This document shows positions 1-64,000 of a stretch of DNA of 64,000 nt, in pieces. Position numbers and translations under genes: made by a program. Position 1 is the first letter of the stretch. Every line of letters starts with the position of its first letter. This DNA comes from Acidobacteriota bacterium (lineage in GTDB: Bacteria > Acidobacteriota > Terriglobia > Acidiferrales > UBA7541): the NCBI GenBank assembly GCA_003225295.1, contig QHYZ01000070.1, positions 1 through 64,000 of the forward strand. Reading direction: 5' to 3'. The notes beneath the pieces were generated by a model that did no database searches, was not told the DNA's origin, and was given only the letters and a program-made list of their open reading frames with translations.

Positions 1-1769
1 ACGTTGTTCTGTTCTCGTCGCCCCCGGAAACCAAACTGGATAGTATGTTTGCCGTGGCTCCAAGTTGCGTTGTCATCGATCGTTTCGCTGGTCAGATTTT
101 GATTGTGCACGTTGTCCGAGTCCCAGCCAAAGAACGCCGTGCAATCCGGGGCTTCACACGTGTACATCGTAGGCCACCCGGTTGCTTTGAAGGGGTTGGG
201 CAGCCCCAGCGTGGAAGGCCAGTTAGTGGAGTCTGCGCTAGTCCCGTAATGAACGGCGGATCGGTTCACGCCGACTAGTAATTCATTGAGCCAAGTCGTC
301 GAGATGGTCCGAGTGTAGTTCACGGCGAGGTTGTGAATGTAGTAGTCCTTGGCACTCGTTCCCATGCCCGAAGACGTATCGATGGGATTGGCGAAGTACC
401 CGCCCTCCAAGGCGGCGTTCAGCCAGCTGTTCGTGTAGCGCACCGAAAGCCGGTCTTTGTCAGTGAAGTTCTGGTCTACTTTGATGGTGTACGTGTTGGT
501 GCGTGTAATGTCTGGATATGTGGACAAGAAATTCGGGGCAATAAAAGGATTATCGTTATTCGTGGGAAGAGCAGTCAGGGATTTCAATATGCTGGCGGTG
601 TGGTTCAATGGCCCCGGGATTTGATTGTTCGGGAAAGGTTGCCGCTGGAAAGTGTTGGGGTCGGTAGTCGTCGGGTTGTAAATGGTGATTGGCGCATATC
701 CAAACGGAGTGCAATTCGGTCCCGCCGGATCGCATGAGACACTCGGGTCCACGGCGTTACTTAAATCGCCATTCCACATGGCTGGGGTAGGTACGAACGG
801 ATAAAAAGGCTGACCGCGCTTATTCTCCCGCAAGCCTTCATAGTCGAAGAACCAAAACGTCTTGTCACGCCCGCGGTACACATGGGGGATCACAACGGGG
901 CCGCCGACGTATCCTCCGAACTCATTGCGAATGACATGGGGCACTTGAACATTCACAGGGTCAGAGCGCAAGCGCGTGGGGGCGATCACAGAATTGTCGC
1001 GGTTATATTCATAAGCGGCAAAGTGCAGTTGGTTTGTTCCGCTGCGCGTAGCCAGGATAACGGTGGCCGGCTCAGCAAAGCTCGCGTCAGACCCCACGGT
1101 TTCAACTCGAAACTCCTGGACAGTTTCAATTCCCGGCCGCACGCGGACGATCCCTCCGCCGAAACGGTCGAGCTGCGTTACGCCGTCCAGATTGATATCC
1201 AGGGACCCGACCTTCATCCCATTGACTCGGGCGCCGCCCGAACCGCTCTCTACGCCTGCGGTCAGGCCAAAAAGCAATCCGACATCGCGACCGTTCAGGG
1301 GGAGGTCTCGGATTTGGCTGGACTCTCGCACATCGCCGATCACGCCGCTCGCCGTCTCAATGGGTGTAGCAACGTCCTTAACCTCGACAACGTCTTTCAC
1401 ACTTCCGACCCGCAGCGTCGCGTCTACCGTTACGTTCTGGCCGACGTACAGTGTCAGTGTCCCCACCCAAGTTTGAAAGCCTTCCTTCTCCACAGCCAGT
1501 CGGTATGGACCAATCGGCAGAGCGGGGAAGGAGTACAGGCCCTCCTGGATGGTCACCACCTGCTTTGAAATCCCGGTCTCGGCGTTTGTGATCGTGACTT
1601 TTGCTCCAGATACAAACGCCTCCGCACTGTCCCGCACCGTTCCTGACACGGTTCCGACGCCAGTCTGTGGGAAGGCCGGTAAGGTCGTTAGTCCGAGGAC
1701 AACTAAAATGATTAAGCTAAAACGAACTACGTGATGAATCCTGCGCAGGCCAAGCTCACGAGATTCCAT
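1..1769 (-). CDS. Oar-like TonB-dependent receptor, partial (C-terminus beyond window start)
   Basis: This is an outer-membrane receptor of the acidobacterial Oar type, probably for uptake of glycan fragments. Read on the minus strand it is open from the ATG at 1769 to the left edge (about 589 codons). A GGAGGT ribosome site lies just upstream of the ATG. The protein has a signal peptide ending near PAFPQ, a carboxypeptidase-regulatory domain (VSGTVRDSAEAFVSGAKVTI onward, about residues 38-120), then the plug region with LPLNGRDVGLLFGL and the start of a beta barrel with many aromatic strands. It is the last gene of the minus-strand run that includes the GH42-like enzyme, 205 bases away. The substrate cannot be read from the sequence. 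The barrel C-terminus is missing because the window ends. Confidence 0.88.
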   Translation of the reverse strand, partial: MESRELGLRRIHHVVRFSLIILVVLGLTTLPAFPQTGVGTVSGTVRDSAEAFVSGAKVTITNAETGISKQVVTIQEGLYSFPALPIGPYRLAVEKEGFQTWVGTLTLYVGQNVTVDATLRVGSVKDVVEVKDVATPIETASGVIGDVRESSQIRDLPLNGRDVGLLFGLTAGVESGSGGARVNGMKVGSLDINLDGVTQLDRFGGGIVRVRPGIETVQEFRVETVGSDASFAEPATVILATRSGTNQLHFAAYEYNRDNSVIAPTRLRSDPVNVQVPHVIRNEFGGYVGGPVVIPHVYRGRDKTFWFFDYEGLRENKRGQPFYPFVPTPAMWNGDLSNAVDPSVSCDPAGPNCTPFGYAPITIYNPTTTDPNTFQRQPFPNNQIPGPLNHTASILKSLTALPTNNDNPFIAPNFLSTYPDITRTNTYTIKVDQNFTDKDRLSVRYTNSWLNAALEGGYFANPIDTSSGMGTSAKDYYIHNLAVNYTRTISTTWLNELLVGVNRSAVHYGTSADSTNWPSTLGLPNPFKATGWPTMYTCEAPDCTAFFGWDSDNVHNQNLTSETIDDNATWSHGKHTIQFGFRGRREQNN

Positions 1770-1875
1770 GTCTACCTCCACGGCTGACACGCGAGCGTCC
1801 GGCAAATTGCGGCATCGAGGCAATCCCCGGCTGGTTCGCTCGATACCACCATTCAGGGTGCGTGTCAAGCGATCC

Positions 1876-1918
1876 GTCGCTGCGTCTGTCGCTGCGTTCT
1901 GTCGCTGCGTCGCTGCGT
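1876..1918. repeat. Short tandem repeat of GTCGCTGCGT
   Basis: Four copies of the 10-mer GTCGCTGCGT begin at 1876, 1888, 1901 and 1909, the last two overlapping. They lie between the GH42-like gene and the TonB receptor on the minus strand. The copies are perfect but unevenly spaced (12, 13 and 8 bases), so a slippage-prone microrepeat is more likely than an evenly phased operator array. Confidence 0.6.
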
Positions 1919-1974
1919 CAGCGTACCGGGGCCGCCGAAAGAGGAGAGTTTTTCAACGCATCAAGACATTCGAA

Positions 1975-4900
1975 TTAAGCGCGGAGCATAAACTCCGTTT
2001 GCGCAACTTGCCCAGTCATAAGGTCGTGACAGTTTATTTTCCAGCGCCCTTTGGGGTCACTGTAAGCAAGGTGGAAAGGCTCCCGATGAGGTGTGGATTC
2101 GACCCGCACATTGCGCGCGTAAAGATCGTAGGGTTTGCCCTCGGAGGTCACGAATTCCAGTCGAACGATTCGAAAAGCTCCTTCCGGCAATGCTGACTCG
2201 TTCCGGAGCGTTACAACCAGTGATCTGCCTGGTTGGGCCTCGGCGGGAGACTCGACGCGGAGTTTCGGAACGGGTTCGGGAGCGCGCGTCAGCACCAGGG
2301 GACTCCAGGGATCAAGAGTCATTTGGATTTTGGCTACGGTGCCGAGGTCGCGTTTGCCGCGGATGTCGTAGGTCGCCATTGGACCAGACCAGGCGACCGT
2401 GACTTGGACCTCTTTCTCGAGCAGGGAATTATCGATCGCCCCGGCCCATTCGCGCTCCGGTTGGGTCGGCAAATTCTCCCAGCCACCGTCATCGAATTGG
2501 GGATTGCGGAAGACGGCCACGTGTTCATAGGCGCGGTTCGCAAACCGGACAACTTCCATCCCAGGGAGGCGATTGCCAGTTGCATCCAGCACGCGAACCT
2601 GCGGCTCAATTCCCGCCAGCCCAAAGATCTGCTCCATGATCTCCGGCAGGCTCGTCCGTGAGCTCGGCGTCAGCCGGTGATAGGGATAGCTGGCCAGCTC
2701 AACATTCAAGAAGACCGCTTTCCCTTGGCCAAATTCATTGACGACAATAAGTGGGACTTGGCCGCCCCGTGCGAGCGGTTTCCCGGTCGTAGTACTTATG
2801 CTTTCATCTCCGACAATGAGATCGAGCTTTCTGCCTTGTAGACGCAGTGCTCCGTAATTCTCAATGCCAATGACTACCTGTTCTTTGACTTGGCCTTTCG
2901 CATGCTTGATGCCAAAAATACTGTCGAGCTGACCGCGCCCGAGGTCGCGTCCGTGTTCGTTCATGGTTGCAGCACGGTAGTCCGCGATCAAGACCCCGCC
3001 GGCTTGAACAAATTGCCGGATCTGCTCGACTTCGCGCGCGCTCACGGCCAGCGATTGCGGCAGGATGAGCACCCGATATTCGTTTCGCGTCAACTTGCCT
3101 TCCTCGATCTGACGCGCACCGACAAACTCGTACTGCAGGCCAAGATCCTCAATCAGCCTGGTCCAGCCGTTGCGAACGCCTGTGAAATGGCTGCCACGAT
3201 CCCCGCCGCTGTGCAGCATCCATTTCCGCGCATACTGGACGTTGTCCAACAGCCAGTGGACCTGCATCGAGGGCTGGGAATAGTGGATGGCAATTCCATC
3301 GTGGAGCCGGCGACTGTTAATAATGAGCTTGGCTATCCCTTTATGGAGTTCCTGAAAAGTACCGGCGAAGGTCAGGGCCGCAGGAGTAAGCTGCCGGGTC
3401 TCTTCGTCCACGAAATGGTAATCAGGCAAGTTGGCGTCCCAGATGATTGATCCACGATGGCCGTGGAATAATCCCCACCAGATAGGCTGCGGCGCTTGCT
3501 TCTGGTAAAGTCGCTCTTGCTCCGTCAGCGGCGCCCCGGCCTTGTGCTGGAAGCCGTGCGTGGAAACCATAATCACGTCCCGATTAAGCGAGCGGATCAC
3601 TTCCACGTTGTTGCCGATGTTGTATGGCTCAATTACATCTACTTGCTTGACGACGTTTTCGTAGTTATACCAACCGAACGCAAAAGGGGCCTGGCCTCCC
3701 TCCGTGGCGCAACGGGCGTGCGGATCTTCGGATTTGCAGACAGCCCGGGCCCGACCAACAGCCTCGGCGAAGGTTTCATCCATAAAATTGCGGAAGTCAC
3801 ACCACGGCGAAACGTTCCAACCTTCCGTCGACCGGACTTGCGACAACTCCTGATAGAACCGATTTAAGAACGCAACAACCTCGGACCAGGACTTGAAACC
3901 GGTGGGTCGCTGCTCAGCCACCCAGGTTGTATGAGTTCCCCAGAGCGCGTTGGCTTTTTCGATGGACCCTAAACGCTCGCTGAGAGCTTTTTCGGTAAAC
4001 TCCTGGACCGAGCGGGTCTCGCTCAGCAATGCGCGCAGTGGCTCCCACTGTTCTCGGCCACCCCCCTCGTTGCGGGGTGCAGGGAAGTTCACGCCCCAAG
4101 CTTTGTTCAAGCCCGCTATACCTCCGTACTTGGCCCCGAGGTTGGCCACCGCAACGGCATCGAACGCCTGGTCGGTCGTAGTCCGACTCACCATCAGGTT
4201 GCTGGTCGCCCATTGGGACCCGTTGCGCAGGCTCCCGTCGTCCCAGCGGGTTTCTTCGGTGACCGACCACTCTCTAGCAACATTTCCGGTCGTGCCGTAC
4301 ATTTTGCGGAGATACTCCGCGAACTTGTTCGTGCAGTACGTGGAGTGGCAAAAGTCATTGGGTCGAATCTGATCGCCCTGGCCGAGCTCGTCGGCAATGT
4401 TGTAGAAGATCGGCCGGAAATCGCGATGCAAGCGGACAAACCGGGTCAGCTGCTCTTTCACGTACTCATCGGTCTTTGGATCATTCACACAGGGGTGACG
4501 GATCCAGAGGTCCAGATTGTTGCGCTCGAGCTCGATCTGATTCAGTAACCCCCGCCAAAGAGGCTGGTTCTTGTGGTAGATCGCAAAGACTTCCCAGGCC
4601 ATCTGCTCGACATAGAAATCAAAGTTATTGTCGATGGCGGGTTCGCCGGCTTCCCGATAAGCAATTGTTGCGTCTATGCCGGCTTGACGGAGCACGTCGT
4701 AAAATCCGTCCGGGTAGTGTGCCCAACTGATGGCGTGAAAATCGTCCCAAGGCCTGGGGGATGGCGAAAGCAGAAACTGCCCTCCCTCGGTCTGCTCAAC
4801 ATCGTTAACCCAGATTCGAACCCAGTTCCGGTAAGTGAAGCCGCGGCCTAGGTCAAATGAGAAGTTTAGTGGTGCTACTTTGGCATCAAGATTCGGGGGA

Positions 4901-5169
4901 TGAAATTCGTGGACACTCCGGCCGAAGCTGTCGACCCAGCGTACCATCACCGGCCCGGCCGCCGGAATACGAAAGTACAACCGCCCATTCAAGACGGCAT
5001 CGCAGTCGTAGAGTTCCTTGTCCAGGGTGACACGCGCGACAATAGAACTAGCCTCGCTGGTCCCATCTTTACCATCTAGCGGCGAATAAGTCGTCACCAT
5101 GCCCGCGATGGGCGCTGCCAGGGCCGCTTGCAAAAACGACCGTCGTGAACGCAAACGACTGTGGTGCAT
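1975..5169 (-). CDS. Secreted GH42-like glycoside hydrolase (beta-galactosidase trimerisation-type)
   Basis: This is a large Tat-exported glycosidase-like protein of about 1,064 residues. The start at 5169 is chosen because GGAGGACAT precedes the ATG and the protein then begins MHHSRLRSRRSFLQAALAAP, a clear twin-arginine signal. A beta-sandwich-like region (about 50-130) comes first, then a TIM-barrel region. That region contains FYNIADELGQGD and a later ATEGGQAPF, whose glutamates are candidate acid/base and nucleophile. After it comes a Rossmann-like segment (ILPQSLAVSAREVEQIRQFV, AGGVLIADYRA) typical of the GH42 trimerisation domain. The C-terminus is beta-rich. It sits between the cache-like gene and the TonB receptor in a minus-strand run. 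The family is assigned by pattern; the exact GH family and substrate are not certain. Confidence 0.8.
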   Translation of the reverse strand: MHHSRLRSRRSFLQAALAAPIAGMVTTYSPLDGKDGTSEASSIVARVTLDKELYDCDAVLNGRLYFRIPAAGPVMVRWVDSFGRSVHEFHPPNLDAKVAPLNFSFDLGRGFTYRNWVRIWVNDVEQTEGGQFLLSPSPRPWDDFHAISWAHYPDGFYDVLRQAGIDATIAYREAGEPAIDNNFDFYVEQMAWEVFAIYHKNQPLWRGLLNQIELERNNLDLWIRHPCVNDPKTDEYVKEQLTRFVRLHRDFRPIFYNIADELGQGDQIRPNDFCHSTYCTNKFAEYLRKMYGTTGNVAREWSVTEETRWDDGSLRNGSQWATSNLMVSRTTTDQAFDAVAVANLGAKYGGIAGLNKAWGVNFPAPRNEGGGREQWEPLRALLSETRSVQEFTEKALSERLGSIEKANALWGTHTTWVAEQRPTGFKSWSEVVAFLNRFYQELSQVRSTEGWNVSPWCDFRNFMDETFAEAVGRARAVCKSEDPHARCATEGGQAPFAFGWYNYENVVKQVDVIEPYNIGNNVEVIRSLNRDVIMVSTHGFQHKAGAPLTEQERLYQKQAPQPIWWGLFHGHRGSIIWDANLPDYHFVDEETRQLTPAALTFAGTFQELHKGIAKLIINSRRLHDGIAIHYSQPSMQVHWLLDNVQYARKWMLHSGGDRGSHFTGVRNGWTRLIEDLGLQYEFVGARQIEEGKLTRNEYRVLILPQSLAVSAREVEQIRQFVQAGGVLIADYRAATMNEHGRDLGRGQLDSIFGIKHAKGQVKEQVVIGIENYGALRLQGRKLDLIVGDESISTTTGKPLARGGQVPLIVVNEFGQGKAVFLNVELASYPYHRLTPSSRTSLPEIMEQIFGLAGIEPQVRVLDATGNRLPGMEVVRFANRAYEHVAVFRNPQFDDGGWENLPTQPEREWAGAIDNSLLEKEVQVTVAWSGPMATYDIRGKRDLGTVAKIQMTLDPWSPLVLTRAPEPVPKLRVESPAEAQPGRSLVVTLRNESALPEGAFRIVRLEFVTSEGKPYDLYARNVRVESTPHREPFHLAYSDPKGRWKINCHDLMTGQVAQTEFMLRA

Positions 5170-5258
5170 ATGTCCTCCGAGATCTTGCTGCTCGCACACA
5201 GCGGGACCCCTACTTCAGGAGAGATTCGACTCAGAGAGCACCTAAAGCATGGTGAATG

Positions 5259-5843
5259 CTATTTTACATTTTCGTGCGCATCCATTTTTACCTGGCTGAC
5301 GGTTTCGATCAGACCTACGACATCACCTAGACTGTTATAGACTGGAGCAAGAACAGAAATCCAGCCGGGCTTGTCTGTGACCGTGACCCGTTGTCCCGTC
5401 TTCAATACCGTCTCCATCTCGGGAACCATATCGCCGTAAAGCTCGCCCCAGTTCCAGAATTGGCTCATTTCGTTCTTATTGCGAATGACCAACTGAATTC
5501 TACCGGGGTGCCCCTCGATCGGCATCCACAGATTAACGTCGGCCGGGAAAGAAGAAAGGTGCGAAAGGCGGATCAAAGTTTTCTTGACGGTATTGAATGC
5601 CACGTCGTCAACGTCGTAGTTGTCGCCTGCGAGGAATCTATCGCCAGGGTCACGGGCGAACATGAGCTCTCTTGCTCTCTGGGTAACGATTTTCTGGCAT
5701 AGGTCGCCGTCCACCATGGCACTGCCAACGCGTGCCGCGATATCCAGTTCCTTTTGCATTCTTGACGGAGCCTCCTCGGGGCTGAGCTTGGCAATTCCCA
5801 AAATTGCGAACATGAAGATCCCCATCAGAGAGACGGTTTTCAT
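5259..5843 (-). CDS. Small exported cache-like sensor protein
   Basis: A 194-residue protein with an N-terminal hydrophobic segment (VSLMGIFMFAILGIA) that is a signal peptide or membrane anchor, followed by a single soluble domain. The C-terminal half (GWISVLAPVYNSLGDVVGLIE) resembles the core strands of cache/PAS-like extracytoplasmic sensor domains. No kinase, methyl-accepting or GGDEF module is attached. The ATG overlaps the stop of the upstream DUF4091 gene by four bases (ATGA) and has GGAGGC in front, so the two are probably translationally coupled. Its place between two hydrolase genes suggests a periplasmic ligand-binding role, but that is inference from context. Confidence 0.7.
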   Translation of the reverse strand: MKTVSLMGIFMFAILGIAKLSPEEAPSRMQKELDIAARVGSAMVDGDLCQKIVTQRARELMFARDPGDRFLAGDNYDVDDVAFNTVKKTLIRLSHLSSFPADVNLWMPIEGHPGRIQLVIRNKNEMSQFWNWGELYGDMVPEMETVLKTGQRVTVTDKPGWISVLAPVYNSLGDVVGLIETVSQVKMDAHENVK

Positions 5844-7702
5844 TTTGCCTCCGCTTGAAGGCTCATCGCATATTGGTGGACGTTGTACCAGGCGGACGCA
5901 CCAGGGTGTTCCAGAGCCTGGTGTGTGTGTTTGGTCGCATCGTCAATGGCGCTCCCGAGCCATTGATCAGAGGGAAGGTCGGCCAGCGCAGGCCGCGAGT
6001 TCCACCAATCGTCGAGGGTGGAGTTGTTGTAACTGCGCGCCGCTCGGGCCCTTAGAGAGTCAAGCGACTTGCGACGCTTGAGACTGTCGAGCAAGGCGAG
6101 GTCTTGAAGGCAGTTGCGCTGGATCTTCAACCGGATGCTGGGAATTGGTTCGCTAACGCCAAAGCGCTCGCCGGAATATATGAGCGCAGTCTGACCCCCA
6201 TCGAAATGGAACCAGGGGTCCTCGCCCGGGCTAACTGTTAGCCAATGGACATAGCCGTTCACGCCCCACAGCCAGGCCCGCAACGGGAATTCCGTGATCG
6301 CGGAAGAACTATCCGTCACGCCCGGAGGACCGCCGTAGTACCAAACGACGTCACCTCGGTCGCATAACATCTTGGGTGCGTGCCTATAAAAACTCAGGAT
6401 GCCTCCCCCACAGCACCACAACCGCACAATTCCGTTGAGGACCTTAAACTGTTCCTCCATGTCCCAACTGACGTCGGCTCGGAAAACGAAGTGTACGGGA
6501 GTGTTGGGTGGCAAGGCCTTCTTAAGCAGCCGGTCATACTCGAGGAAGTATTTGAGGTCTTTCGGAAAACGCACCTCGTCGCCGTCCCAGGGGAAACCTT
6601 TGTAGCGTTTCTTGTGATTGAAAAAGACTTCGAAGTTTGTGTGGGTCCACCCTTTCTCCCGAAAGTGGCGTTCCATCTCCGAGACCACATTCACGAATTC
6701 CGCTTCATAACCACGCTCTCCCCAGAACTCGTAAGAGGCCGGCCACTCAGGGTTGATGGGCAGGTAGACGAAAGGAATCGGACGCGGGACGCGGCGGGAT
6801 GCTGAAAACGCCGTGCCGTCAAGCAGGGGACCATAGTGGCGATCGTACAAGCTCCAGCTGGTAATATGCTTCGCCCGGCCAGAGCCCTCGAGCACGGGGG
6901 CAAATTCCGGACCGACTTTCCCGGAGTGCCCATATCCGAGCTGATGGAAAATTCCCCGGTGCTCGTAGAAGACGCGATGATAAGCGTGGATCAATTCGAA
7001 GAACTGGTTGCTCTCGAACCACTGATCGGGGTCGCGCCGGTAGGAACCCGCGAACTGCTGTGCAAGCCATGAACTTCCATAGGAGTTGTGGTCAATCGTC
7101 ACAACGTCTTCTCCCGGGATGACGCAAGCTAGGACGGTAAGTTGGATCGGAAGAGTCGTGATCTTAGAATTGGCCTTAAGTTTGGCGGTACCGGAGAAAA
7201 TCCCGAGGCGTGTGTCGGAAGCAACATAGACATCTACCCAGAAGGCCTGGGCGGTCTGTTTCGTGATCCGATTGTCCGGCTCAGGCAGGCGCGAGATGTA
7301 AGTTGCGTGTACAGGGATCAAGGCGTCTGGATAATAACGCTTGTCGGAATCTGTAAAATGGAACCATTCGCGAAACAAATCGATTTGAACTTTGTTTGTG
7401 GGATCGGGAATGGTCACGTCTAGCGTGTAGGTACTTGGTGAGGGCAGCTTGACAACCAGATGAAAGGAGACGTATCCACCTCGGCAGCCGGTGAGCACGA
7501 CTTGGTGCTTAGCACCGTAAAGGCTCGAGGCCAGGTCAGCGCCGCTCCGGTCCGGTGCGACGATGGCGCCAAAGGGGTCGGACCGGAGGAATTCAGGCAG
7601 GGCCTGCAAGTCTCGAGCGAGCAAGACTCGGCTGTAGATGGCTATCAGAAACAAGAGAACAAATCGGGTTTGAAGTCGACGCATTAGCACTGCACTACTC
7701 AT
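5840..7702 (-). CDS. Secreted DUF4091-domain glycoside hydrolase-like protein
   Basis: A protein of about 620 residues with a signal peptide (LQTRFVLLFLIAIYSRVLLA). The C-terminal third has the DUF4091 signature: WLWGVNGYVHWLTVSPGEDPW, then ALIYSGERFGVSEPIPSIRL and a RNCLQDLALLDSL helix. Members of this family resemble TIM-barrel glycosidases, and several sit in glycan-utilisation loci. The ATG at 7702 is chosen over a TTG at 7726. An ATG at 7684 would give an equally good signal peptide, and none of the three has a strong ribosome site. It is the first gene of the run toward the cache-like gene (4-base overlap), the GH42-like gene and the TonB receptor. The substrate is unknown. Confidence 0.78.
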   Translation of the reverse strand: MSSAVLMRRLQTRFVLLFLIAIYSRVLLARDLQALPEFLRSDPFGAIVAPDRSGADLASSLYGAKHQVVLTGCRGGYVSFHLVVKLPSPSTYTLDVTIPDPTNKVQIDLFREWFHFTDSDKRYYPDALIPVHATYISRLPEPDNRITKQTAQAFWVDVYVASDTRLGIFSGTAKLKANSKITTLPIQLTVLACVIPGEDVVTIDHNSYGSSWLAQQFAGSYRRDPDQWFESNQFFELIHAYHRVFYEHRGIFHQLGYGHSGKVGPEFAPVLEGSGRAKHITSWSLYDRHYGPLLDGTAFSASRRVPRPIPFVYLPINPEWPASYEFWGERGYEAEFVNVVSEMERHFREKGWTHTNFEVFFNHKKRYKGFPWDGDEVRFPKDLKYFLEYDRLLKKALPPNTPVHFVFRADVSWDMEEQFKVLNGIVRLWCCGGGILSFYRHAPKMLCDRGDVVWYYGGPPGVTDSSSAITEFPLRAWLWGVNGYVHWLTVSPGEDPWFHFDGGQTALIYSGERFGVSEPIPSIRLKIQRNCLQDLALLDSLKRRKSLDSLRARAARSYNNSTLDDWWNSRPALADLPSDQWLGSAIDDATKHTHQALEHPGASAWYNVHQYAMSLQAEAK

Positions 7703-7794
7703 CCCAAGGGAGCAGAATCTCCACAAAAGTGATAAGTCTTGGAGGCCGGATCACACCCCTGCCCGAGTTCAGGGCGCTTCGTACGAGTATGTTA

Positions 7795-8115
7795 TCGCTG
7801 TGAATTGCTGTAAAGCGCAAGTTTTGGATACCGAGGGTCGTCCTTCAAGATGACGACTCTTCCATCTCCATCGAGGCGAAATGCCTTGCGATGCCAGGCG
7901 ATGACGGTCTCCGGTTTGACAAGGAGCAACTGCCGAACGCCAATCGTTCCACAACCGTGAGAGCCAAACCCACAGGGCACGATCAGCCCAATAGAGGCGG
8001 AGCTTGTGAAGACGGCTCGAACGCTGCAGGACCAAGAGCTGATGCCGGAGAGCAAGAATCTCTGCTTGCAGAACGGCGCGTGCTCGGAAACAATCTCGGA
8101 GAGAGAAGTAGAGTC
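7795..8115 (-). pseudogene. Remnant of an rve-type integrase/transposase (N-terminal part)
   Basis: On the minus strand the segment reads RARAVLQAEILALRHQLLVL and then RLYWADRALWVWLSRLWNDW. These are conserved N-terminal motifs of DDE integrase-type transposases found in many acidobacterial and proteobacterial IS elements. The continuation VKPETVIAWHRKAFRL is in a different frame, and WKSRHLEGRP returns to the first frame. At least two frameshifts are therefore present and the catalytic DDE domain is absent. No terminal inverted repeats are evident. It is a dead fragment in the gap between the divergent DUF4091 and TIM-barrel genes. Confidence 0.7.
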
Positions 8116-8343
8116 AGCATGACCTGGAAGGCTACCGGTCGCGACTCTGTAAAGGCAACGATTTCAATGGGACCGGTCGCTAGAGAGAAAGAAACAGACT
8201 GAACTGCTGAGGCGGTGGTATTCTCCCCGAAGAATTGAACTTGGTTCGCGAGCGGCGCCCAGGAAGCGCCATCGTCCCTTGGTCCTGTACCTGAGATTTC
8301 GCCGGATGGTTTCTAGAGTCATTTTCGGGAGGTACCACAGCTC

Positions 8344-9273
8344 ATGCCAGAGAGGACTCAGCGCAGGGAGTTCTTGAAAACCGCGGGGCCGGCAGCTCTC
8401 CTGGGCCCAGAACTGGTGCGCGGGGCTCACTCCTGGACGTCTACGTCAACCGCAACCAGCGAGCCGGGAACCCATGCAAACCCGCGGCTCCTTACGGGCT
8501 GCTGCGCCTACTCTTACAGCAAGCTATTGAAAGCCGGCAAGATGACGATGGAAGATGTTATCCGCAAGGCTGTCGAGCTAGGGGTTGCTGCCGTGGACAT
8601 GACGGCATATTGGTTCAAATCAACCGAGCCTGCCTACCTAGCTTCCTTGCGGCATCTGGCGTACAAAGACGGAGTCTGTTTCTCCGGCGCGGCCATCGGA
8701 ACCAGCACTGTGCAAGCCGACGCCAGCAAGCGTGCTCAGGTTTTGGAGGAGATCAGGAAATGGATTGATGTCACGGAAGCCTTGGGAGCGTCTCACTTAC
8801 GCGTCTTCGCGGGCGAGCTTCCTGATGGAGCTACGATGCAGCAAGGAATCCAGTGGACGGTTGACACACTGAAGGTGGCCTGCGAATACTCAGGAAAAAA
8901 GGGAATCACCCTCGGCGTTGAAAACCACCAAGGGATCACCCAGAATGCGGAGGTATGCCTAGAACTGGTTCACCGGATTGAATCGCCGTATTTCGGAATC
9001 AATCTTGACATTACGAACTTTATTCCCACGCCGCAAGCGGACGCTTACGCGCAAATCGAAGCCACTCTTCCTTATGCTACGCATATCCACATCCGAGACG
9101 TCTTCGAGAATGGGCAGGCTGTCGACCTCGATCGGGTATGGCCGCTTTTCGCACGCACCGGCTATAGAGGATTCACGTCCGCGGAATACGAAGGGGAAGA
9201 GGATCCCTCGACAGGTGTGCCTAAACTCGTCGAGAAAATCAAAACGCTTTGCCGGAAATATTCCTCAGTTTAA
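8344..9273 (+). CDS. Tat-exported sugar phosphate isomerase/epimerase-like TIM barrel
   Basis: A 309-residue protein of the xylose-isomerase-like TIM-barrel family. The N-terminus has a twin-arginine motif (TQRREFLKTAGPAAL), so it is probably exported or derived from an exported ancestor. Barrel landmarks are visible: LRVFAGELPDG, GITLGVENHQGI (a candidate metal-binding glutamate), YFGINLDITNF and THIHIRDVF. GGGAGGT lies ten bases before the ATG. The Gfo/Idh/MocA gene follows after 19 bases, so the two form an operon. This pairing is common in sugar or polyol oxidation pathways, with one enzyme isomerising and the other oxidising. The actual substrate is unknown. Confidence 0.85.
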   Translation: MPERTQRREFLKTAGPAALLGPELVRGAHSWTSTSTATSEPGTHANPRLLTGCCAYSYSKLLKAGKMTMEDVIRKAVELGVAAVDMTAYWFKSTEPAYLASLRHLAYKDGVCFSGAAIGTSTVQADASKRAQVLEEIRKWIDVTEALGASHLRVFAGELPDGATMQQGIQWTVDTLKVACEYSGKKGITLGVENHQGITQNAEVCLELVHRIESPYFGINLDITNFIPTPQADAYAQIEATLPYATHIHIRDVFENGQAVDLDRVWPLFARTGYRGFTSAEYEGEEDPSTGVPKLVEKIKTLCRKYSSV

Positions 9274-9292
9274 CCAAAAGGGAGTTGCAACC

Positions 9293-10537
9293 ATGCTGAA
9301 TCGTCGAAGATTTATCCATCACCTGAGTGGAGGTGCGACCGCCCTTGCCGGCTCGTGTGTTTTTCTGCCGGCGAGTGTCCTGGGCGCCAATGACCGTGTG
9401 CGTTTCGGGCTGATCGGCGCCGGTGGCCGCGGACTGGACATTTTCGAGCACGCGCTGCGTGCCCCTAATACGCAAGCAATCGCGGTTGCTGACGTTTATT
9501 CTCGCCGACTAGAGGAAGCCAAGCGGATTGCTCCCACTATTCAGACTTACACCGATTTTCGACGCCTGCTCGACGACAAGTCCGTTGACGCCGTGCTCAT
9601 TGCCACTCCCCAGCATCAGCACGCACTTAATTTCGTTCCTGCAATCCAAGCAGGGAAGGACGTCTACCAGGAAAAGACTCTGGCGTTTAATCCAGACCAT
9701 GCACGACGCATGCGCCGAGCGGTGGCAGGATCGAACCGCGTGGTGCAAGTGGGTGTGCAGTCGGTGAGTGGCAAGGCCTTCGCGCGGGTGCGTGAGCTTG
9801 CCGCACCAGACCGCATGGGAACGATCACCGCCGTCCACACCCACCATTACCGCAACCGGCTATACGGCGGATGGAAAAGATCCATCCCTCCCGACTGCAA
9901 TCTCGAGCATGTGGCTTGGAAAGAGTTCGAAGGCGAAGCTGCGCCACACGAATTCGATCCGCAGCGCTTTATAAACTGGCGATTCTTTTGGGATTACTCG
10001 GGAGGGAACGTATTCGAGAATATGGTTCACCAGGTTGCGTTCTGGTACAAAGCGCTGGGGCTCAAAATACCTCGCCGCGTCACCATGGCGGGCTATAACT
10101 ACCTTTCTGCGGGGATGGAAGTTCCGGACACTATGGATGTCTCAATGGACCAGCCGGAGAATCTTCTTTTTACGTGGAATTCGGCGTTTGGCAACAATTA
10201 CTTCGGAGAAGACGGATACGACTTCGCGTTAGGAAACAAGGGGACCGTGATACGCGTCCTTGATAAGGTGACGTTTCAGCCGCAGGAAAATCACTCCACG
10301 GAGAAGGCAGAAACTCCGGGATCGGTCGGCGGCGAACCCGACATCGTCGGTGGTGCAGACAATGACGATACGCAGACGCACATGCGGAATTTCTTTGACT
10401 GCGTCCGCAGCCGCAAAGAGCCGAACTGCACATTTGAACTGGGATTCAACTCAGCCATCGCCTGCCAAATGGCGATTGCGTCGCTGCGCCAGGGGCGCAC
10501 CGTTCAATGGGATCCGGACAAGATGGACATCGTTTAA
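9293..10537 (+). CDS. Gfo/Idh/MocA-family oxidoreductase, Tat-type signal
   Basis: A 414-residue NAD(P)-dependent dehydrogenase-like protein. The ATG at 9293 is chosen because AAAAGGGAG precedes it and the product starts MLNRRRFIHHLSGGATALAG, a Tat-type signal. The longer upstream frame only overlaps the previous gene. The Rossmann motif is RFGLIGAGGRGLDIFEHAL, followed by AVADVYSRR and DAVLIATPQHQH. The usual EKP motif appears as YQEKTLAFN, so proline is replaced by threonine. The C-terminal alpha/beta domain includes DYSGGNVFENMVHQ. It is co-transcribed with the TIM-barrel gene just upstream. The substrate is probably a sugar or inositol-like compound, but this is not determined. Confidence 0.87.
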   Translation: MLNRRRFIHHLSGGATALAGSCVFLPASVLGANDRVRFGLIGAGGRGLDIFEHALRAPNTQAIAVADVYSRRLEEAKRIAPTIQTYTDFRRLLDDKSVDAVLIATPQHQHALNFVPAIQAGKDVYQEKTLAFNPDHARRMRRAVAGSNRVVQVGVQSVSGKAFARVRELAAPDRMGTITAVHTHHYRNRLYGGWKRSIPPDCNLEHVAWKEFEGEAAPHEFDPQRFINWRFFWDYSGGNVFENMVHQVAFWYKALGLKIPRRVTMAGYNYLSAGMEVPDTMDVSMDQPENLLFTWNSAFGNNYFGEDGYDFALGNKGTVIRVLDKVTFQPQENHSTEKAETPGSVGGEPDIVGGADNDDTQTHMRNFFDCVRSRKEPNCTFELGFNSAIACQMAIASLRQGRTVQWDPDKMDIV

Positions 10538-10566
10538 GAACCGGTGGCACAAGCCGCGCGTTTTGA

Positions 10567-10874
10567 TGTGGGACTGCAAACCCGATGGGGTCGTTTCCCT
10601 GAAGGGTGTGGCGATCTCTGGATTCCGGATGGTCCGCGTGCCCAGAGTCTGGGACGACCCCCAGCGTCGCGAGGCGGAGGGGAGCGCTAACGTCGAGATT
10701 GGTCGGCTGGCACGAACGTTCAAGGGTACGCTCGATGAGTGGACCCAAAGTGTCTCGGAACTCGCCACCTGGATCCGGTACTCGCCGCCACCACTTGGCG
10801 CGAAGCCGATTGAACCCTGGTTCGAGGATCAATCCGAGGACGACGATGACGGCGGGCCGGAGACGATACAATGA
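10567..10874 (+). CDS. Possible small hypothetical protein
   Basis: A possible 102-residue protein starting MWDCKPDGVVSLKGVAISGF, with an acidic C-terminus (SEDDDDGGPETIQ). Third-codon positions are GC-rich and the composition is protein-like (Trp, charged residues, a LARTFKGTLDEWTQ helix), which favours coding. There is no clear ribosome site, and the frame is open upstream into the preceding oxidoreductase gene, so the start is uncertain. It lies 29 bases after that gene and ahead of the frameshifted hypothetical gene at 11136. No family was recognised. It could also be an old gene fragment. Confidence 0.3.
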
Positions 10875-11135
10875 CGATTTCTACTGCGCCATCGATCATG
10901 CAAAACTACGGTCAAATGTTTACGCGGCCGAAGACTGGCCCGCGACTTCGAGAAAGGCGAGTCCGGCACCGCGCCCTCGCCTCGTGAGATCGCTAGCTTT
11001 GCATATTTCTCCGGCGTTGCGAATCAAATTGAATTAGGTTATGGCCGCGAGTTAACGACATTCTTTCACAGGCGCCCATCAGCGGAACTCTGGGCGCCGT
11101 TCGAAATCCTGGATCGACAGTGCGAGGTGGGTAGC

Positions 11136-11694
11136 ATGGCAACGAAGGGTCGAGCGTACCACGAGGAGGCGTGGAGAAACGCGCAGAAGATCTGCCAACT
11201 CAATGCTCGGCAGGTCGGGATGGCGCGCGCCCTCGGCATGAATCCGAAGAAACTCCCTGGCCTGCGTCCCGGCCCGCAGCAGCGCTGGAAGCTCCCCGTG
11301 GGCAAGTTCATCGAAGCGTGCTACTGGAAGCGGTTCGGCGGCGATCCCCTCGACCATCTACCAGATAAACCGGAGCCGGGCTCGTGCAAGATTCTGACCC
11401 CGAAACGAGACGTGAAAGAAACGAGTCAGGGATGCGGTATGGCAGTTCGAGGATCTGGTTTGCTATCTCATGAATCTCGCTGACGATCTGCAGGCATGGC
11501 TCGCGCAGGGCGTGGTCCCCCCCGAGGTGCTGGCGCAGGTGCCCCGGGAACTGCGGGAGATCGCGGATGCGCTCGAAACCCGAGCGCCGGTGCCGCCGAT
11601 GCCAGCGATTCCGCGGCCGCCCCACCCGCCGCGCCGCGCGTCGTCGCGGCAAGGGAACCGGGAGCGCCAGTCCGACGATGAGATCCCCTTTTGA
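11136..11694 (+). pseudogene. Hypothetical gene split by a frameshift
   Basis: Two overlapping open frames look like halves of one protein. The first starts at ATG 11136 (GAGGTGG upstream): MATKGRAYHEEAWRNAQKIC, then MARALGMNPKKLPGLRPGPQ and KLPVGKFIEACYWKRFGGDP. Near 11410-11430 the sensible sequence moves by one base to the frame that reads RVRDAVWQFEDLVCYLMNLA and ends QSDDEIPF at 11694. After the shift the first frame becomes low-complexity, and the second frame has a TGA at 11413 just before it becomes meaningful. I read this as one gene of about 185 residues with a single indel. The function is unknown. A sequencing error at the site is the main alternative. Confidence 0.5.
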
Positions 11695-11900
11695 GCCGTC
11701 TGGTGTTCGAACTCTCGCAATGTATCTTTTTCGCGCGCTGCCTTGCTATTGTCGCTTGGCGCCCGGACGCTGCGCAGCGATCCGATGGTCAGCCTTGCCC
11801 GCAAGAGCCCCCCATCCGTCCGTGAGGTAGGAGTGACCGGTCTTGCCATCGCGATAGAATGTTTTGACTGATGTCCCGTAAATATCGGAATATGCAGGCT

Positions 11901-12158
11901 ATGAAAACTACTCTGGAAATTCCAGACATGATCTTCCGCCGCGCCAAGTCGAAGGCAGCAGCGCAGGGCGTACCTCTACGGCAGTTTGTTACCGAGGCCG
12001 TTGAGGATAAGTTGAAGTCTTCGCCCACATCTGGTCGGAAGCCCTGGATGAAACACGTCGGCAAACTCAAAGACCTGCGCAAAGAGACGCAGCGAATTAA
12101 CAGGGTGATCGAAAAGGCGTTTGAAGTGGTTGATTCTGAAATTAGAGGAGCTGGCTGA
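11901..12158 (+). CDS. Orphan VapB/RHH-like antitoxin
   Basis: A short protein (about 85 residues) beginning MKTTLEIPDMIFRRAKSKAA and continuing PLRQFVTEAVEDKL. This is the typical N-terminal DNA-binding segment of VapB- or ribbon-helix-helix-type antitoxins. The basic C-terminus (KHVGKLKDLRKETQRIN) would be the toxin-binding tail. I prefer the ATG at 11901; ATGs at 11871 and 11892 are in frame. No PIN-domain toxin follows. Instead the 3' end overlaps the convergent DUF4143 ATPase gene by 17 bases. It is therefore an orphan antitoxin, or its toxin was lost. Confidence 0.6.
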   Translation: MKTTLEIPDMIFRRAKSKAAAQGVPLRQFVTEAVEDKLKSSPTSGRKPWMKHVGKLKDLRKETQRINRVIEKAFEVVDSEIRGAG

Positions 12159-13362
12159 GCAGAGTTCTGGCCGGAACGGCAACCGGGCGCGGGACGCGAA
12201 AGCAATCGGCTTCCTGATACGCCAGGTTCATCACCACCTGGAAAGCATGCGCCGCCTTCGTTTGTCCCTGAAAGTAGGCGAGCGAGGGAGAAAGGCTGGT
12301 TTCTTTAATCTTGACTTCCACCAGGAACCAGGGCTTGCGGTCACGAACCACCAGGAAGTCCACCTCCCGCTTTTGTTTGTCGCGCAGGTAACGCAACTCG
12401 AAATCGCCAAATCCCAGGTCCGTCCACCCGTCTACGGCCTTGAGCAGATGGCAGGCGACCATGGTCTCCGCCCGCGCGCCGTCGTCGGCCAGTCCGCTCC
12501 AGTCCCGCTGAAACCATTTGGGTTCCTTGCGCAGGGCTTTTGCGACATCGGTAAACCATGGCCGAACCATGAATCCGTTGTGCAGACGGGCCAGCAGATC
12601 GACCCACCGCTTGATGGTGTCCACCGAGACTTGAATTTCTCGCCCTAGGCTGGAGTAGACCAATTGCTGTGCGCTCCGTTCAGCCAGCAATTGCATCAGC
12701 GTTTCCATCGTTCCCAGATCGTTTACGTGCGCGACCTCGCGCAGGTCTTCGCGTGATAACTGCTCCTGGCGCAAGGAGCGCCAGCGGCGCGTGAACCGGC
12801 TGTCGCGGCGGAGAAACGGCTCAGGGAACCCGCCGTGTTCCCACAGCGCGTCCCAGTCAGCGGATGCGATCTCCGCAGGCGGTCGAATTTCCTTTTCGGG
12901 CAGCTGTGTACGCATGCTTTCGCTGACGCTCCACGGATGCATGCGGTAGAGCAAATAGCGCCCCATCAAACTGTCACCCCCGCGACGGAAAACGTCGAGC
13001 CGGGAACTCCCAGTTACGATCAGACGGACGCGCTCGCCGTAGGTGTCGAAAAAGCCCTTCAGCAGAGTCTTCCATTTGCTGTACTTGTGCAATTCTTCGA
13101 GCACGGCGACGGGAATCTGCGCTCCAAGGCGGTCCAGCTGCACAGCTTCGGCCAGCGCGGCTGGACCGCGCAGCAGCTTCCTGCGATCATCAGCGTTGTC
13201 CCAGTTGAGATAAGCATCGCTGATCGGCCGGCACGTCGTAGTCTTGCCTACCTGTCGCGGTCCGGAGACCAACGCGATCTGGCGATGCCTGCGCAGATGG
13301 TCGGCCAGGATCTCAGTATACAGGCGCGGTCGCTCCTGCATGTGGACCATTATCACATACAT
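12142..13362 (-). CDS. DUF4143-type AAA ATPase
   Basis: A 406-residue ATPase of the widespread AAA/DUF4143 family. The Walker A motif is in IALVSGPRQVGKTT (about residues 34-47), followed by a Walker B-like AVLEELHKY and sensor region LIVTGSSRLDVFRRGGDSLM. The C-terminal DUF4143 part ends with DFELRYLRDKQKREVDFLVV and WFLVEVKIKE, a D/E-x-K pattern like PD-(D/E)XK nuclease folds. The cellular role of this family is poorly known. The ATG at 13362 falls inside a perfect inverted repeat (13361-13390); ATGs at 13350 and 13341 would place that repeat upstream of the gene. Its 3' end overlaps the convergent antitoxin gene. Confidence 0.85.
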   Translation of the reverse strand: MYVIMVHMQERPRLYTEILADHLRRHRQIALVSGPRQVGKTTTCRPISDAYLNWDNADDRRKLLRGPAALAEAVQLDRLGAQIPVAVLEELHKYSKWKTLLKGFFDTYGERVRLIVTGSSRLDVFRRGGDSLMGRYLLYRMHPWSVSESMRTQLPEKEIRPPAEIASADWDALWEHGGFPEPFLRRDSRFTRRWRSLRQEQLSREDLREVAHVNDLGTMETLMQLLAERSAQQLVYSSLGREIQVSVDTIKRWVDLLARLHNGFMVRPWFTDVAKALRKEPKWFQRDWSGLADDGARAETMVACHLLKAVDGWTDLGFGDFELRYLRDKQKREVDFLVVRDRKPWFLVEVKIKETSLSPSLAYFQGQTKAAHAFQVVMNLAYQEADCFRVPRPVAVPARTLLSQLL

Positions 13363-13390
13363 CGTAAAATGGTACAGACTATTTTACGAT
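13361..13390. promoter_or_regulatory. Perfect 10-bp inverted repeat at the ATPase start
   Basis: ATCGTAAAAT at 13361-13370 is repeated as its exact reverse complement ATTTTACGAT at 13381-13390, with a 10-base spacer. Half-sites are centred 20 bases apart, about two helical turns, which suits a dimeric repressor. The repeat covers the first possible start codon of the DUF4143 ATPase, so it is a candidate operator for autoregulation or for a leaderless promoter. Which protein binds is unknown. Confidence 0.55.
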
Positions 13391-13929
13391 GATCGTGAAA
13401 ATAAGCTGGTGAGGATTGGCCCACGGGGAGCGGCGGTAAATGCCCCAAGCATTGGAACTCAGCGTGGTGCTGCTACCTGTACGTCCGGCCCAGCCGAAAC
13501 CAGGAGGTTTGGCGCAGAAAAGTTCGAAAATCGTTTGCTAGGGCCGACCAAAATTCTCCCTGGACATGACAACATCGGAACAACGGGACGTTTCCCTGAT
13601 CGGGAAACCGGAAATTTCGAACTGGATGCAGCACGGCCAGTGGTTAAAGCCCGTTGGCAGGGTTAGCTGAGATGCGGGCGCCTAGGACTGCTCCACCCTT
13701 CCCGGAATGCAGTTCATCAGAGAGTCCGTTTTCCTTGCCAATGCGAGCTCTGATCACGGCGGCAGTCGCTTTGGCCCGGCACGCTGGGCGTCGGACCGAA
13801 AGGCGAACCATTAGATTTTGCGGCAGCGAACAGCGCGTCCACATGCCCTGCGGGATTGTCACAGAAGAGCAGGCGATAGGCCGATTGTTGCTTTGGCGCG
13901 CGTGATGTGATTACGATGGCTGTACTTTT
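13391..13929. other. Intergenic stretch with one hairpin
   Basis: No convincing gene was seen in this 539-base gap. It holds one perfect hairpin, GTTTCCC/GGGAAAC with a five-base loop (13590-13608), not followed by a T run. Open frames here have no domain that I recognise and no ribosome site. Confidence 0.4.
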
Positions 13930-15582
13930 ATGGGGCCACGAACCGGGTTCAAGAAAAGACGTCTGCTCGCTGCCATAGGCCTGGTCATCGAGTGTGCCCC
14001 TCCCGCGTTTTCTGGGCCGCCCTGTGCTCTCTGTCACCCAAGTGAAGTGCAAGGTTTCCTGGCGACGCCGATGGGCCATTCTCTGGGACCGCCTGGACGG
14101 GGACCTTCCGGCAGCTTCTACCACACCGTTTCCGGCACTCACTTCAGCGTTCGTTCATCGCCTGGTCACATGACCCAGCGGATGGAGCGTGACGGTCTCG
14201 CTTCGCAGTACTCCATTGCCTATTCGGTCGGCTCCGGGGCGCATGCCGTCTCTTATCTCATCGAAGTAGGCAACCATTTGTTTGAGTCGCCGTTGAGCTA
14301 TTACGCACAGTTCGGATGGGGCATATCACCCGGGTATGAGAACTTGAAGGCCCCGGATTTCTACCGGGCTGTCCGGCCGCAGTGCCTTTTTTGCCACGTC
14401 GGCGAGGCACTTCCAATACCCGGCACATTAAACGCGTACCGCAACCCCGCGTTTGCAGCGGAAGCGATCACCTGTGAGCGATGCCACGGGCCAACGACGG
14501 CGCACCTCCGCAACCCCGTGCCAGGATCGATCATCAATCCTGCAAACCTCGCGCCGCGCGCCCGCGACAGCGTTTGCGAGCAGTGCCACTTGGGCGGCGA
14601 AGTGCCCGTTCCGAATCCTGGCAAACAGGTTAGCGACTTTCATGCTGGTGAGAATCTCGAAGACGTCTTTTCGGTTTACGTTTATCAGTCGTCGCGAGAC
14701 CCTACGAACCCGAACCCTCTCACGATCATCAGCCAGTCGCAGCAACTCGCGTTGAGTCAATGTGCGCGGAGCAGCGGGGATAAGCTCTGGTGCGGCACCT
14801 GCCACGATCCGCATGCACTCCCGAAGGACCCGGTCGCCTATTTTCGCGCCCGCTGCCTCAACTGCCACGGCACGGCGCTTTTGACATCGCATCCCAAGCC
14901 CAACCAGAATTGCCTCGCCTGCCACATGCCGCGCCTGCCAGCAGGACGGGGCGGGCACACCATCTTCACGGACCATCGCATCGCCATCTATGCGCCGCAA
15001 GAACTGGCCAGACTGCGTGCCGCGTCCTCGGTGAACGGCAGCACCCCGGCAAGCAGTGAAGATGAGCTGGTACCGTGGCACAATCCGCCGCCCCAGTTTG
15101 CGGAACGCAACTTGGGCCTTGCCTATGCACGGGTCGGCAGCGAATTGGAGTTGCTTCCGTTCACTCGCCGTGGTTACCAACTGTTGGTTTCGGCATGGAA
15201 TGATTTTCCGAACGATCCGGTTTTGCTGAGGGCGATGGGGCAGATTATGAGTGGGACAAAGCAAGAGGCAGACGCGGAGGCGCTATACGACAAAGCGCTT
15301 GCCGCCGAGCCCAACTCAACTTTGCTTTATTATGACAAGGCTCTTGCCGCGGAACAGGCCGGGGATGGTAACAACGCGATCAACTATTTTGAGAAGACAT
15401 TGCAACTCGACCCTTGGCTCGTAGATCCTTACCAGCATCTCGCGCGACTTTACACCGCCAATGCCCAATTAGCGCTCGCGCACGAAACTTACATACGCTT
15501 TCTTAAGGCTTTCCCCGAAAGTATCGAAGCCAAGCGAGACGTATTTCGTGGCTCCGGCCACTCAACGCCCAATAAAAAGTAA
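13930..15582 (+). CDS. Seven-haem cytochrome c with C-terminal TPR domain
   Basis: A 550-residue exported multihaem protein. The N-terminus is a signal peptide (KKRRLLAAIGLVIECAPPAFSG). Seven CxxCH haem-binding motifs follow in order: CALCH, CLFCH, CERCH, CEQCH, CGTCH, CLNCH and CLACH, with the first near residue 32. The C-terminal third (about residues 380-540) is TPR-like: KQEADAEALYDKALAAEPNS, then AINYFEKTLQLDPWLVDPYQ. Such fusions resemble the cytochrome c554-like/TPR proteins of Acidobacteriota. Role: periplasmic electron transfer, partner unknown. There is no strong ribosome site before the ATG. It stands alone, with accessory genes on both sides. Confidence 0.88.
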   Translation: MGPRTGFKKRRLLAAIGLVIECAPPAFSGPPCALCHPSEVQGFLATPMGHSLGPPGRGPSGSFYHTVSGTHFSVRSSPGHMTQRMERDGLASQYSIAYSVGSGAHAVSYLIEVGNHLFESPLSYYAQFGWGISPGYENLKAPDFYRAVRPQCLFCHVGEALPIPGTLNAYRNPAFAAEAITCERCHGPTTAHLRNPVPGSIINPANLAPRARDSVCEQCHLGGEVPVPNPGKQVSDFHAGENLEDVFSVYVYQSSRDPTNPNPLTIISQSQQLALSQCARSSGDKLWCGTCHDPHALPKDPVAYFRARCLNCHGTALLTSHPKPNQNCLACHMPRLPAGRGGHTIFTDHRIAIYAPQELARLRAASSVNGSTPASSEDELVPWHNPPPQFAERNLGLAYARVGSELELLPFTRRGYQLLVSAWNDFPNDPVLLRAMGQIMSGTKQEADAEALYDKALAAEPNSTLLYYDKALAAEQAGDGNNAINYFEKTLQLDPWLVDPYQHLARLYTANAQLALAHETYIRFLKAFPESIEAKRDVFRGSGHSTPNKK

Positions 15583-16011
15583 CCTTGGTTTCGTTGAGCT
15601 CGAAGAGAAGTCTTTGGCGAAGGGCATCCTTCATCGAGGACAGAGACTGGCGCAGCCCTTCGGTAATTCCAGGTTAATCATCATGTTGGCGGAAATCGCC
15701 GGTTTGTCCATACTGCCTGCTGCTGGAACGAACGTCTTGCCGCACAACCTGCAAATCGTAAATTACAAAGCATGGATGCCAACTGTGCCCGTACTCTGGT
15801 GGATCGTACTGGCGTTGGGGATTGCAACCTCGATTCGGTGGTATGTCCCGCTCTAAGTTCTCGGCCGTTACTGTAACGGGCACGTTCGTACCGAAGCCCA
15901 CATCTCTGGTTTTGCTTGGGAGTTCGAAGTCCAGCGCTCTTATTATAGTAGGGTCAAAGGCTCATTTTGCCCCAACCCGAATCGCGCGCCGGAGGATGGA
16001 TGCTGCGGACC
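15583..16011. other. Intergenic stretch, no supported gene
   Basis: No gene can be supported here. One short plus-strand frame starting near 15684 ends with a hydrophobic segment (VLWWIVLALGIATSIRW, stop at 15856) and could encode a 57-residue membrane peptide. It has no ribosome site or recognised family. Confidence 0.3.
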
Positions 16012-16055
16012 TCGTATCATCGTGCTTGTACGTACGAGATGATACGTACTATAAT
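16012..16055 (+). promoter_or_regulatory. brnTA promoter with inverted-repeat operator
   Basis: CGTATCATC (16013-16021) is repeated in inverted form as GATGATACG (16038-16046). Between and after them a sigma-70-like promoter can be read: -35 TTGTAC (16026-16031), 18-base spacer, -10 TATAAT (16050-16055). The inverted repeat brackets the -35 box, as expected for an autorepressed toxin-antitoxin promoter. BrnA is known to repress its own operon in characterised systems. That this site is its target here is inference. Confidence 0.6.
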
Positions 16056-16075
16056 GTAACGGCTGGCAAGGTGCG

Positions 16076-16369
16076 ATGCACTTCGAATGGGACGAGACGA
16101 AGAACCGCCAAAATCAGTAGAAGCACGGCATTGCCTTTGGACTGGCTCAGGAGGTGTTCCTAGATGCGCTCCGAATCACAATGGAAACCCAAGACGTTGA
16201 CAGCGAAGAACGATTCGTGACGATTGGCCCCATCGCCAGAACGTTCAGACTCATGGTGGTGGTCTACGCTCTGAGGTTGAAAGATGGTCGTGAAACGATC
16301 CGCATTTTCTCGGCCCGAAAGGCAACCCCGAACGAAAGGAAATTCTATGAAAAGGCTCACCAAATCTGA
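16076..16369 (+). pseudogene. brnT: brnT-type toxin gene interrupted by an amber codon
   Basis: BrnT toxins are small ribonucleases of the RelE-like fold paired with BrnA. From ATG 16076 the frame reads MHFEWDETKNRQNQ, then TAG at 16118-16120, then KHGIAFGLAQEVFLDALRIT and continues to ERKFYEKAHQI. WDETK, KHGI, EERFVTIG and RIFSARKATPNERKFYE are BrnT family landmarks, so the whole domain is present in one frame apart from the single stop, where family members usually have Q or R. A shorter product from an internal start would lack the N-terminal strand. The gene overlaps brnA by 23 bases. Most likely the toxin is inactivated. Confidence 0.75.
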
Positions 16370-16625
16370 GCGCCGGAAACAGATCAGGCGTTTCGACGCT
16401 CTTCGCGATGACCAGACCAATACCACCGACATTCCAGAGATTACCGAGGAACAGATGCGTAAAGGCGTCGTCGGCCACCTCTATCGTCCGATTAAGAGAC
16501 CCGTTACCATGCGGCTAGATGCCGATGTCATTGCGTGGCTAAAACAGGGTGGCCCAGGCTACCAGACTAAGGCAAACTGGCTCTTGCGGCGGGAAATGCT
16601 GAAATCTCGCAAAGCCTACGGCTAG
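16347..16625 (+). CDS. brnA: BrnA-type antitoxin
   Basis: A 92-residue antitoxin. The ATG at 16347 is preceded by GAAAGGA and starts MKRLTKSERRKQIRRFDALR. The C-terminal part RPVTMRLDADVIAWLKQGGP and QTKANWLLRREML is the ribbon-helix-helix domain of BrnA, which dimerises, binds BrnT and represses the operon. It appears intact although its toxin gene carries a stop codon, so it could persist as a solitary repressor. The start lies inside the 3' end of brnT, which would normally couple their translation. Confidence 0.82.
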   Translation: MKRLTKSERRKQIRRFDALRDDQTNTTDIPEITEEQMRKGVVGHLYRPIKRPVTMRLDADVIAWLKQGGPGYQTKANWLLRREMLKSRKAYG

Positions 16626-16744
16626 ACGAAGAAGCAACCTGGCGGCCACGAGCAATCCGCGTTGAGGCGGAGGAATCTGAACTGGGTGTTGATGAGTTTG
16701 AAAGCACAGCGGTCTTCGTAAATAATCTACGGGGGAGTTCCTAT

Positions 16745-19700
16745 ATGAAGAAGATTGTGCTCAGTTACGTTGCTGTCTGTCTGCTGTGTCCCATATTGGC
16801 GATCGCGCAGGACCCCTCGGGCCAAGCAAAGCAAAACGCCACGGTCAGGCAAGCAAGTGCCCAGACCGCACCGTCGAAATCGACCACCGGCGCCAAGCCG
16901 GCTACAGCAACGCATGTCGTGGCAAATTCGGACGCCGCGCCAAATCTCGCCAAGCAACCCACACTGTACGTAGTCGCTTACGCCCATCTCGACACCCAAT
17001 GGCGATGGGAGTACCCGCAAGTCATCAGCGAGTATCTGACAAAGACCATGCGCGACAACTTCGCCCTCTTCGAAAAGTACTCGCATTACATCTTCAACTT
17101 TACGGGAGCAAATCGCTATCGCTTGATGAAGGAGTATTACCCAGCCGATTTCGCGCGTCTGAAGCAGTACGTCGCCGCCGGCCGTTGGTATCCTGCGGGA
17201 TCTTCGATGGAGGAAGGTGACGTAAACGCGCCCAGCGCGGAAGCCATCATCCGGCAAGTGCTCTATGGCAACAACTGGTTTCGCAAGGAGTTCGGCAAGG
17301 CCAGCGCCGAATTCATGCTGCCGGACTGCTTCGGATTCCCTGCCTCTCTGCCGACCATTCTGGCGCATGCCGGAATCAAGGGATTTTCCACGCAAAAGCT
17401 CTCCGCCGCATGGCAACCAGCTCCGCACGTCGGTGGGCCTGATTCTCCCGAGAAAACGCCTGAGGGCATCCCTTTCAACGTTGGCGTTTGGGAGGGCCCC
17501 GACGGCTCAACTGTTCTAGCGGCACTTAATCCGTTGAGCTACGGCAGCAGCGTGGACTACGACGTGAGCAAGACGCCTCCTCCACCTCCGGCGCTCCCGG
17601 CGAATGCCCCTGCCAATTTTCGCGTCCGCCCCTTTGAAGACTGGACCAAGCGGATCCAGATCAACGGTGACCTGACCGGTGTCTTTGCTGACTATCACTA
17701 CGTGGGGACTGGAGACACGGGCGGATCGCCCGCGGAAAACTCGGTCAAGCTCATGGAAGCGATTGAAACGAACAGCACGACGGTGATTCCGCCCATGCGC
17801 TTCAACTTCTTCGGGCGCGGGCAGCAGGAGGAACCTCCGTCACCTCCGCCAGCCCCGGTGAAGGTCGGTGATGGCCCCGTCCACGTCACGTGGTCCAATG
17901 CGGACCAGATGTTTCTGGACATCCTGAAGTGTTGCAAGACCGATCGCATGCCTAGCTACAAAGGCGATCTGGAGCTCATCAATCACTCCGCTGGCTCGCT
18001 TACCTCGCAGGCGTATCACAAGCGCTGGAATCGCAAGAACGAACTTCTTGCCGCGGCGGCAGAGGAAAGCTCAGTGGCCGCCGATTGGCTGGGCGGCCGA
18101 CGGTATCCTCAAAAGCGTCTCACCGACGCGTGGACACTGGTTATGGGCGGCCACTTCCACGACAACATGGCCGGCACTTCCACACCGAAGGCTTACGAGT
18201 TCACCTGGAACGATGACGTCATCGCCATGAATCAGTTCGCGGGGGTGTTGACCAGCGCTACCGCAGCGGTCGTATCCGGCATGGACACCCAAGGCAGCGG
18301 CACGGCAATCGTCGTGTACAACCCGCTGAATGTGGCGCGCGATGACGTGGTTGAAGCGGTGATTGCCGGCGCACCGCAGACAGTACGTGTCATCGGACCT
18401 GACGGTAAGGAAGTTCCAGCGCAGGCGGAGGCTGGCGGCAAGGTATTGTTTGTGGCCCAAGCACCTTCGGTGGGATACGCGGTGTATGACGTACAGCCTG
18501 GGGCCTCGTCCGCCGCTTCAGAATTGCACGTCAGCGAGTCATCACTTGAGAACGCCCGCTACCGCGTGCAACTGGATCAAAACGGCGACGTTTCCAGCAT
18601 CTTCGACAAAAGGCTGAACAGGGAGCTGCTCTCGGGACCGATTCGTTTGGCTATCTCGACCGACAATCCGCGGCAGTGGCCCGCCTGGAACATGGATTTT
18701 GAGGATGAGCAGCGCGCGCCCCGCTCCTATGTTTCCGGTCCGGCGAAAGTGCGAGTGGCCGAAAATGGCCCTGCGCGCATAGCGCTGGAAGTGACCCGCG
18801 ACACCGAAGATTCGCATTTCGCACAGACCATTCGTCTTTCCGCAGGCGACGCCGGCAATCGCGTCGAATTTGCCAACGCCATGGATTGGAAGACGAAGGA
18901 AGCTAACTTGAAGGCCGTGTTTCCACTGGCCGCCAACAACAGGATGGCGACCTACAACTGGGACATCGGAACGATCCAGCGTCCCAATGAGGACGAACGG
19001 CAGTTTGAAGTGGCCTCACATCAGTGGATTGATCTGACCGATCAAAGCGGCGCTTTCGGTGTCACCATTCTCACCGATTGCAAAAACGCTTCCGATAAAC
19101 CCAATGACAACACCTTGCGGCTTACCCTGGTGCGCACGCCGGGAACTCGCGGCGGATATCCCGACCAGGGCTCCCAGGATTTGGGACACCACGAGTTCGT
19201 CTTTGGCATTGCGGGACACGCGGGCGACTGGCGCGAAGGACAGACGGACTGGCAGGCCTACCGGCTGAACCAGCCGCTTATACCATTCGAGAGCGGCAAG
19301 CATGCGGGCAAGATGGGCAAGCAGTTTTCGTTGCTGAAGCTTAGCAGTGATCGCGTGCGCGTGCTCGCGCTGAAGAAAGCTGAACTCAGCGATGAGGTTA
19401 TCGTCCGCCTCGTGGAACTCGACGGCAAACCGCAGCCCAGGGTCGCGATCAGTTTCCCCAGCCCGATCCCCTCAGCTCGCGAGGTGAACGGCCAGGAGCA
19501 GCCGGTCGGCAGTGCTACGGTGCACAACGCGCTTATTACCTCGCTCGGGGCATACCAGCCGCGGACATTTGCCCTCAAGCTGGGGGCTCGACCGGCTAGG
19601 CTGACGGCTCCGCGCTCGCAGCCGATTGCATTGCCATACGATTTGGCGGCAGCGACGACAGACGGTCATCCTGCGGAAGGCGGCTTTGACATTCTGCCCA

Positions 19701-20386
19701 ACAATCCTTCGGCGGCGCAAGGCCGCGCACTGCCCGCGGAGGCGTTGCCGCGCGACATCGAGATTGCGGGCATTCATTTCGCTCTCGCCGCGGCAGGAAA
19801 TGGCCGGCCCAACGCTCTTTTGGCAAAGGGGCAGACGATCAAGCTGCCGCAGCAACACTTCAATCGCGCTTACGTTCTGGTGGCGGCCGTCGGCGACCAG
19901 GTGGGGACGTTCCGCGCGGGTGACCAGCCAGTTCAGCTCAACATACAGAATTGGACGGGCTTTATCGGCCAGTGGGACGACCGCACTTGGAATACGCGGC
20001 AAGAACCTGTGCAGCCGCGGCCCGCACAGACCCTGCCCCCGAACACCCCGCGTGTCCGCACCGTGGAGGAGTTTTCAGGAACGCTGATTCCGGGCTTCAT
20101 CAAGCGCGCGGACGTGGCGTGGTACAGCTCGCATCGCCACGCGCCGGATGGATCCAACGAGCCGTACGCCTACGCCTATCTCTTTGCCTATCCGATCGAT
20201 CTGCCTGCCGGTGCAACCACGTTAACTCTGCCGGACAACGATCGCATTCGCATTCTAGCCATTAGCGCGGCTGACGAGGCTGGCCGGGTAAGTCCGGCGC
20301 AGCCGTTGTATGACACATTGGAGCGGACGGGCAGCGAAACCGCGCGCCTCGGCGGCGCCGGGAATGCCAAGGTCGCGAACAATTAA
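16745..20386 (+). CDS. Secreted GH38-type alpha-mannosidase
   Basis: A 1,213-residue exported enzyme expected to remove alpha-mannose residues. A signal peptide (LSYVAVCLLCPILAIAQ) follows the ATG, which has GGGGGAG upstream. The GH38 catalytic domain begins near residue 75 with YVVAYAHLDTQWRWEYP, whose His and Asp are the usual zinc ligands. It contains AEFMLPDCFGFPASLPTILA, where the Asp is the expected nucleophile (about residue 195). The zinc-binding GHFHDNMAGTSTPKAYEF lies near 470. The C-terminal half is the beta-sandwich region of the family, with an extra tail after about residue 1000. Length is in the range of large bacterial GH38 proteins. It appears to be a single-gene unit. Confidence 0.85.
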   Translation: MKKIVLSYVAVCLLCPILAIAQDPSGQAKQNATVRQASAQTAPSKSTTGAKPATATHVVANSDAAPNLAKQPTLYVVAYAHLDTQWRWEYPQVISEYLTKTMRDNFALFEKYSHYIFNFTGANRYRLMKEYYPADFARLKQYVAAGRWYPAGSSMEEGDVNAPSAEAIIRQVLYGNNWFRKEFGKASAEFMLPDCFGFPASLPTILAHAGIKGFSTQKLSAAWQPAPHVGGPDSPEKTPEGIPFNVGVWEGPDGSTVLAALNPLSYGSSVDYDVSKTPPPPPALPANAPANFRVRPFEDWTKRIQINGDLTGVFADYHYVGTGDTGGSPAENSVKLMEAIETNSTTVIPPMRFNFFGRGQQEEPPSPPPAPVKVGDGPVHVTWSNADQMFLDILKCCKTDRMPSYKGDLELINHSAGSLTSQAYHKRWNRKNELLAAAAEESSVAADWLGGRRYPQKRLTDAWTLVMGGHFHDNMAGTSTPKAYEFTWNDDVIAMNQFAGVLTSATAAVVSGMDTQGSGTAIVVYNPLNVARDDVVEAVIAGAPQTVRVIGPDGKEVPAQAEAGGKVLFVAQAPSVGYAVYDVQPGASSAASELHVSESSLENARYRVQLDQNGDVSSIFDKRLNRELLSGPIRLAISTDNPRQWPAWNMDFEDEQRAPRSYVSGPAKVRVAENGPARIALEVTRDTEDSHFAQTIRLSAGDAGNRVEFANAMDWKTKEANLKAVFPLAANNRMATYNWDIGTIQRPNEDERQFEVASHQWIDLTDQSGAFGVTILTDCKNASDKPNDNTLRLTLVRTPGTRGGYPDQGSQDLGHHEFVFGIAGHAGDWREGQTDWQAYRLNQPLIPFESGKHAGKMGKQFSLLKLSSDRVRVLALKKAELSDEVIVRLVELDGKPQPRVAISFPSPIPSAREVNGQEQPVGSATVHNALITSLGAYQPRTFALKLGARPARLTAPRSQPIALPYDLAAATTDGHPAEGGFDILPNNPSAAQGRALPAEALPRDIEIAGIHFALAAAGNGRPNALLAKGQTIKLPQQHFNRAYVLVAAVGDQVGTFRAGDQPVQLNIQNWTGFIGQWDDRTWNTRQEPVQPRPAQTLPPNTPRVRTVEEFSGTLIPGFIKRADVAWYSSHRHAPDGSNEPYAYAYLFAYPIDLPAGATTLTLPDNDRIRILAISAADEAGRVSPAQPLYDTLERTGSETARLGGAGNAKVANN

Positions 20387-20564
20387 AGGCGAGCCGAGAT
20401 GGTTGTCAATCGGGAAAGAATCGTGCGCTTGGATTCCATGACTCCTTTCTCTGATGCGTATTTAGGTGATCTCAGGCCCGCCATCGAAGAACTTGTGTCC
20501 AATCGTGCGTCCACCAGCAGCGGATCGTGTCCCTCTAGTTCGCAGACCTGGGAATGACAAAGTT

Positions 20565-20851
20565 CGTGGCGTCCGGACGACGATCTAGTTGTGCGGGCGG
20601 AACATAGGGGCGAACTAGGGCTTCCAGGTCTTGCCGCCGTCAGTTGAGGTGAAAGCGGTTTCGCGCACGCCACCGTCCACCGGCTTCCAAATGCCGCGAA
20701 CAAGGCGCCCTTCTCCAGAGGTGGTGCCATCCATTCCGGCGAGAACCATGGCGCCGTCTTGCATGTTGCCTTCGATGATGAGGAGCCGGCCGCCATTGGT
20801 GACCCAGGACAGCGACTCAAGTTGATAAATCGCGATTCGAATCGCCAGCAA
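20565..20851 (-). pseudogene. Fragment of a DUF1579-like secreted protein
   Basis: The minus-strand frame reads GGRLLIIEGNMQDGAMVLAG, then a region with GIWKPVDGGVRETAFTSTDG and GKTWKP, a TAG at 20615-20617, and then FAPMFRPHN. The SxDGGKTWxPxFDxMFR pattern is typical of the C-terminus of small DUF1579-like beta-barrel proteins. The N-terminal half is missing and a stop breaks the C-terminus. It is a remnant between the GH38 gene and the Gfo/Idh/MocA gene; the rest of this gap shows nothing. Confidence 0.45.
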
Positions 20852-20899
20852 TAAGACAAATAGGTACAGACATGGGGCGATCCGATTGCCAAACGGTTA

Positions 20900-22252
20900 C
20901 TACGACGTTTTGATTTTTTGGGCGGCAGCGTCCCACACCACCGCACTCCTCTGGAAGTAAGACTCATTAGCCATGTGGCAGGCTAGCGCGGCATGATGGC
21001 CGAATACCACATCCTCGACTACCGGCTGGCGCGTGCGCACGGAATGAAAGAAATTCCATAGGTGCGGTTTGAGTTCGCCAGAGGAAACGGAAGTGTAGCT
21101 GAAGCCCTCCGAAACCGGTTCTTTGCCCGGCGATACGTCATTCTCCTCATGCCATTTCTTGACATATTCCTCTCGCAATTCCTTGGGGAAGCTTTGGGCA
21201 TAATAGCTTGGAGAATCGTCCCTACCGCTTTGCGGTAGATAGTTGATCGTGTGGCCGGTAACTTCCAGAATGCCTTTCGAACCCAGAAAACGGTAGCCAT
21301 CGTGCGTTTCGGTGCCGAGGTTCAGCCGTACGTACACGGCATGCGAGTCATAATCGAACAGCGCGGCGTGAACATCCGGCATGTTGCGCCCGTCCTTCCA
21401 GCGCAGAATCCCTCCCGTTGCTAGAGTGCGCTTGGGAGCCTCGTTCAAGCCGAGCATGAAAAGCATGCCGCTGATCAAGTGAACCATAAGGTCGCCGGCG
21501 ACACCGGTACCGTATTCCTTCCAGCAGCGCCAGCGCGCAAAGATCTTGGGGTCGAATGAACGCTTGGCCACCTCGCCCTGCCAGGTATCCCAATCGACAG
21601 TCTGGGGGGAAATATCGGGGGGCAAAGGATACTGCCACGCTCCGTCGGGACTGTTTCGTCCCTGTGCGACCTCGACCATCATCAACTCCCCGATGATGTT
21701 TTTTTCAAGGAGTTCTTTGGCCTTCGCGTATAGAACCGAACTGACACCTTGGGAGCCGATTTGCACGATGCGGCCACTGGATCTGGCGGTTTTGACCATT
21801 TCCACTCCGTCAGCCGCGGAATGCGACATGGGCTTCTCACAGTAGATGTCTTTTCCAGCGAGAACAGTATCGACAACGATTTTCTTGTGCCAATGATCAG
21901 GCACAGCCGCGATTATGCAGTCGATTTCCTTGTTGTTCAGGAGTTCCTGGTACCGTCTCGTTGTGGGCACGCCGGCACCGGCGATTTCCCTGGCCAGGCG
22001 ATGCCGGCCGTCATAAAGGTCACAGGCAGCCACGCATTCGACTCCCGGCAACTCAATGGAATTCTTGAGCAGGTCGGAACCTTGCATGCCGACGCCGATA
22101 ATGCCAAATCGTAGGCGGTCGCTGGGGGCCGCTTCCAGATAGCTGATTGCTTCTAGGCGTGAGTCTCCGAGAAAGACGCTGTTTGCGGCAGCGATAGCCG
22201 CGGAACCTGCACTATGTTGCAGGAATTTACGCCGGGAGAGGTCTTTTGGCAT
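20900..22252 (-). CDS. Gfo/Idh/MocA-family oxidoreductase, Tat-type signal
   Basis: A 450-residue dehydrogenase-like protein exported by the Tat route (DLSRRKFLQHSAGSAAIAAA). AAGGAGCAGACA precedes the ATG. The NAD-binding motif is RFGIIGVGMQGSDLLKNSI, then ECVAACDLYDGR and CIIAAVPDHWH. It keeps the classical EKP as YCEKPMSHS. The C-terminal domain includes GTGVAGDLMVHLISGMLFML. It follows the lactonase-fold gene on the same strand with a 185-base gap. That context fits secreted sugar oxidation followed by lactone hydrolysis, which is inference. It resembles the enzyme at 54441 in overall plan but has clearly different sequence. Confidence 0.87.
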   Translation of the reverse strand: MPKDLSRRKFLQHSAGSAAIAAANSVFLGDSRLEAISYLEAAPSDRLRFGIIGVGMQGSDLLKNSIELPGVECVAACDLYDGRHRLAREIAGAGVPTTRRYQELLNNKEIDCIIAAVPDHWHKKIVVDTVLAGKDIYCEKPMSHSAADGVEMVKTARSSGRIVQIGSQGVSSVLYAKAKELLEKNIIGELMMVEVAQGRNSPDGAWQYPLPPDISPQTVDWDTWQGEVAKRSFDPKIFARWRCWKEYGTGVAGDLMVHLISGMLFMLGLNEAPKRTLATGGILRWKDGRNMPDVHAALFDYDSHAVYVRLNLGTETHDGYRFLGSKGILEVTGHTINYLPQSGRDDSPSYYAQSFPKELREEYVKKWHEENDVSPGKEPVSEGFSYTSVSSGELKPHLWNFFHSVRTRQPVVEDVVFGHHAALACHMANESYFQRSAVVWDAAAQKIKTS

Positions 22253-22437
22253 TGTCTGCTCCTTGCTCCGGAATTGATACCAGGAAAGCCAGGGCGAAAG
22301 TGCTGGACTTTAGAGCCGTATGTTCCACGAGCGATGTCCAAATTGCAAACCGAAAAAGTGAATCCGTTGCTTAGCAGGAATTCGACTGTCGTTGACATAT
22401 TAATCGCTGCCGAGCAGACCCAGAGAAATCCGGTGTT

Positions 22438-23685
22438 TTAAGCAAGGAAGACAATAATCGCGGGGGTGCCAACGGCGGTGTATTGCCCGACGAAGGACAG
22501 CGCACCCGTTTCCCGTTTAATTCTGTAACCCGCGATTCCATCCGCTCTCTGGTTACAAGAGTAGAGGTAGTTCCCCGTGGGATCGATATTAAAGCTGCGC
22601 GGATAGTCGCCTCGGGTCCATTCCTCTCCGACAAACGTAAGTATTCCGCCCTCACCGATCGCGAACCATGCGATGCTGTCGTGCAGCCGGTTCGCAGCAT
22701 AAAGAAATCTTGCGTCCGCAGAGATCATAACCTCCGACGTAAAATTGGTCCCTTTGAAGTTTTTCGGCAAAGTTGAAATCGTTTGCTTCGCTGTAAGCTT
22801 TCCGTTTGCGGCGTCATAGTCGTACGTTACCAACGTCGAGCCTTCCTCTTGAAGCGAGTAAAGCCATCGGCCGCTGGGATGAAAAGCGAAGTGGCGCGGC
22901 CCGTCGCCGGGAGGCAGCGGCACGCTTGCCGGATTGACTTGCGAGAGCCTGCCCGTTCGCACATCAAACTTCCAAATGAAGATCCGATCCAATCCAAGAT
23001 CGCTCGCCAGGACGAACTTACCTGCGGGATCAGCCTGAATCATGTGTGCGTGAGGCTTATCATGGCCGCTGATGGCAAAGCTTCCAGGAGGTCCGCTGGT
23101 TGCGCGCGTGGAACCTATCGCACCGCTGTCCTGTTTGACATCAGTAGCGACGCCGAGTTCGCCGTTCGAGCGCACCGGGAGTACTGCTACCGTTCCCCCC
23201 TGGTAGTTGGCAACGAACACGTACTTGCCAGACGGATGTACGCTTATGTGCGCCGGGCTTGCTCCCTCGGAACTAGCCGTATTCAATAACGTCAGACGCC
23301 CTGTTGCCGGGTCTATCAAGTAAGCGCTCACCGAACCGGAGTTAGTGCCTTTGTAATTGGAAATTTCATTCGCGGAGTACAAGTGCGTTCGAGAAGGATC
23401 GAGGGCTAGCCAGGACGGGTTGAAATCACTCGGAAAGACTTCGCGTTGACGGAGAGCACCCGTCGCTCGATCCATCTCCAGCAGGTAGATCCCCTGCCCA
23501 TGACCGCTGGTACCCTCCGGACCTTGTGGAGAGCTATAAGTACCGACGTAAGCCAGAACCGACGGCATCGTTCGACTTGTCTGGTTCTTCCCGGCGCGCA
23601 TGAATGCGGGCTCCGTTAAGGCGAGGGCCACGGCACCTTCGAGGAACTCACGGCGCGAACTCTTGCTGAGACGGTGATACTGCAT
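22438..23685 (-). CDS. 6-phosphogluconolactonase-like seven-bladed beta-propeller, Tat-exported
   Basis: A 415-residue protein of the bacterial Pgl/lactonase propeller family (the muconate-cycloisomerase-like fold of E. coli Pgl). It starts with a Tat signal (KSSRREFLEGAVALALTEPA). The mature part begins VLAYVGTYSSPQGPEGTSGH. Repeating propeller blades follow, such as LALDPSRTHLYSANE, ISVHPSGKYVFVANYQGGTV and HFAFHPSGRWLYSLQE. GGGGGAT lies before the ATG. In the cytoplasm, family members hydrolyse 6-phosphogluconolactone. An exported version beside an exported oxidoreductase may instead act on free aldonolactones, which is inference. Confidence 0.85.
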   Translation of the reverse strand: MQYHRLSKSSRREFLEGAVALALTEPAFMRAGKNQTSRTMPSVLAYVGTYSSPQGPEGTSGHGQGIYLLEMDRATGALRQREVFPSDFNPSWLALDPSRTHLYSANEISNYKGTNSGSVSAYLIDPATGRLTLLNTASSEGASPAHISVHPSGKYVFVANYQGGTVAVLPVRSNGELGVATDVKQDSGAIGSTRATSGPPGSFAISGHDKPHAHMIQADPAGKFVLASDLGLDRIFIWKFDVRTGRLSQVNPASVPLPPGDGPRHFAFHPSGRWLYSLQEEGSTLVTYDYDAANGKLTAKQTISTLPKNFKGTNFTSEVMISADARFLYAANRLHDSIAWFAIGEGGILTFVGEEWTRGDYPRSFNIDPTGNYLYSCNQRADGIAGYRIKRETGALSFVGQYTAVGTPAIIVFLA

Positions 23686-23938
23686 TTAGCAGATCCCCCG
23701 CTACCTAAACTTCACCAAGGGCACTGCAGGTAGATTATGGATGGTTTGGATTCACCTTGGGACTTTTTTCATTGCCAGCGACCGGACTCCGGCTTTAGGC
23801 CCCAAGTCGGCACATCTTACAGTCGCGGCAGTACTGTGATCATTGATCGGTGGCACGGAGGCCACCGGCGCCTCCTTTCGTTGACTCGCGAATGTCGCGT
23901 CCGTAAGATGAAGCGACCCGCAAGGCACGAATCTCCTG

Positions 23939-25618
23939 ATGATCGAACAAATCATCTCGCACTACCGCATTGTTGAGAAACTCGGCGGCGGCGGCATGGG
24001 CGTGGTGTACAAGGCTGAGGACACCGAGCTTGGGCGCTTCGTCGCGCTGAAGTTTCTCCCCGAAGATGTGGGGCAAGATCCGCAGGCATTGGAACGGTTC
24101 CGTCGCGAGGCACGTGCAGCTTCTGCCCTAAACCATCCGAACATCTGCACCATCTACGAGATCGGCAAGCATGATGGTCGTTCGTTCATCGCCATGGAAT
24201 TTCTGGACGGCGTGACGCTGAAGCACCGCATTGCGGGGCGTCCGCTGGAAACGGACATTTTTCTATCCATCGCCACCGACATCGCCGACGCGCTCGACGC
24301 CGCCCACGCCAAGGGGATCGTTCACCGCGACATCAAGCCCGCGAACATCTTTTTAACCAAGCGTGGGCACGCCAAGATTCTCGATTTCGGGCTGGCGAAG
24401 ATCGCGCCGACGGGCAGTTCTTCGAGCCAAATGGCATCGGCGAATACGGTGACGGAGATCGACTCCCAGCAACTGACAAGCCCGGGAACGATGCTGGGCA
24501 CGGTGGCTTCGACGCCTAGTGGTCCTCTTTACCAGGTCTCGGTCGACGGGACGAAGCTGCACCCCCTAGTTCCCGACTGGCACACTCCTCCCGAGGAGTG
24601 TTGCGGCCAATGGACTCCCGACGGAAAATATTTCGTTTTTCAGTCACAAGGCAATATCTGGGCTCTCGCGGAAAAGCGAAACATACTTGGAAATACCAGT
24701 GGCCAACCCGTTCAGTTAACCTCCGGGCCGATGAGTTTCTCTTCGCCTTTGCCCAGCAAAGATGGCAAAAAGCTGTTCGTGGTGGGTGCATTGGCGCGTG
24801 GGGAGTTGGCTCGCTATGACGCCCGGTCAGCGGAGTTCATTCCATTTCTTTCCGGAATTTCAGCGGATAGCGTCAGCTTTTCTAAAGATGGTTAGTGGGT
24901 GGCTTATGTCCGCTTCCCGGAGGGCACGCTGTGGAGAAGCAAATTGGACGGCAGCCAGAAAATTCAGCTCACCTACCGGCCGCTCACAGCCGTGATGCCT
25001 AGCTGGTCACCCGATGGCCAGCAGATCGTTTTCTATGCCTTTTCCGGACCCAGGCCGAAGTTGTACACCATTGCGACCCAGGGAGGAACGCCGCGCGAAA
25101 TGATACCCGCGGACCCCCACGAGGAGTGGGACCCGACGTGGTCCCCCGACGGGACCAGAATTGCCTTTGGCAGCGGATCAACTGATCCCAACAGTACCAT
25201 CCTCATCCTTGATGTTAGGACCAATCAAATCTCCACGCTGCTTGGTTCAAGAGGTTTTTTCTCCCCCCGCTGGTCGCCCGACGGACGCTATCTCGTCGCT
25301 TTGCCTTTCGCATCCCATAGCCTTATCCTTTTCGATTCTGCCACCCAGAAGTGGGAGGAGATCACGAAGATAAGCCTGGGTTTCCCGAATTGGTCAAAAA
25401 ACGGGGACTACGTCTACTTCTTGCATGGGGAAAACCAGCCGTCGGTAATGCGAATACGAATTCGAGATCGGAGGCTCGAGCAGGTGGCCGACCTGAAAAA
25501 CTTCCGGCAGACCGGCTACTGGTCGTTCTGGCTCGGTATGGCCCCCGACGATTCACCGCTTCTGCTTCGCGACATCGGCACCAAGGAAATCTACGCCTTA
25601 GACTGGCAGGCCCCGTAG
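23939..25618 (+). pseudogene. Ser/Thr kinase-PD40 protein with internal deletion and amber stop
   Basis: The N-terminus is a kinase N-lobe and catalytic loop: glycine loop [36 protein letters not shown] and ILDFGLAK. At about residue 193 ([10 protein letters not shown]) the sequence jumps directly to [20 protein letters not shown], which belongs to a PD40 propeller region. The APE motif and the whole C-lobe are missing, so the kinase cannot fold normally. A TAG at 24893-24895 then interrupts SFSKDG/WVAYVRF, where relatives have Q. The same frame continues through more PD40 blades (AVMPSWSPDGQQIVF, DPTWSPDGTRIAFG) to a TAG stop at 25616-25618. Kinase-PD40 fusions are common in Acidobacteriota; this copy is broken twice. 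Confidence 0.78.
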
Positions 25619-25744
25619 CTCGCACTCGCCTCTCCGACCCTTCCACCGATAAGTCAGAATTGTTGCAAACGGCCGTTCCATGAATGCTTAGAAATAATTC
25701 TGGGCGGATTTGACTCCTGGACTCGCTGTCCGCCCTGCCGAATG

Positions 25745-25799
25745 GCGTTTTGGAAGGTGAGTACGAATCGGGCACGTAGTGCCCAACTTCGGAAAACGC
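25745..25799. terminator. Imperfect nested hairpin between convergent genes
   Basis: GCGTTTT (25745-25751) pairs with AAAACGC (25793-25799), with adjoining GGAAG/CTTC. Inside lies a perfect GGGCAC-GTA-GTGCCC hairpin (25770-25784). It sits between the end of the plus-strand kinase pseudogene and the end of the minus-strand gene at 25832. It could act as a bidirectional terminator, although it has no long T run. Confidence 0.35.
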
Positions 25800-25831
25800 A
25801 CCAACCGGACTCCAGTCATCAGCTAACCGGT

Positions 25832-26332
25832 CTATTTCTTGGTTTGGTTTTCCAGCTTTTTGATTAGGCGTTCCCCCGCAGTGTTGAATCCCGAGAGTAG
25901 GCCGCCCCAGCGATGGGAGTCGCTCCAAAGAGTGTCGCCAGTTTTGGGGTCCAGCACAGTCAGAAATACGTAGCGCACTGGAGCCTGCTTGTCGTAATTG
26001 GGAACGCGGTCCTCCTCGATGTGACCGTTCTCGACTGTGCCGGTCTGCCCACCCGATGCGATGATGTAGCCACCCTTATAGGGGTCAGCGGAAAGAATGA
26101 AAATAAGGTCAGCCTGCTTTCGGTCTTTCACAATTTGAAATCTTCCCCACCTCTTGAGTTGAGCCAATGCCTTGTTTCCCACAGCGTCCACGCCAGTCTT
26201 ATCTTCGAAGTAAACGGACTTGGCCGACTGAATTCTCGGCGATCGTGCCAGCTGTTTTTGGGGTTGAGCCGCACTCGGAGCGATCGTACCGGCAAGAGCA
26301 GCAAGCACGGGGAGGTGTGAAAGGAAACGCAT
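25832..26332 (-). CDS. Secreted hypothetical protein
   Basis: A 166-residue exported protein with a signal peptide (LSHLPVLAALAGTIAPSAAQ). The mature part begins ARSPRIQSAKSVYFEDKTGV and contains RFQIVKDRKQADLIFILSAD, then VFLTVLDPKTGDTLWSDSHR and ends GERLIKKLENQTKK. The layout (beta strands, then a DP-TG-LWSD turn and a final helix) resembles the small DUF4136-like or CsgG-like periplasmic proteins seen in Acidobacteriota. I cannot assign a function. The nearest gene on this strand is more than 2 kb away, so it appears to be transcribed alone. Confidence 0.65.
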   Translation of the reverse strand: MRFLSHLPVLAALAGTIAPSAAQPQKQLARSPRIQSAKSVYFEDKTGVDAVGNKALAQLKRWGRFQIVKDRKQADLIFILSADPYKGGYIIASGGQTGTVENGHIEEDRVPNYDKQAPVRYVFLTVLDPKTGDTLWSDSHRWGGLLSGFNTAGERLIKKLENQTKK

Positions 26333-26393
26333 TCGCGCCCTCCGAAAAGACCTGAAGAAAGACTATCTCCATCTTCAATAATAATTCAATTAA

Positions 26394-26900
26394 GAAGCGG
26401 ACAGAAGCGGCTCGGCTCAAACGCAAGAAACCCACAGGGAGGCAGAAGAACGGCGCAGCTACAGGGCTGCAGAGCAAATCACTCTGAAATACCGAGTCAC
26501 CAACATCAGCAATGCGTTTTTGTACGTGCCGCGAGAATGGGAAGTGCAGTGTCCCGCGGCCCCACACGTGTGAGCTTGGTTTGAGAACAGTTCCGGACAA
26601 CATTTTGTTCCGGGCTATGGCGGTTCCTGCTCGCCCAGCAGCAATTCACAAACTGTTAGCGCGCGCATGCGCAAAGAGGCCGCCGTGCTGAACCCCGGCG
26701 AACATCTGGACGGCAGGTTGCAAATGGACACCACGCTTTTCGGCGGCTGGCAACCCGGAGCTTGTCGAATCCAGGCCGTATTGTCCGGTTGGGTGAAAGA
26801 GAAATTTACCGGTGCGGAGCGGTTCCGAACTAGCGCGGATGCCCGACACCTAATTGCGGGGAGAAGTCCCAAACTCAGTTCGCATCAGGTTAACGCCTAA
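26394..26900 (+). pseudogene. Interrupted hypothetical gene (in-frame TGA)
   Basis: One frame reads EQITLKYRVTNISNAFLYVP and REWEVQCPAAPHV, then TGA at 26571-26573, then AWFENSSGQHFVPGYGGSC, a stretch with NPGEHLDGRLQMDTT, and GACRIQAVLSGWVKEKF. The flow across the stop (HV-stop-AWFEN) suggests a TGG Trp codon changed to TGA. It looks like a beta-sandwich extracellular domain. There is no clear start codon or signal peptide, and the C-terminus after about 26820 looks garbled. I do not recognise the family. The rest of the gap up to 27168 holds only the palindromic element at 27005. Confidence 0.4.
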
Positions 26901-27004
26901 CGCGAAATAGACACTGGAACGGTTGGCACAGCCTCAGAATCCCGCCGGCGACTTGCCGCCGGGCACTATAGACGAGGAAAAAGCGAAAGGCCAGGCTTCG
27001 AAAT

Positions 27005-27038
27005 TCGTATCCCTACGTTTGTTCGTAGGAGATGATAC
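27005..27038. promoter_or_regulatory. 34-bp palindromic element matching the brnTA operator region
   Basis: Nested inverted repeats are visible: GTATC (27007-27011) with GATAC (27034-27038), and a perfect CCTACG-TTTGTT-CGTAGG hairpin (27012-27029). Aligned without gaps to 16012-16045 upstream of brnT, 26 of 34 positions are identical, including TCGTATC at the left and GAGATGATAC at the right. It lies about 130 bases upstream of the copper-monooxygenase gene. It may be a second binding site for the same regulator or the relic of another toxin-antitoxin locus. Confidence 0.45.
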
Positions 27039-27168
27039 TTCCAGTCGTCCCGAAAACGCAGTACAGGTGTAGAATCAACCGCTAGATGCCCAAATGCTCC
27101 TGCAGGCGGTGGCATCGCGAGTAACGGCATCGGGCCGTAGCTGTTTTTCTGTGGAGTCGGGAATTCAC

Positions 27169-28548
27169 ATGCGTCTATGGCAAACGTTCCTCCTTCTGTT
27201 CTGTATTGGATTGTGCGGCATTGCCGTGGCAGGTCAAGAAAATCCCACTGTTTCAAAACCGAAAATCACTTACAACCAAGACGTGGCGCCCCTGCTGCAA
27301 AAGCACTGCGTAGTCTGTCATCGGCCGAACGACATTGCTCCCATGTCGCTGATGACCTATGAGGAAGTGCTGCCGTTTGCTCGGATCATGCAGGAGAGCG
27401 TGGTGCAGCGCAAGATGCCCCCGTGGCATGCCGATCCTGGGTTCGGCGAGTTCAGCAATGACGCGCGCTTGACCGATGAGGAAATCGCGATCATAGACGC
27501 CTGGGTAAAAGGGGGAACAAAAAGAGGCGAGCCTGAAGCTTCCTCAGCGAACCCAGTGCTCACCCAAGGCTGGCATATCAAGCCGGACGTTGTGCTGACC
27601 GTTCCGGAATTCCTGGTCCCCAAAACTGCCCAAGACGATTACGAATACATCTACGTCCCCACAAATTTCACGGAAGACAAATGGATACAGGCCGCCGAGG
27701 TGCTTCCCGGTGATCGTCGTGTGGTTCATCACGCCACTGTGTCGGTGATCAATCAGTCCGAAGTAGCGAAGCATCTGGAAAAGCACGCCAAGACCGACGA
27801 AGGTGAAGACCAATATCATTACCGCACCGGAAAAGTGCTGCACCTCCGCCCCGATGCTCCGGTCATTGATGATGGGTGCGCAGCGCCGAATGGGGGCGGC
27901 GTTCCCGGCGAGTCTTCTGGCTACGTGAATATCGTGCCGGCGATCTATCTTCCGGGGCATTTGGCGGAGACGCGGCCTCCAGGCTATGCGCTGCGAGTTC
28001 CGGCGGGCGGCTATCTGCAATTTCAGATTCACTACAGCAATCATCATGGGCTGGATGTAAAGGATCGCACTAGCATCGGCTTGGTATTCGCTCGGGAACC
28101 CGTCCAGCATGAGATTGGGCAGTACGAAATTTGGAACAACATGTTTCTCATCCCTTCCAACGACGCCAATCACCGTGTGACTTCCTGCTTTACTTTGCCA
28201 AAGGATGTGATCGCTGTGGCCTACACGGCGCATATGCATTTTCGCGGCAAAAACATGTTGACCAAAGCCATTTATCCGGATGGTCGCGAAGAGGTGCTCC
28301 TCTACGTTCCCCATTTTGATTTTCGATGGCAGGAGACATACTTCTTGAAGAAGCAATTCTTGCTGCCCAAAGGCACGAAACTCATGACCATCGCTTATTT
28401 CGACAATTCCAAGGACAATTTTCAGAACCCCGATCCGTCCAAAGCAATTCGTTGGGGTGAACCCAGCGACGAGGAGATGATGGGTTTCTGGTTACAATTC
28501 GCCGATCCTCAGATGACCGCTGAAAAGTCTGCATTGAGCCAGAAATGA
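27169..28548 (+). CDS. Cytochrome c / copper type II monooxygenase-like protein
   Basis: A protein of about 459 residues, exported (MRLWQTFLLLFCIGLCGIAV). The first domain is a small c-type cytochrome with one haem motif (QKHCVVCHRPND, about residue 42) and the downstream methionine-containing region APMSLMTYEEV. The second domain resembles the copper type II ascorbate-dependent (PHM-like) monooxygenase fold, with candidate copper ligands in RRVVHHATV and YTAHMHFRGKNM. The chemistry is not established for this bacterial branch. The ATG at 27169 fits the signal peptide best; the longer frame from 27094 would bury it. The CRTAC1 gene follows after about 40 bases, so both are likely in one operon. 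Confidence 0.8.
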   Translation: MRLWQTFLLLFCIGLCGIAVAGQENPTVSKPKITYNQDVAPLLQKHCVVCHRPNDIAPMSLMTYEEVLPFARIMQESVVQRKMPPWHADPGFGEFSNDARLTDEEIAIIDAWVKGGTKRGEPEASSANPVLTQGWHIKPDVVLTVPEFLVPKTAQDDYEYIYVPTNFTEDKWIQAAEVLPGDRRVVHHATVSVINQSEVAKHLEKHAKTDEGEDQYHYRTGKVLHLRPDAPVIDDGCAAPNGGGVPGESSGYVNIVPAIYLPGHLAETRPPGYALRVPAGGYLQFQIHYSNHHGLDVKDRTSIGLVFAREPVQHEIGQYEIWNNMFLIPSNDANHRVTSCFTLPKDVIAVAYTAHMHFRGKNMLTKAIYPDGREEVLLYVPHFDFRWQETYFLKKQFLLPKGTKLMTIAYFDNSKDNFQNPDPSKAIRWGEPSDEEMMGFWLQFADPQMTAEKSALSQK

Positions 28549-28588
28549 TGGCCATTGGTCTGTTGAAACTTTTAAGGTTCTTTGCGCC

Positions 28589-30355
28589 TTGAATTTCAGC
28601 CGCCGTAACTTTGTTCGACTCGGGGTGGGAGCCGCGCTGTCACTGCGTGAGGCCCGCTTGCTGGCGCAGGGTGTAGCGAGCCACACCGCCAAGCCATTGC
28701 CAAGACCCGCAGCTTCCGGGCGTCCTTTCAACGCCCACTTCGTGGATGTCGCTGCCGCCGCGGGCCTGCATGCGCCGGTGATCTATGGTGACCCAGAAAT
28801 CAAGAAATACATCGTGGAGTCCACCGGATGCGGTTGCGCCTTCATTGATTACGATAATGATGGCTGGATGGATCTGTTTGTTCTATGCGGCACGCGCCTC
28901 GGAGGCGCCCCGGTGGGCACGACGAATCGGCTGTATAAGAATAACCGGGATGGGACATTTACGGATGTCACTGAAAAGGCAGGGTTGCGCTTGCTCGGGT
29001 GGGCCTGCGGAGTCTGCGTCGGAGACTACAACAACGATGGCTTTGACGATATCTTTTGCACCAATTTCGGGCAGAACGTGCTTTACCGCAACAACGGCGA
29101 CGGAACTTTCACCGATATTACCAAGCCGGCCGGGCTGTGGAGCGATCAACAGAGGTTTGGAGCCGGCTGCACCTTCCTGGATTACAACCGCGATGGACAT
29201 CTGGATCTCTTCGTTTCCAACTACGTTGGCTTTTCCTTTGAAAATGCCGCTGTTCCGGGGGAAAACGCCAACTGTAGGTGGAAAGGCATTCCCGTCGAAT
29301 GCGGACCGCGGGGGCTGCTCACGGGCAGGCATTCACTGTACCGCAACAACGGCGACGGAACCTTCACCGATGTAACGCAGCAAGCCGGCATCGCGCGCGC
29401 CGCAGCCACCTATGGCATGACTGTCGTAGCGGCGGATTTTGACGAAGACGGATGGCAGGACATCTATGTTGCCTGCGACTCCACTCCAAGTCTTTTGTTT
29501 ATGAACAATCGTGACGGAACTTTTCGCGAGGAAGGCGTGCTGCGGGGTGCGGCCCTGAGCGACGATGGCATGGAGCAAGCGGGCATGGGGATTGGCATCG
29601 GCGATTATGACCTGGACGGACACCTCGATCTATTCAAGACGCATTTTGCGGACGACGCCAACATCCTTTATCGCAACGACGGGAAGGGGAACTTTGAGGA
29701 TGCCACGGGGTCCTCGCATCTGGGGGTTGAAACACGATACGTCTGCTGGGGAGCTGGCATCGTGGACCTCGACAATGACGGTCTTCCAGATCTGTTCATG
29801 GTTACCGGCCATGTTTACCCGCAAGTGGAACGAACGCTGCCGCAATACCCCAATAAGACGCCACGCGTCGTCTTTCGGAACCTGGGCAAAGGCGTTTTCG
29901 AAGAACTCATCCAGGAGCCTGGTCCGGGTGTAGCGGCGGCACACTGTAGTCGGGGATGCGCGTTTGGAGACTTCGACAACGACGGGGATATCGACATACT
30001 GATCATCAATCTCAACGAGCCTCCCTCGCTTTTGCGCAATGACCTCACTGGTAAGTCCAACTGGATCAAAGTGAAATTGGACGGCGTGAAGTCCAATCGA
30101 AGTGCCATTGGAGCCAGGGTGCTTGTCCATTATGGAGGCAAGACCCAGGCGCAAGCGGTCCTGAGTCAATCCAGCTTTTTCTCGTGCAGCGATTCCCGCT
30201 TGCATTTCGGTTTGGGGAACTCCACTTTGGCGGACATCGACGTGTATTGGCCAAGTGGCCTGCACGAAACTTTTAAGCAAATCCCTGCCAATCGGCTCAT
30301 CACCCTCAAGGAAGGGGTGGGTCCCGTACCGAACCGCGGGTGGGCCAAAGTGTAA
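28589..30355 (+). CDS. CRTAC1-family protein with FG-GAP repeats and ASPIC/UnbV domain
   Basis: A 588-residue exported protein. The start is a TTG at 28589, because the Tat signal NFSRRNFVRLGVGAALSLRE begins immediately and no in-frame ATG lies upstream. Several calcium-binding FG-GAP/VCBS blades follow, such as DYDNDGWMDLFV, DYNNDGFDDIFC, DYNRDGHLDLFV and DLDNDGLPDLFM, forming an integrin-like propeller. The C-terminus is an ASPIC/UnbV domain (GARVLVHYGGKTQAQAVLSQ, then LHFGLGNS and DVYWPSG). These proteins are cell-surface or secreted and of unknown biochemical role. It is preceded by the cytochrome/monooxygenase gene (41 bases) and followed by a TonB receptor. Confidence 0.88.
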   Translation: MNFSRRNFVRLGVGAALSLREARLLAQGVASHTAKPLPRPAASGRPFNAHFVDVAAAAGLHAPVIYGDPEIKKYIVESTGCGCAFIDYDNDGWMDLFVLCGTRLGGAPVGTTNRLYKNNRDGTFTDVTEKAGLRLLGWACGVCVGDYNNDGFDDIFCTNFGQNVLYRNNGDGTFTDITKPAGLWSDQQRFGAGCTFLDYNRDGHLDLFVSNYVGFSFENAAVPGENANCRWKGIPVECGPRGLLTGRHSLYRNNGDGTFTDVTQQAGIARAAATYGMTVVAADFDEDGWQDIYVACDSTPSLLFMNNRDGTFREEGVLRGAALSDDGMEQAGMGIGIGDYDLDGHLDLFKTHFADDANILYRNDGKGNFEDATGSSHLGVETRYVCWGAGIVDLDNDGLPDLFMVTGHVYPQVERTLPQYPNKTPRVVFRNLGKGVFEELIQEPGPGVAAAHCSRGCAFGDFDNDGDIDILIINLNEPPSLLRNDLTGKSNWIKVKLDGVKSNRSAIGARVLVHYGGKTQAQAVLSQSSFFSCSDSRLHFGLGNSTLADIDVYWPSGLHETFKQIPANRLITLKEGVGPVPNRGWAKV

Positions 30356-30530
30356 CCAGCGATGCACAGAATCTTCACCTGCGCGTCCTGAATAGCGGGC
30401 CTAGCCGACGTTCACCAATTCCCGCCGCCCGCCGCCCGGCCGCCGACGCAAATTCAATAAAGGGTGCGACTGCATAGGCGCATCCAAAGCGAAACTCAGA
30501 TAGCCCAGGCAAGCCTCGGCAGATTCGGTT

Positions 30531-30595
30531 TTCTAATGCCATTTCATTAGAATAACGAAATTGTGCTTGACTTTCGTATGGAATGGGACTACAAC
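30531..30595 (+). promoter_or_regulatory. Candidate promoter with upstream palindrome before TonB receptor
   Basis: A perfect 8-bp inverted repeat TTCTAATG/CATTAGAA (30531-30538 and 30545-30552) is followed by a -35-like TTGACT (30567-30572), a 17-base spacer and a -10-like TACAAC (30590-30595). The receptor ATG is at 30737, giving a leader of about 140 bases. The palindrome just upstream of the -35 box suits an activator or repressor site. The remainder of this 380-base gap shows nothing else. Confidence 0.35.
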
Positions 30596-30736
30596 AGGGC
30601 GCAAATGGGGTGGCTCTTGTCGTTTCTTGTGTACGACTTGCGCTTACATCTCTGTGTAATGCAAATGTGTCGCGGCCGCTTGGTGCATCGGCAAGGCGAG
30701 TATTACCGCCTTTAGATAACCTTCGCGGGAGGAAAA

Positions 30737-33700
30737 ATGCTGCATCTCAGAAAGCTTTGCTTTGCCTTTTTAGTGGCGATTATCGTTTTGGCGCTCGCGC
30801 CTACGTCTGGCTGGAGCCAGAACGTCTATGGCACCATCGCCGGAACGGTTACGGATACAAGTGGAGCTGCCGTTGCCAACGCGATAGTCACATTGACGAA
30901 TCTGGATACCGCTCAAAAGCGCAGCATAGAAACCGACTCGTCCGGCAACTACACGTTCGTGAATATCTTGCCCGGCCGCTACAAGTTGGAGGGAGAAAAG
31001 ACCGGCTTCAAGAAGTTTGTGCGCGAGCCAATCCTGGTGCAGATCGAAAGCGGGTTGAGAGTGGATATCTCTCTGCCAGTTGGAGCGCAGACCGAGACTG
31101 TCGAGGTGACCGGCGAGGCGCCGTTGCTCCAGCCGGAAACGAACTCGCTGGGGCAAGTGGTGGAACAGCGAACCGTGACGGAGCTGCCGCTCAACGGGCG
31201 CAACCCGCTGGCACTCGTCGGCCTGGTGCCGGGCGTTGTGCCACAGGGCACCCCGTCGGCTGGCAATTCTTCGGCGGGCAATCCCGTTGGCGCTAATCCC
31301 TTCGCTCTCGGAGATTTTCAAGTTGGCGGAGGTATGGCCGGGCAGAGTCAGATCCTGATCGATGGTGTGCCTACCAATGGAGCGTACCTGAACGTTGTGA
31401 CCGTGATACCCACGCAAGATGCCATCGAGGAATTCAAAGTCCAGACGAACAATCTGGGTCCCGAGTACGGGCGATTTGCCGGCGGAGTCATCAACCTGTC
31501 AACAAAATCCGGCACCAACACTTTCCATGGTTCGGCCTATGAGTTCCTGCGGAATAAAGTGCTGAATGCGAATGGCTTCTTCGACAACAGCAGCGGCCTC
31601 GCCCGTCCTCCGTTTACCCAAAACCAGTTTGGCGCCAACGTGGGAGGGCCCGTTCTGAAGGATAGGTTATTCTTCTTCTCCAGCTATGAGGGCTTTCGGC
31701 AGCGTCAGGGAAATGTCTTTTTGGGATGGGTTCCCACCCAAGCTGAGCGCGGCGGAGACTTTTCACAGGCAGGGTCAACCCATACGACCTCAGTCCTTCC
31801 TATTTACGACCCGCTCACCAGTACGAACTGCATCTCAAGCAATCCGACTTGCAGAACGGCCTTCATGGGAAACGTGATTCCGACCGGCCGAATCGACCCT
31901 ACGGCCCAGGCGCTTTTGTCCTACATGCCGATGCCGAATCAGGTAGGCAATCCGAACGGTAACTTTGCCGAGAACTATAGCAGTGGCGGCGACGTCGACC
32001 AGTACAACGAGCGCATTGACTATAACCTGAGTGCGAAGCAGAGAATTTTCGGCCGGTACACGCATTCTAAAATACTATCGCTCCCCAACAACCCTTATAA
32101 TGGTATATGCACGGACCGCTGTACCGAAACCACCTACGCTCACCAGGTTTCCCTGGGTGACACGATTGCGTTTTCACCCAAGACCATCTTGGACTTGCAC
32201 ATTGGTTACACGCGGTATGTTTACCTGCGCACGCCGCTTAGCCAAGGCATCGACTTGTCGAAGTTTGGTGCAAACTGGGCGGCCTTAGCCCCCCAGATGA
32301 CCTACACTCACATTCCGGACGTGTGCATATCGCAGACGAACGGTGATAATCACTGGGGCGCCGGCAGTTGGTGCACTCAAGGAGCCGGAAGCGGCATCGG
32401 CGCTTGGGACGACACGTACAGCTTTACCCCCTCGCTCTCCAGGATTATGGGTAAACACGCCCTCAAAGTCGGCGGAGAATTCCGCGTGCTCCGCAACAAC
32501 TACTATCAGAGCAACGATCCTGCCGGCTTGTACTATTTTGATGCCCGCATGACGGCGGCAAACCCTACCGTCGGCACGTCTGGGGCTAACGGTTCAACGG
32601 GGAATGGCTTTGCTTCTTTCCTGCTCGGCTACGGGACAGACAACACCAGCAGCAGCGTGACCGAGCCCGCAAGGACGGCCGACCAGAATCTTTACAAGGC
32701 GATATACGCTGGCGATACCTTCCAGCTCACCAGGAAGATCACCTTGAACCTGGGGGTCCGCGTCGACCTCCAGGGGGACTGGACGGAGCGGTTTAATCGC
32801 ATTGTTGTTTTCAACCCCTCCGAAACGAGTCCCATTGGGGCCGCGGCCGGAATGCCGAATCTGAAGGGCGCATATGATCTAGTGAGCAGCACGCAACACC
32901 CCAGCCGCAGTGCATTTAGCTCCTGGAACCATGTCAGCCCGCGCCTTGGGGTTTCCTACCAATTGGATAAGAATACGGTTATCCGGACCGGCTACGGAAT
33001 TTTTTACCTGCCGGTTGATATCCGCTGGAACGATGCTCCCCACAACCTCTTCATCAACAGTTTCAACACGTCTTGGCAAGCAGTGCAGTCGGATGGAGTT
33101 ACCCCCAAGAATCCCTTGTCCAATCCTTTCCCGGTCAGCGGAATCACTCCGCCCTTCGGTAGGGACCAGGGCTTGATCAACGTACAAGGGGGTGGCAACG
33201 AAGCGCCAGTGAACGGTAACCCTGCACCTAACGTGCAGCAGTGGAACTTCGACATCCAACGTCAGTTTCCCGGCAATCTGCTGGTTGACGTAGCTTATGC
33301 GGGGTCCAAGGGCACACATTTGCCCATGCATGATCAGACCCTCAACCAATTGGCGCCCCAGTTTCTGCCCAAGAATGCTGCGGATGTGACCGCCCTAAAG
33401 ACACAGGTTCACAACCCATTCGCCGGGAATTGCCCTCCCCCTAACACTGCGCTTTGCACTGGGCCCGTGCAATCAGGTGGCATAGGCACCAATCCGACGG
33501 TAATGGCAGCGCAGTTGCTGCTGCCATTCCCGCAGTATGACAATGTGGCCATGTCCGAGCCCGATAACCGCGATTCCATTTATCATTCCATGCAGGCGAA
33601 GGTCGAGAAGCGCTTCGCTGCGGGCGCGCAGGTGCTTGCCTCCTACACCGTCTCCAAACTCATCGATGACACCAACTCGGAGATCAACTGGTTGGAAGCC

Positions 33701-34345
33701 TCTCCGGTGGGCTGGAACGACGCCAATGTTAACAACCTGCGTGGCGAGAGAAGCTTGGATGCCTTCGACGTTTCTCAGCGCTTCGTACTTGCTTCCGTTC
33801 TTGACCTGCCTTTTGGCAAAGGCAAGAAGTATGCGAATAACCTCGGCGGAGTTGCCAATAGGCTCATCGGCGGGTGGGGAATCAATACCATCATTACCTT
33901 CCAGCGCGGCTTCCCGATTATCATCGGCGGGTGCCCGGGCTTGCTCAGCGACTCCGGTGTCCCGAACGTGGGCTGTTCCCGCAATACGAGAACGGCCTTG
34001 TCGAAGCTGACCTCCGGCTCTCTGGACGCACGGCTGGCCCACTGGTTTGACACTTCCGTGTTCACGCATACCAACGATTACAGCTACGGCACCGACTCGC
34101 GTACCGAGCCGAATATACGGAGCGACGGAATGAAGAACTTTGACTTTGCGGTTTTCAAGAACACCAAGTTCGGTCCGGACGAAAGGCTTGGCGTAGAGTT
34201 CCGCGCAGAGTTCTTCAACGGGTTCAACCACCCGCAGTTCAGTCCGCCGAATAGCGGCTGTTGCGGTAGTAGCGATTTTGGGCGAGTAAGCGGACAGTAC
34301 AATCTTCCGCGCCAAGTCCAGTTCGCGTTGCGGTTCACCTTCTAA
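30737..34345 (+). CDS. Oar-like TonB-dependent receptor
   Basis: A 1,202-residue outer-membrane receptor. The ATG has a near-ideal GGGAGGAAAA before it. Signal peptide LCFAFLVAIIVLALAPTSGW, then a carboxypeptidase-regulatory domain (YGTIAGTVTDTSGAAVANAI), a plug with TELPLNGRNPLALVGLVPGV and ILIDGVPTN, and a long barrel. It ends RQVQFALRFTF with the terminal aromatic residue expected for outer-membrane insertion. The length matches the acidobacterial Oar-like family (about 1,100-1,250). It follows the CRTAC1 gene by about 380 bases and precedes the TPR gene by about 90. The transported substrate is unknown. Confidence 0.9.
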   Translation: MLHLRKLCFAFLVAIIVLALAPTSGWSQNVYGTIAGTVTDTSGAAVANAIVTLTNLDTAQKRSIETDSSGNYTFVNILPGRYKLEGEKTGFKKFVREPILVQIESGLRVDISLPVGAQTETVEVTGEAPLLQPETNSLGQVVEQRTVTELPLNGRNPLALVGLVPGVVPQGTPSAGNSSAGNPVGANPFALGDFQVGGGMAGQSQILIDGVPTNGAYLNVVTVIPTQDAIEEFKVQTNNLGPEYGRFAGGVINLSTKSGTNTFHGSAYEFLRNKVLNANGFFDNSSGLARPPFTQNQFGANVGGPVLKDRLFFFSSYEGFRQRQGNVFLGWVPTQAERGGDFSQAGSTHTTSVLPIYDPLTSTNCISSNPTCRTAFMGNVIPTGRIDPTAQALLSYMPMPNQVGNPNGNFAENYSSGGDVDQYNERIDYNLSAKQRIFGRYTHSKILSLPNNPYNGICTDRCTETTYAHQVSLGDTIAFSPKTILDLHIGYTRYVYLRTPLSQGIDLSKFGANWAALAPQMTYTHIPDVCISQTNGDNHWGAGSWCTQGAGSGIGAWDDTYSFTPSLSRIMGKHALKVGGEFRVLRNNYYQSNDPAGLYYFDARMTAANPTVGTSGANGSTGNGFASFLLGYGTDNTSSSVTEPARTADQNLYKAIYAGDTFQLTRKITLNLGVRVDLQGDWTERFNRIVVFNPSETSPIGAAAGMPNLKGAYDLVSSTQHPSRSAFSSWNHVSPRLGVSYQLDKNTVIRTGYGIFYLPVDIRWNDAPHNLFINSFNTSWQAVQSDGVTPKNPLSNPFPVSGITPPFGRDQGLINVQGGGNEAPVNGNPAPNVQQWNFDIQRQFPGNLLVDVAYAGSKGTHLPMHDQTLNQLAPQFLPKNAADVTALKTQVHNPFAGNCPPPNTALCTGPVQSGGIGTNPTVMAAQLLLPFPQYDNVAMSEPDNRDSIYHSMQAKVEKRFAAGAQVLASYTVSKLIDDTNSEINWLEASPVGWNDANVNNLRGERSLDAFDVSQRFVLASVLDLPFGKGKKYANNLGGVANRLIGGWGINTIITFQRGFPIIIGGCPGLLSDSGVPNVGCSRNTRTALSKLTSGSLDARLAHWFDTSVFTHTNDYSYGTDSRTEPNIRSDGMKNFDFAVFKNTKFGPDERLGVEFRAEFFNGFNHPQFSPPNSGCCGSSDFGRVSGQYNLPRQVQFALRFTF

Positions 34346-34363
34346 CCTCCTGACGTCGGCGTC

Positions 34364-34381
34364 GGGCGGACCTTCCCGCCC
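34364..34381 (+). terminator. GC-rich hairpin after TonB receptor
   Basis: A perfect stem GGGCGG/CCGCCC with a six-base loop lies 19 bases after the receptor stop codon. There is no T run, so termination would be weak; it could also stabilise the mRNA end ahead of the TPR gene. Confidence 0.35.
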
Positions 34382-34432
34382 GGCGCACGACTCTCTTCTC
34401 TGGTAACATTCTGCTTGGAAACATCCTTTTCC

Positions 34433-36478
34433 ATGTGCTCCAAGGGGAACAGTGTCGATCCATCGCCTCGCCGAACTTCCTTGATTGCGTGCCTCCGATC
34501 GAATTTTGCTGGCCTGCTGTCTGCCTGGCGTGAAAAGACTTGGCCGAAAGCGACCATCTTCATTTTTCTTGCCCTATGGTCGCTGGTTCCCTCATTGGCA
34601 ACTTGCCAGACATCCGAAGGGCAGGTCGAAGCGTTTTTCCGCGCCGGCCAAGAGGCTATGAAGCAAGGGCAGTTCGCTCGTGCTGCCGAAGAATTCAAGA
34701 AGGTGCTGGCGCTTGATCCGACCCTACTGGAGGCTGAGGTCAATCTTGGCCTTGCTTACCAGAGCCTCTTCGAGTACGAGCTAGCAGTGCGGCACCTGAC
34801 GAAAGCGCTGCGCGAAAGACCGAACCTGCTTGGCCCCACCGTAATCGTCGGAATGGATTACCTTAAACTGGGTGCCCCGGAAAAGGCCATTCCCTTCCTC
34901 CAGCGTGCGCTGAAGCTTGATCCATCGAGCCGCGAGGCCCGCCAGGCTTTGGCTTCGGTATACCTGGGCCAGGAAAATTTCCAAAACGCGGCCGAGGTGT
35001 TTCGTCAGATCGCCGTCCATGATTCCGACAAGTCCGAGGCCTGGTTCAAACTCGGACACGAATACCTTGACCTGTCTGCCAGTTTGGCCTATCGGGGAGC
35101 GCATTTGTATCGTGAATCGGCCTGGGGGCATCGTTTTCTCGGTGATCTCTTGTTTCAGCGCAGCCGTTGGGAAGATGCCGTGAAGGAGTACCGCAAGGCC
35201 CTGGACATTGAGCCACGGCAGTCCGGCTTGCACACATCGTTGGGCCAAGCCTATCTGCATGCGGGGAAATTGGAAGAAGCCGAAACGGAGTTTCACCTCG
35301 AGCTCGAGCCCGATTCACGAAATGAGCTCGCCTGGCTCGGCTTGGCCAATCTGCAACTGGCCCGGGGCCAAGCTACAGCAGCGCTTGAGTCTCTCGGAAA
35401 AGTTTGGGAAATCTCTCCTGAATTCTTGGTTGTGCAACGGGGCTTCCCCTCGATCGAACTCCTTCAGGAGTCGGCAAAAACTTCCATATCGCGCCTGCAG
35501 GACGAACCAGAAGGAGCGGCCAAGCATTTTTTGTTGGTGGCTCTATACACCACCACGAATGAAAGCGCTCTTTCAGACCGCCAATGGGAAGCCTTACAAG
35601 GCGACTTCCGGGCATGGCGGCAGGGATCGAATGGCGGCGGGCTAGTCCAACCGCATCAGGAACCCTGCAAGGCCCATCACTATTCTACCTGCGCAGATTC
35701 GCTGCAAGCCCGAAAGCATCTAACCGACGCGGAGCGGTTACTGCTGGGAAAAACGCACTTCACCTTGCGACAATACGAACCCGCGGCTGATTGGTTAGCG
35801 CAGGTGCCGGGCGTCACCAACGAAAATGCCGAGGCCAGCTACTGGTTGGCGCGCACCTACCAAGCGCTCGGGGCTGAGGCGTATGCGCAACTGGAGGAAT
35901 CCTTTCCCAACGCCTGGCGTACGCACCAGTTGCGTGCCGAAAGCTACGCCCTTCGCCAGGATCCCGACGACGCTCTCAAAGAGTTTCGTGCGGCTCTGCA
36001 GTTGCAGCCCCAGGAGGCAGAACTTCACGAAGCGCTCGGGGAACTTTACCTGGACAATCATTCTGATGATGATGCGCAGAGTGAGCTCGAGAGAGCATTG
36101 GCGCTGGATCCCTCGCGCACGCACGCGCTGTATCTGCTGGGACGCTTCTACGTGCAAAAACGGGAAAACGAAAAGGCGCTGTCGTATCTGCAGCGTGCGC
36201 TGCGACTTCAACCGGATTTGGCTGAAGCCAACGGCTTGTTGGGGACCGCCTACGTGCGCCTAGGACAGTTTGCCAATGCCATCCCGAAACTCAAGAAAGC
36301 GTCTCCTATCGACCATTACGGGAACGTCCATTATCAGTTGTATTTGGCCTATCGGAAGCTCGGCCAAGCCGAACTCGCGCAGAAAGCCTTAGCGCGCTCG
36401 CAAGATCTCCGCCGAAGCTCTCTTGAACACGACCAGGCGCTGATCTTGGGAGCTCCGCAGCCGGAACCTGAACGGTAG
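34433..36478 (+). CDS. Exported tetratricopeptide-repeat protein
   Basis: A protein of about 681 residues made almost entirely of TPRs. A hydrophobic export segment (ATIFIFLALWSLVPSLATCQ) is followed by repeats such as GQFARAAEEFKKVLALDPTL, EKAIPFLQRALKLDPSSREA, DAVKEYRKALDIEPRQSGLH and EKALSYLQRALRLQPDLAEA. The middle part (about 300-430) is less regular and has a cysteine-containing insert (EPCKAHHYSTCADSL). The start is uncertain: ATG 34433 is used here, and a TTG at 34415 is in frame. TPR proteins act as scaffolds. Position behind the receptor and CRTAC1 genes suggests a cell-envelope role, which is inference. A hairpin resembling an IS200/IS605 end begins within ten bases of the stop. 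Confidence 0.82.
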   Translation: MCSKGNSVDPSPRRTSLIACLRSNFAGLLSAWREKTWPKATIFIFLALWSLVPSLATCQTSEGQVEAFFRAGQEAMKQGQFARAAEEFKKVLALDPTLLEAEVNLGLAYQSLFEYELAVRHLTKALRERPNLLGPTVIVGMDYLKLGAPEKAIPFLQRALKLDPSSREARQALASVYLGQENFQNAAEVFRQIAVHDSDKSEAWFKLGHEYLDLSASLAYRGAHLYRESAWGHRFLGDLLFQRSRWEDAVKEYRKALDIEPRQSGLHTSLGQAYLHAGKLEEAETEFHLELEPDSRNELAWLGLANLQLARGQATAALESLGKVWEISPEFLVVQRGFPSIELLQESAKTSISRLQDEPEGAAKHFLLVALYTTTNESALSDRQWEALQGDFRAWRQGSNGGGLVQPHQEPCKAHHYSTCADSLQARKHLTDAERLLLGKTHFTLRQYEPAADWLAQVPGVTNENAEASYWLARTYQALGAEAYAQLEESFPNAWRTHQLRAESYALRQDPDDALKEFRAALQLQPQEAELHEALGELYLDNHSDDDAQSELERALALDPSRTHALYLLGRFYVQKRENEKALSYLQRALRLQPDLAEANGLLGTAYVRLGQFANAIPKLKKASPIDHYGNVHYQLYLAYRKLGQAELAQKALARSQDLRRSSLEHDQALILGAPQPEPER

Positions 36479-36483
36479 TGAAG

Positions 36484-36541
36484 TTGACATCCTCCTCTTC
36501 CTAAAGGGAGAGGATTCCTACGGAGCCGGATGTTGGTCCGG
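36484..36541. mobile_element. Possible IS200/IS605-type element end (hairpin remnant)
   Basis: TTGACATCC (36484-36492) is followed by a stem TCCTCTTCC-TAAA-GGGAGAGGA (36493-36514) and then a second small stem CCGGA/TCCGG (36526-36541). The pattern TTGACATCC, C-rich stem, CCTAAAG loop, G-rich stem, GGATTCCT resembles subterminal hairpins of IS200/IS605-family elements as I recall them. No tnpA or tnpB gene is present. It sits directly after the TPR gene. A related hairpin lies at 52653. Confidence 0.35.
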
Positions 36542-36590
36542 TCTCTTCGGTGGGTTCCTCCCACAAGCAGTGCAGATCCATTCCATCAGT

Positions 36591-38591
36591 CTATAGAGTC
36601 GCGTAGAGACTATGGTGACTTCGAAAAGCGACCGAGGAAGCCTCCACCCGCTCGCAACCGAATGGTGAGTGAATCGTTGCGCTCATGAATTGAGTTTTCG
36701 ATTTCCACTTGGTGTTGTCCGCAGGGCTGTCGTGAACTTGAACTGATCTGTACTGGCCATCACCCAGAAACGAGAGCGGCACGTGTATCGTCTTGGCTTG
36801 AGGACCGCACATGACCGCCAAAAACCACGTGTTGCCCTTGCGCCGGGCGTAAGCGGCGAGTTCGCCTATGGCGGAATCGGGCAAGACAATCGTTTCATCC
36901 CAGACGGGGGGGACGCTCTCGATCACCTCGCCAGCCGGGTTGTTGAGGATGGTCTGAGGATGGGCAGCAATGGTGAGCAGCGGAGCCGCAAAGACAACGA
37001 TGCAGGCGATCTGGTGCACTACGGTCGTATCGCGGCGGCGGTCGTTGAAGAGCATGGCAGTGTAATCAGCCGGCCCGGCCAAGAGCCGCGTGAAAGGCAA
37101 AATGGTTTCGTGCCGGGCTCGTTCCTTCAGGGCACTGGACTCCATGCCGCGAATGGCTTCGCGAACCAGCTCGCTCGGCCAAGTGCGCTCGCGGCCGGTG
37201 GGTTTATTTGCTCCGTGGAAGACGAGAAGAATGTGGTATTCCGCTGCTTTTTGAAGCAGCGCCTCATAAAGGTCGATCACCTCTTTGGCCTCGTGATCGA
37301 AGAAGTCAATTTTGGCACCGACCACGCCTGCATCATGAAGCAGCTTGAAGAATTCCTCGCGCGCTTCCGGAGTGCGAAGATCCTTGCTGTGCTTCCAGAA
37401 CCACACGCCGACACCATTCTGCCGTGAGTAATCCACGACTTCTTTTCTCTGCTCCGGCGTCCATTTGCTCCAGAAGCCTTCGATGACGTTGTATTCGAAC
37501 CCCAGCTGTCCGGCCACACGGGAAAATTCCTTCATGCCGTCGACGCCGTCGGGACCACCGTCAAGATAGCGCCAAACGGCACGGCCGGGTTTGATCCACG
37601 AGGTACGGATTCCTTCCGCGAAAAATCTTGGGTCAGGGAGCGGGCAGAGATTAGGCAGGATCGTGCTATTTAACCAGCGTGCTTAAGTCTGGCCCCACCA
37701 TTACGACACGCCATGGAGTCGTGACCGTTCCCGCCATGGATGACGGTTTCCCGAGGCGCTTGGCTTCATCCCTTCCGTATCGCAATTCGAACGGCCAGTT
37801 CAGCGGCTGCCGGTGTCCCAGACCGTAATCCATCCGCGTCGGCCGTCGGCCTCCAGACCCATGCCGCTGTAATTCACCAGACTGGCCTCGGTGATCGAGG
37901 CGTAACCCGCATCGAGCGGCAACTGGAACGTCAGCGGTGGTCCGGCCCATTCTCCGGCGTGCACTTCGGAAATATTCTTCTTCACGAACTCGGTTTCATA
38001 GTGGCCGTCGGCCAGTCCGCCATACCAAAGCGTTGAGCCATCCGGAATGACGAAGGCGGAGTACTCATCCGGTGTGCGCGAAGTGTTTTCTTCGCCGGGA
38101 ATGACGTGGCGACAGGCAACGCCGTCATTGAATACGCGGACCTCCAGAGTGTAGGAAGTGAAACTCAGGTCATGCGTAAGAGAAAGCTTGACGCCGTTAC
38201 ATTGATTGATGGCTGTACTGTGGGCGCCAGACCACGGATAAGATTCGTCCATGGAGTAGCGTTCGAGGCTGTTGAACACAACCCCCGATGAAAGGTCATA
38301 GCCGTCAAGCTTCACGACGACCGGGGAAGGCTCGATCACGACCGTGTCCCCCCTGGTCACCGTGAGGGTCAAGCGCTCCGCCTTCACGACGACCGGGGAA
38401 GGCACGGTGAACTTGATCTTGCCGTCCGGGCTGGCGACCTGGACTTCTTGCATGTGCACGCGCTCTGAACGCCGAGACTTGGCCGGCTGCGATTGTGGTT
38501 GTGCGGGTGCGAAGCTCGCTTGGACGAGGCCGACAGCCGCCAGAACCAAGGGAACAAGAACCACTTTTATCTGCGTGGTTTTAGCGTTCAA
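36591..38591 (-). pseudogene. GH97-family glycoside hydrolase broken by two frameshifts
   Basis: All parts of a GH97 enzyme (exo-acting alpha-glycosidase family) are present but in three frames. Part 1 starts at a TTG at 38591 (AGGA upstream) with a signal peptide (IKVVLVPLVLAAVGLVQASF), runs through the beta-sandwich domain and stops at 37800 after GWITVWDTGSR. Part 2 reads HRQPLNWPFELRYG to MVGPDLSTLVK and stops at 37666. Part 3 resumes as NSTILPNLCPLPDP, LDGGPDGVDGMKEFSRVAGQ, the catalytic-region KIDFFDHEAKEVIDLYEALL and FHGANKPTG, to the end. The second break fits one extra A in GTTAAATAG. The GH29 gene ends 37 bases upstream, so they were one operon. Assembly error is the alternative. 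Confidence 0.8.
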
Positions 38592-38628
38592 ACTGAATTC
38601 CTGAACATGGTTCCTTTGCCGGCGAGCC

Positions 38629-39981
38629 TCAGACTCCGCCGCGAGGTTTTTCCTGGCGAACAAAAATGTTGTCCTGGGTGGGCTCCGCGTCGCATTCCAG
38701 GGCGATGGTGGTAACCGGATGGTCCGGCGCTTCTGTCGGCAGGCCGCTGAGGCGCACACGGTACTTGTCCTGTTGGAAAGTGATTTTTTCGCCGGAAGCA
38801 AAAAACCGCGCTGACTTCACCTGCGCCTGTAAACCCGCCACTGCCACATAATCGCCGGGCCAAAAGTGCACGTGCATGTAGAGCGTGTTGCCTTTGCGCG
38901 TGAAGCTCGCGTAATTGGAGCGCCGCGGCTGGCAGTGATCCGATGCGTAAATGCTGTCACCGTTGCGGCGCATCCATTGGCCGACTTCCGTCAACACGCG
39001 GACGGATTCCTCGGGCACACTGCCATCGGCGCGAGGCCCGATGTTCAAGAGGTAGTTGCCGGTGTCGCGAGAGCACGAAATCAGATTCTGAATGACGCGT
39101 CGCGGGTTCTTCCAATCGTCATCGGCCCGCTGGTATCCCCAACTGTCGTTGAGAGTCATGCAAGACTCCCACGCGCGGCCTTCTTTATCTGCGGTGATCT
39201 GCTGCTCGGGAGTGGAAAAATCGCCCGGAAGCTTGTTGCGATTGTTGACGATGATGTCTGGTTGCAGCTCAAAGACCATTTTGTTCATGCGCTCGGACTC
39301 CCAACCAGGGGCATCGAGCGGCCACGAGACGTCGTACCAGAGAACATCAATTTTCCCGTAATTGGTGAGCAGCTCGCGAATGTGCGTGTGAATGTATTCG
39401 ACGAAGCGCCTGCGCGCCGCCTCGTCGGTGGCGCAGCGAGCGCCGTCGGGATGGTGCCAGTCCATCAGTGAATAATAAAAGCCCACACGCATGCCTTCGG
39501 CACGAGCGGCGTCCACATATTCACGAACGAGATCTCGGCCCGGCCCTTGTTTGGGCGAGCAGTAATCGGTGGTCTTGGTATCAAAATGGCAAAAACCTTC
39601 GTGGTGCTTGGTGGTCATCACCATGTAGCGCATGCCGGTTCCACGCGCGATCTTGGCCCACTCGCGTGCAGGAAATGGTTTGGGTTTTAACTGCTTGGCG
39701 AGCGGAGCGTATTCGGAAACGGGAATGCCCTCATTTTCCATGACCCACTCATGGCGGCCGATGACGCTATACAGTCCCCAGTGGATGAACATGCCGAAGC
39801 GCGCCTCGTGCCACCACTTCATCCGGCGCTGACGGTCGGCATCACTGTCGGACGGGGCCGTCGCAGCCTGCGCCGGGTTGGATGCTTGCCTGAAACCCAG
39901 GGCGGAACTGAGCGTCGCGGCCGCCAGGACGGAGCCGCTTTCAATCATCCAATCCCGGCGTGACGTCTTGTTTTTTGTCAT
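38629..39981 (-). CDS. Secreted GH29 alpha-L-fucosidase
   Basis: A 450-residue enzyme expected to hydrolyse terminal alpha-L-fucose. A Tat-type signal (TSRRDWMIESGSVLAAATLS) follows the ATG, with GAGGT upstream. GH29 landmarks: WWHEARFGMFIHWGLYSVIG, MRYMVMTTKHHEGFCHFDTK, GFYYSLMDWHHPDG and KIDVLWYDVSW, in which Asp217 is the expected nucleophile. After about residue 340 the small beta-sandwich domain begins (SNYASFTRKGNTLYMHVHFW). Length is normal for the family. It lies 101 bases behind the TonB receptor and 37 bases ahead of the GH97 pseudogene, all on the minus strand. With the divergent IclR gene this forms a PUL-like unit for a fucosylated glycan. Confidence 0.9.
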   Translation of the reverse strand: MTKNKTSRRDWMIESGSVLAAATLSSALGFRQASNPAQAATAPSDSDADRQRRMKWWHEARFGMFIHWGLYSVIGRHEWVMENEGIPVSEYAPLAKQLKPKPFPAREWAKIARGTGMRYMVMTTKHHEGFCHFDTKTTDYCSPKQGPGRDLVREYVDAARAEGMRVGFYYSLMDWHHPDGARCATDEAARRRFVEYIHTHIRELLTNYGKIDVLWYDVSWPLDAPGWESERMNKMVFELQPDIIVNNRNKLPGDFSTPEQQITADKEGRAWESCMTLNDSWGYQRADDDWKNPRRVIQNLISCSRDTGNYLLNIGPRADGSVPEESVRVLTEVGQWMRRNGDSIYASDHCQPRRSNYASFTRKGNTLYMHVHFWPGDYVAVAGLQAQVKSARFFASGEKITFQQDKYRVRLSGLPTEAPDHPVTTIALECDAEPTQDNIFVRQEKPRGGV

Positions 39982-40082
39982 TCGGTCGATACCTCTATTG
40001 ATGAATTCTTGCTTGTTCCCCGGCCCGCCAGGGCGGCAGTGGTGACGACCGTCCAGCTGGCCAAGGGAATCCCAAGGCGACT

Positions 40083-43000
40083 CTAGAAAGCGAGCCTCAA
40101 CCCGAATTGCAACTGGCGAGGCTGAACAGCGAGCGTGGTAATCGATCCTGCGCTGGCGTTACCGACGCGCACTGAATTCCCGCTACCGACTCCTGGGGCG
40201 TCTAAATTCTGGATGTTAAAGATGTTGAAGGCCTCGAAGCGAAGTTGCAGATTCCATCCTTCGTTACGCAAGGGGACGCTCTTAAACATGGAGAAATCCA
40301 TATTAAACACCGAAGGACCTCGGAACGGGTTTTTCCCGAGATTTCCAAATGCTCCGGAGGGAGCGGCAAAAGCGCAAGGATTGAACCACGTCTGGGCAGT
40401 GTGGGTGGCGTCCGCGGCTAGTCCACCCTGCGAGATAGTTGTCTGGCACTTGGGGTTCGGATTTGCGGGAACCGGGCCAGGCTGAAAGGGATCGGCGATC
40501 ATGTTGGGCCGGGCATAATCGCTCGGGCCATTGCTTCCCATTCCACCAGAGCCCTTGAGGTTGGCGACATCGCCCGGCACGATCAGACCGTACGGCTGGC
40601 CGGACCGGCCTTGGAAAATATAATTTGCCTGCCAGCTACCCAGGATCCACGACCCAGGCCCGCTCCGAAGCCATCTCTTGCCTTTCCCCGCAGGAAGCTC
40701 ATAGACAGTAGCCCAAGACACAAAATGCTTGATGTCATACCCGGAGATGCCCCGAGCGGAACTCAAGTCAAAATAGTTTTGGACGCTTGAAGCACCTTGC
40801 GGACCATTCTCGACATTGAAGTAGCCGCTGCTCGTGTCGATGGATTTTCCAAACGTGTATGACAGAAGGGAGATCAAGCCATTGGCAAACCGCCGCTGGA
40901 CCTTGGTTTCCAGCGCGTTGTAATTCGAGTAGCCAATGCTCTGGGCATAGGTTATTCCCGAAGTCGCCCAGGGCATAAGTCGATGGCTGTCTATGGAAGC
41001 AATGTATGCGTTGTTGCAAGCCGTGTCCGTTTTCGCGCAAGTGTTGTTCGGCGAGGCCTGATTCGCAGCGTTGGCGTTCCCTTCGAAGTCCAGGCGTCCA
41101 TTCTTGCTGCCCACATAAGCGGCGGAGAACATCAGATTCGGAGTGAACTCCCGCTGGATTTCAACATTCCATTGCTGCGAGTAGGGATCCTTGTAGGTGG
41201 GAGCGACGAAAAAACTCCCGCTGGTCCAGGGGGTTGCTGCCGGCAGCGAATTTGCGAAGGTTCCCTGGATCCGGTCGATTGTTTTCAGTTGGGTGGGACT
41301 CAGATTGTTCCCGTTGAAATCGCCGTTAAGGGCCAGGGCGCCCGGCCATACCGCCTTCTCGAGAACGTTCTGTGCGGCCTGACCTCTGCCCGCGAGCGTA
41401 TCCCAATAGAGCCCGTAGCCCCCACGAATGACTGTTTTCTGACTCAGTTGCAACGCCGCGCCGATGCGAGGCCCCCAATTGTCCTTCACGGGCGGCGGCG
41501 AGAAAAAGGCTTTGCCCGCCACGATCACGTTGTTGAAGTGCGCATCCTTGGTAAAATCACAGGGAATCGAGGTGTTGTTACAAGTTGGCGTAGTTGTGGG
41601 CGTGTAAAGCGGCGCCCCATCCGGAATACACGGCGCTTGTGGGGCTACGCTACACAGCGGAGGCATGGCTGTGGCCCCGATGATCCATTGCTGGCGGAAT
41701 AGATCCAAGGCATTCCACAGTCGGCCATCCAGTGTCTGTGGTTGAGTCAAATAATCATACCGCAAGCCAAAATTGAGAGTCAGCCTCGCTCGCACCTTCC
41801 ATTCGTCCTGCAGGTATCCGGCCCAGGCGGCATACTTGTACTTCACGGGGCCCGATCCTGAGACGGGCAACTCGCCACCTACGTTGCTTGGCAAACCCAA
41901 CAGAGCCGAGGCCAGCGATAGCCCGGTACTGCTGTTTCCAAGGCCTGTTTGGCCGTCCCCAAAGCTGTATCTTTGGAACGTGTTCATCTGTATTCGCTGG
42001 GAATCGATAAACCAAGCACCTATCTTGAAGTTGTGCCTCCCCTTGAGCCAGACAATGTTGGGTGTAACGCTCCAATTGGGGTTCTCCCTGGGCGCCGCTC
42101 CGCGAATACCGAAATCGCTGCTGCCGCCGGCAATCCACTCGTTGGTGTTGAGTCTGAAAAGGATGCCTGAGAACTTATCGATGTCTTTAAAGCCGAGCTG
42201 GTTCAAGGGGTCGAGCCCCAGTGGATTCTGATTCTGTTGACCGGCATCCACGGCAGGCCGGCCCGCATAACCGGCGCGCAAATCAAGAACCAAGCTTGGC
42301 CGAAAGATGTGCACCCAGCTCCCGCCATAGTTCCTGCCGGTCGAACCGCCTTCGGTGAATCCAACTTCGCCAATCGGATTAACCACTGACACGCGCTGTT
42401 CGGTGTAGCGAAAAAACAGATTGTCTTTTTGACTCAATCGATGATCGATTCGCAGTTGAAAACTGTTGGAAGTATTCGGTGTTGGCCTGGTTTGAATGAA
42501 ATTGTGACCCAGGTCCGTCGCCACCGAGTAATTGGATAGGGTGGAGTACTTCAGGAAAAACTGTTGCATCTCTGCTGAAATAAGGGCCTGCGGAAGTTTG
42601 TTGCAAGGGGCGCCCAGCGTCTGGTCCTGAAGATTGGTCCCAGGTAACAGAGGCAGAGGATCTCCACTGGCATCGCATCGGAACGGCGCCCGAGCTGAAC
42701 CCGAACCACTGTAAGGGTTATAGATCTGGTGGGAGGTGGTGTAGTAGGGCTGCGCGGTAAAGTCTCCGCTCAACTCCGCTGCAGTGGGCACATAAGAACG
42801 GTCCAGGGAGGGTTTGCTGTAGCGCCAGCCGTCGTAGCCGCCAGAAAAGAAAGTCTTATTCTTGATGATGGGACCGGAAAAGGTCGCCCCAAACTGGTTC
42901 TGTCGAAATGGAAAAATCTTGGGAGTTCTCGTAACCGGGTCGAAATCCGTCACGCTATTGCGCGCATCGAAAGTGTCGTTGCGGACGTATTCGAAGGCCG

Positions 43001-43787
43001 AACCATGGAAGGATCCGCTTCCCGACGCCGACACCATGTCCACCACGCCGCCCGTCGCGCCGCCAAATTCAGCTTTAGCGTCGTGCCCAACCACCTTGAA
43101 CTCTTGGATCAGATCAATGTTAGGAATGACAATATAGGTCGGTCCGCGTACGTTCGTGTTGATGATGCCGTCAAAAAAGTAGAACTTCGAGCGGTTCTGT
43201 TGTCCGTGGAACGAAGCATCAGAGAAACCCGACCCCGGAATTCCAACATTTCCTTCGCAACATCCAATACTCTTGTTTTGGGCCGTGGAAACGGGAGTGA
43301 CACCTGGAGTCAGGGTCAGTAACTGCGTAAAGTTCCTGCCATTTAGAGGCAGGTCATTCACAGCTCGGTCGGGAATCACGGTGCCCAGTTCGCTCGTGGA
43401 CGCCTCGAGCATCGCGGCTTCCGCCTTCACCACCACTCGTTCGTTGACTGCGCCGACCTCAAGTCTTACCGCCTGCGTGACCGTTTGGTTGACGCCCACT
43501 TCAAATGTCGAGACTTCGGTTGTCTTGAAACCTTTTGCCTCGACACCCAGAATATACGTTCCTGGCTTGACGTTAATGAAGACGAAGTAGCCGTCCGAAT
43601 TTGTCGCCGCTCGATCATCGATCTTGGTGGCCAGGTTGGAGAGCCGGACCGCGGCGCCAGCCACAAATCCTCCTGATTTGTCTGTAACCGTGCCATTCAC
43701 TTCACCTGCAGCCGTTTGCGCGCGACCTCCATTCGCAAATATGAGCAAGAACAGAGGGAGAAACGCTGCCATCTTAGCCGCTCGCAT
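40083..43787 (-). CDS. Oar-like TonB-dependent receptor of the fucosidase locus
   Basis: A receptor of about 1,234 residues. The ATG at 43787 has GGGGGTG upstream; an in-frame alternative lies two codons earlier. Signal peptide AFLPLFLLIFANGGRAQ, then the carboxypeptidase-regulatory domain (GEVNGTVTDKSGGFVAGAAV), plug (NDLPLNGRNFTQLLTLTPGV) and barrel, ending PRQLQFGLRLAF with the terminal phenylalanine. A CCEGN insert after the plug start is notable. It leads a minus-strand operon with GH29 and GH97, so the imported product is probably a fucose-containing oligosaccharide; this is inference from neighbours. The divergent IclR regulator starts about 307 bases away. Confidence 0.9.
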   Translation of the reverse strand: MRAAKMAAFLPLFLLIFANGGRAQTAAGEVNGTVTDKSGGFVAGAAVRLSNLATKIDDRAATNSDGYFVFINVKPGTYILGVEAKGFKTTEVSTFEVGVNQTVTQAVRLEVGAVNERVVVKAEAAMLEASTSELGTVIPDRAVNDLPLNGRNFTQLLTLTPGVTPVSTAQNKSIGCCEGNVGIPGSGFSDASFHGQQNRSKFYFFDGIINTNVRGPTYIVIPNIDLIQEFKVVGHDAKAEFGGATGGVVDMVSASGSGSFHGSAFEYVRNDTFDARNSVTDFDPVTRTPKIFPFRQNQFGATFSGPIIKNKTFFSGGYDGWRYSKPSLDRSYVPTAAELSGDFTAQPYYTTSHQIYNPYSGSGSARAPFRCDASGDPLPLLPGTNLQDQTLGAPCNKLPQALISAEMQQFFLKYSTLSNYSVATDLGHNFIQTRPTPNTSNSFQLRIDHRLSQKDNLFFRYTEQRVSVVNPIGEVGFTEGGSTGRNYGGSWVHIFRPSLVLDLRAGYAGRPAVDAGQQNQNPLGLDPLNQLGFKDIDKFSGILFRLNTNEWIAGGSSDFGIRGAAPRENPNWSVTPNIVWLKGRHNFKIGAWFIDSQRIQMNTFQRYSFGDGQTGLGNSSTGLSLASALLGLPSNVGGELPVSGSGPVKYKYAAWAGYLQDEWKVRARLTLNFGLRYDYLTQPQTLDGRLWNALDLFRQQWIIGATAMPPLCSVAPQAPCIPDGAPLYTPTTTPTCNNTSIPCDFTKDAHFNNVIVAGKAFFSPPPVKDNWGPRIGAALQLSQKTVIRGGYGLYWDTLAGRGQAAQNVLEKAVWPGALALNGDFNGNNLSPTQLKTIDRIQGTFANSLPAATPWTSGSFFVAPTYKDPYSQQWNVEIQREFTPNLMFSAAYVGSKNGRLDFEGNANAANQASPNNTCAKTDTACNNAYIASIDSHRLMPWATSGITYAQSIGYSNYNALETKVQRRFANGLISLLSYTFGKSIDTSSGYFNVENGPQGASSVQNYFDLSSARGISGYDIKHFVSWATVYELPAGKGKRWLRSGPGSWILGSWQANYIFQGRSGQPYGLIVPGDVANLKGSGGMGSNGPSDYARPNMIADPFQPGPVPANPNPKCQTTISQGGLAADATHTAQTWFNPCAFAAPSGAFGNLGKNPFRGPSVFNMDFSMFKSVPLRNEGWNLQLRFEAFNIFNIQNLDAPGVGSGNSVRVGNASAGSITTLAVQPRQLQFGLRLAF

Positions 43788-43958
43788 GCACACCCCCTAG
43801 GCATGAATTCCGAAAAAAACATCGCTAAATCCAGGCCCAAGACCAGAAACGCGCCGACCATGGAACTTGATACCGTTGATCCTGCCGGCGCCGCAATCCT
43901 CCAAGACTGAAAGGCTTCTATCAAGCTACATCGCAAAATTCAATATTAAAAATCTATG

Positions 43959-43973
43959 TTTCAAACGTTGAAA
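43959..43973. promoter_or_regulatory. Candidate IclR operator palindrome
   Basis: TTTCAA-ACG-TTGAAA is a perfect 6-bp inverted repeat with a 3-base centre, in an AT-rich stretch between the divergent receptor and iclR-type genes. IclR-family regulators usually bind short palindromes of this size between divergent promoters. The AT-rich flank (AATATTAAAAATCTATG) may hold the promoter elements, but no -35/-10 pair is convincing. The rest of the roughly 300-base gap shows no gene. Confidence 0.45.
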
Positions 43974-44093
43974 AACTAAACGATCCTTTGAGTTAGAATG
44001 CCGCCAGGCGCTGTAGCCGCGTTGCCGCCGGGCAGGGACGGGCGGATCTTCAAAACGCGGCGGTGACGACTCAACAGAAGGAGCAGACTTCCC

Positions 44094-44873
44094 ATGATCC
44101 GGGCACGTGAATCTAAATCTGCACCAGTCGGTGTGGTCGGAAAGGTCTTGCGGATCTTGGAGGCGCTGGACGCGGCCCCCACCGGACTGCAGCTACGGGA
44201 GATTTCTCAGCAGACCAGCCTCAACAAGAGCACGGCTTATCGGTTCGTGGCTCACTTGGAAAACGAAGGCTATCTCTTCCGTGATGATACCGGCGCCTAT
44301 ATCGTGGGCCCGAAACTGGCCAGGCTTGGCGCCGGAATTGCCTACCATGCCACGCTCCGCAAAATCAGCCGCCCGGTGCTGAGGCTGCTCGCAAAAGAAA
44401 CCACGGAGACGGTAAACCTCGCCGTCCTGGACGGGCACGATGTGCTTTACCTCGAAGTGCTCGAGAGTTCCCATTCTTTCCGTATGGCCTCTCAGCCAGG
44501 AATGCACCGTCCGCCGAACTGCACCGCGTTAGGCAAAGTTTTGCTGGCATTTCTCCCCAGTGAGCAGCGCGAAGAAATTTTCACCATGCTGACCTTCGAA
44601 CGCGCAACTCCGCGGACTATTCCGAATGTTGCGCGCTTCCGCAGAGAGCTGGTGCGCGTCGTACGGCAAGGCTATGCGATGGATGATCAGGAGACGGATA
44701 TGGGGGCCCGATGCGTCGCCGCTCCGGTTCTCGACGAAAGCGGGAAGGTGGTGGCCGCGATCAGCGTTTCCGGACCCAGCACTCGGATGAACCGGGATCG
44801 CATTCAAGCATTTGCAGGAGCCACAAGAAGGGCTGCTAGAACAATTTCAGCGCGACTTGGCCATGGGAATTGA
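44094..44873 (+). CDS. IclR-family transcriptional regulator
   Basis: A 259-residue regulator. The N-terminal winged helix (GVVGKVLRILEALDAAPTGL, then EISQQTSLNKSTAYRFVAHL) binds DNA. The C-terminal effector domain (about residues 85-255) contains TTETVNLAVLDGHDVLYLEV and GARCVAAPVLDESGKVVAAI, typical of IclR GAF-like ligand-binding domains. AAGGAG lies ten bases before the ATG. It is divergent from the TonB receptor-GH29-GH97 operon, so it likely senses a sugar acid or similar product and controls that operon; the ligand is unknown. Confidence 0.92.
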   Translation: MIRARESKSAPVGVVGKVLRILEALDAAPTGLQLREISQQTSLNKSTAYRFVAHLENEGYLFRDDTGAYIVGPKLARLGAGIAYHATLRKISRPVLRLLAKETTETVNLAVLDGHDVLYLEVLESSHSFRMASQPGMHRPPNCTALGKVLLAFLPSEQREEIFTMLTFERATPRTIPNVARFRRELVRVVRQGYAMDDQETDMGARCVAAPVLDESGKVVAAISVSGPSTRMNRDRIQAFAGATRRAARTISARLGHGN

Positions 44874-44956
44874 GCTTGCGCATGCGATAGATTATTCGGG
44901 TAATGCCGTCGCGAAGAGGACCATGTTTTCCGATGTAGCAGATTGAAAGTCTGGGA

Positions 44957-45646
44957 TCAAGTAACTGCAAGAATTAGCGGCAGGAGGAACTGTTGCAGCC
45001 GATTGCATTCTTTGGACCCAAGGTTTTCGAACTGAATTCCCATGCAATCGGGTCCAACGACACGAACTACCCGTGCGGTCGAATGCAGGGCTGCCAAACC
45101 GCGCTCAATTTCCAGATTGAATGTGACGGGAGTTCCCAGAGGGAAGGAACGTTCTGCTTGCACCAACATGCCGCCGAGGCTGAGGTCTAGCGTGTTTCCA
45201 TCGAGAGAGGCCTGCGGAGAATTGATCGACACGCTGCAACGTAGCCTAACGCGCGTGAAGCGCCTTCTCTCTCGCTCAATCGTTCCACCGGTAGCACGGA
45301 TCAATCGCAATAGCTTGCTGCGGTCGACAGGCTTGAAAAGGAAGAATTCAACTCCCGCTTGGAATGCGCGGGCCATGACAGTGCGGTCTTCCTCACCGGT
45401 AATCATCACGATCACCGAACTGGCATTGGTCGCGGAGGCGCGGATCTGCCTGGCGAGCTCGATCCCATCCGGTGGCGGCATGCGGACATCCAGAAAAATG
45501 GCATGGAACTTGTCTGTTCGTAGACGTGAGGCTGCTTCCGTGCTGTCGGTGAGACAGGCCGCCTGCATACCCGCCGAGCCCAGGATTTCCGCAATGAGTT
45601 CGCAAGTGGGCGCATCATCGTCAACGACAAGAACCCGTGCAGGCAC
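44957..45646 (-). CDS. Response regulator with C-terminal PilZ domain
   Basis: A protein of about 229 residues, last in the signalling operon. The receiver domain begins ARVLVVDDDAPTCELIAEIL, with phospho-acceptor Asp in AIFLDVRMPPPDG, Thr in IVMITGEEDR and Lys in FLFKPVDRS. The C-terminal PilZ domain has ERRRFTRVRLRCSVSI and DLSLGGMLV, the arginine-rich and D/NxSxxG parts that bind cyclic di-GMP. I prefer a GTG start at 45646 with AAGGA upstream; in-frame alternatives are an ATG at 45670 and a GTG at 45688. It probably couples phosphorelay input to c-di-GMP-responsive output. Confidence 0.85.
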   Translation of the reverse strand: MPARVLVVDDDAPTCELIAEILGSAGMQAACLTDSTEAASRLRTDKFHAIFLDVRMPPPDGIELARQIRASATNASSVIVMITGEEDRTVMARAFQAGVEFFLFKPVDRSKLLRLIRATGGTIERERRRFTRVRLRCSVSINSPQASLDGNTLDLSLGGMLVQAERSFPLGTPVTFNLEIERGLAALHSTARVVRVVGPDCMGIQFENLGSKECNRLQQFLLPLILAVT

Positions 45647-45703
45647 GTTATCCTTCCGCAGGTGGCCCATGGAGTCCAACGTGACCACGGCACAATGGGG
45701 GAG

Positions 45704-46096
45704 CTAGGAATTCGGCTGAGACACCCTGCCATCCTGCAACCAGTGTTTCAACTGTTCTCGAAGCCGTTCAAAATTGATTGGTTTTGAGAGGCACGCTCCG
45801 CACCCAGCCTGCAGGATCCGCTCCTGTTCGGCCACCAGAGCGTGTGCCGTCACGGCAATCACGGGAATTCCGCTCAGCTCCGGTTTTTGGCGCATCCATG
45901 CGAGGAGATCGAGGCCGTCGTCTTTACCGAGATTGATATCGAGTAAGACCGCATTGGGAATGTGCTTCCCAAGAACGTCGTAACTGGCTTTCAGGTCGGC
46001 CGCAGAGCAGACCTCGTAACCTTCCATTTCAAGCCAGTCACGGAGCAGCTCGCGGTTGAGCTGATTGTCTTCGACGACCAGGACACTGTGTTTCAA
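45704..46096 (-). CDS. Single-domain response regulator
   Basis: A stand-alone receiver domain of about 130 residues: KHSVLVVEDNQLNRELLRDW, phospho-acceptor Asp in AVLLDINLGKDDG, VIAVTAHALV and the conserved Lys in CLSKPINFERL. The start is a TTG at 46096 that overlaps the TGA of the hybrid kinase gene (TTGA, four bases) with GGAG just upstream, so translation is coupled to the kinase. It has no output domain, so it would act as a phosphate relay or by protein contact, probably with the adjacent kinase. Confidence 0.82.
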   Translation of the reverse strand: MKHSVLVVEDNQLNRELLRDWLEMEGYEVCSAADLKASYDVLGKHIPNAVLLDINLGKDDGLDLLAWMRQKPELSGIPVIAVTAHALVAEQERILQAGCGACLSKPINFERLREQLKHWLQDGRVSQPNS

Positions 46097-49000
46097 GCGT
46101 TCTCCAAAGATGGCGAGGTCACCACGCGCTCCAGTTGCTTGATCAACGGCTCTCGCCAGGAATTCTGTTTCCGGAAAAGCGATTCGGCATGCGCGTGAAT
46201 GTACTTTTCCTCTGCCTTGGTTAGATCCTTGCTGGTCAGGACAAACACGGAGAGCTCGGCTGTGCGAGGGTTGGAACGCCATTCGGCGAGCAATTCAAAA
46301 CCGCTCATCTTGGGCAGCACTATGTCTAGAATGACCAGCTCGGGCAGGAATTGGGCTACGCTGATACGGGCCTGTTCACCATCCGCCGCTGTACTCACAG
46401 CGTAGCCGTATGCTTTGAGCAACTCGACAATCATCTCAAGCGTGGATACATCGTCTTCGACCACCAGGATGGTTCTTGTTGGCGCTGCGCCCCCACGAGA
46501 CCGGAGGCAGCGCTCCACAGCAGCTAGCAAGGTCGCCTTATCTACTGGCTTAATCAAATACTCGTCGGCACCGAAAGCGGTTCCGATGCTAGGCTGATCC
46601 ACGATGGTCACCACAATAACCGGTATCCTTGCCGTGCGTGGGTCATTCTTCAATTGCAGTAGAACCTCCAGCCCGTGAACCGGACTCATAAGCAGGTCCA
46701 AGGTGATGGCATCTGGCTGCAGTTCAGCGGCTATATCCGAGGCGCGTTCCGGCTGATCACATTTCAGGGTCTCATAGCCTGAAGAAGCGAGTTGGGATTG
46801 GATGAGTTGCCCGGTCGCCGCATTGTCCTCAACGACGAGAATGCGCGGGGCGTTGCGCGCCCTGGGCACGACTCCGGAGGTCTGATCGGGTTGGCCCGGA
46901 GCGATCGCAACGAGAGGAAGAGAAAAATAAAAGCAGGTACCACCGCCGGGCTGGCTTTCGATCCCCAGTTTACCTCCGTGCAGTTCGACCAGGCGCGCGG
47001 TGATGGCAAGTCCCAACCCCGTGCCCTCCGTAGCGGTGCCCGCTTGTGTCAGGCGAAAGAACGCTTCGAAGATCCGCTGCTGTTGTTCGGGTGGAATTCC
47101 GGGGCCATCGTCGCGCACTTCCACCCTGACTTGGTCCTCCAGCTGACGGGCGGCCAGCTCAATCCGGCCACCCGTTGGTGTGAACTTGATCGCGTTGCCA
47201 GCAAGATTCATGAGCACTTGCTTAAATCGCATAGCGTCGGCGTGAACATGCAGATTACCCTCGACCTGCTGGAGTAATGCTTGCGATTTCTTTTCCGCCA
47301 GAGGGTAAAGACTGCTGATCACGTCGGCAAAGGCAGACGCGACCTTCACATCCTCGCGAGTAAGCTCCATTTTGCCAGCTTCGATTTTGGAAAGGTCAAG
47401 AATATCGCTGATTAGTCTGAGAAGGTGTTCCCCGCCGGTATGTATGTGGTCGATGTAGCGCCGCTGGCGGTCGTTCACCGGGCCGTAACGCTCATCGGCA
47501 AGCAGGTCGGAAAAACCAAGAACGGCGTTCAACGGCGTGCGCAGTTCGTGGCTCATGGTGGAGAGGAATTGATCCTTGAACTTACTTGTGCGTTCCGCTT
47601 CTTGCTTTGCGTGTATGATGAGCTCGTGCGTGCGCTTGTGTTCGGTGCTGTCACGCGTGACCTTTGCGAACCCGCGCAACCGTCCCGTGCCGTCGCGCAA
47701 GGCGGTAATCACCACGTTGGCCCAGAACCGTGATCCGTCCTTGCGCACGCGCCAACCCTCGTCTTCGTATCGCCCGAGCTCTGTGGCAACTTTCAGTTCA
47801 TAGGCAGGCTTGCCTCGTTCCACATCCTCCGTTGGGTAGAAGCGGGAAAAGTGTTGGCCCACGATCTCCTGAGCCTGGTAGCCCTTGATGCGTTCGGCCC
47901 CCGCATTCCAACTGGCAACGACTCCTTGCGGATCCAACATCAGAATCGCATAATCCGTCACTTCCGAAACCAGCAGACGGAACCGCTCTTCACCTTCCCG
48001 CAGGGCCTCCTCAGCCTTCTTACGCTTGGTAACGTCCGTTGCCACGACCAGGCGGGCGTTTTTATCCCCATAGACGAAGGGATGCGAGGTAATTTCAACA
48101 TCGATCAGAGTTCCGTCTTTCTTGCGATGTTTCGAGATGCCGGCGGCTTCCGTGTCCGGCGGCGCCTTCCCGGTGCTTTCGAGCAGTGTTGGTACATCTT
48201 CCGGTGGGTGAATGTCCTTCATCGTCAGGGACAGAAATTCTTCGCGGAGGTAGCCATAGTTCCGGACGGCAGAACGATTGGCGTCTAGGATGGCCAGGGT
48301 CTGCAGGTCATAAACCCACACGGGATGTGGATTACTGTCGAATAGCAGATGGTATCGCTCCTTGGATTGGCGAAGCGCCTCCTCCGCTCGTTTGCTCTCG
48401 GTGATGTCGTGGAAAACGACAACGCCGCCCTGCAGGGCGCCTCCCTCGCCTCTGAGAGGTCTGCCCGTAATACTAAGTAACCGGCCGACCGGCACTTGCG
48501 CGTTGCGGATAAAGAGTTCTACGGCGTCAACACTCTCGCCCCGCATGGCCCGCACCAAGGGCAGTTCGTTGGATGGATACAGGGTCACGGTGTCAGGCAA
48601 ATAGCTGCCATACTGATCAGACCACTGGTCGGGAGTCGTGTCCGTGGCACCGATGCCCAAGACCTGCTCGGCGGCCGCATTAAAGAGGAGAAACTTCCCC
48701 GCCGAATCGGCCACAACCACACCATCGGCGATACTTCCCAGAATCAGTTGCAGAAGTTCCTTTTGCCGTCTGGTTTCCTCTTCTGCCTGATTCTTTGCGG
48801 TGATGTCCCGGAAAACGAGCACCACCCCAAGCCCTTCGCCACTGTTCGTGAGAATGGGCGCCGCGGTATCTTCAATGTCGTATTCCCTGCCACCTTTGGA
48901 TAGTAAGAGAGTGTGGTCGGCCAAACCGACGACCTTCCGTTCGCGAAAGACTCTCTTGACAGGGTTCTCGATGGGGCTCCGCGTGTTTTTGTCCACGATG

Positions 49001-49821
49001 TCAAACACCAGGTCCATGGACTTGCCCATGGCCTCCGCCCCTGTCCAACCAGTGAGCGACTGGGCGACGGAATTCATAAAAGTTACCGCGCCATTCATGT
49101 CCGTGGCAATCACCGCATCACCGATACTTCCGAGAGTGGTCGAGAGCAACTTTTCGCTTTTTGCCAGGGCTTGTTGTGTGTGTTTTCGATGGGAAAGCTC
49201 ACGGATCGAGGTTGCAAAAACCAGTAACAGCAGCATCAGGCTTACTAGGTTTCCGGCCAGAACTATACGCCTCGTGCCGGTCAGTGCCTCCGCCATCTCT
49301 TGAGAGCGAACATCGCGGAGATTATTCTCCTGGTCTGCCATCTCCGTGAGTACCGCCCGGATTCTGTCCATCAATTGCTTTCCCTGGCCTCCGAGAACCA
49401 CCTGGGTTGCGCCTGCCAATCCGCGCTTCCTGTGGAGATCGATCGTCCTCTGGAGTTCCGCCAATTTGCCGGCAATGAGTGGTTCGAGCGTGGCGATGCG
49501 CTTCTGCTGCTCCGGATTGTCGGAAGTGAGCTTCTTCAGTTCGTCAGTTACCCGATCGAGGTTCTTTATCGCTTCGTGATAGGGTTCCAGGTAGGCCGCA
49601 TCTCCCGTGAGGAGAAAGCCGCGCTGCCCAGTTTCTGCATCAACGACTCGAGCTCTCGTCTCATCGAGTACCCTGCCGAGTTCGTAGCTGTGCCTCCGCG
49701 CCTGGGCGGTTTTTGCAACGCGGACCGTATCCCGGTACGATTCCCAGCCAACCAGCGGCAGGATGACCGCGGCCGCAAGGAATCCCGCGAGGATCAGGCT
49801 CCTCTCGAGTCGCCATCGCAT
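46093..49821 (-). CDS. Hybrid histidine kinase: CHASE3, four PAS, HisKA, HATPase, two REC
   Basis: A 1,242-residue membrane sensor. Two hydrophobic segments (about residues 8-26 and 185-205) flank a CHASE3-like periplasmic domain (VVDAETGQRGFLLTGDAAYL). Four PAS domains follow, each with its linker (RDITAKNQAEEE, HDITESKRAEEAL, TDVTKRKKAEEAL, RDSTEHKRTHEL). HisKA has the phospho-acceptor His at about 757 in STMSHELRTPLNAVLGFSDL. HATPase motifs include NLAGNAIKFTPTGG, VRDDGPGIPPE and GTGLGLAI. Two receiver domains end the protein, with Asp near 1040 (AITLDLLMSP) and 1163 (LVILDIVLPKM). It lies 46 bases after the HD-GYP gene and overlaps the single REC gene. The signal is unknown. Confidence 0.93.
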   Translation of the reverse strand: MRWRLERSLILAGFLAAAVILPLVGWESYRDTVRVAKTAQARRHSYELGRVLDETRARVVDAETGQRGFLLTGDAAYLEPYHEAIKNLDRVTDELKKLTSDNPEQQKRIATLEPLIAGKLAELQRTIDLHRKRGLAGATQVVLGGQGKQLMDRIRAVLTEMADQENNLRDVRSQEMAEALTGTRRIVLAGNLVSLMLLLLVFATSIRELSHRKHTQQALAKSEKLLSTTLGSIGDAVIATDMNGAVTFMNSVAQSLTGWTGAEAMGKSMDLVFDIVDKNTRSPIENPVKRVFRERKVVGLADHTLLLSKGGREYDIEDTAAPILTNSGEGLGVVLVFRDITAKNQAEEETRRQKELLQLILGSIADGVVVADSAGKFLLFNAAAEQVLGIGATDTTPDQWSDQYGSYLPDTVTLYPSNELPLVRAMRGESVDAVELFIRNAQVPVGRLLSITGRPLRGEGGALQGGVVVFHDITESKRAEEALRQSKERYHLLFDSNPHPVWVYDLQTLAILDANRSAVRNYGYLREEFLSLTMKDIHPPEDVPTLLESTGKAPPDTEAAGISKHRKKDGTLIDVEITSHPFVYGDKNARLVVATDVTKRKKAEEALREGEERFRLLVSEVTDYAILMLDPQGVVASWNAGAERIKGYQAQEIVGQHFSRFYPTEDVERGKPAYELKVATELGRYEDEGWRVRKDGSRFWANVVITALRDGTGRLRGFAKVTRDSTEHKRTHELIIHAKQEAERTSKFKDQFLSTMSHELRTPLNAVLGFSDLLADERYGPVNDRQRRYIDHIHTGGEHLLRLISDILDLSKIEAGKMELTREDVKVASAFADVISSLYPLAEKKSQALLQQVEGNLHVHADAMRFKQVLMNLAGNAIKFTPTGGRIELAARQLEDQVRVEVRDDGPGIPPEQQQRIFEAFFRLTQAGTATEGTGLGLAITARLVELHGGKLGIESQPGGGTCFYFSLPLVAIAPGQPDQTSGVVPRARNAPRILVVEDNAATGQLIQSQLASSGYETLKCDQPERASDIAAELQPDAITLDLLMSPVHGLEVLLQLKNDPRTARIPVIVVTIVDQPSIGTAFGADEYLIKPVDKATLLAAVERCLRSRGGAAPTRTILVVEDDVSTLEMIVELLKAYGYAVSTAADGEQARISVAQFLPELVILDIVLPKMSGFELLAEWRSNPRTAELSVFVLTSKDLTKAEEKYIHAHAESLFRKQNSWREPLIKQLERVVTSPSLENA

Positions 49822-49867
49822 CGTTACACCGCCTTGCCAGCTAGCTTGGAAATAATGGTTAGTTGAA

Positions 49868-50854
49868 CTACCGCGCCGGCTGCAGCGGCACGGAGCCGAG
49901 GACGATTGTTTCGAATTCGTCGAGAATGGAAGCGTCCCACCAGCCGCGTTTTACTTCCTCCCTCATGATGGTAAAGGCGTTCTCCAAGGGAAGAGCCTGG
50001 CGATATGGCCGGTCAGTCGTTAGCGCGTCGTAGATGTCGGTGATTTGAAGGATGCGCGCGGTGAGTGGAATTTGCTCGCGTTCCAGCCCGTCTGGATACC
50101 CCGAACCGTCCCACTTTTCATGGTGGTGGCGAATGATCGGCAGGACATGGCGAAAGGATCGGAGCGGACTGCAAATTCGTTCGCCGATGATGGTATGTTG
50201 TTCCATGATTTTTCGTTCTTCCGGAGTCAGCGGTCCAGGCTTGAGCAGGATGTGCTCTGGCACGGCCAACTTGCCGATATCGTGCACCAGACCGCCTCGG
50301 CGCAGAGCTACGCGCAGGTCCTCAGGCAACCCCAGCTTCTCCCCCAGCGCAACTGAATATTTCGAAAGGCGGTCGCAGTGCCCTTCGGTATAGGGATCCT
50401 TCGCCTCGATACTCAGGGCGAGGCTGAACAGTACGGTCTCGGCGTTGTCCAACTCGTCGGTGAATTGTTTCAAGCGCAGCAGGGAATACACGCGAGCCAG
50501 CAATTCGTGCTTATTCACGGGCTTGTTGAGAAAATCATTAGCGCCGCACATGATCCCGTGGATGCGGTCGGCGTCACTGTTCAAACTGGTGAGCAATATG
50601 ACGGGAATCAAGCGGGTTTCCGGCTTGGACTTCATCGTCTGGCAAAGATCAAATCCGGTTGGACGGGGCATCACCACATCCAGCAGTGCGAGATCAATAG
50701 TGTCGCTATTCAGCTGCTCTAGCGCCTGCTGGCCATCCGCTACACAGACAACCTGATAACCCTCCGCGCTCAGCAGAGAAGAGAGCAGATCGCAGTTAGC
50801 TTCGTTGTCATCGGCTACCAGGATGGTTCCTCGGTGGCCTTGCGGAGCTGACAC
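49868..50854 (-). CDS. Response regulator with HD-GYP c-di-GMP phosphodiesterase domain
   Basis: A 328-residue protein that probably degrades cyclic di-GMP when phosphorylated. The receiver domain (GTILVADDNEANCDLLSSLL) has Asp near 56 in LALLDVVMPRPTG and Lys in DFLNKPVNKHEL. The HD-GYP domain starts near 140 and shows the metal-binding RGGLVHDIGKLAVPEHILLK, IIRHHHEKWDGSGYPDGL and DIYDALTTDRPYR. The start is a GTG at 50854 with GGGAGGCGAT directly upstream. It heads the four-gene signalling operon. No GGDEF synthase is in the window. Confidence 0.92.
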   Translation of the reverse strand: MSAPQGHRGTILVADDNEANCDLLSSLLSAEGYQVVCVADGQQALEQLNSDTIDLALLDVVMPRPTGFDLCQTMKSKPETRLIPVILLTSLNSDADRIHGIMCGANDFLNKPVNKHELLARVYSLLRLKQFTDELDNAETVLFSLALSIEAKDPYTEGHCDRLSKYSVALGEKLGLPEDLRVALRRGGLVHDIGKLAVPEHILLKPGPLTPEERKIMEQHTIIGERICSPLRSFRHVLPIIRHHHEKWDGSGYPDGLEREQIPLTARILQITDIYDALTTDRPYRQALPLENAFTIMREEVKRGWWDASILDEFETIVLGSVPLQPAR

Positions 50855-51050
50855 ATCGCCTCCCTAACGATCCTCTCGATCGCACAAGAAGGCTTCGGAG
50901 GGTGCACTCTTGTCGAAAGATGGAACCGAATCTATCCGGCCCAGGCAACTGACAACCATCGCGCGAGGCCTATTCGAAAGTATCTCAAACTTGTAAGAGT
51001 TTCTCGACGCCGTCCCGTGCCATGCTACCAAGCAGTAAATAACGCGAGTT

Positions 51051-51130
51051 TGGCGGGGACTACGGGACTCGAACCCCTGAGCTCCCGCGTGACCGGCCGT
51101 TGTTGTATCCAACGGAATTGGCGCCGGGGC
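51051..51130 (-). pseudogene. Degenerate tRNA-Asp(GTC)-like gene
   Basis: The 80-base minus-strand segment ends in an encoded CCA (51051-51053). It has a T arm with GGTTCGAGTCCCGT, an anticodon-arm-like CGGCCGGTCACGCGGGAG that resembles bacterial tRNA-Asp with anticodon GTC, and an acceptor 3' strand AGTCCCCG. The 5' half does not fit: the 5' acceptor strand reads GCCCCGG, which cannot pair with the 3' strand, and the D arm is abnormal. It is therefore a decayed tRNA or a tRNA 3' end duplicated by an integrating element. Nothing else is evident in this 400-base gap. Confidence 0.5.
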
Positions 51131-51257
51131 AATCCATGAATGGTCCGGCTTGCCTACCAGATGGTGGATGATTCATTCATGCGAGAGGAGCGGATAAAAA
51201 TCATGGCAAGCTGTGACTGGTCCGCGTGTCCCCGATTAAAACAGCCGCTCCGGGTCC

Positions 51258-52346
51258 TCAGTGTGACTTTGTCGGTAGAGAGCTGCGGACCTTGGCATAA
51301 CCCGGCTTGATTACGGAGTAGATGAAATCGCAACGCTGGCCATAGGGCAGGAAGGCGCTCTTCATCGCGTTGATAGTGATCTTTTCGAAGTTCTCCAGGG
51401 ACAGGCCAAAAGTATCCTGAGCGGCCTCGAATTCTCGGGTCATGGTCGTGTCGCTCATCAACCGGTTGTCGGTGTTCAGCGTGACGCGGAATTTCTCCTG
51501 AAAAAAAATCTTAAAGGGATGCTCGGACAGACTGCGCGCAGCCCCCGTATGGACGTTGCTGAGAAGGCAAATCTCCAGCGGAATTCTTTTGTCGAGAATG
51601 TATTGCCCGAGGTCGCCCAATTTCACTGCCTTGCCGTCTCGGACGGCAATATCATCGATTAATCGTGTCCCGTGACCGATGCGGTGTGCCCCGCAGTACT
51701 GAATGGCCTGCCAGATCGATTCCTTCCCAAATCCCTCGCCAGCATGAATGGTGATGTTGAAATTCTGTCGCTGAATATAGTGAAAAGCTTCCACGTGCTT
51801 CTTGGGAGGAAACCCACCTTCCTCACCCGCCAAATCGAATCCCACAACTCCCCGCTCGCGAAAGTCAACAGCGAGTTCCGCCATTTCGAGCGACACGTCC
51901 ATATTGCGCATGGCACAGATAATTAACCCCGAGGAAATTCCAAAGTCTTTTCTGCCTCGCTCCAGGCCCTTCAGGACGGCAGAGACCACCTGTTGGTGAC
52001 TCAATCCCTTCCGAGTATGGAAAACCGGAGCAAAGCGGGTCTCAAAGTAGACCACGCCATCCCGGCTGAGGTCTTCCGCTTGTTCATAAGCCACTCGCTC
52101 GAGCGCCTCTTCGGTTTGCATAACAGCGATTGTGTGTGCAAAGCCTTCCAGGTACTTTGGCAGGCTTCCCTGGTTGGCCCCTTGGTGGAACCAGCGTGCC
52201 AGCTCTTCGGGATCTTCAGTCGGAAGTTGGTCGTATTTTAGGCTTCTTGCCAATTCAAGTATGGATTTCGGTCTCAGCACACCGTCCAGGTGTTCGTGCA
52301 ACAGAACCTTGGGGAGACTCCTCAATAATCCGTGATCCAGTTTCAT
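51258..52346 (-). CDS. add: Adenosine deaminase
   Basis: A 362-residue enzyme that deaminates adenosine to inosine. GGAGGCCTCC precedes the ATG. Family landmarks: zinc ligands in LLHEHLDGVLRPKS (residues 17-19), NITIHAGEGFGKESI (about 199, His plus the catalytic Glu), CLLSNVHTGAARS and the final zinc-binding Asp in TLNTDNRLMSDTTMTREF (about 294). Length is typical. The NCS2 purine permease is divergent about 525 bases away, so the two probably serve purine uptake and salvage. No purine riboswitch could be recognised in the shared upstream region. Confidence 0.92.
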   Translation of the reverse strand: MKLDHGLLRSLPKVLLHEHLDGVLRPKSILELARSLKYDQLPTEDPEELARWFHQGANQGSLPKYLEGFAHTIAVMQTEEALERVAYEQAEDLSRDGVVYFETRFAPVFHTRKGLSHQQVVSAVLKGLERGRKDFGISSGLIICAMRNMDVSLEMAELAVDFRERGVVGFDLAGEEGGFPPKKHVEAFHYIQRQNFNITIHAGEGFGKESIWQAIQYCGAHRIGHGTRLIDDIAVRDGKAVKLGDLGQYILDKRIPLEICLLSNVHTGAARSLSEHPFKIFFQEKFRVTLNTDNRLMSDTTMTREFEAAQDTFGLSLENFEKITINAMKSAFLPYGQRCDFIYSVIKPGYAKVRSSLPTKSH

Positions 52347-52652
52347 GGAGGCCTCCGGTTTCCTCGATCACTGCCACAGAATAAAACACTGTCGACCCGT
52401 GGAAGACTTGTCGTACAGTGCCATCGCTCGCGAATCTAGATTTTGGCGAAAATACTAGTTGGCGACTCGCCGTGCTTCGCGGAAATGATTGCGACCGCGC
52501 GCCATGACAACTTGCGGGCCTTCAAATCAAAATTCTGACAATAATTCTTCGATTTCGTATCAGCTGCTCCTGGCCTTCCGTTCGCGGTGACTCTACGGCA
52601 AAGTATATCGAAATAACCGCGGCTCAGATCCAGCTTTGAAGCTTTTCATGCT

Positions 52653-52684
52653 TTGACATCCGCCCCGGCCTAAAGTCCGGAGCG
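52653..52684. repeat. Hairpin related to the 36484 element
   Basis: TTGACATCC (52653-52661) leads into a stem CGCCCCGGCC-TAAA-GTCCGGAGCG (52661-52684, eight of ten pairs). The TTGACATCC lead, the position of the stem and the CCTAAAG loop match the hairpin at 36484, while the stem bases differ, so the structure is conserved rather than the sequence. This suggests two ends of the same mobile element family. No other feature was seen between the adenosine deaminase and permease genes. Confidence 0.3.
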
Positions 52685-52871
52685 GTATGGCCCACCGGTA
52701 ATCCAGTTAAGCCTGGACTGATCGTCGTGAACGCCAAGCGGAAGCCTTCAAAAACTCCGGCGGCTGCGAATGCCTCTGGCGGGAACTCCAGATACATGCG
52801 GGCGCGGTCCGTTTGACACCCAATCTCCGTCGGCCTATAGTCGTGCACCTTTTTATTTAAGGGGAAACTTC

Positions 52872-54167
52872 TTGCTCGAGCGCGTCTTTCATCTTCAAGA
52901 AAATCAGACCACCGTGCGTCGCGAGTTGCTCGGGGGGCTGACCACCTTCATGACCATGGCCTACGTTGTCGTGGTCAACCCGCGGATCCTCGCTGAAGCG
53001 GGCATGCCTGTTGACGGCGTTCTGTTCGCCACTTGTATTTCCGCCGCGGGGGCCACGCTCATCATGGGCCTTTGGGCCAACTACCCGATCGCGCTGGCGC
53101 CGGGCATGTCCCTCAACGCCTACTTCACCTATTCAATTGTTCTCGGCCGCGGCGTGCCCTGGCAGACCGCTCTCGGCGTTGTGTTCCTTTCCGGACTTCT
53201 CTTTCTGCTCCTGACGCTTAGCAAAATCCGCGAACAGATCGTCAACGGCATTCCCGATTGCCTTAAATACGGCACCGCCGCCGGCATCGGCTTATTCATC
53301 GCCTTCATTGGCTTGCGCAACGCGAATATCATTGTCGCCAATCCCGCCACCTTCGTCGGACTGGGCAAATCCTCCGACCCGCAAGTGCTTCTCGCAGCCG
53401 CTGGACTTATTCTCATCGCCATTTTGATGGCCCGCGGCGTTGGCAGCGCTATTCTCCTCGGAATCGTGGTCATCACGTTCGCCGGCATTCCTCTCGGACG
53501 CAGTCACTGGCCCGCACATTTTTTCTCGCTGCCGCATCCGTCCGGCACATTTCTGAAGTTGGACTTGCGCTCGGCTGCAAAACTGGGCCTTGGCGAACTC
53601 ATCTTCGTGTTTTTCTTTGTCGACCTCTTCGACAATGTGGGCACGCTGGTTGGCGTCTGCGAGGAAGGCGGCTTCCTGCGCGACGGGAAGCTGCCGCGCG
53701 CGAGCCGCGCGTTGCTGGCCGACGCTTTCGGCACGCTGTTCGGTGCCCTCACCGGCACATCCACAGTCACTAGTTACATCGAAAGCGCTGCCGGAGTCGC
53801 GGCTGGTGCGCGGACAGGACTCGGCAATGTGGTCATCGCCGCGCTCTTCCTGATGGCGATGTTTTGCGCGCCGCTGGTCGCTGCGATTCCCGCTTACGCT
53901 ACCGCTCCCGCCCTCATCCTCGTTGGGGCGCTCATGTGTAGCGCTGTTGCCCGCGTCAACTGGCGTGATTTCAGCGAAGCCTTTCCCGCCTTCCTCACGC
54001 TCGTGGCCACGCCACTGACCTTTAGCATCGCTACGGGCCTCAGTCTTGGCCTCCTGTCCTTCACCTTCGTTAAGCTCGGGACCGGAAGACACCGCGAAAT
54101 CAGTCCGCTGATCTGGGTTCTCAGCGTGCTCTTCCTGCTCCGCTACGCCTTTCTTGGCGCGGAATAA
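52872..54167 (+). CDS. NCS2-family purine permease
   Basis: A 431-residue inner-membrane transporter of the AzgA-like branch (hypoxanthine/guanine/adenine type). The start is a TTG at 52872 with AAGGGGA upstream, because the family usually begins near LERVFHLQENQTTVRRELLG. Conserved segments: GGLTTFMTMAYVVVVNPRIL, APGMSLNAYFTYSIV, GIGLFIAFIGLRNANI, VFFFVDLFDNVGTLVGVCEE and TGTSTVTSYIESAAGVAAGA. About twelve hydrophobic helices are visible. The adenosine deaminase gene is divergent. Substrate specificity within purines cannot be read. Confidence 0.9.
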   Translation: MLERVFHLQENQTTVRRELLGGLTTFMTMAYVVVVNPRILAEAGMPVDGVLFATCISAAGATLIMGLWANYPIALAPGMSLNAYFTYSIVLGRGVPWQTALGVVFLSGLLFLLLTLSKIREQIVNGIPDCLKYGTAAGIGLFIAFIGLRNANIIVANPATFVGLGKSSDPQVLLAAAGLILIAILMARGVGSAILLGIVVITFAGIPLGRSHWPAHFFSLPHPSGTFLKLDLRSAAKLGLGELIFVFFFVDLFDNVGTLVGVCEEGGFLRDGKLPRASRALLADAFGTLFGALTGTSTVTSYIESAAGVAAGARTGLGNVVIAALFLMAMFCAPLVAAIPAYATAPALILVGALMCSAVARVNWRDFSEAFPAFLTLVATPLTFSIATGLSLGLLSFTFVKLGTGRHREISPLIWVLSVLFLLRYAFLGAE

Positions 54168-54440
54168 GTTGCACCTGCCGTTGTTATTGGACCAAAACTC
54201 CGCCAGACCTTGGACCTGGTTTGCGTAACAATATTACAGCCCACTCCACATGCTATTCATGGCAAACAATTCTCGAATTTTGACGCTTGACAAGAATGAA
54301 CATGGTTTGGGAAGGCTACAAGTGGAGCCGAACCCGCGATGAAATCGAAATGAGGCCGGGAATTACACCGGAACCCTGGTGGAGATGGCCGCAGCTATGT
54401 TATTGATTTCAAGTCCGCCGGAGCTTTGGCGAAGGACAAC

Positions 54441-55820
54441 ATGAGCAAAGCAATGAAAAGCCTGAATCGCCGTCAATTCCTGCGCACCAGTGCCGCAGCT
54501 TTAAGCTTGGCGACACTGCCTCGCGCGCAACAGGTTGGTCCTAAAGCGAAGCGCGTCGGCCTGATTGGATGCGGTTGGTATGGGAAGACGGACTTATTTC
54601 GGCTACTCCAAATTGCGCCTGGCACCACTCCCGTCGAAGTTGTCTCGTTGTGCGACGTGGACCGGCGCATGCTAGCGGAGGCGGTCGAGTTGGTTGCCGA
54701 CCGACAAGATTCGAGAAAGAAGCCCCGCAGTTTCAATGACTATCGGGCCATGCTGGCGGAAAAGGATCTGGACATCGTGTTGATCGCGACTCCCGATCAT
54801 TGGCATTGCCTGCCCATGATCGCAGCGGTGAAGGCGGGCGCGGATGTCTACTGCCAAAAGCCCATCAGCGTTGACGTCATCGAAGGCCAGGCCATGTTGG
54901 CAGCGGCCCGCAAATACAACAGGGTGGTGCAGGTCGGGACGCAAAGACGGAGCACGCCACACTTGATTGATGCCCGAGACAAAGTGATCCGCGAAGGCAA
55001 ATTGGGGAAAGTCGGGCTAGTGGAAATCTACTGCTATTACCACATGCGGAACGAAAGTAATCCACCGGACACGGCTCCGCCCGACTACCTGGATTATGAA
55101 ATGTGGACCGGTCCCGCTCCCATGCGGCCCTATAACCCGCTTATCCACCCGCGAGGTTGGCGGGCATTCATGGAGTATGGCAACGGCATCATCGGCGACA
55201 TGTGTATCCATATGTTCGACATGACGCGTTGGATGCTAGAGCTGGCCTGGCCCAAGCGCATCAGTTCGAGCGGGGGAATTCTGGTGCAGCGCCGCAGCAA
55301 GGCCAACATTACAGATACGCAGATTGCTACGTTTGAATACGATGACCTAAAGATAGTGTGGCAGCACCGTACCTGGGGGGATGCTCCGGACCCGAAGTAT
55401 CCCTGGGGCGCGACCTTTTACGGCGACAAGGGCACACTGAAGGCCAGCGTGTATAGTTACGATTTCAACCCTTCGGCAAAAGGCGAGCGTCCCATTCATC
55501 AAGACGTTGTCTACGAATTGGATCAGTATCCTGAGGACAAAACAGAAAAGGATCTCGAGAAACATTGTGCGCCGGCGATTCGCCAGCATATGAAGGACTT
55601 CATGGCCGCAGTGGCGTCAAGGGGAAGGTCGGTGGCCGACATTGAGCAGGGTTATATCTCCACTGCCAGTTGTATTCTGTCGAACATTGCCATGAACCTA
55701 GGGCGCACACTGACGTGGGATGCGCCAGGTCAATGCGTGGTGAGTGATGATGAGGCGAATCGAATGCTGCGCCGCGAGTACCGGAGTCCATGGCTACACC
55801 CGACCGCCGACACCGTCTAA
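54441..55820 (+). CDS. Gfo/Idh/MocA-family oxidoreductase, Tat-type signal
   Basis: A 459-residue dehydrogenase-like protein. The ATG at 54441 has AAGGAC upstream; a TTG at 54426 is in frame. Tat signal: LNRRQFLRTSAAALSLATLP. Rossmann motif RVGLIGCGWYGKTDLFRLLQ, then VVSLCDVDRR and DIVLIATPDHWH; the EKP motif is CQKPISV, with Glu replaced by Gln. The substrate domain includes WRAFMEYGNGIIGDMCIHMF. It precedes an AGE epimerase pseudogene by 32 bases, and the pair probably formed a sugar-conversion operon. About 270 bases upstream show no clear promoter. Confidence 0.87.
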   Translation: MSKAMKSLNRRQFLRTSAAALSLATLPRAQQVGPKAKRVGLIGCGWYGKTDLFRLLQIAPGTTPVEVVSLCDVDRRMLAEAVELVADRQDSRKKPRSFNDYRAMLAEKDLDIVLIATPDHWHCLPMIAAVKAGADVYCQKPISVDVIEGQAMLAAARKYNRVVQVGTQRRSTPHLIDARDKVIREGKLGKVGLVEIYCYYHMRNESNPPDTAPPDYLDYEMWTGPAPMRPYNPLIHPRGWRAFMEYGNGIIGDMCIHMFDMTRWMLELAWPKRISSSGGILVQRRSKANITDTQIATFEYDDLKIVWQHRTWGDAPDPKYPWGATFYGDKGTLKASVYSYDFNPSAKGERPIHQDVVYELDQYPEDKTEKDLEKHCAPAIRQHMKDFMAAVASRGRSVADIEQGYISTASCILSNIAMNLGRTLTWDAPGQCVVSDDEANRMLRREYRSPWLHPTADTV

Positions 55821-55852
55821 CCGGGGCGAGTTCGTCCAACGTAGGAGAGGCG

Positions 55853-56571
55853 ATGCGACCTAGCGCTTCGCTGTCTTGCAGATATATTTTTCGAGCGGTT
55901 GTGCTGGCTATGACGAGCTGGGCGTGCACCGGTGTGCTGGGTGTGCCTCCTCTGTTGCGCGACGCACAGGCCGCCACAGCCAAAACGGGGGCTTATCTCC
56001 CGGCAACGAGAGAGAACTACTTGAAGTGGGCGGACGAACGGAAGCGATGCTGCGCAAGGATGTGCTGGAGGTGTGGTTCCCGCGAACGGTTGATAACGAG
56101 AACGGCGGATTGCGCTCCAATTTTGCGCGCGACTGGACGCCACTCGCGAGAGGTGACGGAAAATTTTCTGTTTTTCAGGGACGCATGACCTGGATTGCTT
56201 TACAGGTGGCTATGCGAAGGCCCGAGCTAAAGGAGCAGTTTCTGGCCATCGTTAACCGGGGCGTGAACTACATGAGCGACGTAATGTAGGACAAACAGTA
56301 CGGCGGATTCTACTGGGGCCTCAGCGATAAAGGTGAGACCTCTTCGTACTGCACCGATGGAAAGTGGCGCTTCATCAAGGAGGACCAAATCGATTCCCAG
56401 TTCCACGGCGTATATGAGTTGACCGGCACAAATGGGAAAGCGACGTCTCAAGATAAAGGGCGAATCTGGAAAGCTGCATACCATGACGGTCGCGCGCTGC
56501 TGAATGTTACGGAGCGCTTGAGAAGGCTGGCGAGACCAGCACCAGGTGAGTTACCGAAAGGTGGACCGTGA
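55853..56571 (+). pseudogene. AGE-family epimerase remnant (frameshift, deletion, amber stop)
   Basis: The family (N-acylglucosamine 2-epimerase fold) interconverts sugars. From ATG 55853 (GGAGAGGCG upstream) a signal peptide and ATRENYLKWADE are read. Near 56030-56045 the sequence shifts frame to AMLRKDVLEVWFPRTVDNEN and continues through RMTWIALQVAMRRPELKEQF. A TAG at 56287-56289 replaces the Trp codon of DVM-DKQYGGFYWGL. After LSDKGE the frame jumps to KWRFIKEDQIDSQFHGVYEL and ends with the normal C-terminus IWKAAYHDGRALLNVTERLR. Most of the (alpha/alpha)6 barrel is missing, yet both ends remain. It converges on the S51 peptidase gene. Confidence 0.75.
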
Positions 56572-56592
56572 GAAGCGCTGGATGGCAAAGTT

Positions 56593-57744
56593 TTAATACC
56601 TGCAGGCGTGCTCACTGAGTCTATCACTATCGATAGGACGTGCCAGAATCTTGAACTTGTGCGACCCATCCAACCGTGCGGGGTAAAGGTTTTGTCCCAG
56701 ACTGTATAGGTTAACTTCACACTCCATCTTGAACTGCATTGGCGGGTGCGCGCCGTCTTTGGATTCAAGTACGCCCTGGCCGACTGTTTTGACTGCTGAT
56801 TTGGCCTGGGAGCGGGTGGCGGCAGTGACTGTTAATGTAAGCGGATAGTCTTCGGTCCGCTGGTCCATCGTTGAGCGGGTTGTCAAATTGAAAGCCTGAC
56901 CGGACGACAAGAGATAATAGGATGCTCCACGGTGTTGCTTCCCATCATGAATTACGACCTGACCGCCGACGACGAAAAAGGAATCGCGATGCACAACGAT
57001 TGCCGCGCTCTCATCAATTCCGATCCCCAGCAGTTCTGGGTGTGCCGATATGACGGCACCGAGGTCAGCTCTGCGACCACGGGTGTTGACGTGCTGGTCG
57101 ATAGCAGAATTGGGCAGCAAACCGAAGCCTGTTTCATGTCCGGGAGACATCATAATAGTGTTGTCGCCATTAGGGTTTCCAGCATTCCCCGGTGCGCCTC
57201 GAACTAGGAATGATCCCTGAATGGTCGCCCCGGCAGACCCGCCGCCTACCACACCACCCCGCGCGACGAGAGCCTTAATCTCCCTTTCGACGGCTGTGCC
57301 GAGGTAGGCGTCCACAAGCCTCCATTGGCGTCCACCTGTCACCCATACACCTGAAGCATGTCGCAGGGACTCAACAAAACCCGCAGAGTTTGCCTGCGCG
57401 CGGTCTCTTGTATGCAGAACGGCGATATGCCTTATGTCATACTCGTTCTGAAAAGACTGTCTGAGGTTGTCCACGTCGATTTCATTATCAGAAAGTGCTG
57501 TTGGGATGACTACGAAGTTGGCTTGTGGTCCGCCAGCCAAGGCCACGAAACGCTCTTTGACCTCATTCGTCACTGCACCGCCGCCTTGAATTATCAACCA
57601 GCCGTTGGTCGGGCCGACCGTTTCAGAGCCTGTTTCATCCTTTGCGGTGTATCCGTCTGGGCGGCTAATGGCCTGCAGATGCGCGATGGCAAGCGGGAAG
57701 AGCAAGAACGCGAATCCGAAAAAGCGCGATACGGTACTGTTCAT
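56593..57744 (-). CDS. Secreted S51-family peptidase (cyanophycinase-like)
   Basis: A 383-residue exported protein with a signal peptide (FFGFAFLLFPLAIAHLQAIS). The fold is that of peptidase E/cyanophycinase: NGWLIIQGGGAVTNEVKERF, FVVIPTALSDNEID, GVWVTGGRQWRLVDAYLGTA and VVGGGSAGATIQGSF, in which Ser near 171 is the expected nucleophile. LLPNSAIDQHVNTRGRRADL and LGIGIDESAAIVVH follow as in cyanophycinases. The C-terminal 90 residues are extra. AGGAGC precedes the ATG. Whether it cuts cyanophycin or another aspartyl-isopeptide is not known; no cyanophycin synthetase is in the window. Confidence 0.85.
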   Translation of the reverse strand: MNSTVSRFFGFAFLLFPLAIAHLQAISRPDGYTAKDETGSETVGPTNGWLIIQGGGAVTNEVKERFVALAGGPQANFVVIPTALSDNEIDVDNLRQSFQNEYDIRHIAVLHTRDRAQANSAGFVESLRHASGVWVTGGRQWRLVDAYLGTAVEREIKALVARGGVVGGGSAGATIQGSFLVRGAPGNAGNPNGDNTIMMSPGHETGFGLLPNSAIDQHVNTRGRRADLGAVISAHPELLGIGIDESAAIVVHRDSFFVVGGQVVIHDGKQHRGASYYLLSSGQAFNLTTRSTMDQRTEDYPLTLTVTAATRSQAKSAVKTVGQGVLESKDGAHPPMQFKMECEVNLYSLGQNLYPARLDGSHKFKILARPIDSDRLSEHACRY

Positions 57745-57881
57745 AATGATTGCTCCTGACTATTCTCCACGATCGCCAAGGCACCGAGCAACTCACAATG
57801 ATCTGGGACAAGACTGTCGAGGCAAAGACTTAGGGAACTGCGTCGAATTGTTCTGGAAGTTTGCTCGCAAGAGCGGCGGCG

Positions 57882-58517
57882 CTAAAACGTCAGTCGACCT
57901 CCGAGCTCAATCAGTCGCGCATTGTACTGGGACGCGCCGATATACGACCACAGGTGTACCACGTTGCCATTCTGATCTTGTGCCACGACGCCAGGAGAGA
58001 GCACCGCTAGCAACGTGGGGACGTGGCTCATCGAAGGCAACTCGGCGAGTTCTTGAGACGTGATGACGGTGCCAGAGGTGGCGGAAGTTGTGTCGATTAG
58101 TGGTGTTGCCGAGGTCACTACGACCGATTCCATGGTCGAGCCGACTTCGAGTCCGACATCAATTTCTTTGCTGTCCGCCGTTTGCAGCGTGATGCCGCGA
58201 CGCTCCATAGTTCTAAACCCGGATGCCGTCACGGAGAATTGGTAGGCGCCGGGCAACAGATACTCGACAATCCAGTTCCCTTGAGCGTTGGTTTGGGTCT
58301 GCCGTTTGACCCCGGTATCGTTCGACATCACAACTACGATTGCGCTCGGCACTGCGGCACCCTGCGGGTCGGTAACTCGCCCGCTTAATGTTGCTCGGGC
58401 CTCCTGCGCCAGCGCGTGGCGTGGCACGCAAAGGCAAAAAACCGCTAAGTGACCCAACGCCAATAGGCATCGGACAGTCGCTTTTCGTCGAGCAACTCGG
58501 TCTGAGAACGTGAGCAT
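57882..58517 (-). CDS. Mini TonB receptor: N-terminus joined in frame to last barrel strand
   Basis: A 211-residue product that starts like an Oar-like receptor: signal region ALGHLAVFCLCVPRHALAQE, regulatory domain RATLSGRVTDPQGAAVPSAI and the start of the plug (SQELAELPSMSHVPTLLAVL). After VVHLWSYIGASQ it jumps to YNARLIELGGRLTF, which is the C-terminal barrel strand with the terminal Phe. A normal relative would have about 800-900 residues between. The deletion is in frame, so the protein could still be made and exported, but it cannot form a barrel. GAGGG lies a few bases before the ATG. Most likely a recently eroded receptor gene. Confidence 0.75.
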   Translation of the reverse strand: MLTFSDRVARRKATVRCLLALGHLAVFCLCVPRHALAQEARATLSGRVTDPQGAAVPSAIVVVMSNDTGVKRQTQTNAQGNWIVEYLLPGAYQFSVTASGFRTMERRGITLQTADSKEIDVGLEVGSTMESVVVTSATPLIDTTSATSGTVITSQELAELPSMSHVPTLLAVLSPGVVAQDQNGNVVHLWSYIGASQYNARLIELGGRLTF

Positions 58518-59082
58518 GGGGCAACCCTCGGCTTCGTTTCCACCATGGACGATGTCGGGCGCGCATACTTTGTAAGATTCTTGCCGCCTGTCAATCCGTA
58601 CTTTCCCCTAATATGCCGGCGGTGCTTTCCCTGACGCGGAGCAAGCGGCGAGGACCACGCTATGCGGGTTGGTTTTAATCCGGCGGCTGAACCAGGCAAT
58701 GTGCCCGGCGAAGAGGACTTGCCGCCGTGGCCGCTCGCAGGTTTTACCCGTGCAGGCTGGTTACGGGAAGCCTGCGGAATTGGGGACTGCATCTCCAGGA
58801 TTGGCCAGACCCAGAAAGCACGATTCACTTCCTCAGACAGGCAGTGAGGAAAGTGGAGAAGATTACCCTGGAATCTGCCTCGGAGAAAGTAGCTGGAAAA
58901 CGCGTTGTCCGGGCCAGATGCTGATCACGAAGCAGGCCCTCGATGGTGCCCATGAAACCCCAGCGGAGCGCTTGGATGGGAATGTTCGGTGCGAGTTCGC
59001 CCTTAGCGTCTCCTATCAGCACAGTTTGTCGCTTTCCCCAAGCATGCTGGTAGGGAGCAGAGGCGGCCACCGGAAAAGCGAA
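58518..59082. other. Intergenic stretch, no supported gene
   Basis: I see no gene or recognisable repeat in this 565-base stretch between the mini receptor and the DUF4382 gene. Open frames on both strands lack ribosome sites and have no domain I can name. Confidence 0.4.
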
Positions 59083-59108
59083 GGGCGCCGGCATGAAAGC
59101 CAGCGCCC
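59083..59108 (-). terminator. Terminator-like hairpin after the DUF4382 gene
   Basis: GGGCGCCGGC pairs with GCCAGCGCCC around a six-base loop (nine of ten pairs). On the minus strand the stem is followed by TTCGCTTTTCC, a T-rich tail, as expected for an intrinsic terminator. It lies about 30 bases after the stop of the minus-strand DUF4382 gene. Confidence 0.55.
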
Positions 59109-59139
59109 CAGGGGAGGCTCAACATCAGATGACTTACTT

Positions 59140-60636
59140 CTAGTCGCTGGTGCCAGAAGACATGGAGCGCTTGACCACCTTTTCGGCAGCCATGGTCGGC
59201 ATGGTCATGGTGTTGAAGAGTGGCCCGCGAACGGAAACCACGTCCCCAGGCTTTAAGGAACTAAGGCCGGAAAAGGTTTGGTCTTCTTCCGTTTCGAACT
59301 GCGTGGTGGCCAGGACGTCCACCTGGATCGAGGTGATCCCCGCGTTCGTGAAAAACGACGGGAGGTTGCCCAATGTGAATGTCTGGGGGTTGCTGCCGGT
59401 GTTGACGGCTGTGACCGTGCCGGTCACCCTTGACGGCTCCAGCTGCACCTGGTCAACCGTGACCATCAGGTTGGGAGGCGTGCCGGTCGGTGCCCCAGTC
59501 GGATGAAGGCGGACCTCCTGCCCGACCATGAGGTCAGCGGTGCTCGCGAAGTTGAGTCCTGACGGAAACATGAAGCCGCTGGTGTCGATGGAGAAGGTCG
59601 CCTGGGGCGCGAGATTGATGGTCAAAGGAGCGCCCATCGAAAAGCTTCCCATCTCGTCGCCACCGCCGAAGGACTCCTCATCAAAGAGAACGATCTGGAA
59701 GCTACTCGCTCCCGCACTTACCGAGGTGACCGTGCCTGCGAAAGAAATCTGATTGGGAGGCTGAAAGAATTTCACCTCGAAAGCAAGGAGTGAGCCATCC
59801 GGCTTCATTTTGGCGTCCACCTTGACAATTTGGCCCGTTTGCAAGCAGGAGAAATTCTCGGCGCTGCAAGACGTTCCAAAATCGAAATGTGTGCTGCTAT
59901 CGGTGGCGATAGTGAAAGAAGGGCCGTTCATTCCGCTCTGAATGGTGAAGGTATGCATGGTTTGGTCAATCGACGCTACCTGGCCGATCAACTCCATGTC
60001 CTCATCGCCCTGGTCTCCGCCGCTGGAATTCGGCGGTGGGAGCTGCACCAGACTGACCGTGGGAGTTATGGAAAGGTCGCTTTGTTGAATGGAGGTGTCT
60101 AAATTAAAGTCCAGTTTCAGAACCACCGGGGAATTCATGGTCAGAGTAATCGGGAACGGCGTGGTTGGAGCTTCGACGGTCACCGAGGATTGATTGAGCT
60201 TGGGATCGAACTCACACACTTGTTGATCGGAGCAAGTTTTAGTTCCGAGAGTGAGCGTCGTTCCAGTCTGGTTTTGGATAGTCATTCGAGGGTTTGCAAA
60301 CGAGACCATCAGGCCGCTGTAAGCCCCCGTTGGGACATTCCGGCTCGCCAAGAGTGCCGACTCTGTTTGCAAATGCTCGAGCTCAATGTCCTCGGGCTCG
60401 CTGAGCATTGAAACCGGCTGGCTGCTGGAATCGCTGGGTTGAAGAGCAGCGCCGGTCACCTCAATTTCAAAAGAGAGCACGGTCACGCCCATCGGCGGAT
60501 TGTCGTGGATCGTCAGAGAAACCTGGGACATGCTTGCGCCCAAAGGTGTTTGCGTTGAGCTCATACCGCCACCACATCCGGCCAACGCAATGGTGACAAG
60601 CAAAAGCGGTCCGAGACACGAAATAACCTTGCGCAT
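59140..60636 (-). CDS. DUF4382/DUF5666-type lipoprotein
   Basis: A 498-residue predicted lipoprotein. The ATG at 60636 has GGAGGAGCATCT upstream, and the N-terminus is VISCLGPLLLVTIALAGCGG with a lipobox (LAGC). The first 170 residues (SQVSLTIHDNPPMGVTVLSF) match the DUF4382 pattern. Later parts contain repeated small beta domains of the DUF5666 kind (IGQVASIDQTMHTFTIQSGM, FAGTVTSVSAGASSFQIVLF, VTGTVTAVNTGSNPQTFTLG). Function is unknown; such proteins are abundant in Acidobacteriota. It ends at a good terminator hairpin. A longer upstream frame exists, but no start there has a ribosome site. Confidence 0.82.
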   Translation of the reverse strand: MRKVISCLGPLLLVTIALAGCGGGMSSTQTPLGASMSQVSLTIHDNPPMGVTVLSFEIEVTGAALQPSDSSSQPVSMLSEPEDIELEHLQTESALLASRNVPTGAYSGLMVSFANPRMTIQNQTGTTLTLGTKTCSDQQVCEFDPKLNQSSVTVEAPTTPFPITLTMNSPVVLKLDFNLDTSIQQSDLSITPTVSLVQLPPPNSSGGDQGDEDMELIGQVASIDQTMHTFTIQSGMNGPSFTIATDSSTHFDFGTSCSAENFSCLQTGQIVKVDAKMKPDGSLLAFEVKFFQPPNQISFAGTVTSVSAGASSFQIVLFDEESFGGGDEMGSFSMGAPLTINLAPQATFSIDTSGFMFPSGLNFASTADLMVGQEVRLHPTGAPTGTPPNLMVTVDQVQLEPSRVTGTVTAVNTGSNPQTFTLGNLPSFFTNAGITSIQVDVLATTQFETEEDQTFSGLSSLKPGDVVSVRGPLFNTMTMPTMAAEKVVKRSMSSGTSD

Positions 60637-60886
60637 AGATGCTCCTCCTTCGAAAGGCACGCCAAGAATTCGGAAAGAGGGCTGTTGCTGGGTAGGATTT
60701 ACGCATTCTAGCCCGGGCAAATCATTGCCGGCAAGGAGCTTTTGGTACAGGCCAAGGACAGGTAGAACGTCGAGGGGTAAGAGCTTTTTCTGGAAGTTGT
60801 TGGACAAAAGAAGTAGGCTCTGCGCTGAAACGATTGACCTTCACTGATTATCCCGCCCCATCGTGGTGATGGCCGGGAGGATGTTT

Positions 60887-61495
60887 ATGTGGGTTGTCCT
60901 CTTATTTTCAGCTGTGTGCATTACCATTGTTGCGGTCCGCCTCTTCTTTGCCCTCAAGCCGGCCCGCTCGGCGCCGGTTCGGAAGGAACTCGATGACACC
61001 AGGACCGCTGCTGCCAGCGCTGGTCAGGCGGTCAGCAGCAGCGCGACCGCCGACACCTTGCCGGGCGCGGGCGCCCTTCAGGATCAGAAAACACCGAGAG
61101 AAGAACAGGCGGTTCCCGCCAACACAGGTGGGTCTCTTTCGGGCGCAGATGCTCGCGGCCTGACAGGCGTCGAGGTTGCAGCCGCTCCGGCTGTCTCCAC
61201 TGACACTAACCGGGAGAAATCTGCGAGGAAAGGAATGTGGGTCGATAGCCACTACTGCTGGGTGGTGCTCTGCAAGAATCATTGGTTTCATCTTCGGCAG
61301 AACCTTTTCTTCAGGCATCGAATCCCCCTTGCCGAAACCGATCCCCTCGCCCCTCGCCCTTCTCTCGATGGCCCCTTCAGGGTCCGGTGCGATGACTGCC
61401 GCAAAGAGTATCTCTATAAACCCTCGGCAGTGCTCAGATTCGAACAGGAGCTTCCTGACTCTTTCACACCGCATCCGCTATTTCGAGATTGTTAG
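60887..61495 (+). CDS. Membrane-anchored protein with C-terminal CxxC domain
   Basis: A protein of about 202 residues with one N-terminal membrane helix (WVVLLFSAVCITIVAVRLFF), a low-complexity Ala/Ser/Thr linker (about 40-120) and a compact C-terminal domain. That domain has WVDSHYCWVVLCKNHWFHLR and later VRCDDCRKEYLYKPS, so paired cysteines could bind zinc. The ATG at 60887 fits GGGAGG six bases upstream; in-frame starts at 60863, 60869 and 60881 are alternatives. The region is divergent from the DUF4382 gene. I do not recognise a named family and assign no function. Confidence 0.65.
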   Translation: MWVVLLFSAVCITIVAVRLFFALKPARSAPVRKELDDTRTAAASAGQAVSSSATADTLPGAGALQDQKTPREEQAVPANTGGSLSGADARGLTGVEVAAAPAVSTDTNREKSARKGMWVDSHYCWVVLCKNHWFHLRQNLFFRHRIPLAETDPLAPRPSLDGPFRVRCDDCRKEYLYKPSAVLRFEQELPDSFTPHPLFRDC

Positions 61496-61878
61496 GGCTG
61501 GTGGAGCAAACCCGCACTGCTTTCTTCGCGAGGCACCGTTCGCGTAGTTTCGTCGTCCAGGACAGCCGCCGCCTGACACTTACATCTTAACGGAAGAACG
61601 CGCCACGAAGTCGCGCGGCCTCAACTGGCATGGAGCTCGCCAGGAGGCGCAATCGCGCGGTGCGATCGCGATGGTGCTGAAAACCGCCGAGCAGCAAGCC
61701 TTGTCGTAATGTACGATAACGGTCGATGGGGGGGCTCGCGAGCGGCACCCCAGGAGGGCCGATCGCTGCGAGCCAGGTCTTTGTCAGCCTAGAGGGCCGG
61801 TGCTGCACCTGCCCTAACCTGGTTAGAGGAGTCTAAGAAGTAGGGCCTCCGGAGAGTTCACTAGGGGAAGAATCCAAA
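61496..61878. other. Intergenic stretch, no supported gene
   Basis: Apart from the ribosome site (AGGGGAAG) near its right end that belongs to the next gene, nothing was recognised in this 383-base gap. A 73-codon minus-strand frame (61587-61808) has no family resemblance. Confidence 0.4.
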
Positions 61879-64000
61879 ATGAGAAATTCAAAGGCGAAAG
61901 ATTTCTCGGCGATGCTCAAGAAGATGAGTTTTGAGATCGGGATGGCTGCGCTGCTTCTGGCCTGTGTGCCCGGCGTGCGGGCGCAATCGGAATCCATCAA
62001 CGCAACGATTCGAGGACGCATCACGGATCCCACCGGCCAGTCGGTGGTGGGTGCCGCGGTGTCGGCCGTGAACGACGCAACCGCGTACGCACGAAGCGTG
62101 CCTACAGGCGACGACGGCTATTACGTGATTCCAACACTGCCCATCGGCACCTACACGCTCACGGTGACCAAGGACGGATTCTCAACGCTGAGATTTCCCG
62201 GGATTGTTCTTCAGGCCGGGCGAGAGGCGGTCGTTGACGGCGCCCTGAAGCTGGGTTCGGTGAACACTTCGATCGAAGTGAACGGCGGCGTCCCAGTGCT
62301 AGATCTCGCGCGAACCAACATCAGCGGAACGATCACCCAGACCGAGGTCCAAACCCTGCCGCTGACCTCACGGAACCCTTATAACTGGATCATGTTCCAG
62401 CCGGGCGTTAGCGGCCACCCCAATCCCGAGCTGGGAATTCCACGCACCTTGAATACCAACGGCTTCGTGGACCGCATCAACTATCAGATGGACGGTATGG
62501 TAGATACGGAAAGCGATCGTTACGGGCTGCGGCTGTTTCCCATTTCCTCCGTTTATGTGAGCGAGATTCAGACGGTCAGCAACAGCTTCGCTCCGGAATT
62601 CGGCGGCACCACGGGGAACATCTATAACGTGATTACTGGATCAGGCACGAACAATTTGCACGGCATGTTTCAGTGGATCCGCGGGCCGGTGGACACCAGC
62701 GCGCGGCCCATCCTGCTATCTCCCACACGGCCGAAGCCTAATCTGCTGATGAATTCCTACGGCATGAACGCGGGCGGACCGATCAAGAGGGATAAGTTTT
62801 TCATCTTCGGCGCGTACGAGCACCTGTACCGCGCGCTGCCCGTGGCGAACACGGTGAGCGCCACAAACCAAACGGCCCTGGAAGCCATTGGAATTCCGGC
62901 GTCGCAATTTGACACTGCCCCGTCCGTGCAACACGCTCAGTTCCTGGACGTGCGCGGCGACTGGGATATTGACACGAAAAACCATGTCTTTGTTCGGGTG
63001 AATTATTTCCGGAACACCTACCCCTTCAACACGGCTGTCGGCGGGATGAACACGCTGGCTGCTGAGTCCGACTTTAAGGACCGCGCCCACGTTGCCGGCC
63101 TCCAGTGGGTCGACACGCTTTCGTCAAATTGGCTGAACGAGTTCCGGTTTTCCTATCCCTACCGGAATGAGAAACACATTGCGGGATCACTGACCGGGCC
63201 GCAGCCGGCGGTGACCATCTCGGGGGTGGCGAACATCAACGGGAGCACCAGCGTCGGCGATGTATTCGCGGAGAAGATTCCCAGTTGGAACGACAACCTG
63301 ACCTACATTCGCGGCCCACACACGTACAAGGCGGGATTTGGATTTTCGCGCATCATTGACGTGCAGGAAGGCGACACGTTTACACAGTATGTTTTTCCAT
63401 CTATCCCTGCGTACCAAGCAGCGTTGAACGGAACCGACCCGAAGTCCTATTCAACGGTGAACGCGCTGATCGGCAATTCACGGGTGGGCTACATTTCCAA
63501 TTTCTTCAACTTTTTCGTGCAGGATAACTGGCAGGCGCGGCCGTCTCTGCTGGTGAGCTACGGCATCCGCTACGACCGGTTTCTTTCACCGGCGGCGAAC
63601 CCGACTGCGCCGTACCCGTTCTCGCGCAGCTTCAACAATCCCGCGGGGAACGTATCGCCGCGACTGGGCCTAGCGTGGAGACTCGGGAACAAAACGGTGC
63701 TGCGCGCCTCGTGGGGAAAATTCTACGACGCCCCGCCAACCAATCTCTGGTACAACGCGCTCTTCAACGACGGATCGGGCACCGCGTTCAACGCATCGCT
63801 TTCGCCGGCGTCGTCGGGTGCCCCTTCCTATCCTCAGGCCCTAACGTCGGCCACGGCCCCGGCCATTCCATCCGTCTTTACGGTTACTCCCAACTTCAGG
63901 AACGGCTATGCCATGACGACCACGCTCCAAGTTTCGCGGGAACTGACGAGAAACGACGCGATCACGCTGGCTTTCGTGAATACCGGCGGGCGGCAGTTGC
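61879..64000 (+). CDS. Oar-like TonB-dependent receptor, partial (C-terminus beyond window end)
   Basis: The frame is open from ATG 61879 to the right edge (about 707 codons). AGGGGAAG lies eight bases before the ATG. The N-terminus has a signal peptide (GMAALLLACVPGVRAQSE), a carboxypeptidase-regulatory domain (NATIRGRITDPTGQSVVGAA), the plug motif LPLTSRNPYNWIMFQPGVSG and RINYQMDGMVDTESD, then barrel strands such as NFFVQDNWQARPSLLVSYGI. The missing part is the distal barrel. The substrate is unknown and no hydrolase gene is adjacent on the left. Confidence 0.88.
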   Translation, partial: MRNSKAKDFSAMLKKMSFEIGMAALLLACVPGVRAQSESINATIRGRITDPTGQSVVGAAVSAVNDATAYARSVPTGDDGYYVIPTLPIGTYTLTVTKDGFSTLRFPGIVLQAGREAVVDGALKLGSVNTSIEVNGGVPVLDLARTNISGTITQTEVQTLPLTSRNPYNWIMFQPGVSGHPNPELGIPRTLNTNGFVDRINYQMDGMVDTESDRYGLRLFPISSVYVSEIQTVSNSFAPEFGGTTGNIYNVITGSGTNNLHGMFQWIRGPVDTSARPILLSPTRPKPNLLMNSYGMNAGGPIKRDKFFIFGAYEHLYRALPVANTVSATNQTALEAIGIPASQFDTAPSVQHAQFLDVRGDWDIDTKNHVFVRVNYFRNTYPFNTAVGGMNTLAAESDFKDRAHVAGLQWVDTLSSNWLNEFRFSYPYRNEKHIAGSLTGPQPAVTISGVANINGSTSVGDVFAEKIPSWNDNLTYIRGPHTYKAGFGFSRIIDVQEGDTFTQYVFPSIPAYQAALNGTDPKSYSTVNALIGNSRVGYISNFFNFFVQDNWQARPSLLVSYGIRYDRFLSPAANPTAPYPFSRSFNNPAGNVSPRLGLAWRLGNKTVLRASWGKFYDAPPTNLWYNALFNDGSGTAFNASLSPASSGAPSYPQALTSATAPAIPSVFTVTPNFRNGYAMTTTLQVSRELTRNDAITLAFVNTGGRQL

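Follow-up and report, generated by a model that had tools for sequence, protein, structure and literature searches.

A short in-frame open reading frame in an Acidobacteriota genome is probably a young deletion remnant of a TonB-dependent receptor

With regard to its two ends, the open reading frame treated here resembles a TonB-dependent receptor, and its small size raises the question whether it is the remnant of such a receptor or a short protein in its own right. It is located on the minus strand of the window, i.e., the whole stretch of 64,000 nucleotides that was analyzed, and extends from an ATG at 58517 to a TAG stop codon at 57882–57884. The initial annotation had proposed an in-frame product of 211 residues, and the frame was indeed recovered on the minus strand at exactly 57882–58517. 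In the following, it is referred to as the mini-receptor.

Composition of the mini-receptor and extent of the loss

The mini-receptor consists of a signal peptide, a CarboxypepD_reg domain and the first part of a plug, which continues in frame into the terminal ~11–13 residues of a receptor. The signal peptide (residues ~1–38, 58404–58517, minus strand as for all features of the frame) is intact and features a charged start, a hydrophobic stretch and ALAQ/E, with the cleavage site assigned by eye. The regulatory domain (residues 43–123, 58149–58391) is matched by the profile PF13620 with an E value of 4.3e-19. It is followed by the first part of the plug (residues 124–197, 57927–58148), which is colinear with full-length relatives and contains an ESVVVTSA stretch that we take to be TonB-box-like. 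The putative deletion junction falls on GASQ codons, GGCGCGTCCCAG (residues 194–197, 57927–57938), and the remnant of the C-terminal strand, NARLIELGGRLTF, occupies residues 199–211 (57885–57923). The frame is clean, with neither stops nor frameshifts, and neither of the barrel models PF25183 and PF00593 matches it at E ≤ 1. A structure predicted from a three-sequence alignment (mean pLDDT 54) comprises a helix at residues 4–30, taken as the signal peptide, and beta strands between residues 42 and 122 with ten-residue means of 57–82; residues 125–211 are modelled at a pLDDT below 50 and without confident structure. A promoter scan of positions 57600–59200, a test of small weight, found no sigma-70-like site.

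Both ends of the mini-receptor belong to one family of TonB-dependent receptors with a CarboxypepD_reg domain and an OMP_b-brl_4 barrel, which is presumably Oar-like. A 1184-aa frame from a genome of the same genus (G012), which is cut by a contig end, is colinear in its N-terminus with residues ~5–197 of the mini-receptor, and up to residue ~197 the identity to the N-termini of family members amounts to 46–75%. In a BLAST comparison, the mini-receptor and the G012 frame are 72% identical over residues 5–208, the last few residues being aligned only via a gap onto a GGR in the plug. The sequence of the mini-receptor reads HLWSY-I-GASQ-YNARLIELGGRLTF-stop. The counterpart of the junction region in the G012 plug is HLWSYNGASQFTADGGRNN, and that of the tail at the C-terminal end of a full-length receptor from another genome, G018, is FGVVGASQVNQPRAIELAARLAF-stop. 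When the last 11 residues, RLIELGGRLTF, were scored against the C-termini of five full-length relatives, a mean of 29.6 was obtained, which ranks first among the 2,358 stop-ended frames of at least 11 residues in the six frames of the window (mini-receptor included), followed by the tails of two other receptors of the window with 23.4 and 22.8.

These data also bear on the reading of the frame as an ordinary truncation, in which a premature stop in the plug was accompanied by a small insertion and the GGR of the tail would be plug sequence and not part of the last strand. The three-sequence alignment and BLAST both place the GGR of the tail on that of the plug, as this reading would have it; however, the codons of the tail match the C-terminal end, the stop codon lies at the same place as that of the family members, and downstream of it there is no match to the barrel of the family. 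On the grounds of the C-terminal codon match and the lack of a downstream barrel match this reading was rejected, and we regard it as extremely improbable.

Compared with established members of the PF13620/PF25183 receptor group, the mini-receptor shares the signal peptide, the regulatory domain, the first part of the plug and the last strand but is devoid of the second part of the plug and of the barrel save for the last ~11–13 residues. The retention of signal peptide, regulatory domain and final strand had been recognized in the initial annotation and is borne out. The extent and position of the loss have to be revised, on the other hand: instead of about 800 residues, 1,013–1,068 are missing relative to the five relatives for which both ends are available, and the junction does not lie exactly between plug and last strand but inside the plug. 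The barrel model PF25183 was found in all four relatives scanned and in each of them begins ~64 residues past the junction point; the second part of the plug has therefore been lost, too. The plug of the mini-receptor is thus incomplete, with colinearity ending at about residue 197 and the ~64 residues in front of the barrel model gone, where the limits of the plug are judged from the alignment, as the relatives gave no match to a plug model either.

Full-length relatives, paralogs and the search for the short form

A search of 399 genomes of the class at E ≤ 1e-40, with seven candidates scored per genome, yielded matches in 12 genomes including the source genome, corresponding to 12 loci in 11 other genomes. 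The open frames at these loci comprise 1184, 1290, 1312, 1344, 1231, 1250, 1263, 751, 661, 1262, 1229 and 1313 aa, i.e., frames of 1184–1344 aa at ten loci, with the uncut ones ranging from 1,229 to 1,344 aa. The coordinates of the 751-aa frame suggest that it reaches the start of its contig, and the 661-aa frame is part of a long gene with a frameshift. A further family member of 1277 aa is present in an Acidobacteria bin (MAG record). Full-length relatives sharing both ends, as the initial annotation had proposed to look for, are thus available, and its view that a TonB receptor has lost an internal stretch in frame proves right.

The short form, searched for as a frame of less than 320 aa, was found at none of the 12 loci in the 11 other genomes. 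Recurrence of the same short form in several genomes, which the annotation had named, in conjunction with purifying selection, as one of the findings that would speak against its own reading, was accordingly not observed in the genomes searched, and a conserved short protein type was rejected as an explanation. Within the genus, the family occurs in three of 35 other genomes, with frames of 1184–1312 aa. In four well-assembled genomes of the genus, none of 148 matches lies in a frame below 320 aa; the shortest (323 aa, G031) forms the N-terminal portion of a longer, frameshifted receptor gene, the remainder of which is situated in another frame. A looser search (E ≤ 1e-30, 61 genomes) adds a 115-aa frame in G018, which is a partial copy that carries a frameshift and lacks the C-terminal tail, and a 434-aa frame in G051 on a 3.2-kb contig. 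As to the neighborhood, only the mini-receptor among eight window proteins tested has matches at the loci of six relatives, and the flanking frames of at least 150 aa, receptors aside, contain one shared pair only (L047/L048). Among the papers listed on pseudogenes of TonB receptors that carry internal or in-frame deletions, on isolated plugs and on receptor paralogs in Acidobacteria, such a short form did not appear in the titles and opening parts of the abstracts. Large sets of paralogs have been described for Solibacter in an article the main text of which does not contain the word "pseudogene" (PMC3174227).

The source genome (8.13 Mb, 385 contigs, estimated to be 96% complete) holds 99 matches to the mini-receptor, of which 90 lie in frames of 600 aa or more, and the second-best match after the mini-receptor itself is 40% identical. 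Four further genes of the window match its N-terminal part (3–1868, 30737–34345, 40083–43793 and 61879–63999). Nine of the 99 frames are shorter than 600 aa, the mini-receptor among them. According to their coordinates, those on C373, C299, C132, C75 and C259 extend to the ends of their contigs. Another receptor with an internal deletion, a decayed counterpart of the mini-receptor, is encoded at C204:103893–104758 (L073 894–1759); it lacks ~930 residues in comparison with another receptor of the window, and its N-terminal and C-terminal parts are located in different frames, i.e., this loss is out of frame. C143 (591 aa) and C319 (583 aa) are the remaining two frames below 600 aa. Receptor losses thus happen in this genome, and that one of them stayed in frame is unremarkable, because a chance of about one in three readily gives one in-frame and one out-of-frame loss.

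In other genomes, a frameshift within the barrel interrupts a full-length family member on the minus strand of L072 (G248:C1, 501–4078), and downstream of the full-length family member of G018 the N-terminal region is present again as a partial copy of 403 bp, 98.8% identical with one gap (L045, G018:C71, 11402–11804). Other members of the family are thus likewise decaying.

A barrel of the mini-receptor's family was not detected elsewhere in the assembly, where 150 of 195 candidates were scored and only paralogs emerged. The query was the G012 barrel, which stops at the contig end of G012; the best-scoring match, to a paralog, covers almost all of the query at 34% identity, and more similar matches are short pieces of other paralogs only. 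This result is relevant for a possible assembly or binning artefact, in which reads from two places would have been merged at a short sequence common to both, with loss of the barrel. Such an error is conceivable in a 385-contig draft of an estimated 96% completeness, the case being judged from the assembly. Against it stand the position of the junction well inside a 72-kb contig, the absence of any other copy in the genome of a 201-base stretch spanning the junction and the 3' flank, the lack of an orphan barrel among the candidates scored, and the length of the similarity at the junction, ~12 bases. Usual assembly word lengths are far above 12 bases. Taken together, an artefact appears very improbable.

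Break sites and a possible deletion mechanism

Deletions between short direct repeats are well known in bacteria and arise by slippage or illegitimate recombination. The closest relative, G012, ends at a contig edge, and its C-terminal break site lies outside the available sequence; the next two relatives, for which both ends are complete, are G018 and G024. With break sites picked from the protein alignment, the corresponding 12-mers are GCGGCGTCACAG and GGGGCATCTCAG in G018 (9/12 bases alike) and GCGGCGTCACAG and GCGGCATCCCAG in G024 (10/12 bases alike). Among 7,800 in-frame pairs of 12-mers from the same gene ends, pairs at least as similar account for 0.22% in the case of G018 and 0.03% in the case of G024. 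G043 also exhibits 9/12 identical bases (0.10% of in-frame pairs), while G051 and DBS2 are at chance level with 4/12, and as the five relatives with both ends are kin to one another, these comparisons do not constitute independent tests.

That the nearest relatives carry similar 12-mers at the two break sites points to a deletion between short direct repeats. We infer this mechanism from relatives of the immediate parent gene. The parent gene would have carried two direct repeats of ~12 bases, the (G/A)ASQ codons in the plug and the (G/A)ASQ codons just before the last strand, and replication slippage or another short-homology event between them would have removed roughly 3.0–3.2 kb, a multiple of three. 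The case resembles bacterial short-repeat deletions in that a nearly identical direct repeat exists at both sites in the nearest relatives and a single copy at the junction of the mini-receptor; it differs in that the repeat of the parent sequence is deduced from relatives. The resulting stub would be exported by virtue of its signal peptide, and its small regulatory domain could fold. A barrel could not be formed, and the product would most likely be useless and degraded.

Selection, possible function and significance

Selection on the N-terminal part was analyzed over 160 codons in nine sequences. Of 14 sequences, five (G325, G248, G226, G073 and G361) were dropped as they do not contain the anchor motif, and the tree was derived from this same short region, two of its nodes being weakly supported (40 and 28). 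Of 59 positions conserved in all other sequences, the mini-receptor breaks two, as does G012, and an excess of amino-acid change is thus not seen. Tajima tests of the mini-receptor against G012 with seven outgroups gave chi2 values from 0 to 4.0, and at 4.0 the faster copy is the full-length G012. In a two-ratio codon model, omega is 0.026 on the branch of the mini-receptor vs. 0.083 in the background, i.e., lower and not higher (2dL 4.0 relative to one ratio), and omega = 1 on this branch is rejected (2dL 23.5). The branch of the mini-receptor was estimated at 7.25, close to the bound of 8, which indicates saturation. At the tip, a neutral phase exceeding ~0.1, compared to ~2.5 under constraint, is disfavored (2dL 3.7 at 0.1 and 6.3 at 0.15). 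If the gene is dead, its death would therefore have to fall in roughly the final 4% of its branch, a bound that is rough because synonymous sites are near saturation. Low omega reflects either a recent deletion or continued constraint on the short form, and the data do not separate the two. The facts other than omega, namely the absence of the form elsewhere, the loss on C204 and the decay of family members, favor a recent deletion.

Continued constraint would be expected if the short protein were in use, as an exported protein of regulatory domain and half a plug that competes for TonB or binds a periplasmic ligand or partner. The clean frame, the intact signal peptide and regulatory domain, the retained TonB-box-like stretch and the low omega on its branch are all in line with such a decoy, and there is a precedent in the complete isolated plug of FepA, which binds its ligand weakly: it has been reported as unfolded, with a value of 5 µM, 100-fold below intact FepA (PMC11658791, citing Usher et al., 2001). 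Like the mini-receptor, this plug is part of a receptor without the barrel, but it is a plug domain studied as such, whereas the plug of the mini-receptor is partial and its binding conjectural. Furthermore, the plug has lost its second part and the loops of the barrel are gone, residues 125–211 are modelled at a pLDDT below 50 from the three-sequence alignment, no full-length member of the family was found among the candidates scored in the source genome with which a decoy could interfere, the short form occurs in no other genome examined, and low omega is equally expected for a young deletion. We therefore consider it unlikely that the mini-receptor is in use in any way. Still less likely is the specific case of a single deletion having created a small exported protein that now tunes the TonB system via its regulatory domain and TonB-box-like stretch; if this were true, that system would be one serving roughly 90 other receptors, and the low dN/dS would stand for continued use.

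The initial annotation had left open whether the product is a harmless relic or a soluble decoy. The former is better supported, on account of the absence of the form elsewhere, the second deletion on C204 and the repeats at the break sites, and positive evidence for the latter did not emerge. The mini-receptor is thus very probably a young pseudogene, the deletion remnant of a full-length CarboxypepD_reg/OMP_b-brl_4 TonB-dependent receptor, and as such real but ordinary. It would illustrate neatly how a member of a large receptor family is lost through one short-repeat deletion that happens to stay in frame. As an in-frame remnant, the frame could be mistaken for an ordinary exported protein with a regulatory domain, and it cautions that a short open reading frame may be clean and show low dN/dS although it is a recent relic.
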